From Intrasporangium calvum DSM 43043 (GTDB taxonomy: Bacteria; Actinomycetota; Actinomycetes; Actinomycetales; Dermatophilaceae), in NCBI RefSeq assembly GCF_000184685.1, contig NC_014830.1:1550001-1614000 (forward strand): 64,000 bases of DNA, written 5' to 3'. How positions within the stretch are numbered: the stretch's first letter is position 1; every line of letters starts with the position of its first letter. The notes beneath the pieces were generated by a model that was not told the DNA's origin, made no database searches, and was given only the letters and a program-made list of their open reading frames with translations. A program made the position numbers and the translations under genes. Shown here piece after piece: positions 1 to 64,000 of the stretch.

Positions 1-2
1 AG

Positions 3-1136
3 CAGCTCGTCGTCGCCGGCGACCAGGCGTGGAACGAGATCCACCCCTACATCAGCTCGGTCGCGCCGGACCTGGCCGACCGCGTCTCGCGATGGACGGC
101 CGAGGAGGACCTCTTCACCCACCACCGCGTCGACGAGCAGCTGGCCAAGGCGATGGACCGCAAGGTCTGGCTGCCTTCGGGCGGCTCCCTCGTCATCGAC
201 CGCACCGAGGCGATGACCGTCGTCGACGTCAACACCGGCAAGTTCGTCGGGTCCGGGGGCAACCTCGAGGAGACGGTGACGAAGAACAACCTCGAGGCCG
301 CCGAGGAGATCGTCCGCCAGCTGCGGCTGCGAGACATCGGCGGGATCATCGTCATCGACTTCATCGACATGGTCCTCGAGAGCAACCGCGAGCTCGTCGT
401 CCGACGGCTGTTGGAGTGCCTCGGCCGCGACCGCACCAAGCACCAGGTCGCCGAGGTGACTTCCCTCGGGCTGGTCCAGATGACCCGAAAGCGCGTCGGG
501 TCGGGCCTCATCGAGGTCTTCTCCGAGACGTGCGAGCACTGTAACGGACGCGGCTACGTCATCCACGCCGACCCTGTCGACCAGGGCGCCGGGGGTGGCG
601 AGGCGGGCGAGCCGTCCGGCGCCAGGTCGGGTCGCCGGACGCGCCGGGGCGGGTCGACCGGGCCCACCGGCCCCACGGGTGCCACGGGTGCCACGGGTGC
701 CACGGGGGCGACGGGGGCGACGGGGGCGACAGGTGCCACCGCTGCCGCAGCCACCTCGCAGTCCGAGCCGATCAAGCCCTCGGGCCCGACGGCTGCTCAG
801 ATCGCGGCCGCCGCTCACGCGGCCGCGCTCAAGAGCACTGGGGCAGCGCCGGAGGACACGGTCGACGACGCTGCAGACTCCACCGGGCACGCGGTCGAGG
901 CCCCCGTCGCGGCGGCGACCCGGCCCGAGACGCGCGAGGAGTCGCCGGTGACCGAGGCTCCGGTCAACGAGCGGGCTGCGCAGGCTCCGACCGACGAGCC
1001 TGTGACCCAGGCTCCGGTCGACGAGCCGGTCCACCAGCCTCTCGACGAGCCGGCCAAGGCGGTGCCGAACCGCCGCAGGCGCGGCCGGGTCGTCGCACCG
1101 GCCGGCCCGCCGCGCACGTCCCCGACCGAGGGCTGA
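3..1136 (+). CDS. rne: Ribonuclease E/G family protein, C-terminal part
   Basis: Endoribonuclease for rRNA, tRNA and mRNA processing; the start lies before the window, and the frame is open from base 3 for 377 residues. The fragment shows the metal-binding aspartates of the catalytic core in DVNTGKF (from about residue 75) and VIDFIDM (about 119), then the CEHC zinc-link at 177-180 that joins subunits in this family. After residue 200 the sequence becomes disordered: a collagen-like run of GAT triplets encoded by a near-perfect 9-base tandem repeat (about 660-745), then an Ala/Pro/Glu-rich tail with repeated PVDEPV-like units and a basic end (RRRRGR). The core assignment is firm; the tail is probably a scaffold or RNA-contact region and is expected to vary. 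It lies upstream of rplU-rpmA-obgE, a common actinobacterial order. Confidence 0.93.
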   Translation, partial: QLVVAGDQAWNEIHPYISSVAPDLADRVSRWTAEEDLFTHHRVDEQLAKAMDRKVWLPSGGSLVIDRTEAMTVVDVNTGKFVGSGGNLEETVTKNNLEAAEEIVRQLRLRDIGGIIVIDFIDMVLESNRELVVRRLLECLGRDRTKHQVAEVTSLGLVQMTRKRVGSGLIEVFSETCEHCNGRGYVIHADPVDQGAGGGEAGEPSGARSGRRTRRGGSTGPTGPTGATGATGATGATGATGATGATAAAATSQSEPIKPSGPTAAQIAAAAHAAALKSTGAAPEDTVDDAADSTGHAVEAPVAAATRPETREESPVTEAPVNERAAQAPTDEPVTQAPVDEPVHQPLDEPAKAVPNRRRRGRVVAPAGPPRTSPTEG

Positions 1137-1206
1137 GGGGCGGCACGGGGCGGTCCGGTTTGGCCCGGAGCCGCCCCAGCCGGTAGCCTAGATCCTCGGT
1201 GCGCCC

Positions 1207-1231
1207 ACCGGGCCCGTGTTGACGGGCCGGT
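1207..1231 (+). promoter_or_regulatory. Hairpin in the rplU 5' leader
   Basis: An inverted repeat (ACCGGGCCCGT, loop GTTG, ACGGGCCGGT) with one bulged G sits about 45 bases before the rplU start. No T-run follows, so it is not an obvious terminator. It may be a leader element for autoregulation of the L21-L27 operon; that role is inference only. Confidence 0.35.
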
Positions 1232-1275
1232 GCCGAAAGCGGCGCTCCAGTCCTGATTCAGAGAGTGAGTTTCAC

Positions 1276-1584
1276 GTGTACGCGATTGTTCGCGCTGGCG
1301 GTCGCCAGGAGAAGGTCTCGGTGGGCGATGTCCTGCTCATCGACAAGGTGACGGGTCAGCCCGGCGACGCCGTCGAGCTCACGCCGCTGCTCGTCGTCGA
1401 CGGTGCCACGGTGACGTCCGATGCGGCCAAGCTGGCCAAGGTGTCCGTCAAGGCCGAGGTCGTGAAGCCGGCCAAGGGGCCCAAGATCACGATCATCAAG
1501 TTCAAGAACAAGACGGGCTACAAGAAGCGTCAGGGTCACCGTCAGCCGCTGACCCAGGTCAAGATCACCGAAATCAACGCGTGA
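1276..1584 (+). CDS. rplU: 50S ribosomal protein L21
   Basis: Large-subunit protein that binds 23S rRNA. The product is 102 residues, the usual length, starting [19 protein letters not shown] and ending in the conserved [17 protein letters not shown] region. I chose the GTG at 1276 because the family begins exactly at YAIVRAGG; an upstream in-frame ATG (1216) would add 20 unconserved residues. rpmA follows after 49 bases, as in nearly all bacteria. Confidence 0.97.
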
Positions 1585-1633
1585 TCGACGCCCTGCGTCT
1601 CACGGGTACACGGACTCACAAGGAGTAACTGAC

Positions 1634-1903
1634 ATGGCACACAAGAAGGGTGCGTCCTCGACCCGCAACGGTCGCGACTCGAACGCACAGCGGCTCGGCG
1701 TCAAGCGCTACGGCGGCCAGCAGGTCAACGCAGGCGAGATCCTCGTCCGTCAGCGCGGCACGCACTTCCACCCGGGTGACGGCGTCGGTCGCGGTGGTGA
1801 CGACACGCTGTTCGCGCTCGTCGCCGGCGCGGTCCGGTTCGGCACCAAGCGTGGCCGGAAGACCGTCAACATCGACGCGGTGGAGACCGCTGCTGCTGAG
1901 TGA
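1634..1903 (+). CDS. rpmA: 50S ribosomal protein L27
   Basis: 89 residues. Starts [19 protein letters not shown], the conserved N-terminal tail that reaches toward the peptidyl-transferase centre; there is no N-terminal cleavage extension of the Firmicutes type. A good ribosome-binding site (AAGGAG at 1619-1624) lies before the ATG. Co-directional with rplU; the downstream repeat hairpin probably ends the ribosomal-protein transcript or weakens read-through to obgE. Confidence 0.97.
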
Positions 1904-1928
1904 TCGCCTGATCACCAACCGAACCCCA

Positions 1929-2009
1929 ATCGAAAGAGCAGTTCGCGACAGCACTGCTGATCGAGAGAGCAGTTCGCGACGGGAGCCCGTCGCGAACTGC
2001 TCTTTCGGT
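1929..2009 (+). repeat. Intergenic repeat cluster, GAACTGC-TCTT-TCGA family
   Basis: Two direct copies of ATCGAAAGAGCAGTTCGCGAC-type sequence (1929-1949 and 1960-1980, one mismatch) are followed by an inverted copy (1989-2009). The second and third copies can pair as a stem of about 20 bp with an 8-base loop. The same core recurs between obgE and the histidine kinase (3574-3705). It lies in the rpmA-obgE gap and could act as a terminator or REP-like element. Confidence 0.85.
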
Positions 2010-2056
2010 TCTGCCGTATGCCGCTGGGCTGGCTCGATCTGGAAGAGTGGACCCCC

Positions 2057-3574
2057 ATGGCAGTGAACTTCGTCGATCGCGCCGTGCTGCACCTCTCGGC
2101 GGGCGCAGGTGGCCACGGCGTGGCTTCCGTCAAGCGGGAGAAGTTCAAGCCGCTCGGTGGCCCCGACGGCGGCAACGGCGGTCATGGCGGGTCGGTGATC
2201 CTGCGGGTGGACCCCCAGGCCACGACCCTGCTCGACTACCATCGCCACCCGCACCGCAAGGCCGACAACGGCAAGCCCGGAGGTGGGGACGAGCGCAACG
2301 GCGCCGACGGGGCCGACCTCGTTCTCCCGGTCCCCGAGGGCACCGTGGTCAAGGACGGTGACGGGCGGATCGTCGTCGACCTGGTCGGGATGGGGACCGA
2401 GCACGTCATCGCCCGTGGCGGTCGGGGCGGTCTCGGCAACAAGGCCCTCGCGTCGGCGCGCCGAAAGGCCCCGGGTTTCGCCCTGCTGGGCGAGCCAGGG
2501 GAGGAGGTCGACGTCGTCCTCGAGCTGAAGACGCTCGCCGACGTGGCCCTCATCGGCTTCCCCAGCGCCGGCAAGTCCTCTCTCGTGTCCGTCCTCTCGG
2601 CGGCTCGGCCGAAGATCGCCGACTACCCGTTCACCACCCTCGTTCCCAACCTGGGCGTCGTCACGGCCGGCTCGACCCGGTTCACCATCGCCGATGTCCC
2701 CGGCCTCATTCCCGGTGCCCATGAGGGCAAGGGTCTGGGGCTCGAGTTCCTGCGTCACGTCGAGCGGTGTTCGGTGCTCGCCCACGTCGTCGACTGCGCG
2801 ACGCTGGAGCCGGGGCGCGATCCGCTCACCGACCTCGAGGTCATCGAGCGCGAGCTGTCCCTCTACGTGCCCGACGCCGACCTCGGCGGGCGGCCGCTTG
2901 CCGAGCGCACGCGGCTCATCGTGCTCAACAAGGCGGACGTCCCCGAGGCGCGCGAGCTCGCCGAGATGGTCAAGCCCGACCTCGAGGCGCGCGGCTACGA
3001 GGTCTTCATCGTCTCCGCCGTGGCCCACCTCGGGCTCAAGGAGCTGACCTACGCCATGGCGCGCCACGTCGAGACCGCCCGTGCAGAGGTCGAGGCCGTC
3101 GTCCCGCAGCGGGTGGTGCTGCGACCCAGGTCGGTCGACGACCAGGGCTTCTCCGTCGTTCGGGAGGTCGGGCCAGACGGTCCGTTCTTCCGCGTCACGG
3201 GGGACCGGCCCACCCGCTGGGTCCGGCAGACCGACTTCAGCAACGACGAGGCCGTGGGGTACCTGGCCGACCGGCTGGCCCGCCTCGGCGTCGAGGACGA
3301 GCTCTACAAGGTCGGGGCGGTGGCGGGGGACACCGTCGTCATCGGGTCCTCCGACGACGCTGTCGTCTTCGACTGGGAGCCGACGCTCCAGTCCGGCGCG
3401 GAGCTGCTCGGGGCGCGCGGCACGGACCTGCGCCTCGAGGAGGGGGCCCGACCGACGCGTGACGAGAAGCGCGAGGTGATGAAGGACCGGTACGCCGCCC
3501 GAGCCGCCACTCAGGAGGAGCTGGACGACGAGCGCCGCGCCGGGCTCTGGCACCTGCAGGGCGACGACGACTGA
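2057..3574 (+). CDS. obgE: GTPase ObgE/CgtA
   Basis: Essential ribosome-associated GTPase involved in 50S assembly and stress control. The 505-residue product has the glycine-rich Obg fold (residues 1-160, e.g. [13 protein letters not shown]), the G domain with P-loop GFPSAGKSS (167-175), [16 protein letters not shown] and NKAD, and a C-terminal OCT domain, so it is full length. The start ATG at 2057 gives the family N-terminus [13 protein letters not shown]. An upstream ATG (2018) lies inside the dispersed CAGCGGCATAC-type motif and is rejected. In many relatives proB follows directly; here a two-component system does. Confidence 0.96.
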
Positions 3575-3705
3575 TCGAAAGAGCAGTTCGTCCCCAGTTC
3601 GCGCGAAAGGTCACCTCCGTCAGGAGCGGGGGACGAACTGCTCTTTCGATGGGGTGCGTGACGAACTGCTCTTTCGATGGGGTGCGGGACGAACTGCTCT
3701 TTCGA
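3574..3705 (+). repeat. Intergenic 28-bp tandem repeat, GAACTGC-TCTT-TCGA family
   Basis: After obgE, one copy in reverse orientation (from 3574) is followed by three forward copies of GACGAACTGCTCTTTCGAT starting at 3632, 3660 and 3688, a 28-base period. The reverse copy can pair with any forward copy to form a hairpin. There are no unique spacers, so it is not a CRISPR array. Same family as 1929-2009. Confidence 0.88.
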
Positions 3706-3726
3706 TGGGGGTCGTAAGGTGAGCGC

Positions 3727-4851
3727 ATGAGCTCGTGGGGTGCGTTGCTGCGCCGCGGTCACCTCGGCACGGAGGCCGACCGCGCCACCTTTCGCACGCT
3801 GCACACCGCGTCGCAGGCGTCCCCGCCGCTCCGGGCCGGGCTCACCACGTCGTCAGCGGAGCGGTCGCTGAAGTACCTCCGCGCGCTGCTCGGGGCCCCG
3901 GCGGTCGCGATGACCGACACCACGGATCTTCTCGCGTGGGACGGCGGGCGCAACCACCACGCGGTCCAGCCTCCGGTCATCGCCGCCGGCACCTTGGGCA
4001 ACGGCCGCACCGTCGTCGTCGACGGGGCCGACATCGCCTGCATCGAGCCGTCCTGCCTCATCCGGCAGGCGATCGTCGCGCCCCTCGAGGTCGACGAGAA
4101 GGTCGTCGGCACCCTCCAGGTCTTCACCGGCTCGGCCTCCGCCAGCCTGGTCCGGGCCACCACGGAGGTGGCCCGGTGGGTCTCCGGCCAGCTCGAGCTC
4201 GCCGAGCTCGACGCCTCCCGGACCCGCCTCATGGAGGCCGAGGTCCGTGCGCTGCGGGCCCAGATCAGCCCGCACTTCGTCTACAACTCGCTGACCGCCA
4301 TCGCGTCGTTCACCCGCACCGACCCCGAGCGCGCCCGGGAGCTGCTCCTCGACCTGGCCGAGTTCACGAGGTACTCCTTCCGCAGGCACGGCGAGTTCAC
4401 CACGCTCGCCGAGGAGCTGCGGTCGATCGAGGCCTACCTCGTCATCGAGAAGGCCCGCTTCGGTGACCGCCTCCGGGTGACCCTGCGCGTCGCACCCGAG
4501 GTGCTGCCCGTCGTCGTGCCGTTCCTCTGCCTCCAGCCGCTCGTCGAGAACGCCGTGCAGCACGGCATCGAGGGCAAGGTCGGCGACGGCGAGATCACCA
4601 TCCTCGCCCAGGACGCGGACCATGAGTGCCTCGTCACGATCGAGGACAACGGCGTGGGCGAGGACCCGGAGAAGGTCCGCCGCGCCCTGGCCGGCGACGG
4701 CAACACCGACTCCGTCGGCCTCGCCAATGTCGACGAGCGGCTCCGCGCCGCGTTCGGAGACGACTACGGACTCGTCGTCGAGACCGCCGAAGGGGCCGGC
4801 ACCAAGGTCACCGTCCGACTGCCGAAGTTCCGTCCCGGGGTGCACGTATGA
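3727..4851 (+). CDS. LytS-type sensor histidine kinase, soluble
   Basis: 374-residue sensor kinase of the LytS/YpdA type. A GAF-like sensing region occupies about residues 45-150; the phospho-acceptor is H183 in QISPHFVYNSL. The HATPase part shows the N box (LVENAVQHG), VTIEDNGVGEDP and a GLANVDERL lid. No transmembrane segment or 5TM sensor is visible, so it probably senses a cytoplasmic signal. A TANNNT box (TAAGGT, 3715-3720) lies 6 bases before the ATG, suggesting a leaderless transcript. The LytTR response regulator follows after 43 bases and acetate-type symporters after that, so the pair probably controls carboxylate uptake. Confidence 0.9.
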   Translation: MSSWGALLRRGHLGTEADRATFRTLHTASQASPPLRAGLTTSSAERSLKYLRALLGAPAVAMTDTTDLLAWDGGRNHHAVQPPVIAAGTLGNGRTVVVDGADIACIEPSCLIRQAIVAPLEVDEKVVGTLQVFTGSASASLVRATTEVARWVSGQLELAELDASRTRLMEAEVRALRAQISPHFVYNSLTAIASFTRTDPERARELLLDLAEFTRYSFRRHGEFTTLAEELRSIEAYLVIEKARFGDRLRVTLRVAPEVLPVVVPFLCLQPLVENAVQHGIEGKVGDGEITILAQDADHECLVTIEDNGVGEDPEKVRRALAGDGNTDSVGLANVDERLRAAFGDDYGLVVETAEGAGTKVTVRLPKFRPGVHV

Positions 4852-4894
4852 CCTCGTCGGTCGGCCGGGCCCGCTGCCTGACAGGGGCCCCGCG

Positions 4895-5674
4895 ATGAGC
4901 AGCCCCAGCACCGTCGCCGGGGGAGCCGCACCTGAGCGGCTCCGAGTGCTCGCTCTCGACGATGAGGCCCCGGCCCTGGACGAGCTCGTCTGGTTGCTGG
5001 GCAGGGAGGAACGGATCGGCGAGGTGATCTCGTCCGACTCTGCGGCCGAGGCGTTGCGGATACTCCACGAGCGCCCCGTCGACGCGATCTTCATGGACAT
5101 CCAGATGCCCGGCCTGACCGGTCTCGACCTCGCCAGGGTGCTCTCGCGCTTCTCGACCAAGCCGCCGGTCGTCTTCGTGACAGCGCACGAGCAGCACGCG
5201 GTCGACGCCTTCGAGCTCAATGTCGTCGACTACGTCCTCAAGCCCGTGCGGGACGAACGGCTCGCCGAGGCCGTCCGGCGCGTCGTCAGCCGGATCGAGG
5301 GTCGCGAGTCGGCGCCCGGCGCGGAGGACGACAGCATCCTCGTCGAGCTCGCGGGCGTCAGCCGGCTCATTCCCCGCTCGGACGTCCTCTACGTCGAGGC
5401 CCAGGGCGACTACGCGCGGCTGCACACCGCCGCCGGCAGCCACCTCGTCCGGGTGCCGCTCACGACTCTCGCCGACCAGTGGCGCGACGCCGGGTTCGTC
5501 CGGATCCACCGGTCGCTCCTCGTCGCCCTCGGGCACATCACCGAGTGGCGCACCGAGGGCGGCCGGACGACCGTCGTCCTCGGTGGCCACGAGCTCGGGG
5601 TCAGCCGCCGCCACACCCGGGCGCTCCGGGACCTGCTCGTCAAGCGCGCCCAGCCTGGCCGGGAGCGACGGTGA
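4895..5674 (+). CDS. LytTR-family response regulator
   Basis: 259-residue DNA-binding response regulator. The receiver domain has the acidic pair D22/D23, phospho-acceptor D68 (IFMDIQMPG) and lysine K116 (YVLKPV). A LytTR domain follows (about 155-250, with LYVEAQGDYARLHT and FVRIHRSLLVAL). I chose ATG 4895, just before the receiver; the frame also stays open upstream inside the kinase gene. Partner of the preceding kinase. The next gene starts inside its stop (GTGA), so the regulator and transport genes are translationally coupled, which supports a shared role. Confidence 0.93.
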   Translation: MSSPSTVAGGAAPERLRVLALDDEAPALDELVWLLGREERIGEVISSDSAAEALRILHERPVDAIFMDIQMPGLTGLDLARVLSRFSTKPPVVFVTAHEQHAVDAFELNVVDYVLKPVRDERLAEAVRRVVSRIEGRESAPGAEDDSILVELAGVSRLIPRSDVLYVEAQGDYARLHTAAGSHLVRVPLTTLADQWRDAGFVRIHRSLLVALGHITEWRTEGGRTTVVLGGHELGVSRRHTRALRDLLVKRAQPGRERR

Positions 5675-6081
5675 CCCGGGAGCCGGCCCAGCGGCATACG
5701 GCATCGCGGGCCACCGAGCCACCCACCCGGGTCACGGTCACCTCCCCCCGGACGGTCGCCGCCCGCGCTCGGCAGGTCTCCATCGCCTCCGAGATCGATG
5801 CGCAGAGCCGGCTCGGGGAGGTCTACGTCGACTCGCTCATGCGCAGCCAGCTGCGGCTCGCGCTCGCGGTGGTGGCCGCGCTCGTCCTCACCCTCGGACT
5901 CGTCCCCCTCGTGCTCCATCTCGTGCCGGCGTGGGGACGCGTCGTCGTCCTCGGCATCCCGGTGCCCTGGGTCATCCTCACCGTCGTCGCCTTCGTCGAG
6001 ATCGTCGCGCTCGGCGTCTTCTACGTGCGACGGGCCGAGCGCAACGAGGCCGCCTTCAGCGACCTGCTCGACACGCGGTGA
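5671..6081 (+). CDS. Small two-helix membrane protein beside symporter
   Basis: 136 residues from a GTG that overlaps the regulator stop (GTGA). The first 60 residues are polar; two hydrophobic segments follow (about 69-91 and 95-118) with a short charged tail (RRAERNEAAF). It resembles the DUF485-type proteins that accompany acetate/cation symporters, but the similarity is weaker than for the gene at 7798. Its N-terminus encodes one copy of the dispersed motif (5689-5699, read as PAQRHTAS), so the true start could lie further downstream. The role is probably as a symporter subunit or assembly partner. Confidence 0.7.
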   Translation: MTREPAQRHTASRATEPPTRVTVTSPRTVAARARQVSIASEIDAQSRLGEVYVDSLMRSQLRLALAVVAALVLTLGLVPLVLHLVPAWGRVVVLGIPVPWVILTVVAFVEIVALGVFYVRRAERNEAAFSDLLDTR

Positions 6082-6091
6082 ACCGGGCCCC

Positions 6092-7651
6092 ATGAGCACC
6101 GCAGCCAGCGTCGTCGCCGTCATCCTCGTCGCAGTCTCGTCCCTCGGGGTCGGCGCCTTCGGGCTGCGGATCTCCCGGACCATGAGCGACTTCTACGTCG
6201 CCTCACGGGTCGTCGGGCCCGTGCTCAATGCCTCGGCCATCAGCGGCGAGTACCTGTCCGCCGCGTCGTTCCTCGGCGTCGCCGGCCTCATCCTCGCCCG
6301 GGGGGTGGACATGCTGTGGCTACCCGTCGGGTGGACGGCTGGCTACCTGCTCCTCCTCGTCTTCGTCGCCGCGCCGCTCCGACGCTCCGGGGCCTACACC
6401 CTGCCCGACTTCGCCCAGCTGAGGGTCGAGTCGACGAAGGCCCGCCACGTCGCCAGCCTGCTCGTCGTCGGCATCGGGATGCTCTACCTCATCCCCCAGT
6501 TCCAGGGCGCCGGACTGACGCTGCGCACCCTGACCGGCGCGCCCCTCTGGGTCGGGCAGGTCGTCGTGGCGATCATCGTCTCCCTCAACGTCCTGCCCGG
6601 CGGGATGCGGAGCGTCACCCTGGTCCAGGCCTTCCACTACTGGCTCAAGCTCGCGGCCCTGCTCACGCCGATCTTCTTCCTCCTCGGAGCGTTCGTCACC
6701 GGGGGTGCGCCCGAGGCGGTCAGTCGCCTCGACGCCGTCGACTGGGCCGAGCCGCTCTCCGGCGACTACGCGCTCTACCTCACCTACTCGCTCGTGCTCG
6801 CCACGTTCCTCGGCACCATGGGGCTGCCGCACGTCGTCGTCCGGTTCTACACCAACCCGGACGGCCGGGCGGCGCGGCGGACCACGCTCGTCGTCCTCGG
6901 CCTGCTCGGCGGGTTCTACCTGCTGCCCGTGGCGTACGGCATCCTCGGTCGCATGCTCGCGGCGGACCTCGTCACCTCGGGGCGGGCCGACTCCGTCGTC
7001 CTCGAGCTGCCGGCCCGCCTCTTCTCCGGGGTTCTCGCCGACCTCCTCACCGCGCTCATCGCCGCCGGTGCATTCGCCGCCTTCCTCTCCACGTCGATGG
7101 GCCTGGTCGTCTCCGTCGCCGGCGTCCTCAGCCAGGACGTCCTGCGTCGCCGCACCGAGCTCGGCCACGGGGTGAGCGCCTTCCGCCTCGCGACCCTCTT
7201 CGCCGTGGGGCTCGCCCTCGGCCTGACCTTCGTGGCGGCCCGGGTCCCGGTCGCCCACGCCGTGGAGCTGGCCTTCGCCGTCGCGGCCTCGACGTTCTGC
7301 CCGATGCTCGTGCTCGGGATCTGGTGGCGACGGCTGACCGCTGCCGGAGTCATCGCCGGCCTCGTCGTCGGCGGCTCCCTCTCGATGACCGCCGTCCTCA
7401 CGACGATGATCGGCATCGACTCCCAGGGCCTGCTGGGAGCGATTCTCACGCAGCCGGCAGCGATCACCGTGCCGGCCGCGTTCGCCACCATGATCGGCAC
7501 CTCGGTCGCCACGCGGCACCGCCAGCCGGCGCACGTGGCGCAGACGATGGTCCGCCTGCACGCGCCCGAGCACCTGACCCTCAACCGGGGGCCGTTCAAC
7601 CCCGAGGCGCACGAGGACACCCGACTGGATCGGCTTACCGCTCGTCGCTGA
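6092..7651 (+). CDS. Sodium/solute (acetate-type) symporter
   Basis: 519-residue inner-membrane transporter of the SSS family, about 13 hydrophobic segments. Family hallmarks include DFYVASRVVGPVLNASAISGEYLSAASFLG near the N-terminus (sodium-site helix 1), and GTMGLPHVVVRFYTNPDG in the middle, both typical of ActP/MctC carboxylate permeases. The ATG at 6092 lies 10 bases after the preceding stop. It is clearly diverged from the second symporter at 8130, so the two probably differ in substrate or affinity (acetate, propionate or pyruvate); the exact substrate cannot be read from sequence. Confidence 0.9.
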   Translation: MSTAASVVAVILVAVSSLGVGAFGLRISRTMSDFYVASRVVGPVLNASAISGEYLSAASFLGVAGLILARGVDMLWLPVGWTAGYLLLLVFVAAPLRRSGAYTLPDFAQLRVESTKARHVASLLVVGIGMLYLIPQFQGAGLTLRTLTGAPLWVGQVVVAIIVSLNVLPGGMRSVTLVQAFHYWLKLAALLTPIFFLLGAFVTGGAPEAVSRLDAVDWAEPLSGDYALYLTYSLVLATFLGTMGLPHVVVRFYTNPDGRAARRTTLVVLGLLGGFYLLPVAYGILGRMLAADLVTSGRADSVVLELPARLFSGVLADLLTALIAAGAFAAFLSTSMGLVVSVAGVLSQDVLRRRTELGHGVSAFRLATLFAVGLALGLTFVAARVPVAHAVELAFAVAASTFCPMLVLGIWWRRLTAAGVIAGLVVGGSLSMTAVLTTMIGIDSQGLLGAILTQPAAITVPAAFATMIGTSVATRHRQPAHVAQTMVRLHAPEHLTLNRGPFNPEAHEDTRLDRLTARR

Positions 7652-7733
7652 GCACCGACCGCTCGTCGCAGAATCCCCGGACGCAGGGCGACCCGTCCGC
7701 ACCGTTCACCGACCGGGCGCGCCCGCATGCTCG

Positions 7734-7749
7734 CGTTACCTAGGTCACA
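7734..7749 (+). promoter_or_regulatory. Possible CRP/GlxR-like operator before the second symporter operon
   Basis: CGTTACCTAGGTCACA is an imperfect palindrome centred on CCTAGG; read in reverse it is TGTGA-N6-TAACG, close to the CRP-family TGTGA-N6-TCACA. It lies about 50 bases before the start at 7798. CRP-type control of acetate permeases is known in actinobacteria; the match here is partial. Confidence 0.35.
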
Positions 7750-7797
7750 CCCCTAGCGTGGGCGCACCCTGACACCCACCAACGGAGGTGGCTCCTC

Positions 7798-8133
7798 GTG
7801 AGCAATGACGCTCAGCCGCCCGTGGCCGACGACCGGTACACGGAGCTGCAGAACTCTGCGGAGTTCGTCGAACTGCGGCGCAGGTTCCGCAGGTTCGTTT
7901 TCCCGATGACCGCGTTCTTCCTGATCTGGTACTTCCTCTACGTCCTCCTCTCGGTCTACGCGAAGGAGTTCATGGGCAGCAAGTTCGTCGGCAACATCAC
8001 GTGGGGCCTCGTCCTCGGGCTCCTCCAGTTCGTGACCACATTCGCCATCACGATGTACTACGCCCGCTGGGCAGACCGTGAGTTCGACACCCGCGCCGAG
8101 GCGCTGGCCCAGAAGATGGGAGGTGCCCTGTGA
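7798..8133 (+). CDS. DUF485 membrane protein
   Basis: 111 residues with two transmembrane helices (about 39-59 and 74-97) and the family pattern FRRFVFPMTAFFLIWYFLYVLL, followed by a MYYARWADREFD motif. DUF485 proteins are encoded next to ActP-type acetate symporters. The GTG at 7798 has an AACGGAGGTGG ribosome-binding region (7781-7791). Its end overlaps the symporter start by four bases (GTGA), so the two are translated together. Confidence 0.93.
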   Translation: MSNDAQPPVADDRYTELQNSAEFVELRRRFRRFVFPMTAFFLIWYFLYVLLSVYAKEFMGSKFVGNITWGLVLGLLQFVTTFAITMYYARWADREFDTRAEALAQKMGGAL

Positions 8134-9767
8134 GCACCCAGCTCGTCTCGCTCGCCACGGCGGAGACCCAGGTCGGCAACCCGGCCCTCAACATCGCCAT
8201 CTTCGGCGTCTTCGTCCTCATCACGCTGGCGATCGTCGTCAAGGTCTCGCGCGGGAACCGCAGCGCCGCCGAGTACTACGCCGGCGGGCGGGCCTTCTCC
8301 GGCCGCCAGAACGGCATCGCGATCGCCGGAGACTACCTCTCCGCGGCCTCCTTCCTCGGCATCGCCGGCGCCATCGCCATCAACGGCTACGACGGCTTCC
8401 TCTACTCGATCGGCTTCCTCGTCGCCTGGCTGGTCGCCCTGCTGCTCGTCGCGGAGCTGCTCCGCAACGTCGGCAAGTACACGATGGCTGACGTCCTCTC
8501 GTTCCGGCTGCGGCAGCGACCGGTCCGCATCGCCGCGGCCATCTCGACGCTCGCGGTCTCCTTCTTCTACCTGCTCGCCCAGATGGCCGGCGCCGGCGGT
8601 CTCGTCGCGCTCCTGCTCGGGGTCAAGGGCGACTGGGGCCAGCGCCTCGTCATCGTCATCGTCGGCGTGATCATGCTCTTCTACGTCATCTACGGAGGCA
8701 TGAAGGGGACCACCTGGGTCCAGATGATCAAGGCCGTCCTGCTTATCATCGGCGCCGGGATCATGACCCTCTGGGTGCTCGCCAAGTTCGGCCTCAACCT
8801 CTCCTCGGTCCTCGGTGAGGCGTCGAAGACGTCGCTCGAGTCCGGGGGCAAGGACCTTCTGCTGCCCGGCAACCAGTACAAGAACCCGATCGACTTCATC
8901 TCCCTGTCGATGGCGCTCGTGCTCGGCACGGCCGGCCTGCCGCACGTGCTGATGCGCTTCTACACGGTGCCGACGTCGCGTGAGGCCCGCCGCTCCGTCG
9001 TCTGGGCCATCTGGCTCATCGGCCTGTTCTACCTGTTCACCCTGGTCCTCGGCTACGGCGCAGCGGACCTCGTCGGCGGCGCGGAGATCAAGGCGGCCCC
9101 CGGCGGCGTCAACTCGGCGGCCCCGCTGCTCGCCTTCGCCCTCGGCGGTGAGATCCTGCTCGGCATCATCTCCGGCGTCGCCTTCGCAACCATCCTCGCG
9201 GTGGTCGCGGGGCTGACCATCACGGCGAGCGCCTCGCTGTCCCACGACGTCTACAACACGATCGTCAAGGACGGCAACGCGACCCCGGAGGAAGAGGTAC
9301 GGGTCGCTCGCATCGCCGCGCTCGTCCTCGGGGCCGTGGCGATCGTGGGTGGCATCTTCGCCCTCGGCCAGAACATCGCGTTCCTCGTCGCCCTCGCGTT
9401 CGCCATCGCGGCGAGCGCGAACCTGCCGACGATCCTCTACTCGCTGTTCTGGAAGCGGTTCAACACCAGGGGCGCGCTGTGGTCGATCTATGGCGGGCTG
9501 GTCAGCGCGATCACGCTCATCGTGTTCTCGCCGGTCGTGTCGGGCAAGCCGAACGACCCCGTGACGGGCAAGAGCCCGTCGATGCTCCAGGGCATCGACT
9601 TCCACTGGTTCCCGCTCGACAACCCGGGCATCGTCTCGATCCCGCTCGGCTTCATTCTCGGCTACATCGGGACCGTGACGAGCAAGGAGTACAACGCGGC
9701 GAAGTACGCCGAGATGGAGGTGCGCTCCCTCACCGGCCACGGCGCCGAGGTGGCCACCCACCACTGA
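8130..9767 (+). CDS. actP: Acetate/cation symporter ActP-like
   Basis: 545-residue sodium/solute symporter that imports acetate and other short monocarboxylates. Shows AEYYAGGRAFSGRQNGIAIAGDYLSAASFLGIAGAIA near the N-terminus and GTAGLPHVLMRFYTVPTSREAR in the middle, both diagnostic of ActP, with about 13 membrane helices. Starts with GTG overlapping the DUF485 stop. The operon ends at the inverted repeat 9788-9829. Two ActP-like systems in tandem, with a LytTR pair in front, suggest tuned uptake of carboxylates. Confidence 0.95.
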   Translation: MSTQLVSLATAETQVGNPALNIAIFGVFVLITLAIVVKVSRGNRSAAEYYAGGRAFSGRQNGIAIAGDYLSAASFLGIAGAIAINGYDGFLYSIGFLVAWLVALLLVAELLRNVGKYTMADVLSFRLRQRPVRIAAAISTLAVSFFYLLAQMAGAGGLVALLLGVKGDWGQRLVIVIVGVIMLFYVIYGGMKGTTWVQMIKAVLLIIGAGIMTLWVLAKFGLNLSSVLGEASKTSLESGGKDLLLPGNQYKNPIDFISLSMALVLGTAGLPHVLMRFYTVPTSREARRSVVWAIWLIGLFYLFTLVLGYGAADLVGGAEIKAAPGGVNSAAPLLAFALGGEILLGIISGVAFATILAVVAGLTITASASLSHDVYNTIVKDGNATPEEEVRVARIAALVLGAVAIVGGIFALGQNIAFLVALAFAIAASANLPTILYSLFWKRFNTRGALWSIYGGLVSAITLIVFSPVVSGKPNDPVTGKSPSMLQGIDFHWFPLDNPGIVSIPLGFILGYIGTVTSKEYNAAKYAEMEVRSLTGHGAEVATHH

Positions 9768-9787
9768 GCGCGCTGACGCTCCCGACC

Positions 9788-9829
9788 GAGCCCAGCGGCA
9801 TACGGACGACTCCGTATGCCGCTGGGCTC
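9788..9829 (+). terminator. Perfect inverted repeat built from two dispersed motifs
   Basis: A 19-base stem (GAGCCCAGCGGCATACGGA and its exact complement) with a CGAC loop lies between the convergent actP (+) and DUF2200 (-) genes, so it likely stops transcription from both sides. No long T-run is present. Each arm is a copy of the dispersed motif CAGCGGCATAC (9793-9803 and 9814-9824), the clearest case of that motif used as a hairpin. Confidence 0.85.
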
Positions 9830-9872
9830 GCTCACGCTCGGGATGCGCCGTGCCGCGTGGGCGGGGGAGCGG

Positions 9873-10214
9873 TCAGGCCCTGAGGATCTTGTCCATCGGC
9901 CGGCCCTTGGCCAGCTCGTCGACGAGCTTGTCGAGGTAGCGGATCTGCTGCATCAGCGGGTCCTCGACCTCCTCGACGCGGACCCCGCACACCACCCCGG
10001 TGATCAGAGCGGACCTGGGATGCAGGTGCGCGGCGGCGAAGAACTCCTCGAACGTCGTGCCCGCGGCCAGGTGAGCGCGCAGGGCCGTGTCGTCGAAGCC
10101 GGTGAGCCACTCGATCACCCGGTCCAGCTCGGCCTTGGTGCGGCCCTTCCGCTCGACCTTGGTGACGTAGAGGGGGTAGACCGAGGCGACGCTCGTCGTG
10201 AAGATCCGGCTCAT
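9873..10214 (-). CDS. DUF2200 family protein
   Basis: 113-residue cytoplasmic protein of unknown function matching the DUF2200 pattern: [25 protein letters not shown] at the N-terminus, [35 protein letters not shown] at the end. A TACGCT box lies 7 bases before the ATG, so the transcript is probably leaderless. Monocistronic and tail-to-tail with actP. Confidence 0.85.
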
Positions 10215-10260
10215 TCCGGTGAGCGTAGCCCGCAGCCCACAGCCCCCAGCCCGCAGCGCG

Positions 10261-11373
10261 TCAGAGCACGACGAGGTCGTCCCGGTGGATGACCTCGCGC
10301 TCGTAGGCCGGCCCGAGCGCCTTGGCCAGCTCCCTCGTCGAACGGCCGAGGAGGTTCGGCAGCTCGTTCGACGCATAGTTGACGAGGCCGCGCGCGATCG
10401 GCGTGCCGTCGGGCCCGCACACGTCCACCGGGTCGCCGTCGTGGAAGGTGCCCTCGACGGCCGTGATCCCCGCGGGGAGCAGCGACTTCTTGCGTTCCTT
10501 GAGAGCGTGCACCGCGCCCTCGTCGACGATGAGCCGCCCACGCGCCGAGGTCGCGTGCTCGAGCCAGAGCCGCCGGGACCGGCCCCGCCGACCGATGGGG
10601 AGGAAGAGGGTGCCGACGTCCTCGCCCCGGAGGACCTCGATGATGCGGTCCGCGGCGGTGATCGACGTCGTGACCCCGGCGGCCGTCGCGATCCGGGCCG
10701 CCTCGATCTTGGTCGCCATGCCGCCCGTGCCGACCTTGGAGCCGCTGCCCCCGATCGCGACGTGGGCGATGTCCTCGGGGCCGGCGACGATCGGGATGCG
10801 CTGTGCCCCGGGCCGGCTCGGTGGCCCGTCGTAGAGCGCGTCGACGTCCGAGAGGAGGACGAGGGCGTCGGCGTCGATGAGGTGCGCCACGAGAGCGGCG
10901 AGGCGGTCGTTGTCGCCGAACCGGATCTCCGACGTCGCGACGGTGTCGTTCTCGTTGACGATGGGCAGCACGCGCAGGTCGAGCAGCCGCTCGAGGGTGC
11001 GCCGGGCGTTGGCGTAGTGGGTCCGCCGGGTCACGTCCTCGGCCGTGAGGAGGACCTGTCCGACGGTGATCTCGTGGGCGGCGAAGGACTGCGTGTACGC
11101 GGCGAGCAGGGCGCCCTGACCCACGCTCGCTGCGGCCTGCTGGGTCGCGAGGTCCCGGGGGCGTGCGGTCAGGCCGAGCGGGTGCAGCCCGGCCGCGATG
11201 GCCCCCGAGCTGACGAGGACGATCTGCGCTCCCCGAAGGTGCTGGTGGGCCAGCGCGTTGACGAGGGCGATGAGCCGAGCGTGGTCGATGCCACCGTCGA
11301 CCCCGGTCAGCGAGCTGGAGCCCACCTTGACGACGAGGCGGCGGGCGCTGCTGATGACGGAGCGAGGTGACAC
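10261..11373 (-). CDS. proB: Glutamate 5-kinase
   Basis: First enzyme of proline synthesis, phosphorylating glutamate. 370 residues, the full two-domain length: amino-acid kinase domain ([11 protein letters not shown] near residue 12, [32 protein letters not shown]) and a C-terminal PUA domain ending [22 protein letters not shown] box 7 bases before the GTG start suggests a leaderless transcript. proA lies 6.7 kb away on the other strand, with the thiamine operon between them, so the usual obgE-proB-proA unit has been rearranged. Confidence 0.95.
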
Positions 11374-11414
11374 GGCGCCCAGCCTAGTGAGGCGCCCCGC
11401 GTGGGAGCGTCGCC

Positions 11415-11460
11415 GTTCAAGGTATGGAGCAACTCCTGGTCGTCGATCCATACCTCGAAC
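11415..11460 (-). terminator. Hairpin ending the thiamine operon
   Basis: Arms GTTCAAGGTATGGA and TCCATACCTCGAAC (one mismatch) with an 18-base loop, just beyond the thiC stop at 11483. It probably terminates the thi transcript before proB. Confidence 0.6.
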
Positions 11461-11482
11461 GGGGAGAGGGCCGCAGGTGTGG

Positions 11483-15889
<4,407 letters not shown>

Positions 15890-15893
<4 letters not shown>

Positions 15894-17149
15894 TCGTCCT
15901 CCTGGGTGCCGAAGCGTCGTGGGTCGAAGTGGTCGGCGTGCTCCGGCTGCGGGAGACCGAGGACGTGCGCGACGACGGCGTCGGCCGTCAGCGGTGCCAG
16001 GAGAATGCCGTCCCGCCCGTGGCCGGCGGCGACGACGAGCCCGTCGACACCGGACGGCCCGACGACCGGGAGGTTGTCCGGGGTGGCGGGTCGCAGCCCG
16101 GCGGTGGATTCGACGAGCGCCGCCTCGGACAGCTCGGGGACGATCTCGATGGCGTCGTGGAGCAGGTCGTGGACCGCGCCGGCGGTGACGCTCGGGTCGG
16201 CCCCGACGTCCTCGCTCGTGGCGCCGACGACGACCTCGCCGTCGGAGCGGGGCACGAGATAGACGAACCGGCCGTGCACGGATGCCCGGACGATGCGGTG
16301 CAGGACGTCGGGCGCGGCCGGTCGGAGCCGCAGCACCTGGCCCTTGAGCGGACGGATGGGGACCCGCAGCCCCAGGTGGGCCGCGAGCCCGGACGTCGCC
16401 CAACCCGCCGCGAGCACGGTGACGTCCGCGTGGCTCGAGTGGGGCCGAGCGTGCCCGACCGGCTCCACGGACCGGCGGGTCGGCTCCACGGCGGGCTCCG
16501 CACCGACGATGCGACGGTCCCGGAGCTCGGGGCGGGCCAGCAGGGGGCGGAACTCGCCCCCGCGGCTGGTGATGGCGATGCGGAGGGCGTGGGCGACGCG
16601 CCTCGGGTCCACGGCCGACTCGTCCTCGATGACGAGGCAGCCGGCGAGGCGCGGCGACAGCGCCGGTTCGAGGCGACGGGCCGCCCGGCTCGGGAGCCGC
16701 TCGACGGCCCGGTGGTACCGCTCGAGGAGGCGGGCCTGCCGGGCGAGGACCTGCTCGTCGTCGTGGTCGGCCGCGACGAAGAGGGTGCCTTCGCGGCGCA
16801 GGTCGATGGGCAGCCCGGAGTCGGCGGCGAGGTCGGCGGCGAAGGCGGGCCAGCGACCGGCGGACGCCGTGCTCGCCGCCAGGAGTGCCTCCTGTCCGAA
16901 GGTGGCCTCGCTCGACGGGGTGATCATCCCGGCGGCGGCGTGCGTGGCTCCCCCCGCGACGCCCGGGTCGAGCACCGTCACCTGACAGCCCGCCCGAGCC
17001 AGCTGCCAGGCGCTCGCGAGCCCGATGATGCCGCCACCGATGACGGCGACGCGGACCCTCGTGGAGACCCCTGACTCCACGAGGGCCGAGTGCCGGTCCT
17101 GGGGGGCTGCCGTGGTCACCGCGGCACCTCGTCCCGGTGCCGTGCTCAC
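15890..17149 (-). CDS. thiO: Glycine oxidase ThiO
   Basis: FAD enzyme that oxidises glycine to iminoglycine for ThiG; its presence marks the aerobic route. 419 residues with the FAD-binding VAVIGGGIIGLASAWQLARAG near residue 36, GATHAAAGMITP, and the C-terminal RPATPDNLPVVG and AAGHGRDGILLAP. I chose GTG 17149, which overlaps the thiE stop (GTGA); the family core begins only at about residue 33, so a shorter start such as GTG within VSTRVRVAVIG is possible. Confidence 0.93.
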
Positions 17150-17829
17150 GGGCGGACCTCGATCCGACCGTCGGCCGGCTCGCCGTCGCACTGGTCGGAC
17201 GGACCGACCAGCGCGGCGGTGAGAGCCGCTGCCGTCGCGGCCGGGTCGGCTGCCTCGGACAGCGCGGCGACCACGGCGACGCCGTGCGCGCCGGCGGCGA
17301 GCAGGGCGGGGACGAGCTCGGGGGTGACACCACCGATCGCGATGACGGGCAGCTCCGTGGCTGCGGTGACGGCACGGAGGCCGGGTGGTCCGAGTGGCTC
17401 TGGGAGGCCGGCCTTGGTGGTCGTCGCATGAGCCGGTCCGGCGCCGAGATAGGTGGCGCCGGCCGACTCGGCGGCGCGGGCCATGTCGGGGGTGCGCACC
17501 GTGGCTCCGATGACGAAGCCTGCGGGAACGACGCGTCGGACCTCCGCGACGGGGAGGTCGGTGGCCCCGAGGTGCACGCCGTCCGCGCCGGCGGCCAACG
17601 CGACGTCGACGCGGTCATCCACGATGACGAGCGTGCCTGCGGGACGGGCCAGCCCGAGGATCGCGGTGGTGAGGGCGAGGACCTCGCGGTCCGTGTGGTC
17701 CTTGGCCCGCACCTGGACCGCCGCCCGGCCGGTGGCGATCGCGCACCGCACTTCGCGGAGGGGGTCGCGACCGCCGCGGGTGTCGGTGAGGACGTGCAGC
17801 CGTGGGAACGGCCGGGGACTCTGCGTCAT
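17146..17829 (-). CDS. thiE: Thiamine-phosphate synthase ThiE
   Basis: Joins HMP diphosphate and thiazole phosphate. 227 residues: LHVLTDTRGG, VQVRAKDHTDREVL, IVDDRVDVALAAGADGVHLGATDLP, GATVRTPDMARAA, YLGAGPAHATTTK and IAIGGVTPELVPALLAAGAHGVAV cover the full barrel. First gene of the seven-gene thiamine operon; AAGGAG at 17835-17840 precedes the ATG, and the TPP riboswitch lies just upstream. Confidence 0.96.
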   Translation of the reverse strand: MTQSPRPFPRLHVLTDTRGGRDPLREVRCAIATGRAAVQVRAKDHTDREVLALTTAILGLARPAGTLVIVDDRVDVALAAGADGVHLGATDLPVAEVRRVVPAGFVIGATVRTPDMARAAESAGATYLGAGPAHATTTKAGLPEPLGPPGLRAVTAATELPVIAIGGVTPELVPALLAAGAHGVAVVAALSEAADPAATAAALTAALVGPSDQCDGEPADGRIEVRP

Positions 17830-17842
17830 CGCAACTCCTTGG

Positions 17843-17924
17843 TCCCTGCGCCGGCATGATCCGGATCAGGTTGGGACGGTCGGGGCTGCGTCAGCCCCCT
17901 CTCAGCCCGGTGCTCCGGACTCCC
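17843..17924 (-). promoter_or_regulatory. TPP riboswitch (THI element)
   Basis: On the minus strand the conserved THI-box pieces appear in order: GGGAGTCCGGAGCACCGGG, then GCTGAGAGGG, and after a variable arm ACCTGATCCGGATCATGCC followed by GGCGCAGGGA. These are the TPP aptamer core. It lies 14 bases before the thiE start and covers the ribosome-binding site region, so repression is probably translational, as is usual in actinobacteria (family knowledge). It would control the whole thiE-to-thiC operon. Confidence 0.97.
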
Positions 17925-18054
17925 GTGAAGGACGGTCAGAACCATAGCGACCTGGCCGCGAACGCGCATCCCGGGGTGCCCGGGTAGGACGCGGCAGCCA
18001 CCGGGCAACGGACGCGCGGGACCGCTGAGAGGGTGAGGCGCCTACCCTTGAACC

Positions 18055-19338
18055 ATGTCCCACACCATCGACCCCTCGGTCGTCGAGCACGTCAACCAGC
18101 TCGCCGACCGGGCCCGCGTCGCCTCCCGCCGGCTCGCCCAGCTGAGCCGCGCCGAGAAGGACGCCGCCCTCCACGCGCTCGCCGACGCACTCGTCGTCGC
18201 CACCCCGCAGATCCTCCAGGCCAACGCCCAGGACCTCGACCGCGGCCGCGCCAACGGCATGAGCGAGGCCCTCCAGGACCGGCTCCGCCTCGACGAGCAG
18301 CGCGTCGCAGCCTCCGCCCAGGGCCTACGGGACATCGCGGCGCTGCCCGACCCGGTCGGCGAGATCGTCCGGGGCTCGACGCTGCCCAACGGGCTCCAGA
18401 TCCGCCAGGTCCGGGTGCCGATGGGCGTCATCGGGATGATCTACGAGGCTCGGCCCAACGTCACCGTCGACGCAGCCGGACTCGGCCTGAAGTCGGGCAA
18501 CGCAGTGATCCTCCGCGGCGGGTCAGCAGCCGGGGCCACGAACTGGGCCACCGTCATCGCGTTGCGCCTCGCCCTGGCCGGTCAGGGCCTGCCGGAGGAC
18601 GCCATCACCCTCCTCGGAGAGGGCGGCCGCGACGCCGCCCGAGCCCTCATGACCGCGCGCGGCCGCGTCGACCTCGTCATCCCACGCGGGGGAGCCGACC
18701 TCATTCAGACCGTCGTGCGCGAGTCCACCGTCCCGGTCATCGAGACAGGGGTCGGGGTGTGCCACGTCTACGTCGACCGAGCCGCCGACCTCGACCAGGC
18801 CGCCGCGATCACGACCAACGCCAAGACGCACCGTCCGAGCGTGTGCAACGCGGCCGAGTCGCTGCTCGTCCACCGTGAGGTGGCCGCGGACTTCCTCCCC
18901 AAGGTGCTCACCGACCTCGCCAACGCGCAGGTGAAGCTGCACGTCACGCCCGACGTCAGGCCCTACGCGGAAGCCAGCTCAGCGGCATACGCCATCGCTT
19001 CGGAGCAGGACTTCGACACGGAGTGGCTCGCACTCGAGATGAACGTCGCCGTCGTCGACGACCTGGACGCGGCGATGGAGCACATCCGCCGACACGGCTC
19101 CGGGCACACCGAGGCCATCGTCACGGAGGACCGCGCAGCCGCACGGCGCTTCACGGCCGAGGTCGACGCAGCCGTGGTCATGGTCAACGCGAGCACCCGC
19201 TTCACCGACGGAGGCGAGTTCGGCTTCGGTGCCGAGATCGGGATCTCGACGCAGAAGCTGCACGCCCGGGGGCCGATGGCGCTGCCGGAGCTGACGACGA
19301 CGAAGTGGATCGTCGAGGGCGACGGCCAGATCCGCTGA
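18055..19338 (+). CDS. proA: Gamma-glutamyl phosphate reductase
   Basis: Second enzyme of proline synthesis; reduces glutamyl phosphate with NADPH. 427 residues with the aldehyde-dehydrogenase fold, [23 protein letters not shown], the nucleophile cysteine in [13 protein letters not shown], and [21 protein letters not shown] at the end. A TACCCT box 6 bases before the ATG suggests a leaderless transcript. It carries one in-frame copy of the dispersed motif (18980-18990, read as SAAYAIAS). Divergent from the thiamine operon. Confidence 0.97.
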
Positions 19339-19399
19339 CTCGGCCGACTGCGGCGCCCACTGGCCCATCCACCTCTGCGCACTGGCATGATGGCGCGGC

Positions 19400-20095
19400 A
19401 TGGAGGGCACTGAGGTCCGCAAGCTCGCTCAGCTCGAGGGGCAGCACTGGTGGTACCGCGAGCGGCGACACCTGCTAGCGGAGGCGATCCGGGGCCTGAC
19501 CCCCGGCCGGGCCATCGACATCGGGGCTGCCGGCGGCGGCAACACGATGGTGCTGCAACGCGCCGGCTGGGAGGCGACGGCTCTCGAGTACAGCGCCGAG
19601 GGCGCCGCCGTCGCGCACGAACGGGGGCTGCCGGTGCTCCGGTCCGACGCGACCCGCCTGCCCCTCGCCGACGACACCCAGGACCTCGTCGTCGCCTTCG
19701 ACATCCTCGAGCACCTCGCCGACGACGACGGCGCCGTCCGCGAGGCCCACCGCGTGCTCAAGCCGAGCGGCACGTACCTCGTCGCCGTCCCCGCCGACCC
19801 ACGGCTCTGGTCCGCACACGACGAGGCCGTGCACCACCTGCGCCGCTACACCCGTCCCGAGCTGCTCGCCCTCCTGGAGCGGGGCGGCTTCGTCATCGAC
19901 AGCGTCCGCTCCTGGAACGTCCTGCTCCGACCCGTGGTGGCCTTCCGGCGGCGAGCCTCGACCGGCTCGGACCTCGAGGACCTGCACCCGATCGTCAACA
20001 CGGGGCTGCGCGCCATCATCACCGCCGAGCGGTACCTGCCGGTGGGTGGCCTGCCCGGTGTCAGCCTGCTCGTCACGGCCCGCCCCCGGCAGTGA
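19400..20095 (+). CDS. Class I SAM-dependent methyltransferase
   Basis: 231-residue methyltransferase. Motif I is AIDIGAAGGGNT (about residue 38), followed by an acidic strand end (ALEYSAEG), motif DLVVAFDILEHLADDDGA and VLKPSGTYLVAVPADPRLWS, the pattern of methyltransferase type-11 proteins. It converges with a polyprenyl-type glycosyltransferase and may act on the same lipid or sugar pathway (weak inference). Substrate unknown. A CATGAT box lies 8 bases before the ATG. Confidence 0.85.
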   Translation: MEGTEVRKLAQLEGQHWWYRERRHLLAEAIRGLTPGRAIDIGAAGGGNTMVLQRAGWEATALEYSAEGAAVAHERGLPVLRSDATRLPLADDTQDLVVAFDILEHLADDDGAVREAHRVLKPSGTYLVAVPADPRLWSAHDEAVHHLRRYTRPELLALLERGGFVIDSVRSWNVLLRPVVAFRRRASTGSDLEDLHPIVNTGLRAIITAERYLPVGGLPGVSLLVTARPRQ

Positions 20096-20119
20096 TGGTC
20101 GGGGCGGACCGGGTGGCGC

Positions 20120-21184
20120 TCAGCGCAGTCGCGCAGGCGTGCCGGGCGAGCCGGGCGAGCCGTCGGTGTCGGCCCGCACGGTCTGCGTCGGGATGTGTTC
20201 GTCACGGGGCGTGGCCGGCAGCGGCGTGTCGGTCGGCCCGTGCTGCGGCGAGCTCTCCGTGAGGGAGTCGTACGCGACGAAGTAGGTCGGGCGCCCTTGC
20301 AGCTGCGCGTACATCCGGCCGATGTACTCACCGAGGATGCCCACGCAGACCAGCTGCACGGCGCCCACCCCGGCGACGACGGCCACCGTGGAGGTCCAGC
20401 CGGCCACGGTGTGGCCCTGGGCGCGGGCGACGAGCCCGTATCCGATGAGCAGGAGAGCGAGGACGGCGCCGACGAACCCGGCGATCGTCGCGAGCCGCAA
20501 CGGTGCCGTCGAGATGCCCGTCAGCGAGTCGACCGAGAGGCGGATCATCTTGATGAGCGGGTACTTCGTCGATCCTGCCGCGCGCTCCTCACGCTTGTAC
20601 TCGACGGTGTCCGAGGGGAAGCCGAGTGCCGGCACGACGAAGCGGAGCACCCGGTTGTGCTCCGGGAGACTGTTGACGGCATCCACCGTGGCCCGCGACA
20701 TGAGGCGGAAGTCCCCGGCATCCGCGTGGGCCGACGTGCCGGACATGACCCGGATGAACCGGTAGAAGGTCTGGGCCGACACCCGCTTGAACCACGTGTC
20801 CGACGACCGGTCGCTGCGCACGCCGTAGACGACGTCGACGTTGTCCCGCCTCGCCGCCGACAGCATCTCCGGGATGACCTCGGGAGGGTCCTGCAGGTCC
20901 GCGTCGAGCGTGACGACGTAGGCGCCCCGGGCGGTGGCGAGGCCGGCCGAGATCGCGGCCTGGTGCCCGGCGTTGGCGCGGAGGCGGAGCACGCGCAGGG
21001 CCGGCCACTCGCGGTGGTACCGGTGCAGCAGGGCGGGAGTCAGGTCCGTGCTGCCGTCGTCCACGGCCACCACCTCGTACGCCACGTCCATGCCGTCGAG
21101 GAGGGGACGCAGCCGCTGGACGAGCAGCGGGAGCACGTCCTCCTCGTTGTACATGGGGATGACGACGGACAGCTCGGGGACCAT
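20120..21184 (-). CDS. Family 2 glycosyltransferase, polyprenyl-phosphate type
   Basis: 354 residues. GT-A domain (ELSVVIPMYNEEDVLPLLV, VVAVDDGSTD, DXD-like DADLQDPPEVIPEML) followed by two C-terminal membrane helices (about 240-262 and 275-300) ending GEYIGRMYAQLQGRPTYFV, then a disordered Thr/Pro tail. This is the DPM1/GtrB/ArnC architecture: transfer of a sugar from a nucleotide donor to undecaprenyl or decaprenyl phosphate at the membrane. The sugar cannot be told from sequence. Confidence 0.92.
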   Translation of the reverse strand: MVPELSVVIPMYNEEDVLPLLVQRLRPLLDGMDVAYEVVAVDDGSTDLTPALLHRYHREWPALRVLRLRANAGHQAAISAGLATARGAYVVTLDADLQDPPEVIPEMLSAARRDNVDVVYGVRSDRSSDTWFKRVSAQTFYRFIRVMSGTSAHADAGDFRLMSRATVDAVNSLPEHNRVLRFVVPALGFPSDTVEYKREERAAGSTKYPLIKMIRLSVDSLTGISTAPLRLATIAGFVGAVLALLLIGYGLVARAQGHTVAGWTSTVAVVAGVGAVQLVCVGILGEYIGRMYAQLQGRPTYFVAYDSLTESSPQHGPTDTPLPATPRDEHIPTQTVRADTDGSPGSPGTPARLR

Positions 21185-21270
21185 GGGAAACAGCCTACGG
21201 CCCGGCGCCGCGGTCTCGAGCGCCGCACGGTCGCTCCGGACCGAGCCCCTTGGGAGGTACGCTGTGCCGC

Positions 21271-21513
21271 ATGTCTGATCGTGTCCTGACCCTGGTCGCA
21301 CAGGGCGAGGAAGCCGCGCGCGAGCTGCCCATGCCGTTCATCGCGTACTTCCTCATCACCTTCGCGCTCTTCCTTGTGGCGCTCGGCGTCACCTGGTCCT
21401 TCCGCAACACCGCCCACAAGGTGCCGATGTCGACCCACGTCGACCAGCACGGCCGGATCCAGATCGAGGGGCACCCGAGCCACCCCGGCCACGTGGAGGG
21501 GACGCACCACTGA
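21271..21513 (+). CDS. Small single-pass membrane protein upstream of nadD
   Basis: 80 residues with one transmembrane helix (about 22-43, [20 protein letters not shown]) and a His-rich polar tail ([13 protein letters not shown]). No known domain. A TACGCT box 7 bases before the ATG suggests a leaderless transcript. Its tail overlaps the proposed nadD start. Conserved position next to nadD in related actinobacteria is my recollection, not shown here. Confidence 0.72.
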
Positions 21514-22187
21514 GCACGCGCCGCCGCATCGGGGTCATGGGTGGGACCTTCGACCCCATCCACCATGGCCACCTCGTGGCGGCCAGCGAGGTGCAGGCCC
21601 TGTTCGGACTCGAGCAGGTCATCTTCGTCCCCACCGGCCAGCCCTGGCAGAAGTCGCACGCCGAGGTCTCCCCGGCCGAGCACCGCTACCTCATGACGGT
21701 GATCGCGACGGCGTCCAACCCGCGGTTCACCGTGAGCCGCGTCGACATCGACCGACCCGGGCCGACCTACACGATCGACACGCTCCGCGACCTGCGCGCC
21801 GAGCTGCCCGACGACGAGCTGTTCTTCATCACCGGCGCTGACGCGCTCGCCGACATCCTCGGGTGGAAGGACGCCGAGCGGCTCTGGCAGCTCGCGCACT
21901 TCATCGGCGTCACGCGCCCTGGGCACCTGCTCTCGGACAAGGGCCTTCCCGAGGACCGTGTCACCCTGCAGGAGGTGCCGGCGATGGCGATCAGCTCGAC
22001 GGACTGCCGCGCCCGGGTGGCCGAGGGGGAGCCGGTCTGGTACCTCGTCCCCGATGGCGTCGTCCAGTACATCAACAAGTACTGCCTCTACACCGGCGGA
22101 GGGTGTGGGGCGCCACCCGTCGAGCCCCTCCGGGCGCGGATCACCTCGCCCCGACGCACCTCAGTTCCTCTGCAAGGAGACCAGTGA
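21510..22187 (+). CDS. nadD: Nicotinate-nucleotide adenylyltransferase
   Basis: Transfers AMP to nicotinate mononucleotide in NAD synthesis. Shows [18 protein letters not shown] (nucleotide-binding HxGH), [22 protein letters not shown] and the [13 protein letters not shown] signature. The first in-frame ATG (21537) would remove the first beta-strand (RRRIGV), which the fold needs. The only suitable start upstream is a CTG at 21510, overlapping the previous stop (CTGA) and 8 bases after GGAGGGGA. I therefore use CTG; if wrong, the start is 21537. 225 residues. rsfS overlaps the end (GTGA). Confidence 0.93.
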
Positions 22188-22627
22188 CAGCAACAAACCA
22201 TGCGCTCCAGCTCGCCAAGGCGGCTGCCGACGCCGCCGAGGAGAAGATCGCCGAGCGGGTGACGGCCATCGACGTCAGCGACCAGATGCCACTGACCGAT
22301 GTCTTCGTCATCGCCTCGGCGCCCTCCGAGCGACAGATCGGCGCCATCGTCGACGAGGTCGAGGACCGGCTCCGCGAGCTGGGGTCCAAGCCGATCCGGC
22401 GCGAGGGGGAACGCGACGGGCGCTGGGTCCTCATCGACTTCGGCGACATCATCGTGCACATCCAGCACGAGGACGAGCGCGAGTACTACGCGCTCGAGCG
22501 GCTGTGGAAGGACTGCCCTGAGATCGACCTGACGGCGATCGAGTCCCCGGCCCGGCCTGGTGCGTCCAGCTCCCCGGACGGGTCGGACGGGTCGGACGGG
22601 TCGGACGGGTCGGGCGCCACGCCGTGA
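22184..22627 (+). CDS. rsfS: Ribosome silencing factor RsfS
   Basis: Binds ribosomal protein L14 and blocks 30S-50S joining during starvation. 147 residues with [42 protein letters not shown] and [30 protein letters not shown]. The C-terminus ends in repeated GSD units from a 9-base tandem repeat (22576-22612). GTG start overlaps nadD; the next gene overlaps its stop, so the three are coupled. Confidence 0.95.
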
Positions 22628-23286
22628 ATGCCGCGCCGGGATCTTCGCCCGCGGCCCGCCGGATCGTGATCATGCGCCACGCAGAGACCGTGGACAACGC
22701 CGCCCGGGTCTGGCAGGGCCACAAGGACACCGAGCTCTCCGAGACGGGCCGGGCCCAGGTGGCGGCGGCTGCGCCGCACCTGGCTGCCTACCGACCTGCC
22801 CTGCTCGTGTCCAGCGACCTGCAGCGTGCGGCGGCGACGGCCGATGCCATCGCCTCCCTGGCGGGCCTCGAGGTGCGACTCGACGCGCGCCTCCGTGAGG
22901 TCCATGTCGGCGAGTGGCAGGGGCTGCACGCCGATGAGGTGAGGGCGAGGTACCCGGAGACGATCGCCGCGCTCGACCGTGGCGAGGACGTGCCGCGGGG
23001 CGTCACGGGGGAGACCCGGGCCGAGGTGGCCCACCGCGTGGGGCAGTCCGTCCGGGAGGTCGAGCGGGAGCTCCTGCCCGGCGAGACGGCGCTCATCGTG
23101 GCGCACGGGGTGTCCGGCCGGATCGCCGCGACCGACCTGGTCGGGCTCGACCAGGACGTTTCGGATGCCGTGTTCCGCGGGATCGACAACTGCCACTGGA
23201 TCGAGCTCGTCGAGGGCAGCAAGAGCTTCAGCGCGATGTCGCGATGGCGGATCTCGGGGTGGAACCTCGGCCCGTGGAAGGCGTGA
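22624..23286 (+). CDS. Histidine phosphatase family protein
   Basis: 220-residue phosphoglycerate-mutase-like phosphatase. RHG-type motif is IVIMRHAETVDN (catalytic His about residue 19), LLVSSDLQRAAATADAI gives the phosphate-pocket Arg, and LIVAHGVSGRIAA the second His. In this nadD-rsfS position relatives are often called glucosyl-3-phosphoglycerate phosphatase or mutase-like proteins; the substrate here is not determinable. GTG start overlaps rsfS. Confidence 0.9.
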   Translation: MNAAPGSSPAARRIVIMRHAETVDNAARVWQGHKDTELSETGRAQVAAAAPHLAAYRPALLVSSDLQRAAATADAIASLAGLEVRLDARLREVHVGEWQGLHADEVRARYPETIAALDRGEDVPRGVTGETRAEVAHRVGQSVREVERELLPGETALIVAHGVSGRIAATDLVGLDQDVSDAVFRGIDNCHWIELVEGSKSFSAMSRWRISGWNLGPWKA

Positions 23287-23378
23287 CCCGGGCGGCGTGG
23301 TGCCATGACCGTGGATTTGGGCTCGGGCGCCTTCATTGGCTAGAGTGACGCAGGCACTTCACGGAAGTGAGGTCCGAC

Positions 23379-23454
23379 GGGGCTGTGGCGCAGCTGGTAG
23401 CGCACCTCCATGGCATGGAGGGGGTCAGGGGTTCGAGTCCCCTCAGCTCCACCA
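23379..23454 (+). tRNA. tRNA-Ala (anticodon GGC)
   Basis: 76 bases that fold as a cloverleaf: acceptor GGGGCTG pairing with CAGCTCC, D arm GCGCAGCTGGTAGCGC, anticodon stem CCTCC/GGAGG with loop ATGGCAT giving anticodon GGC, T arm with GGTTCGAGTCC, and an encoded CCA end. It reads GCC, the dominant alanine codon in this GC-rich genome. A strong hairpin follows at once. Confidence 0.97.
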
Positions 23455-23457
23455 GAT

Positions 23458-23492
23458 GACGAAGGGCCGGACCGGGTGTCCGGCCCTTCGTC
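23458..23492 (+). terminator. Terminator after tRNA-Ala
   Basis: Perfect 15-base inverted repeat (GACGAAGGGCCGGAC / GTCCGGCCCTTCGTC) with a 5-base loop, four bases after the tRNA CCA end and just before the ribosome-binding site of the next gene. Confidence 0.85.
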
Positions 23493-23512
23493 GCATCCGC
23501 CCAGGAGGATCC

Positions 23513-24484
23513 ATGACGGACCACGTCCGGCCGGAGGAGCACGCCGACCCGGTCGCCGCGGTGCTCTCGGCCCGCCGCACCGGCGCAGCGCTGTCGCTCA
23601 CCACCTCGGGGAGCACCGGCCCGACCCCCCGGCGGGTGCTGCGCACGACGGAGTCCTGGTGGGGGTGCTTCCCCGCCTACTCGGACCTGACCGGGGTGCG
23701 GCGTGGAGCGCGGGTCTGGGTGCCCGGCACCCTGCGGTCGACGATGAACCTCTTCGCGGCGGTGCATGCCGCCTGGGCCGGTGCCGAGCTCGTCGCCGGC
23801 GCGCAGTCGGCGACCCACGCGTGCCTGACCCCCGCCCAGCTGGAGCGGCGTGGGAGTGATCTGCCAGCGGGCGCGCGGATCGTGGTCGCCGGGGCCGGGC
23901 TCCCCGACGGAGTGGCCGCGGCGGCCCGGCAGCGTGGTCTGCGGATCGACCACTACTACGGGGCGGCCGAGCTGAGCTTCGTCGCCGCGTCCGACGCCGG
24001 TGACGGCCGGCTGCGTCCCTTCCCGGGGGTTGAGGTGGAGGTCCGCGACGAGCCGGTCACGGGGACCATCTGGGTGCGGTCCGACTGGGTCTGCGACGGC
24101 TACGACGGGCCGCCGGGTTCGCTGCGACGCGCCGAGGACGGCTGGGCGTCGGTGGGCGACCTCGGGCGGCTCGACGGAAGCGTGCTCACGGTCCTCGGGC
24201 GGCCTGACGCCGTCGTGACCGCGGGCGCCACGGTGCTCGTCTCCGATGTCGAAGCCGTGCTGCATCCCGTCGCACGCGGGACCGTTGTCGTCCACGGCGT
24301 GCCCCACCCGAGCCTCGGCGAGGTCGTCGCGGTCACCCTGACCGATGGGCGGGACCGGGCCGGCCTGGAGCACGTGGCTCGGGCCCGGCTGCCCGTCAGC
24401 CACCGGCCTCGAGTGTGGCGCGTCGTCCCTGAGCTGCCCCTGACCGAGGCCGGCAAGGTCGACCGTGCCGCGCTGGGGAGGTGA
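23513..24484 (+). CDS. Compact AMP-forming acyl-CoA ligase (MenE-like)
   Basis: 323-residue ANL-superfamily adenylating enzyme. It is short: the product begins almost at the phosphate loop (LTTSGSTGPTP, about residue 30) and lacks the N-terminal region of 500-residue ligases, as MenE-type enzymes do. Other marks are YYGAAELS, DGWASVGDLGRLDGSVLTVLGRPDAVV and the C-terminal catalytic lysine in LTEAGKVDRAALGR. AGGAGG precedes the ATG. It sits in one run with a thiolase and the biotin transporter BioMN, so a role with a biotin-related acyl-CoA such as pimeloyl-CoA is possible, but o-succinylbenzoate or another acid is equally open. Confidence 0.8.
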   Translation: MTDHVRPEEHADPVAAVLSARRTGAALSLTTSGSTGPTPRRVLRTTESWWGCFPAYSDLTGVRRGARVWVPGTLRSTMNLFAAVHAAWAGAELVAGAQSATHACLTPAQLERRGSDLPAGARIVVAGAGLPDGVAAAARQRGLRIDHYYGAAELSFVAASDAGDGRLRPFPGVEVEVRDEPVTGTIWVRSDWVCDGYDGPPGSLRRAEDGWASVGDLGRLDGSVLTVLGRPDAVVTAGATVLVSDVEAVLHPVARGTVVVHGVPHPSLGEVVAVTLTDGRDRAGLEHVARARLPVSHRPRVWRVVPELPLTEAGKVDRAALGR

Positions 24485-24488
24485 CGCC

Positions 24489-25610
24489 ATGACCGAGGCG
24501 TTCATCGTCGCGGCGCGCCGCACGCCGATCGGCACGGCGGGTCGCGGCCTCGCCGGCGTGTCGGCCGCCGCGCTCGGAGCTGCGGTCGTCGCAGCCGTGG
24601 CAACGGAGCTCGGGAGCCAGCCGGCCGAGGTGATCCTCGGCAACTGCATGGGGCCGGGTGGCGATGTCGCCCGGGTGGCCAGCCTCACTGCGGGCCTCCC
24701 TGCAGCCGTCCCGGCGATCACCGTGGACCGCCAGTGCGCCAGTGGGCTGGCGGCCATCGAGCTCGCGGCGCGGCTCGTCAGCGCCGGCTCAGGACCCATC
24801 GTCGCGGGTGGGGTCGAGAGCGCGTCGACGGCTCCCTGGCGCTCCTGGCCGCCGCAGGACGGGCGGCCGCCACAGCGCTATGAGCGGGCGCCGTTCGCGC
24901 CGCTCCCGGACGACATCGACATGGGGCTGGCCGCCGACCTGCTCGCGCTCGAGCGTGGCGTCACCCGCGAGCGACAGGACGCGTATGCCGCCGAGTCCCA
25001 CGCGCGCGCCGTGCTGGCTGCCGCGCGGGGCGAGTTCGACGACGAGATCGTCCAGGTGGGCGGCATCCTCGCGGACGAGCGGCCCAAGCCGGCCTTGACC
25101 CCGCAGCTCCTGGCTCGTTTCCCAGCCGCCTTCCGGGAGGGCGGCACCGTGACGGTGGGCAACTCGTGCGGCGTCAACGACGGGGCGGCCGCGGTCGGCA
25201 TCGTGCGGGCGGTCCGGGGGACCGCGGTCGGCCGGCCGGGCCTTCGGGTCCTCGGGGCGGCGTCGGCGGGCGTGAATCCGGGCCGACCTGGACTGGGGCT
25301 CGTCCCCGCCGTGGAGCTCGCCCTGGCCGAGGCCGGCCTCGGGATCGACGACCTCGACGTCGTCGAGGTCAACGAGGCGTTTGCGGGGCAGGTCCTCGCC
25401 TGCTGTGACGCGCTCGGGCTGGACCCGGGTCGCGTGTGCCCCGGAGGTGGCGCTCTGGCGCTCGGCCACCCGTGGGGAGCGAGCGGCGCTGTCCTCGTCG
25501 TGCGCCTGTTCACCCAGCTCGTGCGTCAGGACCGGGGCCGGTACGGCCTGGCTGCGATCGCGGCCGGCGGCGGTCAGGGCACCGCCGTGGTGGTGGAAGC
25601 ATGCCGGTGA
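24489..25610 (+). CDS. Thiolase family protein lacking the second catalytic Cys
   Basis: 373 residues with the thiolase fold: nucleophile Cys in VDRQCASGLAAIE, VNEAFAGQVLA, and GGALALGHPWGASGAVLV with the conserved His. The C-terminal motif, normally CxGGGxG with the acid/base cysteine, reads AIAAGGGQG here, so that cysteine is alanine. It may therefore be impaired as a classical thiolase or have a changed reaction. The start is 4 bases after the ligase stop, and bioM begins inside its end, so it belongs to the biotin-transport operon. Confidence 0.85.
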   Translation: MTEAFIVAARRTPIGTAGRGLAGVSAAALGAAVVAAVATELGSQPAEVILGNCMGPGGDVARVASLTAGLPAAVPAITVDRQCASGLAAIELAARLVSAGSGPIVAGGVESASTAPWRSWPPQDGRPPQRYERAPFAPLPDDIDMGLAADLLALERGVTRERQDAYAAESHARAVLAAARGEFDDEIVQVGGILADERPKPALTPQLLARFPAAFREGGTVTVGNSCGVNDGAAAVGIVRAVRGTAVGRPGLRVLGAASAGVNPGRPGLGLVPAVELALAEAGLGIDDLDVVEVNEAFAGQVLACCDALGLDPGRVCPGGGALALGHPWGASGAVLVVRLFTQLVRQDRGRYGLAAIAAGGGQGTAVVVEACR

Positions 25611-26293
25611 TCGAGTTCGATGCCGTCCGGCACGCCTATCCGGTGTCCGGGTCGGAGCGGACCGTGCTGGAGGATGTCTCCCTGCGGCTCACCGAGCACC
25701 GAGTGGGTGTCATCGGCGCCAACGGCTCCGGCAAGTCGACGTTCGTGCGGATGATCAACGCCCTCGTCCTCCCCACCGCCGGTGCGGTCCGGGTCGACGG
25801 GCTGGACACCGCCAAGGATGCCCGGGCGATCCGGCGCCGGGTCGGGTTCTGCTTCACGGACCCCGACGCCCAGATCGTCATGCCCACGGTGGGGGAGGAC
25901 GTGGCCTTCGGGCTTCGCCGCCGCGGGCTGTCCAAGCAGGAGGTGGCGGCACGGGTCGACGCGGCGTTGGAGGCGTACGGCCTGCAAGGGCACCGGGACC
26001 ACCCGGCTCACCTGCTCTCGGGCGGCCAGAAGCAGCTGCTCGCCCTGGCTGCGGTCCTGGTCACCGACCCGGACGTCGTCGTCATGGACGAGCCGACGAC
26101 CCTGCTCGACCTCGTCAACGCCCACCGGGTGCGCCAGGTGGTCGCCGGGCTTCGTCAGCAGGTCGTCCTCGTGACGCATCACCTCGACCTGGTCGAGGAC
26201 TTCGAGCGCGTCCTCGTCTTCCACGAGGCGCGGTTGCGCTTCGACGGTCCGCCCGGTGAGGCGGTCGAGGCCTACCGTCGGCTCGTGCTGTGA
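25601..26293 (+). CDS. bioM: Biotin ECF transporter ATPase BioM
   Basis: 230-residue ABC ATPase of the energy-coupling-factor class. Walker A GANGSGKST (39-47), Q loop in FCFTDPDAQIVMPTVGEDVAFGL, signature LSGGQKQ (139-145), Walker B VVVMDEP (159-165) and switch His in VLVTHHLD. The FTDPDAQI-type Q loop is typical of EcfA/CbiO/BioM. It overlaps the thiolase by 10 bases and bioN by four (GTGA). Substrate is inferred from the nearby bioY. Confidence 0.92.
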   Translation: MPVIEFDAVRHAYPVSGSERTVLEDVSLRLTEHRVGVIGANGSGKSTFVRMINALVLPTAGAVRVDGLDTAKDARAIRRRVGFCFTDPDAQIVMPTVGEDVAFGLRRRGLSKQEVAARVDAALEAYGLQGHRDHPAHLLSGGQKQLLALAAVLVTDPDVVVMDEPTTLLDLVNAHRVRQVVAGLRQQVVLVTHHLDLVEDFERVLVFHEARLRFDGPPGEAVEAYRRLVL

Positions 26294-26892
26294 GCGCCCT
26301 CGCCGTCTACGTCCCGCGCGACAGCCTCGTCCACCGGCTCCCTGCGGGGACCAAGCTGGTCTGCCTCGTCGTCGCGGCGGCGGTCACTTTCGCTCTGAGC
26401 CGGCCCTGGCAGGTGGCGCTCGCGCTCGGCGTGGTCGCGCTCCTCTACGGGGTGGCTCGGGTCCCGTGGCGCACCGCGCTCGACCAGGTCCGGCCGCTCG
26501 GCTGGTTCCTCGGGGCACTGGCCGCGTTCCAGGTCGTCGTCGCCGGGTGGGAGCGGGCGGTGGTCGTCGTCGGGGGCATGCTCGGTCTGGTCCTGCTCGC
26601 GGCCTTGGTCAGCCTGACGACGCGCACGACGGCGATCGTCGACGTCGTGGTCCGTTCGCTCCGGCCGCTGAGGCGAGTCGGAGTCGACCCTGAGCGAGTG
26701 GGCCTGCTCGTCGCGCTCGGCATCCGCTCCGTCGCGGTCATCATCGAGCTCGCGCGCGAGGTCCGACAGGCGCAGCTGGCCAGGGGGGCCGGGTCGAGTC
26801 CGCTGGCCTTCATCGTGCCGCTCGTCCTGCGCACACTGCGCCACGCCGACCGACTGGCGGACGCGCTCGTCGCCCGTGGTGTCGACGACTGA
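26290..26892 (+). CDS. bioN: Biotin ECF transporter transmembrane protein BioN
   Basis: 200-residue EcfT-type membrane subunit with about five hydrophobic segments and the coupling-helix motif in AREVRQAQLARG that contacts the ATPase. Shorter than general EcfT, as BioN usually is. GTG start overlaps bioM. Ends tail-to-tail with bioY, 30 bases apart. Confidence 0.9.
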   Translation: MSALAVYVPRDSLVHRLPAGTKLVCLVVAAAVTFALSRPWQVALALGVVALLYGVARVPWRTALDQVRPLGWFLGALAAFQVVVAGWERAVVVVGGMLGLVLLAALVSLTTRTTAIVDVVVRSLRPLRRVGVDPERVGLLVALGIRSVAVIIELAREVRQAQLARGAGSSPLAFIVPLVLRTLRHADRLADALVARGVDD

Positions 26893-26922
26893 GCGCGGCG
26901 CCTCGTCGTCAGAGCGCGCTCG

Positions 26923-27579
26923 TCACGCGCTCGCGCGCGGCGTCCGCGAACTCGCTCTGGCCGAGGTAAGGGGCTCGTCCGGGAATGCGACGTGCCGGTC
27001 GTGTTCCGCCACTGTGCCGCGCTGCGGCAACAGCCCCGGGTAGCCGCGATGCACGGCGCCGGCCACCAGAGTGGCGAGGACGGCCTTGGCCAGGTCGCCG
27101 ACGAGGAAGAGGGCGCTGCCGGCCATGGCAGCAGGAAGGCTGATGCCAGCTCGCCAAGCGGTGGCGGGCACCCCAATCGCATAGAGGACGATGATGCCGC
27201 CGAGGACGATGGCGACCAAGCCGTGGCCGGTGTGGTAGGGCGCGCCGCGCCGGACGATGAGTGCGCCGATGACGAACGCGGCGACGGGGAAGCCGACGAG
27301 GTAGCCGACGCTGGGTCCGGCGAAGACCCCGAGACCACCTCGCCCGCCGGACAGCAGGGGGAGCCCGAGGGCGACGAGGAAGAGGAAGAGGAGCACGGCC
27401 GCCGCGCCACGGCGGGCACCGAGCACCGCACCGGCGATCATGATGCCGAGCGACTGGACCGTGATGGGCACCGGGAAGCCGAACGGCGAGAAGGCCGGGA
27501 CGAGGCCGAGGACGGCGATGAAGCCGGCGAAGGTTGCGGTCAGGGCGAGGTCGCGAGTGGGGCTCGGGGACGGGCTCAT
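26923..27579 (-). CDS. bioY: Biotin-binding S component BioY
   Basis: 218-residue, six-helix substrate-binding membrane protein. BioY hallmarks include PFGFPVPITVQSLGIMIAGAVLGARRGA and FAGPSVGYLVGFPVAAFVIG, with YPGLLPQ near the end. ATG at 27579 is preceded by AGGAG with 5-base spacing. Unlike many actinobacteria it is not in the same transcript as bioMN but converges with it, so it has its own promoter in 27580-27696. I see no clear BirA or BioQ operator. Confidence 0.94.
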   Translation of the reverse strand: MSPSPSPTRDLALTATFAGFIAVLGLVPAFSPFGFPVPITVQSLGIMIAGAVLGARRGAAAVLLFLFLVALGLPLLSGGRGGLGVFAGPSVGYLVGFPVAAFVIGALIVRRGAPYHTGHGLVAIVLGGIIVLYAIGVPATAWRAGISLPAAMAGSALFLVGDLAKAVLATLVAGAVHRGYPGLLPQRGTVAEHDRHVAFPDEPLTSARASSRTPRASA

Positions 27580-27696
27580 GAGATCTCCTGGATCGGTGTG
27601 GAGGGCGGTCCGGGGCAGGGCGTGCCCACGGTACGACGTCCCTCCCCGGGCGCGCGAATGAAGCCCGAACCGTGGCCGCATCCGAGTCCGGGACGA

Positions 27697-29640
27697 TCAG
27701 TCGGGCGCCGGCCGCCTCGTCACGACGTAGAGGTCGTCGGTGCGCCAGTCGGCCACCGCGCCCGGGGGGGCGGCCGTCCCGCTCCGCGTCGCGACCCGCA
27801 CCAGCAGCCGGTCCAGGGTCGAGTGCGGTTGCCCGCCTCGCCGCACGACCGGTGGAGCCTGGGCGACATCCACGTCCAGCTCGGGCTGCTCGAGGGAGCG
27901 CGGGTCGAACTCGAGGGTGCTCGTGATGATCTTGAGGTGGTCGGTCACCTGCACCGTGCCTGCCTCCCACAGCTGGTCCGACAGCTGACCGGTGAGTCCG
28001 ACGGCTCTCGAGGTGCCCGCCTCGAGACTGGTCGACCCGGCCGGGAAGGCGTCCGTGAAGATGCCGTACGTCTCGGTGAGGTCGAGCAGCGCGCACCAGA
28101 GGGGCTGCGGCGTCGTGTTGGTGAGGGTGACGGTGAAGGTCGGTGCCCGCTCGCCGGCGTACGCGATCTCGAGCCGGCCGTCCTCGGTGAGTCGCCCGGA
28201 CTCCGACGTGACCACGACCCGCATCGAGCCGGGAGAGAGCCGGGTCGCGGGGTTGCCGAGGGACGAGAGCCGGAGCCATCGCGCCACCCGCTCGAGGGCG
28301 GTGATGGTGCGCTGCTCGCAGTGCTGCCCCGCCACGACGGGTACGAGAGGGCGGGTGACTCCGGGCCGGGTGATGGCGAAGCCGGCCGGCAACGCGCGCA
28401 CCACCAGGTCGGCCATCGTCGGGTCGCCCGTCACCTGGATCAGCGTCGTGTCAGCCGAGGCCGCGGCGGCCTCCAGGGCCTCGGTGCCGGCAGACTCTCC
28501 GACGATCGCGACGTCGAGTGGCTTCAGGGGGATCGTCCTGACGACCGCTCGGTAGACGAACCCCGGGTCGAGGTCGGGCACGACGTCGACCAGCGACCGG
28601 TCGGGCAGCACGGAGGTCACGGCGGCCTCGGCGAGCGGGGCGCCATCCGTCTCGTCGCCGAGCGCATAGACCGCGAGCTCGGTCGTGTCCTCCCCGATCG
28701 GCTCCGGCACACCGTGCACCGCGCCGGCATCGATGCTCCAGCCGTCGGGGAGGCGGCTCAGGGTCAGCTGCATGGGACGGGCCGGCAGGACCCCACCGAG
28801 GAAGGCGAGGTCCAGGTCTGTCGCGTCCCCCGTCTCGAGCTGCGGGTGCTGGGCCTCCACCCTTCCCAGCACGCCGGCGGTGACGAACCGGTGGATCTCG
28901 CGGTAGGTCAGCTCGTGGCTGTGGTCGCGGAGGGCTCGCTCGAGGGCCGCCGAGAGCGCGCCACGACAACGACCGCCGACAGTGAGCTCCTTGGCGGTCT
29001 CCCCGGAACGGCATGCAGCGAGGAGGACGTGGTTCGCCCCGACGCGGGTCGACCACGCGCTGCGCGTCGGGGCAGGACCACGCTGGTCAGGCGGCCCGGG
29101 CATGGAGGCATCGGGCAGGAAGGTGTCCCAGGGGCGGGCCCGCGGGTCCTCGGGTGCCAGACGCAACCGGACCGAGCCGTTGGCGTCCCGGGTGCCGTCT
29201 CCTGAGTGGCAGCAGTCCAGGACCACGAGGAGGTGGCCGACGGACTCGGCCACGCCCGCGAACAGGCCGCTCAGCTCCTTGTCGGCGAGGTCCCAACCAC
29301 CGGGAGAACGGCTGTCCACGAGGACGATCGTCTCGTTGCGCCGGTCCGGCTCGACGCTCCACAACTCCGGAGGCGCCTGCTGCTGGGACCCGTGACCGCT
29401 GAAGTAGAAGAGCGCGACCGAGTCGGCCCCCCGTCCTGCGAGGTGGCTGCGAATGGCGTCGACGACGGCGGCTCGGGTGGCCTGCTCGTTGGTGAGGACA
29501 CGGAGGTCGAGGTCACCCGGGGGCACCCGCGCGGTCAGCGTCTCCGCCATCGCCCTCACGTCGTTGACGCACCCGACGAGGGGAGGCACCGGCTCGGGGT
29601 AGCCGTCGATGCCGACGAGGAGGGCATGGAGGGTGGGCAC
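27697..29640 (-). CDS. Caspase-family (peptidase C14) protein
   Basis: 647-residue cytosolic protein, second gene of a two-gene operon; its start is 4 bases after the CHAT protease stop. Residues 1-285 form a metacaspase-like peptidase: catalytic His83 in FYFSGHGSQ and catalytic Cys144 in VVLDCCHSGDG, with LLAACRSGETAKE as the usual downstream strand. The remaining 360 residues have no domain I can name; they contain beta-rich segments (VYALGD, FTVTLTNTTPQPLWCALLDLT) that resemble DUF4384-like or immunoglobulin-like effector/sensor domains. No signal peptide. Likely executes regulated proteolysis once activated by the CHAT partner (inference). Confidence 0.9.
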   Translation of the reverse strand: MPTLHALLVGIDGYPEPVPPLVGCVNDVRAMAETLTARVPPGDLDLRVLTNEQATRAAVVDAIRSHLAGRGADSVALFYFSGHGSQQQAPPELWSVEPDRRNETIVLVDSRSPGGWDLADKELSGLFAGVAESVGHLLVVLDCCHSGDGTRDANGSVRLRLAPEDPRARPWDTFLPDASMPGPPDQRGPAPTRSAWSTRVGANHVLLAACRSGETAKELTVGGRCRGALSAALERALRDHSHELTYREIHRFVTAGVLGRVEAQHPQLETGDATDLDLAFLGGVLPARPMQLTLSRLPDGWSIDAGAVHGVPEPIGEDTTELAVYALGDETDGAPLAEAAVTSVLPDRSLVDVVPDLDPGFVYRAVVRTIPLKPLDVAIVGESAGTEALEAAAASADTTLIQVTGDPTMADLVVRALPAGFAITRPGVTRPLVPVVAGQHCEQRTITALERVARWLRLSSLGNPATRLSPGSMRVVVTSESGRLTEDGRLEIAYAGERAPTFTVTLTNTTPQPLWCALLDLTETYGIFTDAFPAGSTSLEAGTSRAVGLTGQLSDQLWEAGTVQVTDHLKIITSTLEFDPRSLEQPELDVDVAQAPPVVRRGGQPHSTLDRLLVRVATRSGTAAPPGAVADWRTDDLYVVTRRPAPD

Positions 29641-29644
29641 GGGG

Positions 29645-31963
29645 TCAGCCCGCGTCCGCGAGGAGGACGGTCTGCCACTGCGCAGGGTGGTTCTGCGCGC
29701 GCGCTGTCCGGTCCGGGTTGCTGCTCAGCATCGCCTTCAACGTGCCGGCCCGTTCCGCGTCACTGACGTTGAGGTTCATCCCGACGACCGTCCCCCGCGC
29801 TGGTGCGATGCTGAGTCCCAAGGTCCTCCACGGCACCCGAGCCTCGAGCTGGTAGCCGTCAGCCGTGTCGCGGCGGGCCACGACGATCGACGGTTCGTCG
29901 TCACCGGCCGCGAAGCGTCCCTTGCTCACCCGGTTGATGGCCGCCCGCGCCCCTCGGTTGCCGTCGTCCACCAGGCCGATGAGGACATGGAGGTCACGAC
30001 CTGGACGCAGTGGGTCGTTCGCACCGAGCGGCCTCGGGTCCGGGCCGAACTCGAACGACACGCCGTCCCCGGTCCAGAAGCTCCCTGGGTCAGACGTCCG
30101 CACGGCGGTCAGCCGGGAGTCCGTGACGGCCGCGTAGAGGAAGAGCGCGTCCTTGTCCCACAGCATCTTCCACGTGCTCGAGAGTCCGTCGCGAACCCCG
30201 CCTCGGCGATCGACGACGGCGGTGACGGGGTGGGTCGTCACCGACCGCCAGTCGTCGAACTCTCCGTCGACGACCGGAGCCACCGGGGCGCACCCCACAC
30301 TGAAGGAGGTCCGCGGTGGTGCCGATGCTGCCGGGGACCCGCAGGCGAGGTCGACCAAGGGCTCGGCGCGCTGCATCAGGGTGGGCAGCAACCGCCAGGC
30401 GAGGAACCCGGCCCCGAGGACGACCAGCCACAGGACGACTCTGACCACCCGCGCCGGGCGGATCCGCCCGGCAGCTCTGGAGGAACCGCCCGGTGCCCGA
30501 CCGCGCGCACTGCGGTCCTGCTGCTCGCGCTCGGGCTCCAGGAGGTCGCGTTGCGCCCTCGCCTCCTCCGCCTGGCGGGCTTCCTCCTCGCGGCGGGCTG
30601 CCTCCGCCTGGCGGGCCACAGCCGCCCGCGCCACCTCGGCCCGGCGAGCGGCGCTGACCGGGCCCTCGGGTGGCGCAGCGCCCGGCCCGCCCTTGACGGC
30701 TTCGAGGAGCGTCGTGACGTCTGCGTAGTCGGGGCGTTCCGAGGCGATCTGCTCGAGGATCGGCACAGCGGCTTCGGGCGTGGCCGATCCCAGCGACGAC
30801 TGGGCTGCCGCGTAGAGCGACTCCAGGCGTCCTTCGGGTGCCGGCTCCGCGGTCCTCCCCAGGGCCGACACGTCGAACGGCTGACCCGACCCCGACCTGA
30901 CGAGCACGGCCGTCCCCCACTCCGCCGACTCGTCGGACGTGGCCATCGCCTTGCGGACCTCGCAGATCGCCGCATCGATGGGCAGGCCACGGGTCAGGAA
31001 GTAGTAGAACTCGTGGCTGAAGACGAGCGCCGCCCGGTCGGAGATCTCCGTCTGCATGGCGACGACGGACGGCAGGCCCTGGCGCACGATGGCCTGGGCG
31101 ACGCCGGAGAACGCGTCGCGCCCGCTCGTCCGCGCACCCTCACAGGCGTTGAGCACCACGAGCTGCATGCCGTTGGCGTCGTGGAGCAGGGTCCCGAGTC
31201 GTGACGCGCCGACTCGATGGCCGGTCCCGTCCTCACGTTCCAGGACGAGCACCCCCTCGTCGGCGCCCTGGTCGAAACCGCCGTGGCCGATGAAGTGGAA
31301 GACGTGGAAGGTGTCGAGCAGAGCCCGCTGGAGGCCGGTAAGCGTCGCTTCCGTCAGGACGACGAGCTCGAGCCGGCCGCTCGCGACGAGGTCTGCGGTC
31401 GTCGCCCGCAGCAGCTCCTCCTCGTGCGCCACGGCGAGCTGGGGCAGGTCCGACGGGCTCGAGATCATGACGAGCACCCGCAGCGGGGCAGCGACCCGGA
31501 CCGCGGCCGGCACGTCCAGCGCGTCGAGGGAGCGGACGATCGGCGTCTGGGAGGACAGGGTGAGGAACCGCCCGAGCTCGCTGTCGTAGAGGTACTCCCA
31601 CGGGACCGGCTCGAGGTCCGGAGCGGCGTCGAGGGCGAGGCGCACCCGAAGGCCCAGACCCTGCTGCTTCGCGCTCGAGAGGCTCTCCCGGAAGAGCCGG
31701 TCGACCTCTCCGGCGAACAGGGCGTCACCCAGGCGTTTGCCGTACTCCCGGACATCGGTGACCCGGGTCTCGGCCGGAACGAGCCGGCGCGAGGCGATCC
31801 GTGGTGGCCCGACGGCTGTCATGAACTGGGCGAGCTCCACCGCCGTGAACGGCAGGACGAATGTGGCGGTGCCCGTACCGGCAGGCGAGCTCGTCACCCG
31901 GGCCCCCTGCCCGGCCGACGTGTTCTCGATGGAGACCTCGAAGTCGAGATAGTCGCGTTCCAC
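29645..31963 (-). CDS. CHAT-domain protease with membrane anchor and CBM9-like outer domain
   Basis: 772 residues. A CHAT caspase-like domain fills about 100-365, with catalytic His227 (HFIGHGGF) and Cys274 (LNACEGART); VPWEYLYD and AMQTEISDRAALVF are typical of the family. Then come a short helical-repeat-like stretch (about 380-420), a charged coiled coil (438-485), one transmembrane helix (506-527) and a beta-rich domain (560-770; DGEFDDW, LFLYAAVTDSRL, FWTGDGVSFEFGP) that resembles carbohydrate-binding module 9. Topology predicts the protease inside and the binding domain outside, i.e. a signalling receptor. GTG 31963 is chosen because GAGGGGGG precedes it by 5 bases. The partner caspase follows after 4 bases. 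Confidence 0.9.
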   Translation of the reverse strand: MERDYLDFEVSIENTSAGQGARVTSSPAGTGTATFVLPFTAVELAQFMTAVGPPRIASRRLVPAETRVTDVREYGKRLGDALFAGEVDRLFRESLSSAKQQGLGLRVRLALDAAPDLEPVPWEYLYDSELGRFLTLSSQTPIVRSLDALDVPAAVRVAAPLRVLVMISSPSDLPQLAVAHEEELLRATTADLVASGRLELVVLTEATLTGLQRALLDTFHVFHFIGHGGFDQGADEGVLVLEREDGTGHRVGASRLGTLLHDANGMQLVVLNACEGARTSGRDAFSGVAQAIVRQGLPSVVAMQTEISDRAALVFSHEFYYFLTRGLPIDAAICEVRKAMATSDESAEWGTAVLVRSGSGQPFDVSALGRTAEPAPEGRLESLYAAAQSSLGSATPEAAVPILEQIASERPDYADVTTLLEAVKGGPGAAPPEGPVSAARRAEVARAAVARQAEAARREEEARQAEEARAQRDLLEPEREQQDRSARGRAPGGSSRAAGRIRPARVVRVVLWLVVLGAGFLAWRLLPTLMQRAEPLVDLACGSPAASAPPRTSFSVGCAPVAPVVDGEFDDWRSVTTHPVTAVVDRRGGVRDGLSSTWKMLWDKDALFLYAAVTDSRLTAVRTSDPGSFWTGDGVSFEFGPDPRPLGANDPLRPGRDLHVLIGLVDDGNRGARAAINRVSKGRFAAGDDEPSIVVARRDTADGYQLEARVPWRTLGLSIAPARGTVVGMNLNVSDAERAGTLKAMLSSNPDRTARAQNHPAQWQTVLLADAG

Positions 31964-32158
31964 GGCGACCCCCCTCACCGACGGGACCCAGCTCGGATCG
32001 GCACATCCCTGACCCTCTACAGAGGCTAGTCCTCGTTCGGGTGATACCTGACGGAATCGCAGGGTCTGCCCACGTTGCCGCGGCCCAGGATCGGGGCAGA
32101 GCGCTCGACGCTGCTCGCCGACCGGAGGGGGGAGCCCGCTGGTCGGTAGGCTCCGGAC

Positions 32159-32770
32159 ATGCACGGTTGGTGGCTCGAGGCGGCGGGGTGGGTCGGCTCC
32201 GCCGTCCTCGTCTGGTCGCTCCTCCAGACCGAGCTGCGACGCCTGCGGCTCATCAACCTCGTCGGCTGCATCGTCCTCATCGGCTACAACCTCGTCGTCG
32301 GGGTGTGGCCGATGGTGGGCCTCAATGTCGTCCTGGCCGTGATCAACGTGGTGCACCTGGTCGGGATGTCGCGGCACCGGCACGACGCGGCCTCCTACGC
32401 CGTGCTCGAGGTGGCCGGCGATGACGAGTACCTCCGGCACGTCCTGCGCGTCCACGAGGGCGACATCCGCCGCTACAACCCGAGTTTCGTCCACGACCCG
32501 TTCACGGGGGACCCGTCCTACCTCGTCCTCAGGGGCGACGCGACGGTCGGGGTCGTGCTCATCCGTGATCTCGGTGACGGGCGGGCCCAGCTGCTCCTCG
32601 ACTACGTCACCCCGCCCTACCGCGACCTGTCCCCGGGAGAGTTCGTCTTCGGGCCGCAGGGGCCGTTTCGGGCGCACGGCTTCCGAAGGGTCCTCACGCC
32701 GCGCGACATGGTCGATCCGTACTACGAGCGTCTCGGCTTCCGCAGGGAGGGCGACGCCTACGTCGTGTGA
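32159..32770 (+). CDS. YgjV-like membrane protein with GNAT-like C-terminal domain
   Basis: 203 residues. Three hydrophobic segments at the N-terminus (about 5-75) match the YgjV inner-membrane family. The C-terminal half is soluble and looks like a small acetyltransferase-type fold (VGVVLIRDLGDGRAQLLLDYV, then VDPYYERLGFRREGDAYVV, a typical GNAT ending). Function unknown. A TAGGCT box 6 bases before the ATG suggests a leaderless transcript. Divergent from the CHAT-caspase operon with a 195-base gap. Confidence 0.72.
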   Translation: MHGWWLEAAGWVGSAVLVWSLLQTELRRLRLINLVGCIVLIGYNLVVGVWPMVGLNVVLAVINVVHLVGMSRHRHDAASYAVLEVAGDDEYLRHVLRVHEGDIRRYNPSFVHDPFTGDPSYLVLRGDATVGVVLIRDLGDGRAQLLLDYVTPPYRDLSPGEFVFGPQGPFRAHGFRRVLTPRDMVDPYYERLGFRREGDAYVV

Positions 32771-32787
32771 CGCTGGGAGCCAGCCCA

Positions 32788-32821
32788 GCGGCATACGGCC
32801 GCAGTGACTTTCGTATGCCGC
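32788..32821 (+). terminator. Inverted repeat of the dispersed motif between convergent genes
   Basis: GCGGCATACG (32788-32797) and CGTATGCCGC (32812-32821) pair with a 14-base loop between the convergent YgjV-like and thioesterase genes. The left arm is a full copy of CAGCGGCATAC (32786-32796); the right arm is a variant. Likely a bidirectional terminator. Confidence 0.65.
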
Positions 32822-32865
32822 TCAGCCCGCCCACGCGCGCCGGCGGCGGGAGCGCTCCGGTGGGG

Positions 32866-33240
32866 TCAGACGAGCTTGCGGCACCGCGTCATGAAACGGT
32901 CGGGGTCGACGATCGCCCGGTGGACCTCCCCGTGGCCGAGCTCGTCGCCCTCGGCGTCCTTGATGCTGACGAAGCAGACGAGGCGGCGGCCGTCGTTGAT
33001 CGGCTCGGCACAGTGGACCGTCACCTCGCTCCCGACCTGGCTGCCCTTGATGTGCTCGAACTTGACCATGGTGCCGACCGTGGTGTGGTTGGCGTCGACG
33101 GAGTGCTGGCACACCTGGAAGGCGGCGCTCTCGCACCACTCGACGAGCCGGGGCGTGGCGACCACGTCCAGGTCACCCGTGCCGAGCTTCGCTGCCGTGT
33201 CGTCCGGGGTCACCGTGTGCTGGAACTGGCGCATTGGCAT
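32866..33240 (-). CDS. FlK-like thioesterase (hotdog fold)
   Basis: 124 residues. The pattern LVEWCESAAF, TTVGTMVKFEHIKGSQVGSEVTVH and GDELGHGEVHRAIVDPDRFMTRC follows the fluoroacetyl-CoA thioesterase (FlK) family of acyl-CoA thioesterases. The physiological substrate is unknown; most relatives are general thioesterases. Start ATG 33240, with a second ATG two codons later (33234). Confidence 0.82.
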   Translation of the reverse strand: MPMRQFQHTVTPDDTAAKLGTGDLDVVATPRLVEWCESAAFQVCQHSVDANHTTVGTMVKFEHIKGSQVGSEVTVHCAEPINDGRRLVCFVSIKDAEGDELGHGEVHRAIVDPDRFMTRCRKLV

Positions 33241-33310
33241 TGGTCGAGTCTGGCACGATTCCGGACCTGGCCCGTGCGGCCGTCCCAAAAGGTGATCTGA
33301 TCGTCGCCGC

Positions 33311-34039
33311 GTGTCCAGTCCATCCCTCGTGCGGGCGGCTGCCAACCTTGGGCCTGTGGAGACCCATGTCATGGTTCTCGCGGTGGCGGTCGCCTTCACG
33401 GCGGCCCTGAGCTGGTTCGCCATCGCGCGAGGGGACCATGTCGTCGACGTCATCACCCGGCCGACCTTCCCGGTCCTCCTCGGCGGGCTGGCCTGGTCCC
33501 TGGCAACGGGGACCGGCGGGGCGGAGGTCCCCGTCGCCGGCGGTCCGGTCGCGGTCCTGCAGCCCGTCCTCGTGGCGCTCGCGCTCCAGCTGGTCGTCGA
33601 CGCGCTGCTGCTCACCGCGACCGAGCGGCGCTACCTGCTGGCGCTCTGGGTCTCGGTGCTCGCGCACATCGCGTGGGCGTGGGCCGTCGTCTCCTCGCCG
33701 GGCTCGGCCGGGTTCCGCTGGTGGGTTCCCCTCGCCCTCCTCGGGCTGGGTGTCCTGCACGGCCGGTGGGGGCGGGACGTCGTCCGGTTCTCGGGACGGC
33801 AGCGCGGCCTGGTCCTGCTGCAGCTGCTCTCCCTCGCGGTCCTCGTGGTCGTGGCCGCCTGGCAGCAGGATCGCGAGGTCCTCGGTGGGTCCGGTCTCCT
33901 GCTGGCCTCGTACCTCCTGCTGGGCCACGACCGCTTCGTGCGGGAACGGCGGTGGGCGCCCGTCCTCGTCCTCGTCCTCTACCACTCGGCCCTGGCGCTG
34001 CTCGTCGTCGGGCTGCTCGGAGCCACCGCATCCGGCTGA
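33311..34039 (+). CDS. YhhN/lysoplasmalogenase-like membrane protein
   Basis: 242 residues and about eight hydrophobic segments. The end (GLLLASYLLLGHDRFVRERRWAPVLVLVLYHSALALLVVGLL) follows the YhhN C-terminal pattern, including the Asp-Arg-Phe and Tyr-His pairs. Family members hydrolyse lysoplasmalogens; activity here is inferred. GTG at 33311 is the longest start; an in-frame GTG at 33356 preceded by CAACCT at 7 bases could be a leaderless start that drops 15 non-hydrophobic residues. Confidence 0.72.
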   Translation: MSSPSLVRAAANLGPVETHVMVLAVAVAFTAALSWFAIARGDHVVDVITRPTFPVLLGGLAWSLATGTGGAEVPVAGGPVAVLQPVLVALALQLVVDALLLTATERRYLLALWVSVLAHIAWAWAVVSSPGSAGFRWWVPLALLGLGVLHGRWGRDVVRFSGRQRGLVLLQLLSLAVLVVVAAWQQDREVLGGSGLLLASYLLLGHDRFVRERRWAPVLVLVLYHSALALLVVGLLGATASG

Positions 34040-34129
34040 GCCGACCAGCCGGGGCGGATGCCGCTGGGCTCGGTCCCAGCGCGCGGCACCCACGGCGGCG
34101 GGGCTCGGTCCTGCGCTAACCTTGGGCGC

Positions 34130-34165
34130 ATGGCTGGTCAGCTGCTCCTTCCGCAGCCGCGTTGA
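34130..34165 (+). CDS. Leucine leader peptide of leuS attenuator
   Basis: An 11-residue ORF reading MAGQLLLPQPR with three consecutive leucine codons (CTG CTC CTT). A TAACCT box lies 7 bases before the ATG, so the RNA probably starts at the ATG (leaderless). The stop is followed by a GCCGG/CCGGC hairpin (34171-34184) and a terminator (34197-34223) before leuS. Ribosome stalling at the Leu codons when charged tRNA-Leu is scarce would favour an antiterminator and leuS expression; leader-peptide attenuation of amino-acid genes is known in actinobacteria. Confidence 0.8.
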   Translation: MAGQLLLPQPR

Positions 34166-34196
34166 CCAAGGCCGGGTCCCCGGCATCGACGCGGCC

Positions 34197-34223
34197 CCCC
34201 TCCTGTGCGAGGGGTTTTCTTTT
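34197..34223 (+). terminator. Attenuator terminator upstream of leuS
   Basis: CCCCTC, loop CTGTGC, GAGGGG followed by TTTTCTTTT: a short GC stem with a T-tract, rare in this GC-rich window, ending 38 bases before the leuS start. With the leader peptide at 34130 it forms a transcription attenuator. Confidence 0.85.
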
Positions 34224-34261
34224 GTCCCGGCAGTGCTGACCCACCTGACCAGAGAGAAGAC

Positions 34262-37216
34262 ATGAGCGAGCAGACGCAGACCAACGAGACGCCGTTCCGC
34301 TACACCGCCGCGATGGCCGCGGCCATCGAGGTCGCCTGGCAGGACAGGTGGGAGGAGCAGGGCACGTTCGACGCGCCGAACCCGGCCGGTCCCTGGGCGC
34401 AGCCGGACGAGGTGGCGCAGCGCGGGGAGAAGCTCGTCGTCCTCGACATGTTCCCCTATCCCTCCGGAGCAGGCCTCCACGTCGGTCACCCGCTCGGCTA
34501 CATCGCGACCGACGTCTACTCGCGCCTCCACCGGATGCTCGGCAAGAACGTCCTCCACGCGCTCGGCTACGACGCGTTCGGGCTGCCGGCCGAGCAGTTC
34601 GCCGTGCAGACGGGACAGCACCCGAGGAAGACGACCGAGGAGAACATGACCGTCATGCGGCGCCAGCTGCGCCGACTCGGTCTGGGCTTCGACAACCGCC
34701 GCACCTTCGCGACGATCGACGAGAACTACTACAAGTGGACCCAGTGGATCTTCCTCCAGATCTGGGACGCGTGGTACGACGAGGACGCCGAGCGGCCCGA
34801 CGGCGGCCGGGGCAGGGCGCGACCGATCAGCGAGCTCGTCGAGGAGCTCGAGTCGGGGCGTCGGGCCGTGCTCACCGAGGACGGCCGCCCGTGGTCCGAG
34901 CTGACGGCCACCGAGAAGGCCGAGGAGCTCGACGGCCACCGCCTGGCCTACCGGTCCGAGGCCCCGGTCAACTGGTGCCCCGGACTCGGGACCGTCCTGT
35001 CCAACGAGGAGGTCACCAACGAGGGCCGCTCCGAGCGCGGCAACTTCCCGGTCTTCCGTCGCAACCTGTCCCAGTGGATGATGCGGATCACGGCGTACGC
35101 CGACCGTCTCGCCGACGACCTCGACCGGGTCGACTGGCCCGAGAAGGTCAAGCTCATGCAGCGCAACTGGATCGGGCGGTCCCAGGGTGCGCGCGTGCGG
35201 TTCCCCGTCGTCACCGTTGCCGGCGACAAGACCGACATCGAGGTCTTCACCACTCGCCCGGACACCCTCTTCGGTGCGACCTTCATGGTGATCGCCCCGG
35301 AGCACCCGCTCGTGGACCGCCTGGTGCCCGAAGGTGACTGGCCAGACGGCACGCACGAGGACTGGCGCGGAGCCGATCCCGTTGCCGCGGCGACCCCGCG
35401 CTCCGCGGTCGCCGCCTACCAGCTCGCGGCCTCGCGCAAGGGAGACGTCGAGCGGCAGACCGAGGGCAAGGACAAGACCGGCGTCTTCACCGGCAGCTGG
35501 GCGACCAACCCGCTGAACGGAGAGGCGATCCCCGTCTTCGTCGCCGACTACGTCCTCATGGGCTACGGCACCGGCGCGATCATGGCGGTCCCCGGCCATG
35601 ACGTGCGCGACTTCGAGTACGCCACGAAGTTCTCCCTCCCGATCCGCCGGGTCGTCGCCCCCTCGGTCGAGGAGGCCGACGGGCCGCTCGAGGAGGCCTT
35701 CGTCGGCGCGGGGTTGGCGGTCAACTCCGCCAACGACCACGTCGACCTCAACGGTCTGGCGCTCGACGAGGCCAAGGAGCGCATCATCGAGGCGCTCGAG
35801 CGCGACGGGATCGGCGAGGGCGCGGTCACCTACCGGATCCGCGACTGGCTCTTCAGCCGGCAGCGCTACTGGGGAGAGCCGTTCCCGATCATGTTCGACG
35901 AGGACGGGGTGTCGTACCCAGTTCTCGAGGACGAGCTGCCGCTGACCCTGCCGGAGGTGCCGGACTACAGCCCGAAGACCTTCGACCCGGACGACGCGAC
36001 GAGCAGCCCGGAGCCGCCGCTCTCGCGCGTGCCGGAGTGGGTCAACGTCGAGGCCGACCTCGGGGACGGTCGCGGGATGCGACGCTTCCGCCGCGAGACC
36101 AACACCATGCCCAACTGGGCGGGGTCGTGCTGGTACTACTTCCGCTACCTCGACCCGGCCAATGACGAGAAGTTCGTCGACCCGGCCAACGAGGCGTACT
36201 GGCTGGCGAAGCAGGCGGCTCCCGTTGCTGGCGCGCCGGCCGGCACCCTGGACCCCGGCGGCGTCGACCTCTACGTCGGCGGCGTCGAGCATGCGGTCCT
36301 GCACCTGCTCTACGCGCGGTTCTGGCACAAGGTGCTCTTCGACCTCGGCCACGTCCAGAGCGAGGAGCCGTTCCGCAAGTACTTCTCCCAAGGCTACATC
36401 CAGGCGTACGCCTACACCGACAGCCGTGGACAGTACGTGCCGGCCGCCGAGGTGGAGGAGCAGCCGGGTGCGCAGGGTGCCGAGTCGACGTTCAGCTGGC
36501 GGGGGGAGCCGGTCAACCGGGAGTACGGCAAGATCGGCAAGTCGCTGAAGAACTCCGTGAGCCCCGACGAGATGTACGACGCCTACGGCGCCGACACGTT
36601 CCGGCTCTACGAGATGTCGATGGGCCCGCTCGAGCTGTCCAAGCCGTGGGAGACGCGCGCCGTCGTCGGGTCGCAGCGCTTCCTGCAACGCTTGTGGCGC
36701 AACGTGGTCGACGAGGTCACGGGTGACGTCCGCGTCGCTGACATCGCTCCCGACCAGGCCCTGACGACGCAGCTGCACCGCACCATCGCGGGCGTGCGCG
36801 AGGACTTCGAGGGCCTGCGCTTCAACACGGCGATCGCCAAGCTGATCGAGCTCAACAACGCCGTGACCAAGCTCGACGTGCCGCCTCGCGAGGTCATGGA
36901 GGCGCTCGTCCTGATGATCGCGCCCGTGGCGCCGCACATCGCCGAGGAGCTGTGGTCCAGGCTCGGTCACCCGGGCGGGGTGTCCTACGTGCCGTTCCCC
37001 GTGAGCGACGCGTCCAAGATCGTGGAGGAGCAGGTCACCTGCGTCATCCAGATCAAGGGCAAGGTCCGGGACCGCGTCGAGGTGCCGCCGGACATCAGCG
37101 AGGACGACCTGCGGGAGCTCGCCCTGTCGCGAGAGAAGGTCAGGGTGGCCACCGAGAGCGGGATCCGCACCGTGATCGTGCGGGCGCCCAAGCTCGTCAA
37201 CGTCGTCCCGCTCTGA
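34262..37216 (+). CDS. leuS: Leucyl-tRNA synthetase
   Basis: Class I synthetase charging tRNA-Leu. 984 residues, long but usual for actinobacteria. HIGH motif is HVGH (73-76, in [15 protein letters not shown]); the KMSKS counterpart is KIGKS (757-761). The CP1 editing domain is present ([26 protein letters not shown]), with a zinc-less, anticodon-binding C-terminal region. ATG 34262 follows an AGAGAGAAGA ribosome-binding site. Expression is probably controlled by the leucine attenuator in front. Confidence 0.97.
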
Positions 37217-37253
37217 GGAAGGGCACCATGCCGTATGCCGCTGAGCTGGCCGG

Positions 37254-38285
37254 GTGCCCACGGTGACCACCGAGGGCTCCCGGCCGACCGACCGCCTGGG
37301 CGACCGGCTGGGCGAGCTGGTCGGCCAGCGGTTGCGCCGCTGGTCGAGGAACCGGGCCGCCGACCTGGCTCGCGAGGAGGCGGAGCCGCCTCGGGTCGAC
37401 GTGCGGCTCGTCACCGACTCGACGGCCTACCTGCCCGAGGACCTGGTGACGGAGCACCGGATCGAGGTGGTCCCGCTCCACGTCGTCGTCGCGGGCCGCG
37501 AGCACGTCGAGGGTCGTGACATCACGGCCGCACAGGTCGCCGCCGCATTGAACGAGTACACCATCGTCACGACCTCACGTCCGAGCCCCGCCGTCTTCGC
37601 TGAGGTGTACTCCCGGCTCGCCGCCGAGGGCGCCACCCACGTGGTGTCGGTGCACCTGTCCAGCCAGATGTCCGGCACCTATGAGGCGGCCACGCTCGCC
37701 GCCGCGGAGGCGTCGGTGCCCGTCGTCGCGATCGACAGCGAGACGATCGGCATGGCGATGGGCTTCGCCGTCATCGCGGGGGCCGAGCGCGCCTCGCGGG
37801 GCGGTGGCCTCGAGTCGGTGCTCGCCGCGGTGAACTCACGCCTCGGACCGTCGTCGGTGACCTTCTACGTCCACACCCTCGAGCACCTGCGTCGCGGCGG
37901 CCGGATCGGCGCAGCGTCAGCCCTGCTCGGCTCAGCGCTCGCGATCAAGCCGATCCTCTCGGTGCGCGACGGTCGAATCGTCCCCGTCGAGAAGGTCCGG
38001 ACGTCGGCTCGGGCCATCGCCCGCCTCGTCGCGCTCGCGGTCGAGCAGGCCGAGGCGTCGGGCGTGGCGGTCGACATCGCCGTGCACCACCTCGACTCCG
38101 CCGACCGGGCCGAGGCGGTCGCGACGCAGCTCCGCGAACGGGTCCGGGGCGCCCGGTCGGTCCTCGTCCTCGAGCTCGGGGCCGTCGTCGGCGCTCACGT
38201 CGGGCCCGGCACCGTGGCGGTCGCCGTGTCCCCGCGGCCCGGGGACGTGCTCGAGCCGCAGGACGCCGGGGTCGACCCGCTGTGA
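37254..38285 (+). CDS. DegV family fatty-acid-binding protein
   Basis: 343 residues. DegV proteins bind fatty acids (FakB type). Seen are VRLVTDSTAYLPEDL, VTTSRPSPAVFAEVY, VVSVHLSSQMSGTYEAA and FYVHTLEHLRRGGRIGAASALLGSALAIKPIL. About 45 basic residues precede the fold. GTG 37254 or 37263 may be the start. The upstream 30 bases carry a dispersed-motif copy (37233-37243) between a GAGGAAGGG sequence and the start, as if inserted there. plsY overlaps the stop, joining the gene to lipid synthesis. Confidence 0.9.
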   Translation: MPTVTTEGSRPTDRLGDRLGELVGQRLRRWSRNRAADLAREEAEPPRVDVRLVTDSTAYLPEDLVTEHRIEVVPLHVVVAGREHVEGRDITAAQVAAALNEYTIVTTSRPSPAVFAEVYSRLAAEGATHVVSVHLSSQMSGTYEAATLAAAEASVPVVAIDSETIGMAMGFAVIAGAERASRGGGLESVLAAVNSRLGPSSVTFYVHTLEHLRRGGRIGAASALLGSALAIKPILSVRDGRIVPVEKVRTSARAIARLVALAVEQAEASGVAVDIAVHHLDSADRAEAVATQLRERVRGARSVLVLELGAVVGAHVGPGTVAVAVSPRPGDVLEPQDAGVDPL

Positions 38286-38884
38286 ACGGGGCCACCCCCG
38301 CGGTCCTCGGGGGAGCGGTGGTGGTGGCCTTCCTCATCGGTTCGGTGAACCCGGCCACGATCGCGGCCCGTCTCCTCGGCAAGGACCTGACGGCCTCCGG
38401 CTCCGGCAACCCGGGAGCGACCAACGCCGGTCGGGTCCTCGGCCGCCGGTGGGGAGTGCTCGTCGGGGTGCTGGATGTGCTCAAGGGTCTGGCCCCGACG
38501 TTCTTCGCTGGTCAGTGGTTCGGGGCGCACGCGGCCTACGCCGTGGGTCTCGCCGCGATCCTCGGGCACATCTTCTCGCCGTTCCTGCACGGTCGTGGCG
38601 GCAAGGGGGTGGCCACGACCCTCGGTGCCATCCTCGGTGTGCACCCGTGGGTCGCGATCGTCGTGCTCGGGGTGTTCGCGGTCGCGGTCGTGCTGACGCG
38701 CTGGGTGGCGGCCGGCTCGATCTTCGCAGCGCTCGGACTGCTCGTGACGGCTGGGGTCGTCCTCGCGGGACGGGCGCCGGGTGACCTGTGGACCGGCCTG
38801 TGGCTCATCGCGATCGCGCTCGTCGTGCTGTGGCGGCACGACAAGAACGTCATCGGCTGGTGGCGGCAGCGCCACCTCCACTGA
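38282..38884 (+). CDS. plsY: Glycerol-3-phosphate acyltransferase PlsY
   Basis: Membrane enzyme that acylates glycerol-3-phosphate from acyl-phosphate, the first step of phospholipid synthesis. 200 residues with GSGNPGATNAGRVLG, FSPFLHGRGGKGVATTLG and a late VVLWRHDKNVI, the three conserved PlsY loops, and about five helices. GTG start overlaps degV (GTGA). Pairing with a DegV/FakB-type protein suggests a shared lipid role. Confidence 0.94.
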   Translation: MNGATPAVLGGAVVVAFLIGSVNPATIAARLLGKDLTASGSGNPGATNAGRVLGRRWGVLVGVLDVLKGLAPTFFAGQWFGAHAAYAVGLAAILGHIFSPFLHGRGGKGVATTLGAILGVHPWVAIVVLGVFAVAVVLTRWVAAGSIFAALGLLVTAGVVLAGRAPGDLWTGLWLIAIALVVLWRHDKNVIGWWRQRHLH

Positions 38885-38900
38885 CCCACGCAGCCAGCCC

Positions 38901-39031
38901 CCGTCGAGTGTGCACTTCCTGCCGCCCCGACCTCCGTCGAGTGTGCACTTCCTGCCGCCCCGACCTCCGTCGAGTGTGCACTTCCTGCCGGATCCTTCTC
39001 TTCCCCGGCGGCAGGTACTGCACACTCGACG
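38901..39031 (+). repeat. 33-bp tandem repeat plus inverted copy, GAACTGC-like ACAC-TCGA family
   Basis: Three direct copies of CCGTCGAGTGTGCACTTCC and the following bases start at 38901, 38934 and 38967 (33-base period); an inverted copy (…GCACACTCGACG) lies at 39006-39031. The array can form a long hairpin between the convergent plsY and purU genes and may act as terminator. No unique spacers. Related copies lie at 50889-50932. Confidence 0.88.
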
Positions 39032-39058
39032 AGCGGCGAGCGCGGCGGTGAACGCGGC

Positions 39059-39901
39059 TCAGAAGACGATGGTGCGCCGCCCGGAGAGGAAGACCCGGCT
39101 CTCGGCGTGGTCGCGCACCGCGCGCGAGAGCACCCGGCGTTCGACGTCTCGCCCGATGGCGACCAGACGTTCCGGTGTCTCTGCGTGGGTCACCCGAACG
39201 ACGTCCTGCTCGATGATCGGCCCCTCGTCGAGGTCGCCGGTGACGTAGTGGGCGGAGGCGCCGATCAGCTTCACTCCCCGCTCGTGGGCCTGGTGGTAGG
39301 GCTTGGCTCCCTTGAAGCCGGGCAGGAACGAGTGGTGGATGTTGATCGCGCGCCCGGCCAGCTGCTGGCACAGGTCGTCGGAGAGGATCTGCATGTACCG
39401 CGCCAGGACGACGAGGCCGACGTCCTGCGCCGCGACGAGTCGGAGCAGCTCGGCCTCGGCGGCGGCCTTGGTCTCCTTCGTCACCGGAAGGTGCGTGAAG
39501 GGCACGCCGTAGTACTCGACGAGCCCGCGCGTGTCCTCGTGGTTCGAGACGACACCGACGATGTCGATGGGGAGGTCACCCGACTTCCACCGGTAGAGCA
39601 GGTCGAGGAGGCAGTGGTCGAACCTGCTCACGAGGATCAGGGTCCGGCAGCGCTCGTCGGCGGGACGCACGGCGAGGTGCTGGTGCTCGACGGCGGCACT
39701 CCGGTCGATGGCGTCGAGGACGGTCTGAACCTCGTCCTGGGCCGCGTCGAAGACGGTCCGCATGAAGAAGAGGTTGGTGTCCTCGTCGGAGAACTGCTGG
39801 TTCTCGACGATGTTGGCGTTGACGTCGAGGAGCGCTGTCGAGACCGCGGCGACGATGCCGGGACGGTCGTCGCAGGTGAGGGTCATGATGTGCCGGGCCA
39901 T
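39059..39901 (-). CDS. purU: Formyltetrahydrofolate deformylase
   Basis: Hydrolyses 10-formyl-THF to formate and THF, balancing one-carbon and purine pools. 280 residues: N-terminal ACT domain (MTLTCDDRPGIVAAVSTAL) and formyltransferase-like domain with NIHHSFLPGFKGAKPYHQA and GASAHYVTGDLDEGPII. A CACAAT box 6 bases before the ATG suggests a leaderless transcript. Confidence 0.95.
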   Translation of the reverse strand: MARHIMTLTCDDRPGIVAAVSTALLDVNANIVENQQFSDEDTNLFFMRTVFDAAQDEVQTVLDAIDRSAAVEHQHLAVRPADERCRTLILVSRFDHCLLDLLYRWKSGDLPIDIVGVVSNHEDTRGLVEYYGVPFTHLPVTKETKAAAEAELLRLVAAQDVGLVVLARYMQILSDDLCQQLAGRAINIHHSFLPGFKGAKPYHQAHERGVKLIGASAHYVTGDLDEGPIIEQDVVRVTHAETPERLVAIGRDVERRVLSRAVRDHAESRVFLSGRRTIVF

Positions 39902-40054
39902 CCGAGGATTGTGGCCCAGCGACGGGCAGGCCTCCCAATCGGGGGGTCGGCATCTCGTGGGCTGACCATCCACATCCCCTTGGGGCCGGACCCGTCGTCC
40001 ACAGAGGTGGCTCGATGTCAGGTGGGCGCGGGCTCGCTTGCCTAGTTTCGCCGT

Positions 40055-41134
40055 ATGCCGCTGAGCCGAGTCCCGAGGGCCCCTGATCTCGAGCGCGTGG
40101 TGCAGATCCTGGGTGGACGGGTCGTGGGGGAGCGCACGGGCGGCGCCGAGGCATCCGGTGGCTGGGTGCCGACCCCTCCCGGAGGCGGGCAACCGGCCGT
40201 GGCCCGGACGGATCCCGACGTCGGTGGCTCGGATCCCGCAGGCGACCCGTTCGACCTCGTCGACCTGGCGGCGGGCCACCCAGGGGAGCCTGGCCGGCCC
40301 GCGGCCCGGCTGCAGGAACAGTTGCGACGAGCGAGGCGTCCTTCCCTCGTGACCGTGCCGGCCTCGATCCGGGCGGGCCGGGTGTCCGTGACGAGCAGTG
40401 CGGTCGTCGCCGTGCTGGCGCTCGTCGTCGCGCTCGGGTGCGCCTTCGCGGTGCGGGTCCTCTGGGCCGAGCGGGCGGCCCAGGGCCGGCCGCTGGCCCA
40501 GGCGCACGAGTCGGACGCGGGGGCCGGGTCGACCGGCGGTCAGGACGCCGCGCCGATGGCCGTGACCCGCTCGCTCCAGGTCGGTGGCAGCTCCCCACCG
40601 ACGGGCCTGTTCCCTGGTGGGGCTGCGGGGGGCGCCGCGGGGGATACTGCGGGAGCCGCGGCACCAGCCGAGGTGGTGGTCCACGTCGTCGGACAGGTCA
40701 GGAAGCCAGGGCTGGTCCGGCTGCGCGCCGGCTCCCGGGTCGCCGACGCCCTCGAAGCGGCCGGCGGAGTGACACAGCGGGCGGACGTGGCGGCGCTCAA
40801 CCTCGCCCGTCCGGTCAGCGACGGGGAGCAGGTCTTCGTTCCCAGACCAGGGGAGTCAGTGACCCCGGGGCCCTCGGGTTCGGGGTCCGGCGGGTCCGGA
40901 GGAGTCGCGGGTGGCGGCGGCTCGGCTGGTGCATCGGGGTCCGGCCCGGTCAACCTCAACACCGCCGACCTGGCCGGCCTGGAGACCTTGCCGGGCGTGG
41001 GGCCGGTGCTCGCGCAGCGGATCGTCGACTGGCGCACCGAGCACGGCCGGTTCAGCTCGGTCGAGGAGCTCGGGGAGGTGAGCGGGATCGGGGACAAGAT
41101 GCTGACCCAGCTCCGGCCCAAGGTCACGGTGTGA
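40055..41134 (+). CDS. comEA: ComEA-family DNA-binding protein
   Basis: 359 residues: cytoplasmic N-terminus of about 110 residues, one transmembrane helix (about 111-134), an SLBB domain (about 209-263, VVHVVGQVRKPGLVRLRAGSRV) and a C-terminal helix-hairpin-helix DNA-binding region (NLNTADLAGLETLPGVGPVLAQRIVDWR). Receives double-stranded DNA outside the membrane in competence systems. ATG 40055 lies inside a dispersed-motif copy (40053-40063); the TAGTTT box 6 bases before it supports this start (leaderless). comEC overlaps the stop (GTGA). Confidence 0.92.
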   Translation: MPLSRVPRAPDLERVVQILGGRVVGERTGGAEASGGWVPTPPGGGQPAVARTDPDVGGSDPAGDPFDLVDLAAGHPGEPGRPAARLQEQLRRARRPSLVTVPASIRAGRVSVTSSAVVAVLALVVALGCAFAVRVLWAERAAQGRPLAQAHESDAGAGSTGGQDAAPMAVTRSLQVGGSSPPTGLFPGGAAGGAAGDTAGAAAPAEVVVHVVGQVRKPGLVRLRAGSRVADALEAAGGVTQRADVAALNLARPVSDGEQVFVPRPGESVTPGPSGSGSGGSGGVAGGGGSAGASGSGPVNLNTADLAGLETLPGVGPVLAQRIVDWRTEHGRFSSVEELGEVSGIGDKMLTQLRPKVTV

Positions 41135-43575
41135 GCCGAACGGTGGCGCGTCCCCACCGGCGGACGCGGGCGGACGAGGTCGTCCGCGTGCCGCGGCGGC
41201 TCGACGCCCGGCTGCTCGTCCCGGTCCTCATCAGCTGGCCGGTCGTCGCGTTCGTCGCGCTCCTCGTCCCGACCGCCTGGGTGTGGTCCGCGGCGCTCCT
41301 GGCCGGCATCGGCTCGGCCGGCGTGGTCCGGACGCGGCCCCCGTCGTCAGCCGTGCGCCTCACCGCGTTGACGTTTGCGGTGCTCGCCCTGCTGCTGCTG
41401 GCCACGGCCGGCCACCGGACGGTCCGCGACGTCGGGCCCTTGGAGCACCTGGCAGGGGCGCAGGCCGTGGTGACGGTCCGCGGCAGTGTGGCCGCGGAGC
41501 CGCGGGTCGTCGGAGGCGTGCTGGCCGACGGAGACTTCGCGGTCACCGGCGGCGCCGAGGAGGCGGGGCGCGAGCCGATGGTCCTGGTGCGCGTCGACGT
41601 CCGAGAGGTCGAGGGCCGAGGCCGCGCCACCGCGGTCAGCGCGCCGATCCTCGTCATGGGGGACGAGTCCTGGGCTGGTGTCCGGTGGCACGAGGACGTC
41701 CAGGCGGTGGTGCGGCTGGCGCCGGCGGAAGCGGGGGACGCGGTGGTGGCCCTGGCCCGACCGAAGAGCCCCCCGACCCTCGCCGGGCACCCGGGTGCGG
41801 TCTTTCGGGCCGCCGACTCCGTGCGGTCGGACTTCCGCGCGGCGACGGCAGGACTGAGCAACGATGCCCGAGGTCTCGTCCCAGCCCTGGTGATCGGGGA
41901 CACGAGCCGGACTCCCGAGGACCTCACCGCGGCCATGCTCGACACGGGTATGAGTCATCTCAGCGCCGTGTCCGGCAGCAACGTCACGTTGGTGCTCGCG
42001 GTGGGGCTCGGCCTGTGCCGGTTGGTCGGGGTCCCCCGACGGGGCCGGCCCTGGGTCGCCCTCGGCGTGCTCGCGGCCTTCGTGGTGCTCGCCCGGCCCG
42101 AGCCCAGCGTCATCCGCGCCGCGGTCATGGGGGCCGTGGGCCTGCTGGCCCTGTCGACGTCGCGTCGTCAGGCGGGAGTACCCGCCCTCTCAGGGGCGGT
42201 CGCCGTCCTCCTCGTCTGGGACCCGTGGCTGGCCAGGTCCTACGGCTTCGCGTTGTCGAGCATGGCCACGCTGGGCCTGCTGCTCTTCGCCCAGCCCTGG
42301 GGAAAGGCGATCGCCCGCGCCCTGCCGACCCGGCTGGGGTGGTTCGGGCCCGTTCTCGCGGTTCCCCTCGCGGCCCAGGCCGTCTGTGGCCCGATCGTCG
42401 TGCCGCTCCAGGGCACGGTCTCACTCGTGGCCGTGCCGGCCAACCTCCTGGCGGCACCGCTCGTCGGGCCCACGACCATCCTCGGCGTGGCCGTCGCCGT
42501 GCTCTCGGTGATCTGGGTGGAGGGTGCGTCGTGGGTGGCGTGGCTCGCGGGCGCTCCGGCTCAGGGCATCGCGTGGGTCGCGCGGAGCTGTGCCGAGATG
42601 CCCCTCGGGAACCTCGAGTGGGGTGACTCGGCGGCGGCTGCACTGGGCCTCGCCGGGGTCACTGTCGCGGTGGTCGTCCTGACACCGTGGGCATGGCGTC
42701 GGGCCCGGCTCCGTCCGCTGCTCGGCCTGGCCGCGGTCCTCGTCGCCGTGGCGGCAGCGGCCCCGACGAACATCGTCACGTGGCCCCCTCCGGGCTGGGT
42801 CTTCGTGGCCTGCGACGTCGGCCAGGGCGACGGGCTGGTCATCAACAGCGACTCGACGGAGGGCACGGGGCACGCAGTGGTCGTCGACGCCGGCGAGGAC
42901 CCGGACCTCATCGACGGTTGCCTGGACCGGCTCGGGGTCGACGTCGTGGACCTGGTCGTCCTCAGCCACTTCCACGCCGACCACGTCGCGGGCCTGGCGG
43001 GTGTCGTCGCCGGCCGGAACGTGGCGGAGATCCGGGTCTCGCCCGTCGCGGAGCCAGGGACGATGGCCCGCGGCGTGCGTGAGCTCGCTGCCACGGAAGG
43101 GATTCCCGTCGGCGAGCTCCGGGCGGGAGACACGGTTCGTGTCGGACCCGTCACTGCGGAGGTCTGGTGGCCGGCGCACCTCATCAGTGACGGCTCGGTG
43201 CCGAACAACGGGTCGGTCGTCATGACGGTGCGGGTGAGGGGAGTGGACCTGCTGCTCTCAGGGGACATGGAGCGCGAGGCTGCGGCCCAGGTCCTCCGGG
43301 CCGCCCGCCGGGACCCGCAGCGCTGGGGCGAGGTCGACGTGCTCAAGGTCGCCCACCACGGGTCGAGCAACCGCGATGACCAGCTGCTCGAGATGGTTGA
43401 GGGGCGGTTGGCCGTCATCAGCGTCGGGGAGGACAATGACTACGGGCACCCGGCACCTGCGTTGCTGAGCGCCTTGGCGAGTCGAGGGTTCGCGGTCTAC
43501 CGGACCGACCTGTCCGGAGACGTCGCGGTGACCGTGGACGCGGACGGCGAGATCGCGGTGCGGACGCGTGAGTAG
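41131..43575 (+). CDS. comEC: ComEC/Rec2 competence membrane channel
   Basis: 814 residues. N-terminal membrane/OB-like region, central Competence domain (LSAVSGSNVTLVLAVGLGL, RPEPSVIRAAVMG) with many helices, and a C-terminal metallo-beta-lactamase domain with VVLSHFHADHVAGLAGV and VLKVAHHGSSNRDD, typical of ComEC that trims one strand during uptake. GTG start overlaps comEA. Natural transformation is suggested but not proven for this organism. Confidence 0.94.
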   Translation: MSRTVARPHRRTRADEVVRVPRRLDARLLVPVLISWPVVAFVALLVPTAWVWSAALLAGIGSAGVVRTRPPSSAVRLTALTFAVLALLLLATAGHRTVRDVGPLEHLAGAQAVVTVRGSVAAEPRVVGGVLADGDFAVTGGAEEAGREPMVLVRVDVREVEGRGRATAVSAPILVMGDESWAGVRWHEDVQAVVRLAPAEAGDAVVALARPKSPPTLAGHPGAVFRAADSVRSDFRAATAGLSNDARGLVPALVIGDTSRTPEDLTAAMLDTGMSHLSAVSGSNVTLVLAVGLGLCRLVGVPRRGRPWVALGVLAAFVVLARPEPSVIRAAVMGAVGLLALSTSRRQAGVPALSGAVAVLLVWDPWLARSYGFALSSMATLGLLLFAQPWGKAIARALPTRLGWFGPVLAVPLAAQAVCGPIVVPLQGTVSLVAVPANLLAAPLVGPTTILGVAVAVLSVIWVEGASWVAWLAGAPAQGIAWVARSCAEMPLGNLEWGDSAAAALGLAGVTVAVVVLTPWAWRRARLRPLLGLAAVLVAVAAAAPTNIVTWPPPGWVFVACDVGQGDGLVINSDSTEGTGHAVVVDAGEDPDLIDGCLDRLGVDVVDLVVLSHFHADHVAGLAGVVAGRNVAEIRVSPVAEPGTMARGVRELAATEGIPVGELRAGDTVRVGPVTAEVWWPAHLISDGSVPNNGSVVMTVRVRGVDLLLSGDMEREAAAQVLRAARRDPQRWGEVDVLKVAHHGSSNRDDQLLEMVEGRLAVISVGEDNDYGHPAPALLSALASRGFAVYRTDLSGDVAVTVDADGEIAVRTRE

Positions 43576-43635
43576 CCTCGCTGGCCGCTGCGGTGCGACG
43601 AGGTGCCGGGCGCCGCGGCCCTACGCGCCGCAGCC

Positions 43636-45174
43636 CTACGCGCCATCCGAGGAGGCCACCCCGACCGCGCCCTCACGGCGTGAGTCGGCTGCGGCGAAGA
43701 GCTCGGCACCGTCCAGCCGGGCGGCCCCCACCCCGCCGAAGTACATGTGCCTCGACGGATACTCGTATCTGGGCAGCCCCCGGGTCTCCACGGCCGCTGC
43801 GATGGCAGGGTCCCGCTCGTGCTCGACCGCGGGTGTCCCGTCCTCGCGAAACCGGACGTGCAGACGGGGCGCCTCGATGGCGTCCTCGATGTCCGTGCCG
43901 CGGAGCAGCGCGGGGCCGAGCACCTGCAGCAGGGCGGTCGTGATCCGGTCCGCCCCCGGCGAGCCGACGGCGAGGCAGCCTCCGGAGGAGCTCCTCGCCG
44001 TGGTCGGCGCCATGTTGGACGCGAGCCGGGTCCCCGGGGCCAGGGCGTGCAGCCCGAGCCGGTTGAGCTCCGGCTCGCCGAGGGCGTTGTTGAGCAGGAT
44101 CCCGGTGCCGGGGATCGCGATGCCGGCACCGTAGCCGGACGACATGGTGATCGCGCACGCCGTGCCGTCCGAGTCCGCGGCCGAGACGTGGGCGGTCGAG
44201 GCAGATGTGGGTAACCCCGCGAGGCCGTGCCGTTCGACGAGCTGGAGCAGGGCGTCCCCGTCGGCGAGGAGGTCGGGGGAGCGGTCGTGCACCGAGAGGC
44301 GGTAGGACAGGACGCGGGTCTGGATGTCGATGACATCGGTCCAGGACCAGCCCGGTTCACGGCCCGCCAGCTCGCCGAGCATGACGGCGAGCATCGGGCC
44401 GCCGACCGACGGTGGTGGGTTGAGGGCCACGGTCCAGTCGCCCAGCTGGCGCAGCGTCGGGCGGCGCACCACCGCCTCGTAGGCGAGCAGGTCATCGCGG
44501 GTGAGGAGACCGTCGTGCGCAGCCATCTCCTCGATGAGAACCCGGCCCACGACCCCGGTGGTGAAGAGCGCCGGCCCCTGGACGGCCAGCAGCTCGAGGA
44601 TGTCGGCGAGATCGCTGTTCTGGACGACATCGCCGGCGCGCAGGGTGTGCCCCTCCGGGCCGGTGACGATGGCGTGGGCCTCGGCGTCGTCACCGAAGAG
44701 GCTCTCGCGGACGATTCCGAGATAGAGAGCTGAGGCCGCGCCGACCGCGAAACCGTCGCGGCACACCCGTTCCGTCGGCTCCACCACGCGGGACCAGGGC
44801 ACCTTGCCGTGCAGCTCGATCGCCCGGGAAAGGGCGTGGACCGCTCCGGCGTTCGCCACCGAGCCGTACCCTGCGCCCAGCGTGATGCCGCCACCGTACT
44901 GGGTCTCGACGAACCGGATGCCCTGGCCGAACCGACTCGGGTCCAGGCCGCGCCCGGGCATCTCCACGTTGCCGTCGATGACGACGGGTGGGCCGCCGCC
45001 CGGCCAGATGTTGACGTAGGCACCACCCATGATGCTGACGATGCCCGGCTCGGTGCACATGGCCGCGATGGAGGCCGCCACTGCGGCGTCCACCGCGTTG
45101 CCGCCCTCGGCGACCACCGCGAGCCCGGCTTCCAGTGCTGCGGAGCTCGGCGCTGCAACCGCGACCTTCGTCAT
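43636..45174 (-). CDS. Gamma-glutamyltransferase family protein
   Basis: 512-residue Ntn-hydrolase proenzyme. The autocleavage threonine lies in STAHVSAADSDG (about residue 343), followed by MSSGYGAGIAIPGTGILLNN and a C-terminal GSPGADRI. No signal peptide is visible, so it may be cytoplasmic and act on glutathione- or mycothiol-like or gamma-glutamyl compounds. A CACAAT box 6 bases before the ATG suggests a leaderless transcript. Convergent with comEC. Confidence 0.9.
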   Translation of the reverse strand: MTKVAVAAPSSAALEAGLAVVAEGGNAVDAAVAASIAAMCTEPGIVSIMGGAYVNIWPGGGPPVVIDGNVEMPGRGLDPSRFGQGIRFVETQYGGGITLGAGYGSVANAGAVHALSRAIELHGKVPWSRVVEPTERVCRDGFAVGAASALYLGIVRESLFGDDAEAHAIVTGPEGHTLRAGDVVQNSDLADILELLAVQGPALFTTGVVGRVLIEEMAAHDGLLTRDDLLAYEAVVRRPTLRQLGDWTVALNPPPSVGGPMLAVMLGELAGREPGWSWTDVIDIQTRVLSYRLSVHDRSPDLLADGDALLQLVERHGLAGLPTSASTAHVSAADSDGTACAITMSSGYGAGIAIPGTGILLNNALGEPELNRLGLHALAPGTRLASNMAPTTARSSSGGCLAVGSPGADRITTALLQVLGPALLRGTDIEDAIEAPRLHVRFREDGTPAVEHERDPAIAAAVETRGLPRYEYPSRHMYFGGVGAARLDGAELFAAADSRREGAVGVASSDGA

Positions 45175-45271
45175 TGGCTCATTGTGCCGGGGCGTGGCCC
45201 CAGGGGGTGACGTTCGCCGCGCGCGAGGAAACCGGCTGGCGGAACCCAGCCCAGCGGCATACGGCCCAAGA

Positions 45272-45847
45272 CTACGAGCGGCTCTGTGAGTGGTACTCGG
45301 CGTTGGGCACGAACCCGAGCGCCGAGGAGACCCGATTGGTCAGGTTGAACATCCCCACGACCTGGACGAGCTCCATGATCTGGTGGTCGTCGAGACCCAC
45401 CTCCCGCAGCGGCTCGAGGTCCGCCTCGACGACGTCCGCAGGGTGCAGCGTGAGCTTCTCGGCGTAGGCCGCCATCGCGGACTCGCGGTCCGGGAGGCCG
45501 GCCTGACGCCAGTTGACCGCGACGAGGTCGGCGGTCCGCTCGTCCTCGGTGTAGGTCCGCAGCGCAGCGCCGTGCGAGATGACGCAGTAGGTGCAGCGGT
45601 TGACGTTGGAGACGACGAGGGCGAGCAGTTCACGGTCGGCGTTGCTCAGGTGGCCCTCCTTGTTGACGAGGAGGTTGAAGTAGTTCCACCAGGCGAGGAA
45701 CTGGTCCCCGTTGACCGCCTGCGCGCGGAAGACGTTGGGTACGAAGCCGAACGCCTCCTCGGACTTGGCCCACAGCCTCGTGACGCCCTCCGGGACGTCC
45801 TCCGGAGCGGGCACGGGCAGGAACGAGATGTGTGCGTCATCGGCCAT
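45272..45847 (-). CDS. Peroxidase-related AhpD/carboxymuconolactone decarboxylase-like enzyme
   Basis: 191 residues of the AhpD-like fold with the redox motif in [15 protein letters not shown] (CxxC plus His). Family members reduce peroxides or act as peroxidase-related enzymes. A TACAGT box 6 bases before the ATG is partly supplied by a dispersed-motif copy (45857-45867). It shares strand with the LysR regulator gene upstream and may be in its regulon. Confidence 0.88.
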
Positions 45848-45882
45848 GACGGCACTGTATGCCGCTGGGCTCGCTCGCGCTG

Positions 45883-46824
45883 TCAGGCGGGGGAGAGTGC
45901 CGGCTCGGGTACGTCGACCCGGGCGCCGGCAGCCTCACCCAACGCTCGGAGCGCGGCCGCGACGGCGGGGACCCGCTGGAGGTCGGACGTCGTCACGGCG
46001 AGGATCTGGCGGCGTGAGACCGGAGAGAGGGAGAGGGTGGCGACGTCCTCGTGCTTGGCTGCGTTGAGGATCAGGTCAGGCACCAAGGCGACGCCGAGGC
46101 CGGCCGTGACCAGACCGATCTGGGCGACGTAGTCCTCGATCTCGAAGGCGACGTTGGGCCGGAAACCCTCATGGTCGGCCAGGGACACGAGGTGGCCACG
46201 GCAGCGGGGGCAGCCGGCGATCCACTCCTCGTCGGCGAAGTCGGACAGCCTGACGCTCTGCCGGTCGGCCAACTGATGGCTCTTGGGGACGACGACCCGG
46301 ACCTCGTCGTCGAGGAGGTGGTGGGTCTGGAGGAGGGAGAGGTCCTCCTCGAGGACGCCGAGGTCGGCGCCCTCATAGGCGAAGGCCACTGCGACATCGC
46401 AGTCGCCGTTGCGCAGGGCGGCGAGGGACTCCGGCGGCTCGGCCTCGGTCAGGGTGACGACGATGTCGGGGTGGTGACGCTTGAGGATCGCGAGAGCCTT
46501 CGGCACGAGGGTCGCCGAGGAGCTGGGGAAGGCCTGGAGCCGGACCCGGCCCGCGCGGAGTCCCGCGATCGCCGTGATCTCCTCCTCAGCTGCGTCGAGT
46601 GCGGCGAGGACGCCGACCGCATGGCGGGCCAGCACCTGGCCGGCCTCAGTGAGACGCACCTGCCGGCCGTAGCGCTCGACGAGCACCGTCCCCGTGCGCT
46701 GCTCGAGGCGGCGCACCATCTGGGAGATGGCGGGCTGGGAGAAGCCGAGTGAGTGGGCGGCGCCGGTGAAGCTGCCCTCGTCGGCGATGGCCTTCATGAC
46801 CCGAAGGCCCGCTGCGTCGATCAT
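45883..46824 (-). CDS. LysR-family transcriptional regulator
   Basis: 313 residues. N-terminal winged helix-turn-helix ([39 protein letters not shown]) and a two-lobe effector domain ([42 protein letters not shown]). The effector domain holds CPRC, which might respond to redox or metal, but OxyR-type cysteine spacing is not seen. A TATGCT box 6 bases before the ATG suggests leaderless transcription. A palindrome fits autoregulation. Divergent from the sirtuin gene. Confidence 0.9.
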
Positions 46825-46832
46825 CCCCTCAG

Positions 46833-46849
46833 CATAACTGACACTTATG
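46833..46849. promoter_or_regulatory. LysR-type operator
   Basis: CATAA-N7-TTATG, a palindrome with the LysR T-N11-A pattern, overlaps the TATGCT promoter box of the lysR gene and sits 34 bases before the sirtuin start, so it can serve both divergent genes. Confidence 0.6.
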
Positions 46850-46882
46850 GTTTGCGGGGTTTGAGCGCATGAGACGTACGCT

Positions 46883-47791
46883 ATGCAGGTGAAGCTTGCG
46901 ACGACCCGGGTCCTGCCGCTCGTCACGGAGGACCTCGGGACGATGGATGACCTCGTCGACCTCGTCAGTGGTGGCGGGGTCCTCGTCCTCAGCGGGGCCG
47001 GGATGTCCACGGACTCGGGCATCCCCGACTACCGCGGGCCCGACGGGACCCGGCGCGTCGAGCCGATGACTCTGGGGGAGTTCGCCGGGTCGAGCGAGGC
47101 GCGCCGCAGGTACTGGGCGCGAAGCTACATCGGCTGGCAGCGGTTCAACCAGGCTCGGCCCAACTCCGGTCACGAGCGGGTCACCGCGCTGCAGCGGGAT
47201 GGATATGTCGGGCCGATCATCACGCAGAACGTCGACGGGCTCCACCAGCAGTCGGGTGCTCGAGACGTCGTCGAGCTGCACGGCTCTCTCGACCGGGCCG
47301 TGTGTCTGACCTGCGGGGAGGTGACGTCCCGGGAGTCGCTGCACGAGCGCATGACGGAGGCGAACCCCGGCTTCCGGGAGCGGTTCGCTGCGGAGTCGGA
47401 GGCGGTCGGCTCCCAGTGGGGGGAGCAGGTGCGTCCCGACGGGGACATCGTCGTCGCGGACTCCCTCGTGGAGTCGTTCTATCCGCCCCTGTGCCTCGTC
47501 TGCGGCCGGGACACGGTCAAGCCGGATGTGGTCTTCTTCGGCGAGTCCGTCCCGAAGTCGTTGGTGGAGCGATGCTTCGGGCTCGTCGACGCCGCCGGTG
47601 CAGTGCTGGTGCTCGGGTCGTCGCTGTCCGTGATGAGCGGCTACCGGTTCGTGCGGCATGCGGCGCGGATCGGCGTTCCGGTGGCCATCGTCACTCGCTC
47701 GGCGACCCGCGGCGACGGGGACGCAACGATCCGGTTGCACGCCCCGCTCGCTTCGACGCTGGACGCGTTGGGTGTGGCGCTGAGGCACTGA
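46883..47791 (+). CDS. Sir2-family NAD-dependent deacylase (SIRT4-like)
   Basis: 302 residues. Rossmann NAD loop GAGMSTDSGIPDYRG (38-52), TQNVDGLH, catalytic His133 in ELHGS, zinc cysteines 141/144 and 204/207, and PDVVFFGESVP, which together fit the SIRT4-like class IIa/II group. A TACGCT box stands directly before the ATG, so transcription may begin at the in-frame GTG 46889, giving a start two codons later. Substrate unknown. Confidence 0.93.
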   Translation: MQVKLATTRVLPLVTEDLGTMDDLVDLVSGGGVLVLSGAGMSTDSGIPDYRGPDGTRRVEPMTLGEFAGSSEARRRYWARSYIGWQRFNQARPNSGHERVTALQRDGYVGPIITQNVDGLHQQSGARDVVELHGSLDRAVCLTCGEVTSRESLHERMTEANPGFRERFAAESEAVGSQWGEQVRPDGDIVVADSLVESFYPPLCLVCGRDTVKPDVVFFGESVPKSLVERCFGLVDAAGAVLVLGSSLSVMSGYRFVRHAARIGVPVAIVTRSATRGDGDATIRLHAPLASTLDALGVALRH

Positions 47792-47830
47792 GGCACTGGG
47801 GCGCTGACGGACTGACGCACTGGCGCGCTG

Positions 47831-47861
47831 ACGCACTGACCCGTGAGGCGGGTCAGTGCGT
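47831..47861 (+). terminator. Hairpin after sirtuin gene
   Basis: ACGCACTGACCCG and its exact complement with a TGAGG loop, preceded by a run of degenerate GCACTGA/GCGCTGA units (47785-47840). A near-identical core (GCACTGACC/GGTCAGTGC) forms the hairpin at 50946-50982. Confidence 0.8.
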
Positions 47862-47996
47862 GAAGGCCGCGGGCTGTGGATGACGGGCGCGGTTCCGGGT
47901 GCGGATCGGGCAGGATCATGGGACCGTTCTGTCACGTTTGCGCCCGTTTGCACGCCGGTGGCGTGCCTCGTTCAAGGTCAGGGGATCTGAAGAGCC

Positions 47997-48599
47997 GTGT
48001 CGAGACGAACCTTCCTGCCGTATGTCGCTGGGCTCGCCCTCGCGGTCACGCTCACCGGGTGCGCGGCTGAGTCCGCTGCACCGGAGCCGATGACTCCGGT
48101 GCGGACGACTCCGGTGCCGACGGTGTCCGCGCCGAGCAGCTCGGTCGCCACGTCGGCGCCGGCGGCGCCGGACTTCCCGGAGGGGCTGCCAGCAGCCGCC
48201 AAGAAGCACACCAAGGACGGCGCAAAGGCCTTCGTCCAGCACTACATGGATCGTCTAAATGTCGCTTGGACCACCCCCGATCCGGACGCGATAAGGCAGC
48301 TGTGTGACGTGTCCGTCTCGAAGTCCTGCGCTGCCAACCTGCAGGACGCCGAAGACTACAAACGGAAAGGTTGGAAGTACTCGGGCAAGGCTGCACGCAC
48401 CCTGAGGGTTGACACCCTGGGCCTTGAGTCCGGCGGAACGCACCGCGTCCTTTGGACCGGCATCCAACTCAGGAACGACATCATTGACGCGAAGGGGACG
48501 GTAAGGGAGTCATATCCGCGCGAAGATCTTCGCCTGGTGTTCGATCTCCGTTGGACGGCCTCGGGTTGGCTGATCCTGGATGAGCGGCTTGGGTCATGA
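47997..48599 (+). CDS. DUF6318-like lipoprotein
   Basis: 200 residues. Lipoprotein signal with lipobox LTGC near residue 22, a Pro/Thr/Ser linker, then a domain (FPEGLPAAAKKHTKDGAKAFVQHYMDRLNVAW, SCAANLQDAEDYKRKGWKYSG) that fits the DUF6318 family. The second half of the gene uses more A/T at third positions than its neighbours, hinting at a different history. The N-terminus contains a variant dispersed-motif copy (48020-48030). ATG of the next gene overlaps its stop. Confidence 0.82.
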   Translation: MSRRTFLPYVAGLALAVTLTGCAAESAAPEPMTPVRTTPVPTVSAPSSSVATSAPAAPDFPEGLPAAAKKHTKDGAKAFVQHYMDRLNVAWTTPDPDAIRQLCDVSVSKSCAANLQDAEDYKRKGWKYSGKAARTLRVDTLGLESGGTHRVLWTGIQLRNDIIDAKGTVRESYPREDLRLVFDLRWTASGWLILDERLGS

Positions 48600-49337
48600 G
48601 GGCGAGGTGGCTGATCGGTGGTGCCATGCTCGTCGTCTACATTCTTGCCGGCACCCTGCCCGCGACCGCAGGCAGCATCGGGGGCAACGCGACCAAGAGT
48701 GGTGCCGGAATCACGCTCTTCCAACGTGAACTCACCGAACTGGGTGCGGAGTATGCGCGGTTGTTGGTGAAGCCTCAGGCGCATTGGAGGTATCGGATCG
48801 CGATCTCGGGGTGTGATCTCGAGGGGGGTCCGGCGCTCAGTGGTCACTGCCTGGCGGCGGCGACGGCGGCGTGCGCGGACAACAGCCCGCGGCAGGGGTT
48901 GGGGCCGCTCTCGGACGTGTACCGGTGGTGGGTCGATCGGGACGGCGACCCGTTGCCGGCCGAGGAGTGGCCCGCCGGCAGCCGCCCGGCCGGTCCGTTG
49001 GGCCAGCAGCTGGTCGGTACCACCTGCCTGCCGAACCTGGTGCCGGGGGTGCGCCCGGTGCCGACGGTCGAGATGATCGTGGCGGCGTTCCACCAGACGC
49101 GGTGGGCGACCGCGCGGGTGGCCACCCAGCCGGAGGGGAACACGACGCTGGTCAACCTCGAGACCTTCTACCGGGTGCAGTGGTCGAGGGAGGGGTTCGA
49201 GCCGGGTGAGGTCGACACGGTCGACCCGGCGCGGATGTATGGCTACCGGGTGCAGATCCGGCCCCGGCTGGTCAGCTACCGCTACCACTTCGGGGACGGG
49301 GACTCGTTCGGGCCGACCGACTCGCCGGGCGGGACCT
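48596..49337 (+). pseudogene. Secreted PKD-like protein, 5' part, interrupted by IS
   Basis: N-terminal signal peptide (MRARWLIGGAMLVVYILAG, cleavage near ATAGS) and about 220 further residues with cysteine pairs, ending in YRYHFGDGDSFGPTDSPGG, a PKD-like repeat. The frame runs into the IS3 element at 49338 and stops at 49405. Joining 49337 to 50690 removes the IS and one CCT duplicate and gives a single 310-residue frame, so the gene was intact before insertion. It follows the lipoprotein gene (ATGA overlap), probably as a surface pair. Confidence 0.92.
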
Positions 49338-49370
49338 TGAACCGTACTGAGGTTCCCGGAGGGTGGGTTG

Positions 49371-50306
49371 TTACGCGACCTCCGGGATGGGGGTCACGGT
49401 CGTAGCCTGCCGGTGAAGGTGCTCGAACTCAACCGGGGGCAGGTACCCGATCGAGGAGTGCAGCCGCCGGGCGTTGTACCACTGGACCCAGCGGGCGACC
49501 TGCCACTCGACCTCGCGGCGGTCCTTCCACGCGGGACCGGGCAGGTCGATGGCCTCGGTCTTGAACAGCCCGATGGTGCTCTCGCAGAGCGCGTTGTCGA
49601 GCGCATCGCCGACGGTGCCGATCGAGCCGGCGATGCCGGCCTCGAGCAGCTCAGCGGTGAACGCGATCGAGGTGTACTGGCTCCCGGCATCCGAGTGATG
49701 GACCAACCCTGTTGCATCCCAGTGCGATTGGTGACGCTGACGCAGGCTGAGGGCTTGGCGCAGCGCGTCGGTCACCATCGAGGTGTGCTTGCTCGTGGTC
49801 ACCCGCCAGCCCAGAATCCGGCGGGAGAACACGTCCACGACGAACGCCACGTACACGAACCCGGCCAGCGTCCACACGTAGGAGAAGTCGGCCACCCACA
49901 GCTGGTCCACCCGAGTGGGCACGTCCCAGCCCCGCTTGACCAGGTCCGGGTGCCGGGCCGCCGCCTCATCCCGCCGGGTCGTCACGGTGTGGTGCGTTCC
50001 TCGGCGTACCCCGCGGATCCCGGCGATCCGCATCAGCCGCGCCACCTGGTCGCGGCCCACGCCAAGGCCGGCACGGCGCGCCTCGTGATAGAGCTTGCGC
50101 ACCCCGTAGACACGCCAATTCTGTTGCCACAGTGTGAAGATCGCGTTGACCAGATACGCCTCCTCGAGCGCCGCATCGCTGAGCGGGCAGGCCTTGCGGG
50201 CGTAGTAGGTGCTCGGCGCGATCTTCATGCCGTGCTCGGACAGCACGGTACAGATCGGCTCGACGCCGAAGCGGGCCCGGTAGGTGTCGATGTAGGCCAC
50301 GATCAC
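49371..50306 (-). CDS. IS3-family transposase OrfB (DDE integrase)
   Basis: 311 residues. The catalytic triad lies in QLWVADFSYV (Asp), HHSDAGSQYTS (Asp) and ALDNALCESTIGLFKTE (Glu), with the N-terminal HTH_21-like YGVRKLYHEARRAG. It starts at a GTG overlapping the orfA stop, in the -1 frame; a T-rich stretch (GCGTTTTTCGC on the minus strand, near 50336-50346) lies in the orfA end and is open in both frames, so a fused OrfAB by -1 frameshift is likely. Confidence 0.95.
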   Translation of the reverse strand: MIVAYIDTYRARFGVEPICTVLSEHGMKIAPSTYYARKACPLSDAALEEAYLVNAIFTLWQQNWRVYGVRKLYHEARRAGLGVGRDQVARLMRIAGIRGVRRGTHHTVTTRRDEAAARHPDLVKRGWDVPTRVDQLWVADFSYVWTLAGFVYVAFVVDVFSRRILGWRVTTSKHTSMVTDALRQALSLRQRHQSHWDATGLVHHSDAGSQYTSIAFTAELLEAGIAGSIGTVGDALDNALCESTIGLFKTEAIDLPGPAWKDRREVEWQVARWVQWYNARRLHSSIGYLPPVEFEHLHRQATTVTPIPEVA

Positions 50307-50632
50307 CGCAGTCGGCGGTCGAGCTCCGCCTGAGCGAAAAACGCCGAGGCGGTCTTGAGGATGTCGTTCGCGCGCTCGAGCTCGGCGACCCGACGCTTGA
50401 GTGCACGCACCTCCTCCGATTCCGCCACTCGAGCCGAGGCCGCCGGGCGGGAACCCGCGGCCCGTTCCTCGGCCTCGACCCAGTTGCGGATCGTGGCCTG
50501 GTTGATGTCGAGCAGCGCGCCGACCTGACGACGCGCCTCGACCTTCGCCTCCCCGTGCTGCTCGAGCCGGTCCAGGTACATCCGGACCGCCCGCTCACGG
50601 GTCGCCTCGTCGAACTTCTTCGGTGCAGGCAT
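50303..50632 (-). CDS. IS3-family transposase OrfA
   Basis: 109 residues: helix-turn-helix (RERAVRMYLDRLEQHGEAKVEARRQVGALLDINQATIRNWV) followed by a leucine-zipper-like coiled coil (VRALKRRVAELERANDILKTASAFFAQAELDRR). Binds the IS ends. Confidence 0.94.
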   Translation of the reverse strand: MPAPKKFDEATRERAVRMYLDRLEQHGEAKVEARRQVGALLDINQATIRNWVEAEERAAGSRPAASARVAESEEVRALKRRVAELERANDILKTASAFFAQAELDRRLR

Positions 50633-50689
50633 GAGAACAGTCTCCCTTGCTAGATCAACACCCTCCGGGAAACTCAGGACGATTCACCT

Positions 50690-50880
50690 ACCCGCACGGG
50701 CAGGTGGTGCACACCTATTTGGAGGCGGGTCAGTTCGCCTCGTTCGTGCAGGTGCGGTTCGGGGCGCAGTTCCGGGTCAACGGGGGGCCGTGGATCGAGG
50801 TCCCGGACCAGGTCACGGTGCGCCAGCCGGCCACCACGATCACCGTCAAGCAGGCCCGGTCCGTCCTGGTCAACCAGTGA
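50690..50880 (+). pseudogene. Secreted PKD-like protein, 3' part
   Basis: Continuation of the gene begun at 48596: YPHGQVVHTYLEAGQFASFVQVRFGAQFRVNGG..., finishing the PKD-like fold and ending TITVKQARSVLVNQ. It has no start of its own and is stranded beyond the IS. Confidence 0.9.
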
Positions 50881-50888
50881 CCCGGCAC

Positions 50889-50932
50889 GAACTGCACACT
50901 CGAGCGCTGGTGGCGAAGAACTGCACACTCGA
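50889..50932 (+). repeat. Two copies of GAACTGCACACTCGA
   Basis: Direct copies at 50889-50903 and 50918-50932 in the short gap after the interrupted gene. Same family as 38901-39031. Confidence 0.85.
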
Positions 50933-50945
50933 CGATTGGGGCTGC

Positions 50946-50982
50946 CTGTCGCACTGACCTGCCAGGCGGGTCAGTGCGACAG
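50946..50982. terminator. Bidirectional hairpin
   Basis: CTGTCGCACTGACC and its exact complement with a 9-base loop between the interrupted gene (+) and the membrane protein (-). The core repeats the hairpin at 47831-47861. Confidence 0.85.
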
Positions 50983-52074
50983 CTAGGGCAGCCGGGGCTC
51001 CCTTGCCTGAGTGCCGGGCGGCCGGGGCTCCCGCGCTTGGGTGTCGGGCGCCGAGAACCGCTCGAAGGGAATGATCTCGACGACATCGGCGGCTCCTTCG
51101 GCAGCGACCTTGTCCTTACGGGTCGGGTAGTCCCAGAGCTCGGCTGTCTGCAGACCCCAGAAGACCAGGAAACTGAGGATGACCACGACCTCGAGGATGA
51201 GGATGACGTAGTTCCCGGTCAGGCCCATCAGGTGAAGGACGACCGTCACGCCGATCAGGGCCACCATGACGGCTGCGACCAGGCTGTACCGGTTGACCCA
51301 AGCGCGTGGCCCCTGCTCAGGCTCCCGCCCCCCTGGTGGAGTCGGTGCGGACCGGAGCTCATCGGACTGCTGCTCAGCCCGGCTGAGGCCACGAGCGTTG
51401 GCGATCATCACGCCGATGACACCCAGCACCATGGTGATCGCGGCGACCCCGTGGCTCACGTCCTTGAAGGTGTCCGGCCAGAAGAGGAAGAGACCGAGCT
51501 CGACAGCGAGGATCACCAGACAGATCCATGATGCGCGCCGTGCCCACTGAGCCACGTGACCGTTGAGCGGCGTGGGAGCCTCGTCGGCGGGCTGCATCGG
51601 GAGCTCGAGATCCTTCTGGGTGCTCGTGGCGCGCCGACGGTCCCGGCGGACGAGCAGCCACTTGGCGAGCACGGCCAGCGCCGTGGCGATGAGGAGCGTG
51701 GTGATGTTGTTGCGCACGGCAGCGGCGGTGAGATCGAGGTTCTGCACGGGGTACTTGGAGCCGCACCCGGTGTCGACGACGGTCGGGACGAGCGCGACGA
51801 CGAAGGCCATGAAGCCTGAGAAGTCGAGCAACACGTCCTCGAGCGGGTCGTTGCCCTTGTAGACGATGAGGCACGCCCCGACAGCGAACAGCCCGCCGAT
51901 GAAGGCACCTCGCGCCGGGGTGTGGTAATACGCGCTGATCGAACCGAGGAGGCACGGCTCGCCGCGGAAGGTCTCCAGCCCCACCGCGATGAGCAGCGTC
52001 AGCAGCAGCGGGATCGTCGCCAACCGCAGGTAGCGATACGTGTTCAGCACGGCGGCCTCGTGCGACTGCCTCAT
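50983..52074 (-). CDS. Multi-pass membrane protein of unknown function
   Basis: 363 residues with about eight hydrophobic segments. A conserved-looking stretch (SISAYYHTPARGAFIGGLFAVGACLIVYKGNDPLEDVLLDFSG) lies near the N-terminus; I recall similar proteins in actinobacteria without assigned function. The C-terminus has a short repeated tail (TQAREPRPPG, TQAREPRLP). No neighbour suggests a role. Confidence 0.75.
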   Translation of the reverse strand: MRQSHEAAVLNTYRYLRLATIPLLLTLLIAVGLETFRGEPCLLGSISAYYHTPARGAFIGGLFAVGACLIVYKGNDPLEDVLLDFSGFMAFVVALVPTVVDTGCGSKYPVQNLDLTAAAVRNNITTLLIATALAVLAKWLLVRRDRRRATSTQKDLELPMQPADEAPTPLNGHVAQWARRASWICLVILAVELGLFLFWPDTFKDVSHGVAAITMVLGVIGVMIANARGLSRAEQQSDELRSAPTPPGGREPEQGPRAWVNRYSLVAAVMVALIGVTVVLHLMGLTGNYVILILEVVVILSFLVFWGLQTAELWDYPTRKDKVAAEGAADVVEIIPFERFSAPDTQAREPRPPGTQAREPRLP

Positions 52075-52197
52075 GACTGCCCTCCCGAGTGTGCAGGCCT
52101 GGTGACGGTCAGAGTCTGGCGTGGCTCGACGTGATACGCACCCCGAGCGGGACCGGGCCGGTGTACGGGACTGAGCTCAGCGGCATACGGACTGGGC

Positions 52198-52923
52198 TCA
52201 GACCCGGCGCAGGACCGCGGTGACCTTCCCGAGAACGGTGGCGTGGTCTCCGTCGATGGGGGAGAACTCGGGGTTGTGCGGCAACAGCCACACGTGGCCG
52301 TCCTTGCGCTTGAACGTCTTCACGGTGGCCTCGCTGTCGAGCAGCGCCGCGACGATGTCGCCGTTCTCGGCGGTCGGCTGCTGGCGCACGACGACCCAGT
52401 CGCCGTCGCAGATGGCCGCCTCGATCATCGAGTCGCCGACGACCTTCAGAAGGAAGAGGTTGCCCTCGCCGACGATCTGCCTCGGCAGGGGGAAGACGTC
52501 CTCGACGACCTCCTCAGCGAGGATCGGCACGCCCGCAGCGATCTGGCCGAGGACCGGGACGTAGGCGGCGGCCGGCCTGGCATCGCCCGAGTCGGTCTCG
52601 GTGTCGTACTGGGCGCCGGACCCGGACTCGACGCCGGATGTCCCTCGGCGACGGCCCGAGGATGCCGGACCCGCGTCGGGAGAGACGATCTCGAGCGCGC
52701 GCGGCCGGTTGGGGTCGCGCCGCAGGTAGCCCTTCGCGACGAGGGCGTTGAGCTGGTGGGAGACGCTCGAGGGGCTCGACAGCCCGACGGCATCGCCGAT
52801 CTCCCGCATGCTGGGCGGGTAGCCGCGGCGGTCGACCGAGTTGCGGATCACCTCGAGCACCCGACGCTGACGGACGGTCAGCCGGTCTCCCTTGTCCCGG
52901 TCGGGAAGCTCGGTCACGCCCAT
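52198..52923 (-). CDS. lexA: SOS repressor LexA
   Basis: 241 residues: winged helix-turn-helix ([42 protein letters not shown]), cleavage site Ala130-Gly131 ([13 protein letters not shown]), catalytic Ser165 (VGDSM) and Lys202 (ATVKTF). Start chosen at ATG 52923 because AAGGGG sits 7 bases before it; earlier in-frame starts at 52941 and 52947 lack one. Controls its own gene and the divergent LysM gene through the LexA boxes at 53056 and 53127. Confidence 0.96.
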
Positions 52924-53055
52924 GGTGATCCCCTTCGTCATGCTCACGCGGCTGCTTGGTGGCGACTCGTCTCAGGCTGTCACAACAGGCACTGTCGGTG
53001 GTGACTGGTGTGCTTCCTGTTGTGGATGAAGCCTAGGGGGCTTCGAACACAGTTG

Positions 53056-53071
53056 CCAAACATTTGTTCGA
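53056..53071. promoter_or_regulatory. LexA box (lexA side)
   Basis: CCAAACATTTGTTCGA matches the actinobacterial SOS box TCGAAC-N4-GTTCGA at 10 of 12 fixed positions. It lies 133 bases before the lexA start. Confidence 0.75.
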
Positions 53072-53126
53072 CGTGTCGCTCGACAATCTTCGGGGTGACG
53101 TGTTAGAAATTCGTACAGGCGTTCTA

Positions 53127-53142
53127 TCGAACACCCGTTCGC
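53127..53142. promoter_or_regulatory. LexA box (LysM gene side)
   Basis: TCGAACACCCGTTCGC matches the SOS box TCGAAC-N4-GTTCGA with one mismatch, 16 bases before the start of the LysM gene, where LexA would block its promoter. Confidence 0.88.
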
Positions 53143-53157
53143 AGTGAGGGAGGCACC

Positions 53158-53526
53158 ATGGCCGCACAGGTTCTCGAATTCCTGGTTCCGGTCGAGCCAG
53201 CACCGGTGGCACGGCCGCGACTCGTGCTCGTGCCGCCCGTGACCGAGCCCACCTACCGGCTGACTCGACGGGGTCGGGTGGTCGTCGCCTTCTTCGTCGC
53301 ACTGCTCGTCGCCGCGCTCGGCCTGGCCCTCGCGGGGCAGCTGGCGTCGGCGTCCGGACAGCCCGAGTCGGTCACCGTCGAGGCCGGGCAGACATTGTCC
53401 GAGATCGCCCTCCGAGAGCTTCCGCAGCTGCCGATCGCAGCCGGCGTCGTCGAGCTCCAGCTGGCCAACAACCTCTCCACCTCCTACGTCCATGCTGGGC
53501 AGACGCTCGTCATCCCTGAGCTCTGA
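53158..53526 (+). CDS. SOS-induced LysM membrane protein (ChiZ/DivS-like division suppressor)
   Basis: 122 residues: a cytoplasmic N-terminus, one transmembrane helix (about 41-62) and an extracellular LysM domain (about 71-121, VTVEAGQTLSEIALRELPQ … AGQTLVIPEL). Gene position divergent from lexA, the LexA box and the domain order match M. tuberculosis Rv2719c (ChiZ), Corynebacterium DivS and Bacillus YneA, which halt division during DNA damage. The function is inferred from family and context. Confidence 0.88.
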   Translation: MAAQVLEFLVPVEPAPVARPRLVLVPPVTEPTYRLTRRGRVVVAFFVALLVAALGLALAGQLASASGQPESVTVEAGQTLSEIALRELPQLPIAAGVVELQLANNLSTSYVHAGQTLVIPEL

Positions 53527-53812
53527 AACAGCCCTCGGGCCGTATGCCGCTCAGCTGGCTCCTGTTTGCGCGCTGAGTGCTGCTTGGCTCCCCTGATCGG
53601 CCGCGTTGGCTCCACCTTCAGCGGCTGGTGCACCGGCGCTTCGACCCCGCCGGGGCACCCGGAGCGCCGCACCCTCGCCGTGACCGGCGTCGGTGCGGCG
53701 TTCTCGTGTCTGGCACCGGGTGGCGGGTGGGGGGCGGCCTGTGGACAAGACCTCCGGCGGAATCGGCGCTTTTTCCTAGCCTCGTCGGGATGGGGCTGGG
53801 AGGAGTCTGCAG

Positions 53813-54112
53813 ATGAGATTTGAGGTGGAGCCCGACGCGCTCGTGCGCGACTCGGGCAGGTTCGGCGAGGCTGTCCGGGCGTTGGACGGCGTGGACGTCG
53901 GGAGTGCCGTGGCACCGGTGGCCCAGGCCTTTCCTGGGGGTCTGACCGCTGCGGCGATCCGGGAGCTCGGCGTGGCGTGGGGTGACCGGCTGCTGCGCGC
54001 CCGGCTCGGCCTCGCGAGGGTCGGGATGGACCTCGCGGCAGCGGGGGAGTCCTACGCCGTCGTCGAGCAGGTGGCGCGCCGCGCCGTCAGCGGGTCCGGT
54101 GAGCTTCCGTGA
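53813..54112 (+). CDS. WXG100/EspC-like small helical protein
   Basis: 99 residues, mostly helical, with a W-containing turn (VAWGDRLL) and a YAVVE motif near the end that fits the YxxxD/E secretion signal of type VII substrates. It resembles EspC-type partners. The next gene overlaps its stop (GTGA) and has a WXG-like N-terminus, so the two probably form a heterodimer. No secretion ATPase is in the window. Confidence 0.65.
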   Translation: MRFEVEPDALVRDSGRFGEAVRALDGVDVGSAVAPVAQAFPGGLTAAAIRELGVAWGDRLLRARLGLARVGMDLAAAGESYAVVEQVARRAVSGSGELP

Positions 54113-55770
54113 CCCGGCAGCTCGGCGTCCGGGACATCAGGGCCTTTCGGCCCGCACTGGTCCTCGAGGTGGTCCACCGGCTCGAGATCCAACGGCGACG
54201 TGTCATGGGGGCTGCCGACGCGGCTCTGCGTGCCCGGGCCGCGGGACGCGAGTGGCGGGGGCGGGCGGCGACGTCGGCGAGCCAGGCCCAGTCGGGGGCG
54301 GTGGCACTGTTGGGTGACGTGTCGGCCCGCATGGGGGTCACGGCGTCGGTGCTTCGCGGTCTCGCGGCGCGGATGGAGGCCTGCCTCGAGCTGGTCCACC
54401 GAGCAGAGCGGATCGCACGGGACCGAGGTGCGTGGACGGACGCGGACGGCCTCGTCCAGGTGCCCCACCGCTTCCCCACGGGCGACCCGACGATGGACGC
54501 CCATGTGGGGCGGCTGGACGCCCTGATGGTGAACGAGGTCGGGCGCTGCCTCGGCGAGGCGGTTCGGGTCGCTGCGGAGACGGATGTCGAGGTGCAGCGC
54601 CGTCTGCGCGGGGCGGTGGCCGATCCGGTGGCGCCGGCGGTCCCCGACGAGCTCGGCGTGGTGCCGCCACCGCCCGAGGGTGGGGTGGGGCGGCCGGATG
54701 GCGCGTTCGCCAACGCGGCGTGGTGGCGCAGCCTCACCGTGAGCGAGCGGCGGCGGGCCATCACCCAGCACCCGGACTGGGTCGGCCCCCGGGACGGGAT
54801 CCCCGCCTGGGACCGCCACCAGGCCAACCTGATCCTGCTTGCCCGCCTCCGCGGGCCGGCGAGGGAGGCGCTCCGACGCGCCGGTTCGATCCCCCAGCGC
54901 ACCGCGATACCCACCTGGGAGCGCGCGAAGTCGATCGAGGCCATCGACGCACTCCTGGCCAAGCGCGACGGGGTGACGAGGCAGCTGCTCCTCATCGACG
55001 TCTCCGGGCTGGTGGTCCGGGCCATCACCACCGTCGGAGACATCGACCGCGCCGGGCACGTCGCGACCTATGTGGGGGGGTTCTCGACGCGACCGGAGCG
55101 GGACCTGCGGGACTACGACGACCGGTTCGTCGGGATGCGGCGACTGGCGCTGACCCAGACGCGCGAGGAGGGTGACGACGGCGACGTCGCCATCGCCATC
55201 TGGTTGGGCTACCCCGCTCCCCAAGGACGTGACGGGGGATTCTCCAGCCGGTCGGTCCTGCGCGACGACACGGCGCGGGCCTGGGCCGACGACCTGGCCT
55301 CGTTCACCAACGGCATCGACGCGAGCCGGGATGCACCCGCGCACCAAGCGCTCTGGGCTCATTCCTACGGGTCGGTCGTGACCGGTTTCGCCCTGCAGCA
55401 GGTGATGCGGATGGACGACGTCGCGCTCTTCGGCTCGCCCGGGACGTCGCTCGGCTCCGTGGCGCAGGCCGGCCTCAAGCCAGGGGCCTTGAACGTCCTC
55501 GCCGCGCCGACTGATCCCGTGCCGATGACCGACTGGCACGGTCTGGACCCACGCGAGATTCCAGGTGTTGCGGCCCTCGGCGCCACTGCGGCCCTGAAGC
55601 CCGGCGCGACCAACGTGGTCCTCCGGGAGTCGTTCCTGCACGGCGACTACCTCGACGAGGGCACGACCTCCGAGTACAACCTCGCAGCGATCGCGGCCGG
55701 GCGCTCGGACCAGCGACTCCCGGCCCAGGGCGACCGACCCCTGGCCCCGATCCCGCCGCCGGCGCCGTGA
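54109..55770 (+). CDS. DUF1023 alpha/beta hydrolase with WXG-like N-terminus
   Basis: 553 residues. The first 130 residues are helical with WRG (EWRGRAATSASQAQSG) like a WXG100 partner; a linker and a helical middle (about 200-300) precede an alpha/beta hydrolase of the DUF1023 type with nucleophile Ser in WAHSYGSVVTGFAL, LFGSPGTS and a late HGDYLDEGTTSEYNL. Acts possibly on lipids or esters, perhaps after export. GTG start overlaps the preceding gene. A candidate type VII effector or surface enzyme (inference). Confidence 0.8.
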   Translation: MTRQLGVRDIRAFRPALVLEVVHRLEIQRRRVMGAADAALRARAAGREWRGRAATSASQAQSGAVALLGDVSARMGVTASVLRGLAARMEACLELVHRAERIARDRGAWTDADGLVQVPHRFPTGDPTMDAHVGRLDALMVNEVGRCLGEAVRVAAETDVEVQRRLRGAVADPVAPAVPDELGVVPPPPEGGVGRPDGAFANAAWWRSLTVSERRRAITQHPDWVGPRDGIPAWDRHQANLILLARLRGPAREALRRAGSIPQRTAIPTWERAKSIEAIDALLAKRDGVTRQLLLIDVSGLVVRAITTVGDIDRAGHVATYVGGFSTRPERDLRDYDDRFVGMRRLALTQTREEGDDGDVAIAIWLGYPAPQGRDGGFSSRSVLRDDTARAWADDLASFTNGIDASRDAPAHQALWAHSYGSVVTGFALQQVMRMDDVALFGSPGTSLGSVAQAGLKPGALNVLAAPTDPVPMTDWHGLDPREIPGVAALGATAALKPGATNVVLRESFLHGDYLDEGTTSEYNLAAIAAGRSDQRLPAQGDRPLAPIPPPAP

Positions 55771-55839
55771 CCGGGCGAGAACAACCGGGCCGACCAGTGG
55801 CCCGTACGGACAACGACTCATGAAATGGAGGAAGAAGCG

Positions 55840-56046
55840 ATGAAGGACAAAGAAGGCCGGAGACTCGTCTCGGGGAGAGGGGCCGCGGTGATCGGCTCGC
55901 TGTGGGTGCTCGGTTCGGTCGTCATGGGATGGGGAACGGCATCGACGTCGCTCGTGCCGAGGCAGTTCGAGTACACCGTTGGCTACCTTGCCCTCGGCGC
56001 CTTCCCGGCGCTCCTGCTGATCCTCGTGTGGTCCTACCTCGAGTGA
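55840..56046 (+). CDS. Small two-helix membrane protein
   Basis: 68 residues with two transmembrane helices (about 18-36 and 46-66). ATG 55840 has an excellent GGAGGAAGAAG ribosome-binding site; the ATG 15 bases upstream lies before that site and is rejected. It sits 69 bases after the hydrolase. It may be an accessory or immunity-type partner of the hydrolase; nothing in the sequence proves this. Confidence 0.65.
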   Translation: MKDKEGRRLVSGRGAAVIGSLWVLGSVVMGWGTASTSLVPRQFEYTVGYLALGAFPALLLILVWSYLE

Positions 56047-56170
56047 GACCGGCGGGGCGGTTGGGGCGGTTGTGACGTTTGCGCAGGTCATCGCCTTCGT
56101 CATGACGCGCCACGCCGAACTTTGCGTTCTGGCTTGATTACGCATCGGTCACGTGCCTACAGTTACCCCT

Positions 56171-56211
56171 ACATCTAGTAGTTACATGGCTGTAAGTCGT
56201 CCACATGTAGT
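56171..56211 (+). promoter_or_regulatory. Tandem NrdR boxes
   Basis: Two related cores, ACATCTAGT (56171-56179, within CTACATCTAGTAG) and ACATGTAGT (56203-56211), are 32 bases apart, three helical turns. This matches the paired NrdR-box layout upstream of ribonucleotide reductase genes. They would control nrdR-nrdJ. Confidence 0.8.
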
Positions 56212-56322
56212 CCCCAAGGGATCGCACGTTACGCACAGCTCATCCACACGCTGTCCCCAGCTCTGTCCCCAGAGCGAGCTCAGCGGCATACGGAATCTGC
56301 TTTTGAGGGAAGGTGAGCGCAG

Positions 56323-56820
56323 GTGCACTGCCCGTTCTGCCGGCACACGGACTCGCGCGTCATCGACTCACGGACTGCGGACGACGGCACCGCGATCCGC
56401 CGGCGCCGCCAGTGCCCCGAGTGCAACCGCCGCTTCACGACGATCGAGACCTCGAGCCTCAACGTCATCAAGCGATCCGGCGTCTCGGAGCCGTTCAGCC
56501 GGGCCAAGGTCCTGTCGGGGGTGCGCAAGTCGTGCCAGGGCCGCCCGGTCACCGAGGACGACCTCGCCCTGCTCGCCCAGAAGGTCGAAGAGACCATCCG
56601 GTCACAGGGGAGTGCGGAGATCGACGCCCACGAGGTCGGCATGGCCGTCCTCGAGCCGCTCCGCGAGCTCGACGAGATCGCCTACCTCCGGTTCGCCAGC
56701 GTCTACCAGGCCTGGGAGACGCTCGAGGATTTCGAAGGAGCCATCGCGGTCCTTCGAGCCGAACGTGACGCGCTCGGGCAGGAGCCAGTGGCTCAGCCAG
56801 AGGTCGGCGCGAAGCGGTAA
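56323..56820 (+). CDS. nrdR: Transcriptional repressor NrdR
   Basis: 165 residues: zinc ribbon with CPFC (3-6) and CPEC (31-34), then an ATP-cone domain ([29 protein letters not shown]). Senses ATP/dATP and represses ribonucleotide reductase genes. GTG start. A dispersed-motif copy (56281-56291) lies in the leader. nrdJ follows after 119 bases. Confidence 0.97.
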
Positions 56821-56939
56821 CCGCCCTCCACCCCCATCGCCACCGGGCGTCCCCGGTCGCGGGTGCTGTCAGACCCCGGCGAGACACTGACTGAAGACGA
56901 GAAGACAAGAGCCGCACCAACGGTCAGGGAGGCCGAAGC

Positions 56940-59852
56940 ATGACGGAGATCGGAAACCGCAGCACGCGTTCGAGGAGTGGCACCAGGAAGGGTGTCAAGG
57001 TCGAGCGCATCTACACCAAGCCCGGGGTGCACCCGTACGACGAGGTGACCTGGGAGCAGCGAGACGTCGTCCAGCAGAACTGGAAGACCGGGGAGACGAT
57101 CTTCGAGCAGCGCGGCGTCGAGTTCCCCGACTTCTGGTCGGTCAACGCCAGCACGATCGTCACGACCAAGTACTTCCGCGGTGCCGTCGGCACCGAGGTT
57201 CGGGAGAAGTCGCTCAAGGAGCTCATCGACCGCGTCGTGCTGACCTACGTCAAGGGTGGCAAGGATCACGGCTACTTCGCGACTGACGAGGACGCCCAGA
57301 TCTTCGAGCACGAGCTGACGTACTCCCTTCTGCACCAAGTCTTCTCGTTCAACTCGCCAGTGTGGTTCAACGTCGGGACGAAGTCGCCCCAGCAGGTGAG
57401 CGCGTGCTTTATCCTCGCCGTCGAGGACTCGATGGACTCCATCCTCAACTGGTACAAGGAGGAGGGGAAGATCTTCCAGGGCGGCTCCGGCGCCGGCCTC
57501 AACCTGTCGCGGATCCGGTCGTCCAAGGAGCTCCTCTCCTCGGGTGGGACCGCGTCCGGCCCGGTCTCGTTCATGCGCGGCGCGGACGCGTCGGCAGGGA
57601 CGATCAAGTCGGGCGGCGCGACGCGCCGGGCGGCGAAGATGGTCGTGCTCGACGTCGACCACCCCGACATCGAGGAGTTCATCGAGACGAAGGCGCGCGA
57701 GGAGGACAAGATCCGCGCCCTGCGCGACGCCGGCTTCGACATGGACCTGGGTGGCAGGGACATCGTCTCCGTCCAGTACCAGAACGCCAACAACTCCGTC
57801 CGGGTCAACGCCGAGTTCATGCGTGCGGTCGAGGAGGGCACGAAGTTCGGCCTCAAGGCTCGTCTCGACGGCTCGGTCATCGAGGAGGTCGACGCACGGG
57901 AGCTCTTCCACAAGATGGCGCAGGCCGCGTGGGAGTGCGCCGACCCAGGCATCCAGTACGACGACATCATCAACGACTGGCACACCAACCCGGAGACGGG
58001 CCGGATCACCGCGTCCAACCCGTGCTCGGAGTACATGTCCCTCGACAACAGCTCCTGCAACCTTGCCTCCCTGAACCTGCTCAAGTTCCTCCGCGACGAC
58101 GACACGTTCGACGCGGCGACGTTCCAGAAGGTCACCGAGCTCGTCATCACCGCGATGGACATCTCCATCTCCTTCGCTGACTTCCCGACCGAGAAGATCG
58201 CGGAGACCACGCGCAACTACCGGCAGCTCGGCATCGGCTACGCCAACCTCGGCGCACTGCTCATGGCGACCGGTCACGGCTACGACTCGGAGGGTGGCCG
58301 GGCGCTCGCTGCGGCGATCACCTCGCTGCTCACCGGCGCCGCCTACAAGCGGTCCGCTGAGCTCGCTGCGGTCGTCGGGCCGTACGCCGGCTATGCGCGC
58401 AACGCCGAGGCGCACAAGCGGGTCATGCGCAAGCACCAAGCCGCGAACGACACGCTCAAGACCGTCGGGGTCATGGATGCGGACATCCACCAGGCCGCGA
58501 CCAAGGCGTGGGACGTTGTCGTCAAGCTCGGCGAGAAGAACGGGTACCGCAACGCTCAGGCGTCGCTGCTCGCGCCGACCGGGACCATCGGCTTCATGAT
58601 GGACTGTGACACGACCGGCATCGAGCCGGACTTCTCGCTGGTCAAGTTCAAGAAGCTCGTCGGCGGCGGCTCGATGCAGATCGTCAACCTGACGATCCCG
58701 CGGGCCTTGAAGAAGCTCGGCTACCAGCAGGAGTCGATCGAGGCCATCGTCGAGTACATCGCCCACAAGGGCCACGTGATCGACGCACCGGGCCTCAAGC
58801 CCGAGCACTACGAGATCTTCGACACCGCCATGGGTGCGCGGGCCATCGCTCCGATGGGTCACGTGCGCATGATGGCCGCGACGCAGCCGTTCCTCTCCGG
58901 TGCCATCTCGAAGACGGTCAACCTGCCGGAGTCGGCCACGGTCGAGGAGATCGAGGACGTCTACTTCCAAGGTTGGAAGCTCGGCCTCAAGGCTTTGGCC
59001 ATCTACAGGGACTCTTGCAAGGTCGGCCAGCCGTTGTCCGATGGCGGTTCTACGGCGAAGGAAGCGCAGGCGGCCAAGGACGCAGGCGAGGTCAAGGTTG
59101 AGAAGGTCATCGAGTACCGCCCGGTCCGCCGCCGCCTGCCGAAGCGCCGCACCTCGCAGACGACGTCCTTCGCCGTCGGCGGAGGGGAGGGCTACCTCAC
59201 GGCCGGGAAATACGACGACGGGAACCTCGGCGAGATCTTCCTGAAGTTCGGCAAGCAGGGCTCGACCCTCGCTGGTGTCATGGACGCCTTCTCGATCGCG
59301 GTGTCCATCGGGCTGCAGTACGGCGTGCCGCTGGAGACGTTCGTCGAGAAGTTCACCAACCTGCGCTTCGAGCCGGCCGGCCTCACGGACGACCCAGACA
59401 TCCGCATGGCGACGTCGATCATGGACTACGTCTTCCGCCGCCTGGCGCTGGACCACCTCGACTTCGACTCGCGGTCCTTCATGGGCATCCACACGGCTGC
59501 CGAGCGGGCTCGCCAGCTCGACACCGGCTCCTACGAGCCAGACGGCGCGGACGACTCGCACGAGGACATCGAGGACGAGCTCGAGTCGCTCCAGCAGTCG
59601 GCTCCGGTTTCCAAGAAGCCCGAGCTGAAGGCCGAGAAGCCGGCTGACCACGCGGCTGAGGTGAAGTTCGGCGCCGGTGCGGCCTCGGCCAAGCAGGCGT
59701 CCGCCGAGGTGCACTCGTCGGCTGAGCTCATGGAGAAGTTCATGGGCATCTCCGCTGACGCGCCGATCTGCATGACGTGTGGCACCAAGATGCGCCCGGC
59801 TGGGTCGTGCTACGTCTGCGAGGGCTGCGGAGCCACTAGCGGCTGCAGCTGA
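56940..59852 (+). CDS. nrdJ: Class II (B12-dependent) ribonucleotide reductase
   Basis: 970 residues. Reduces ribonucleotides using adenosylcobalamin. Active-site NPCSE (360-364) with the thiyl Cys362, redox cysteines 156 and 373, FNSPVWFNVG near residue 137, GGSGAGLNLSRIRSS and LAPTGTIGFMMDCDTTGIEPDF typical of NrdJ, and a C-terminal zinc-ribbon with CMTC, CYVCEGC and a GCS end. No ATP-cone is obvious at the N-terminus, so allosteric control may rest on NrdR. Terminator follows. Confidence 0.97.
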   Translation: MTEIGNRSTRSRSGTRKGVKVERIYTKPGVHPYDEVTWEQRDVVQQNWKTGETIFEQRGVEFPDFWSVNASTIVTTKYFRGAVGTEVREKSLKELIDRVVLTYVKGGKDHGYFATDEDAQIFEHELTYSLLHQVFSFNSPVWFNVGTKSPQQVSACFILAVEDSMDSILNWYKEEGKIFQGGSGAGLNLSRIRSSKELLSSGGTASGPVSFMRGADASAGTIKSGGATRRAAKMVVLDVDHPDIEEFIETKAREEDKIRALRDAGFDMDLGGRDIVSVQYQNANNSVRVNAEFMRAVEEGTKFGLKARLDGSVIEEVDARELFHKMAQAAWECADPGIQYDDIINDWHTNPETGRITASNPCSEYMSLDNSSCNLASLNLLKFLRDDDTFDAATFQKVTELVITAMDISISFADFPTEKIAETTRNYRQLGIGYANLGALLMATGHGYDSEGGRALAAAITSLLTGAAYKRSAELAAVVGPYAGYARNAEAHKRVMRKHQAANDTLKTVGVMDADIHQAATKAWDVVVKLGEKNGYRNAQASLLAPTGTIGFMMDCDTTGIEPDFSLVKFKKLVGGGSMQIVNLTIPRALKKLGYQQESIEAIVEYIAHKGHVIDAPGLKPEHYEIFDTAMGARAIAPMGHVRMMAATQPFLSGAISKTVNLPESATVEEIEDVYFQGWKLGLKALAIYRDSCKVGQPLSDGGSTAKEAQAAKDAGEVKVEKVIEYRPVRRRLPKRRTSQTTSFAVGGGEGYLTAGKYDDGNLGEIFLKFGKQGSTLAGVMDAFSIAVSIGLQYGVPLETFVEKFTNLRFEPAGLTDDPDIRMATSIMDYVFRRLALDHLDFDSRSFMGIHTAAERARQLDTGSYEPDGADDSHEDIEDELESLQQSAPVSKKPELKAEKPADHAAEVKFGAGAASAKQASAEVHSSAELMEKFMGISADAPICMTCGTKMRPAGSCYVCEGCGATSGCS

Positions 59853-59872
59853 GCCTCTAGCGCACGACCGAC

Positions 59873-59899
59873 GAGGGCCCGGACATCGTCCGGGCCCTC
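59873..59899 (+). terminator. Terminator after nrdJ
   Basis: GAGGGCCCGGAC, ATC loop, exact complement, then TTC; strong hairpin 20 bases after the nrdJ stop. Confidence 0.9.
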
Positions 59900-60015
59900 T
59901 TCGGCGTCATGGCGCTACTGAGCCCTGCGATGGCTGCCGGCGGGCATGGTCAAAGTCGCCCGCGAGTGGCCTGATGGCCTACCGCCTGCCAGCCACACGA
60001 CGACCAGTCTCGCGA

Positions 60016-60915
60016 CTATGCGGATTCGAACCGCTCGAATCGAAGTTGTAGCCTATTCGGATCTGGCCGGTCAGCCTTCCTTACCGGGATGTGAAGGCGC
60101 CTTTGGTGCATCTCCTGTAGGCCATGCTTCAGCATGGGTCCGTCCACTTCATGCAGGAGAGCGACATTGATGAGAATCTCGTAATCGGGCGAGATGCCAA
60201 GCAGGTTTCGGTCATAGGCGGCGTGGTGAATTTTGCAGAGACTGAGACCGTTTGGAACTACAGGGTCACCAAGTTCTGACGCATCCTCGATTATGTGTGC
60301 CGCATCCAGCAGTTCAGGATGCTTCAGCGTGCATACAGTGCAGGCACCGTCGTAGGCAAGCATGATTCGGGCACGGAATGCTGGCTGATGTACACGCTGC
60401 TGAACCATTCGTTCTGCGTACGCCTTCTCGAGCGCCGAGAGGCCAGCGCCTCCTTCGATGAGGCGGATGTTCTCGTCAAGGGAGAGAGTGAATTGCCGCG
60501 TGATTGGATTGTCTCCCACCACATACACAGGAAACACCGGGGCATAGATGCCCTTTGCAACTTTGTGTAGCCTAAGAAGAGGAAGGCGCAATTCGATCGC
60601 CGCACGCAGCTTGAGATTCTTCCCGCCCTCCGGTCCTCGTTGGTAATGGTATTCGAGAAGCCCATTCTCTTCGCTGTCCGGATACGGTCCATCAGGAGAC
60701 GTGATGATGGAAAGGGTGGCCACGAAGTCACGTGGATTCCAGATGCCGCCCTTTCCGGGGTCGACGAGACGCTGAGTGGTGCCGTCGGGCAGTGGCAGGT
60801 TCGCGAGCTGGTCCCACGTCAAATAGCCGCCGTTAGCGTCGGCGAGCGACGTCACGACCGCCCCCAGCAGTTCCCGTCGAATCCGTTCCGTCTCGACATC
60901 CCCTGTGGCCACCAC
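60016..60915 (-). CDS. HNH endonuclease family protein
   Basis: 299 residues. The C-terminal third is an HNH nuclease: CTVCTLKHPELLDAAHIIED, NGLSLCKIHHAAYDRNLLGI. The N-terminal two thirds (LPLPDGTTQRLVDPGKGGIWNPRDFVATL) resemble DNA-recognition halves of HNH restriction-like enzymes. The gene is visibly richer in A/T than its surroundings and uses rarer codons, a sign of transfer. No methyltransferase is beside it. A defence role is plausible; specificity unknown. Confidence 0.85.
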   Translation of the reverse strand: MVATGDVETERIRRELLGAVVTSLADANGGYLTWDQLANLPLPDGTTQRLVDPGKGGIWNPRDFVATLSIITSPDGPYPDSEENGLLEYHYQRGPEGGKNLKLRAAIELRLPLLRLHKVAKGIYAPVFPVYVVGDNPITRQFTLSLDENIRLIEGGAGLSALEKAYAERMVQQRVHQPAFRARIMLAYDGACTVCTLKHPELLDAAHIIEDASELGDPVVPNGLSLCKIHHAAYDRNLLGISPDYEILINVALLHEVDGPMLKHGLQEMHQRRLHIPVRKADRPDPNRLQLRFERFESA

Positions 60916-61334
60916 GGTCGGAGCTTATGACGATCGCTAGCCGCAGTCACCACAACCCGGGCGTCAGGCTTAGATCCCCCAAGGCATGGCGTCAGTCGGG
61001 TCATCCGGCACGCGGCCTACCAGTAGTCCCCCGGATAGCCGAGCGGACGGCGCAGCAAGGGTGAGACGGTGCGAAGACCCGCTCGCCTGTTCCGCGCCCC
61101 GACCCACAGAGCGGTCCCACGTCCGGGCCTACCTACAGCACCCGCGTCCGTCCCGGTCGCTCAACAGCCCGGGCGGCCACGTGTTCCAGGAAGTCGTAGC
61201 TTCGGATGCACCTACGCGGGCTGGGGATGGCGAGCAACCCGGTCGACACCATCGCGCCTCTGCTGGCCGGCGCCGGCTTCACCGGACTCTCCGCTGGCCT
61301 GCCCCATGCGGGCGGCCGTCGGCCCAGATGCCCG
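60916..61334. other. 419-base gap without a supported gene
   Basis: Between the HNH gene and the hip operators I see no ORF with protein-like composition. The longest frame (60986-61387) has no family motif, no ribosome-binding site and runs into the operators. A few fragments (e.g. a frame near 61221 reading MASNPVDTIAPLLAG) could be relics. Confidence 0.5.
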
Positions 61335-61406
61335 TGTCATTTGTCGATGACATTGTCGGGAAGTCATCGATGAATGACTTTCGGTAAATGTCACTGTATG
61401 ATGACA
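61335..61406. promoter_or_regulatory. Three evenly spaced HipB-type operators and hip promoter
   Basis: TGTCA-N8-TGACA (61335-61352), AAGTCA-N8-TGACTT (61361-61380) and TGTCA-N8-TGACA (61389-61406). Centres are 27 bases apart. The layout (5-6 base arms, 8-base spacer) is that of HipB operators (TATCC-N8-GGATA in E. coli). The third covers the TATGAT -10 box (61397-61402) that lies 7 bases before the hipB ATG, so binding would block transcription. Confidence 0.85.
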
Positions 61407-61409
61407 CTC

Positions 61410-61688
61410 ATGACCGAGTATGTGGTGCGAGACTGGGCTCGAATTGGGGCCATCGTCCGCGAGCACCGCCGGCAAGCAGGTCTGACCCAAGCGGCCCTGG
61501 CCCAGGGCGCGGGCGTGTCGCGGGGCTGGTTGGTCAGGCTCGAGGCCGGTCATTCCACGGCCGACACCCCCACCGTGTTCAAGGTTCTTCGGGCCCTCGA
61601 CCTCGAGCTCGTCGCGCGGCCAACGCGTCGCACGGAGGCCGAGGCGGCGGCCGAGCTTGCCTTGGCGGAGCTTCTCGGCGATGCCTGA
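61410..61688 (+). CDS. hipB: HipB-like antitoxin and autorepressor
   Basis: 92 residues with an HTH_3 domain (IGAIVREHRRQAGLTQAALAQGAGVSRGWLVRLEAGHSTADTPTVFKVLRALDLEL). It neutralises HipA and represses the operon at the three palindromes upstream. I chose ATG 61410 because TATGAT is 7 bases before it (leaderless); upstream in-frame ATGs (61374, 61398) fall inside operators. hipA starts 8 bases before its stop. Confidence 0.9.
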   Translation: MTEYVVRDWARIGAIVREHRRQAGLTQAALAQGAGVSRGWLVRLEAGHSTADTPTVFKVLRALDLELVARPTRRTEAEAAAELALAELLGDA

Positions 61689-62958
61689 CGCACTCCGGGT
61701 CCTCCTCCACGGGTCACCCATCGGGGCCCTGTCCCGCTCAGCCCGAGGCGAGCTTGCGTTCAGGTATGACCGGGACTACTCGAACGGCTCCGGCACAGCG
61801 CTGAGTCCCGACCTCCCGCTGGATCATCGACCCTTCAAGGGCGAGAGGGTGCTGGCCTATCTGGAGGGCCTGCTACCCGACGATCCTGCCGTCCGGCAGC
61901 GATGGGCGGCCCGATTCGACGTGAGGGACGAGGCTTTCGACCTGCTGGCACACATGGGGCTCGACTGCCCAGGCGCCGTGCAGTTCCTGCCCGAGACGGC
62001 GACAGGTCACGAGGCGGCGGTCGCTGAGCGTGAGGCCGCTTACGTCCATGTCACCGAGGCACGGATTGCTGCACGGATCCGGCAGCTTCGGGCGGACGGC
62101 TCCTCCTGGACGATGCCCGACGAGCACTGGAGCCTCCCCGGCGCCCAAGAGAAGTTCAGCCTCGCGCGGCGGCGGGGCCGCTGGTACGAGGCCCATGGCT
62201 CCGCGCCAGCCACCCACCTCATCAAGCCGGGAATCGCCCGCATGCGCCACCAGGCCGAGGTCGAGTTCGCCTCGATGCGCGCGGCTCGACTCCTCGGCCT
62301 CAACGTCGCCGACGTCGACCTGCTGAGGCCGGGTGGGGAGGTCGCCGTCGCGGTGCGCCGATTCGATCGGCCCCAGGATCGCAACGGGACCATCGAGCGC
62401 TGGCACCAGGTCGACCTGTGCCAAGCCATCGGCGTGCCGCCGAGTCGCAAGTACGAAGCCCGCGGGGGCCCCAGTGCCGAAACCCTCGCGCGGGTCCTGC
62501 GCCGGGTCTCGACGGCGCCGGAAGCCGACGTCCGGCGCTTCAGCGACGCGCTGCTCTTCAACTACCTGAGCGGTTCGCCAGACGGACATGCCAAGAACTT
62601 CAGCCTGCTGCTCGTCGGCACCCAAGTGCGCCTTGCGCCCCTCTACGACCTCGCTACTGGGCTGCCCTATGCCACGCGGGATGCGGCACGGCAGTCGGCC
62701 TTCGCGATCGGGGGAGTGCGCAACTTCGGGGAGTCCTACCCGAAGCACTGGCGCGCCCACGGGCGTGCTCTCGGACTGGACGAGGACGAAAGAGTGGAGC
62801 GTGTGCGGCGATTTGCGAGCGAGCTCCCAGACGCGTTCCGGACTGCACTGCTGGACGAGGTCGGCGGTGACATCGGTCGGCGGCTGTGGGTGCGGCTCGA
62901 GAAGCGCCTGGTCCCGGCCTGTCGCAGGGTCGAGTCACGTTGGCGCAGCCACGGCTGA
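61681..62958 (+). CDS. hipA: HipA-family serine/threonine kinase toxin
   Basis: 425 residues. HipA N-terminal subdomain (1-100), glycine-rich phosphate region SLPGAQEKF (151-159), ATP lysine in HLIKP (K182), catalytic loop NYLSGSPDGHAKNFS (Asp301, Asn306) and LYDLATGLPY (metal Asp323). HipA of E. coli phosphorylates glutamyl-tRNA synthetase and causes dormancy; the target here is unknown. All catalytic residues are present, so it looks active. Ends at a hairpin. Confidence 0.93.
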   Translation: MPDALRVLLHGSPIGALSRSARGELAFRYDRDYSNGSGTALSPDLPLDHRPFKGERVLAYLEGLLPDDPAVRQRWAARFDVRDEAFDLLAHMGLDCPGAVQFLPETATGHEAAVAEREAAYVHVTEARIAARIRQLRADGSSWTMPDEHWSLPGAQEKFSLARRRGRWYEAHGSAPATHLIKPGIARMRHQAEVEFASMRAARLLGLNVADVDLLRPGGEVAVAVRRFDRPQDRNGTIERWHQVDLCQAIGVPPSRKYEARGGPSAETLARVLRRVSTAPEADVRRFSDALLFNYLSGSPDGHAKNFSLLLVGTQVRLAPLYDLATGLPYATRDAARQSAFAIGGVRNFGESYPKHWRAHGRALGLDEDERVERVRRFASELPDAFRTALLDEVGGDIGRRLWVRLEKRLVPACRRVESRWRSHG

Positions 62959-62979
62959 GCCGTCACACGAGGACCTGGC

Positions 62980-63027
62980 ACGTATGCCGCGGCGCCGGCG
63001 AGCGCACCCCAGCTCCGCGGCATACGT
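62980..63027 (+). terminator. Inverted repeat after hipA
   Basis: ACGTATGCCGCGG and exact complement CCGCGGCATACGT with a 22-base loop. The arms are variants of the dispersed motif (CGTATGCCGC). Confidence 0.7.
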
Positions 63028-63100
63028 GGACGGCGAGCACACCCCGCCCATCCTGACCGGGACCATGTTCAACTACGCCTGCCACAAGGTACGTTCGAGC

Positions 63101-64000
63101 ATGGACGTCATCGAATACACGCCCACCCGTGACCAGTACGCCTACACGTTCGGCGGCGTCGCCCCAGTGATGCGGATCAAGCCCGGGACTGCCCTGAGGC
63201 TCTGGTCCGACGACGCCTTCGGCGGAGCGCTGCGCAGTGTCGACGACCTCTCGAGCGCCAAGGTCGACCTTCGCTTCGTCAACCCGCAGACCGGGCCGTT
63301 CTTCGTCGAGGGGGCCGAGCCCGGCGACACCCTCGTCCTGCACCTTGTCGCGCTCGAGCCGGCGCGGGACTGGGGTGCGTCGGCGGCGATCCCGTTCTTC
63401 GGCGGCATGACGAGCACCGACCGCGTCGCCACTCTCCAAGAGGCCTTGCCCGACACGACGTGGATCTACGAGCTGGACCGCGAGCGCCGGACTGTCGGCT
63501 TCGTCGCTCGGCACAGTGACCACCGCATCGAGCTGCCGCTCGAGCCGATGCTCGGGACGGTGGGGGTCGCGCCGCCCGGGGGAGAGGTGCGCTCATCTCT
63601 GGTCCCCGAGCGCTTCGGCGGCAACATGGACACCCCGCAGATGCGGGCCGGCTCGACGGTCTACCTCGGCGTCAACGTCGAAGGTGCCCTGTTCTCGATC
63701 GGGGACGGGCACTACCGCCAGGGCGAGGGTGAGGCCTGCGGCACCGCGGTCGAGGGCGCGATGACGAGCACGCTCATCGTCGACCTCGTCAAGGGGCACG
63801 CGCCCGGCTGGCCGCGGATCGAGGACGACACCCACATCATGACCGTCGGCTCGAGCCGGCCGATGGAGGACTCGTGGCGCATCGCCAACGCCGAGCTCGT
63901 CCACTGGGTGAGCCTCCTGCACGGGATGCACGTCATGGACGCCTACCAGCTGTGCTCCCAGATCACCCGGGTCCCGGTCGCCAACGTCGTCGACGCCAAC
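63101..64000 (+). CDS. Acetamidase/formamidase family protein, N-terminal part
   Basis: At least 300 residues; it runs off the window. Acetamidase/formamidase hallmarks: IKPGTALRLWSDDAFGG, FVEGAEPGDTLVLHLVALEP, VPERFGGNMDTPQMRAGSTVYLGVNVEGALFSIGDGHYRQGEGEACGTAVEGAM. It hydrolyses short amides to acid and ammonia; the exact amide is open. ATG 63101 is preferred because the family starts near this point; an in-frame ATG at 63065 would add 12 residues. Confidence 0.9.
   Translation, partial: MDVIEYTPTRDQYAYTFGGVAPVMRIKPGTALRLWSDDAFGGALRSVDDLSSAKVDLRFVNPQTGPFFVEGAEPGDTLVLHLVALEPARDWGASAAIPFFGGMTSTDRVATLQEALPDTTWIYELDRERRTVGFVARHSDHRIELPLEPMLGTVGVAPPGGEVRSSLVPERFGGNMDTPQMRAGSTVYLGVNVEGALFSIGDGHYRQGEGEACGTAVEGAMTSTLIVDLVKGHAPGWPRIEDDTHIMTVGSSRPMEDSWRIANAELVHWVSLLHGMHVMDAYQLCSQITRVPVANVVDAN

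Follow-up and report, generated by a model that had tools for sequence, protein, structure and literature searches.

In the present study, we describe a pair of adjacent genes in Intrasporangium calvum DSM 43043 that encode a single-pass membrane CHAT protease with a CBM9-fold domain, predicted to face outwards, and a metacaspase-type caspase. The domain anatomy of the two proteins and the partnership between their genes are firm, and these features are not due to chance because the whole two-gene unit has been kept in about 20 species. The new element is the combination of a membrane CHAT protease and an outer CBM9-fold domain in one protein; CHAT-caspase cascades and pairs consisting of a membrane protein and a caspase were already known, and our search of open-licence papers found none on CHAT with CBM9 or on this architecture. 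We give an even chance to the whole of a two-component membrane protease relay running from the receptor CHAT protein to the caspase, of which the ligand, the activation, the direction of cleavage, and the outcome are what we infer.

The gene pair in its chromosomal setting

The window, which was the whole stretch of 64,000 nt analyzed, is part of a genome consisting of a single contig of 4.02 Mb, with Intrasporangium, Terrabacter, and Humibacillus as the closest relatives. Both genes, and all of the features given below for their proteins, lie on the minus strand. The CHAT-TM-CBM9-like protein of 772 aa is encoded at 29645..31963, and its open reading frame starts with GTG at 31963, the residue at which its relatives also begin. 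The caspase gene (27697..29640; 647 aa; Pfam Peptidase_C14, E 4e-20; PADLOC caspase, E 4e-36) is located 4 nt downstream, and the original prediction was correct in the coordinates, strand, and spacing of the genes.

The neighbors of the pair encode BioY, CbiQ, a YgjV-like protein, YhhN, LeuS, and DegV, with BioY downstream, and no phage, CRISPR, defence, or mobile genes were found among the neighbors identified, which agrees with the earlier statement that no CRISPR gene lies beside the pair. In the general family annotation of the adjacent genes, the immediate neighbors fall in families other than gasdermin; they belong to other, housekeeping families, and a gRAMP/Cas7-11 neighbor, as in Craspase, is absent from among them. 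The leuS gene was present within the fetched stretch of 16 of the 18 related loci, in which YgjV-like and YhhN genes are also near the pair. We also looked for a third conserved member of the operon, but the downstream genes in most other loci proved to be a convergent phosphatase and others on the opposite strand, so that none of them is part of it, and a scan for promoters and terminators at the pair found nothing. A search of plasmids yielded distant CHAT domains only and no CHAT-CBM9, and viral contigs contained no relative of CHAT-CBM9 except for one mislabelled record. This record, MT836801 (MT836801.1), is labelled 'Bacteriophage sp.' and is an unverified faecal contig of 8.7 kb that resembles a piece of bacterial chromosome and encodes CHAT-CBM9; the subtilase beside this gene was rejected as a substitute partner because it is convergent and apparently exported.

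Regarding the partnership, the caspase gene directly follows the CHAT-CBM9 gene on the same strand in all 18 close loci, in 17 of which the two are within about 15 nt of each other or overlap, and they are divergent neighbors in the four genomes (4/4) of a genus of another family. Among 60 genomes of the window's family, which were surveyed by a reciprocal search with the threshold for the presence of the caspase set at E 1e-40, seven had both genes, none had the caspase only, one had a distant CHAT-CBM9 only, and 52 had neither (Fisher p 2e-8, uncorrected for phylogeny, that is, for shared descent). The co-occurrence that had been proposed as a check on the original prediction was thus found. 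The pairwise distances of the CHAT protein and the caspase are correlated (r 0.93 over 23 taxa), a pattern that results from vertical inheritance, and two loci (L030 and L041) carry two receptor genes per single caspase. In Intrasporangium calvum PheN6, the second CHAT-CBM9 gene (L030:13109-15439) is located beyond bioY; the window strain is without this gene. CHAT-CBM9 proteins that have no adjoining caspase (L066 and MT836801, the latter being L077) tell against the relay, since they suggest that a caspase is not required for the receptor to act. In a second family (L079:8210-12380, L080, and L081), the CHAT-CBM9 gene is followed by genes for an RpiR regulator, a SIS-domain protein, and a sugar-type ABC transporter, which may be chance or possibly a hint to an amino-sugar.

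The pair is an inherited accessory module in a fixed chromosomal housekeeping slot beside leuS, outside any defence island. CHAT and caspase proteins had been described as acting in bacterial programmed cell death and defence; because the vertically inherited pair occupies a housekeeping locus and not a defence island, the evidence does not establish such a role here, and this setting, with its lack of mobile or defence neighbors, also weighs against the relay. The proximity to leuS and the vertical inheritance are consistent with a housekeeping relay of the envelope or cell cycle, in which the CHAT protein would trim a regulator as HetF does at the divisome, and the caspase would serve wall growth or differentiation as a further regulated protease. 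HetF from heterocyst-forming cyanobacteria is a CHAT protease that cleaves PatU3 and has a supporting role in septal wall synthesis (PMC12288457). It was the sole NCBIfam match of the CHAT protein, and the two have in common that a protease of the CHAT type works at the envelope. However, this match was sub-threshold, at 67 bits against the equivalog cut-off of 1200 bits, HetF has no caspase partner, and the partner in the window is a caspase and not a PatU3-like protein. Since the 52 family genomes with neither gene imply that the pair is not essential there, we consider a housekeeping relay to be fairly unlikely.

Architecture and topology of the CHAT protein

The CHAT protease domain (residues 73-346; 30926..31747) was detected by Pfam with an E-value of 8e-33, and its score of 114.5 bits against a cut-off of 24 places the protein in the CHAT family (PF12770). 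His227 (31283-31285) and Cys274 (31142-31144), the two residues named in the original prediction, are invariant in 25 CHAT-CBM9 proteins. The family profile found SAVED-CHAT 8tl0 as the sole CHAT structure, and a PADLOC SAVED_CHAT match (E 1e-13) extends over residues 161-407, covering CHAT sequence and the first portion of a TPR-like stretch. This TPR-like helix pair (residues 379-421; 30701..30829) shows a mean identity of 60%, with a weak TPR_19 match in the relative L067, and precedes a variable low-complexity cytoplasmic linker (residues 422-503; 30455..30700). Mean identity is 18% over residues 422-515, and the composition of the linker, which is Glu/Arg/Ala-rich in the window protein, shifts to Pro-, Asp-, or Ser-rich sequences or a short repeat in relatives. 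A coiled coil noted previously falls within this linker and was rejected as a conserved feature, the conserved element being the helix pair before it. Two further loci (L070:6078-8483 and L073:7587-9842) encode CHAT proteins that share this N-terminal type but match TIR_2 weakly at their C-terminal end; the CHAT half is constant, and the module that follows it differs.

As had been expected, the protein has one transmembrane helix, a single hydrophobic segment at residues ~504-522 (30398..30454), and hydropathy is above the threshold in 16 of 19 homologues. In the homologue set, the 20 residues flanking the helix contain 81 K/R on the N side versus 20 on the C side, and, given this positive-inside bias, the CHAT domain is predicted to be inside and the CBM9-like domain outside. 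The juxtamembrane stalk (30290..30343) contains Cys541 and Cys558, which probably form a disulfide: both cysteines are present in 23 of 27 sequences and neither in four, and a single cysteine was never found. This joint presence or loss is the pattern expected of a disulfide on the outer face and provides an independent hint of the outside topology, so that the predicted placement of the C-terminal domain, although drawn from sequence only, is consistent with both the charge bias and the cysteine pairing. The caspase has no N-terminal or other membrane segment, and the one hydrophobic stretch that more than half of its homologues show corresponds to the strand immediately preceding Cys144; taken together with the CHAT-inside topology, both protease domains are predicted to be cytoplasmic.

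The outer domain (residues 562-772; 29648..30280) is CBM9-like by both profile and fold. Pfam CBM9_1 matched it with an E-value of 8e-14 and a score of 52.4 bits against a cut-off of 23.4 (PF06452 / CAZy CBM9), and residues 562-761 matched the Thermotoga CBM9 module 1i82 at E 5e-8 by sequence and 2e-18 by the family profile. The structure prediction that had been suggested for this region gave a model with a pLDDT of 89.8, the top structural match of which was the CBM9 module 7nwn (Z 22.2, rmsd 2.5 A over 183 residues), and the comparison with 1i82 gave Z 20.7 and an rmsd of 2.6 A over 187 residues. The fold is thus shared with these two modules along the entire outer domain (Z 20-22), and the CBM9-like C-terminus of the original prediction was confirmed at the level of the model. 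The window domain differs from them in being fused to a membrane protease and not to a xylanase, and in its binding site. W71 and W175 of 1i82 form the two-tryptophan clamp that sandwiches the sugar in CBM9. The position of W71 is W or F, and thus aromatic, in each of the 25 primary proteins of the alignment (Ser or Leu in two second copies), whereas that of W175 is a near-invariant Gln757 in the caspase-linked proteins, such that only one of the two clamp positions is aromatic.

The sensing of wall fragments or a glycan, as stated originally, is therefore not supported, and the missing half of the clamp is also a point against the relay. The CBM9/DOMON fold binds haem too, in other proteins, and the domain may be a wall tether or a domain for haem or another ligand and not a glycan sensor, with the CHAT-caspase pair answering an internal cue. 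This reading draws on the loss of the W175 equivalent and on the next-best folds, which are haem-binding subunits, one from ethylbenzene dehydrogenase (Z 13.8) and one from nitrite oxidoreductase (Z 13.0), although a fold in common is no proof of function. We regard it as unlikely because the CBM9 sugar modules score far higher against the model (Z 19-22) and the W71 position retains its aromatic residue in the primary proteins. Mean identity is 46% in the outer domain versus 73% in the CHAT region and 65% in the caspase halves, and this faster divergence is as expected of a sensor. The outer domain likely has a ligand, which may or may not be a sugar of the cellulose or glucose type; that a glycan is the trigger is a guess.

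The caspase and the proposed relay

The caspase domain (residues 3-283; 28792..29634) was identified by structural matches of the first 285 residues to metacaspase 4 (6w8s_D, Z 19.1) and metacaspase 9 (8a53_A, Z 18.5). We relied on this domain match alone because the full model was moderate (pLDDT 69, pTM 0.48). D27, H83, D142, and C144 are invariant in 23 caspases, among them the His83 and Cys144 of the original prediction, and the acidic S1 residues are the Asp of the NDV and DCC motifs. The fold, the His/Cys dyad, and the acidic S1 residues place the protein among metacaspase-type C14 peptidases. It shares with metacaspases and orthocaspases the caspase fold (Z 18-19 to plant metacaspases) and the invariant His/Cys and acidic motif residues, and differs from them in having an extra Ig-like C-terminal half, a conserved tail, and a constant CHAT neighbor. 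The Ig-like beta-sandwich (residues 466-590; 27871..28245) gave PapD/ASH/MSP-like matches in Foldseek, with modest model confidence. The tail (VADWRTDDLYVVTRRP; 27700..27753) comes after a disordered loop and has a mean identity of 66%, the consensus ADWRT..VxxTxRP, and a Trp632 that is invariant in 23 caspases. These last 18 residues were modelled as a strand, and a docking or inhibitory tail is possible.

The linker between the p20 and p10 halves contains an RxAPxDxRxRP motif (RLAPEDPRARP, residues 160-170; 29131..29163), a candidate processing site. R151, R160, R167, and R169 are invariant in 23 caspases, down to a genus at 46% identity, and the linker itself is variable in length and disordered in the model (mostly pLDDT below 50). 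The motif was absent from another caspase of a related genome. Since caspases are processed in the linker between their halves, this motif is the prime candidate site of the activating cut, which may be made by CHAT or by the caspase itself; the latter possibility, autoprocessing without CHAT, is a further point against the relay. The order may also be reversed, the caspase being the initiator that cuts the juxtamembrane linker of the CHAT protein and frees the CHAT domain from the membrane. Metacaspases prefer Arg/Lys, and the linker of residues 422-503, which is long, variable, and often Arg/Lys-rich near the membrane, would suit such an enzyme. However, this poorly conserved linker has no conserved cleavage motif, whereas that of the caspase has invariant arginines, and the receptors have been duplicated while the adjoining caspase stays single, which makes the reversed order quite improbable.

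In the relay that we propose, the first gene would encode a single-pass membrane receptor, with CHAT in the cytoplasm and the CBM9-fold ligand domain outside in the zone of the Gram-positive wall, and the second a soluble metacaspase-type zymogen, apparently from the same transcript. An outside cue, which may be a glycan of the wall or of foreign origin, some other small molecule, or the loss of wall contact, would alter the oligomeric state of the receptor and thereby switch the CHAT domain on. Active CHAT would then cut the caspase, most likely in the p20/p10 linker with its invariant arginines, and the active caspase, with its Arg/Lys specificity, would cut cell proteins, leading to growth arrest, death, or a stress response; death as the outcome is a guess. 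To our knowledge, the bacterial CHAT-caspase relays described so far are driven by internal signals, such as CRISPR second messengers and NTPase switches. If the proposed relay is true, an outside signal would reach a caspase directly through one membrane protein, in what would be among the simplest receptor-to-caspase pathways, and this would bear on the roles of bacterial caspases outside phage defence. It would be easy to test because only two genes are involved and the hosts are culturable soil actinobacteria. More tentatively, and with a lower probability than the relay as such, the pair may be a counterpart of death receptors, in which extracellular glycan binding by the CBM9-type receptor would act through a CHAT initiator in the same molecule on an executioner caspase, and a single caspase would be shared by receptors that duplicate and diverge.

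Related systems and other CHAT/caspase pairings

In type III-B CRISPR, the SAVED-CHAT protease reportedly activates PCaspase. This cascade (Steens et al., 2024) is cited as ref. 17 in PMC11417357. Considering this precedent, which the original prediction did not name, and given that 8tl0 is the nearest solved CHAT and has a caspase as its partner, activation of the caspase by CHAT is likely by analogy. The window pair shares with SAVED-CHAT/PCaspase the combination of a CHAT protease and a caspase gene, and differs from it in that the CHAT protein has no SAVED domain (CHAT and CBM9_1 only in Pfam), resides in the membrane and bears a CBM9-like domain on the outside, and has no type III CRISPR genes beside it. 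The EACC1-caspase systems, which are common in actinobacteria, also consist of two genes, a 5' gene for a protein with one TM helix and a 3' caspase gene (Kaur et al., 2020, PMC7159879). The 5' protein of the window differs from theirs in being a CHAT protease with a CBM9-like domain; general Pfam/NCBIfam searches with it gave no match to EACC1, and the window caspase scored 48.5 bits against the cut-off of 140 of the NCBI model for EACC1-associated caspases. Since the window pair lacks a defining feature of SAVED-CHAT, EACC1, and HetF systems alike, we regard it as a receptor-like variant distinct from each of them.

The best support for a functional link between CHAT and the caspase comes from Humibacillus xanthopallidus (G053), which has a second caspase that is 48% identical, carries the same linker and tail motifs, and is fused to the alpha/beta-hydrolase-like DUF7379. 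The gene directly upstream of this paralogue, on the same strand, encodes a different type of CHAT protein, in which CHAT is C-terminal and CBM9 is lacking. This caspase family thus remains linked to CHAT even where the CHAT partner has changed. The genes form a three-gene run (L089:4202-11148 on G053:C2) of a CHAT-like protein, the C-terminal CHAT protein, and the caspase-DUF7379 fusion, and the first of these seems to have lost its histidine. The window's own genome also has a second pair of neighboring CHAT and caspase genes (G000:C1, about 2891207-2895490; L069:7208-11491), which encode a DUF7362-DUF7379(hydrolase)-DUF7363-CHAT protein of 1118 aa and then a caspase of 290 aa. At another locus (L072:6032-9758), a TCAD7-CHAT protein is located beside a DUF7379 alpha/beta-hydrolase, an arrangement that is similar to the ternary VMAP systems described by Kaur et al. 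(2020).
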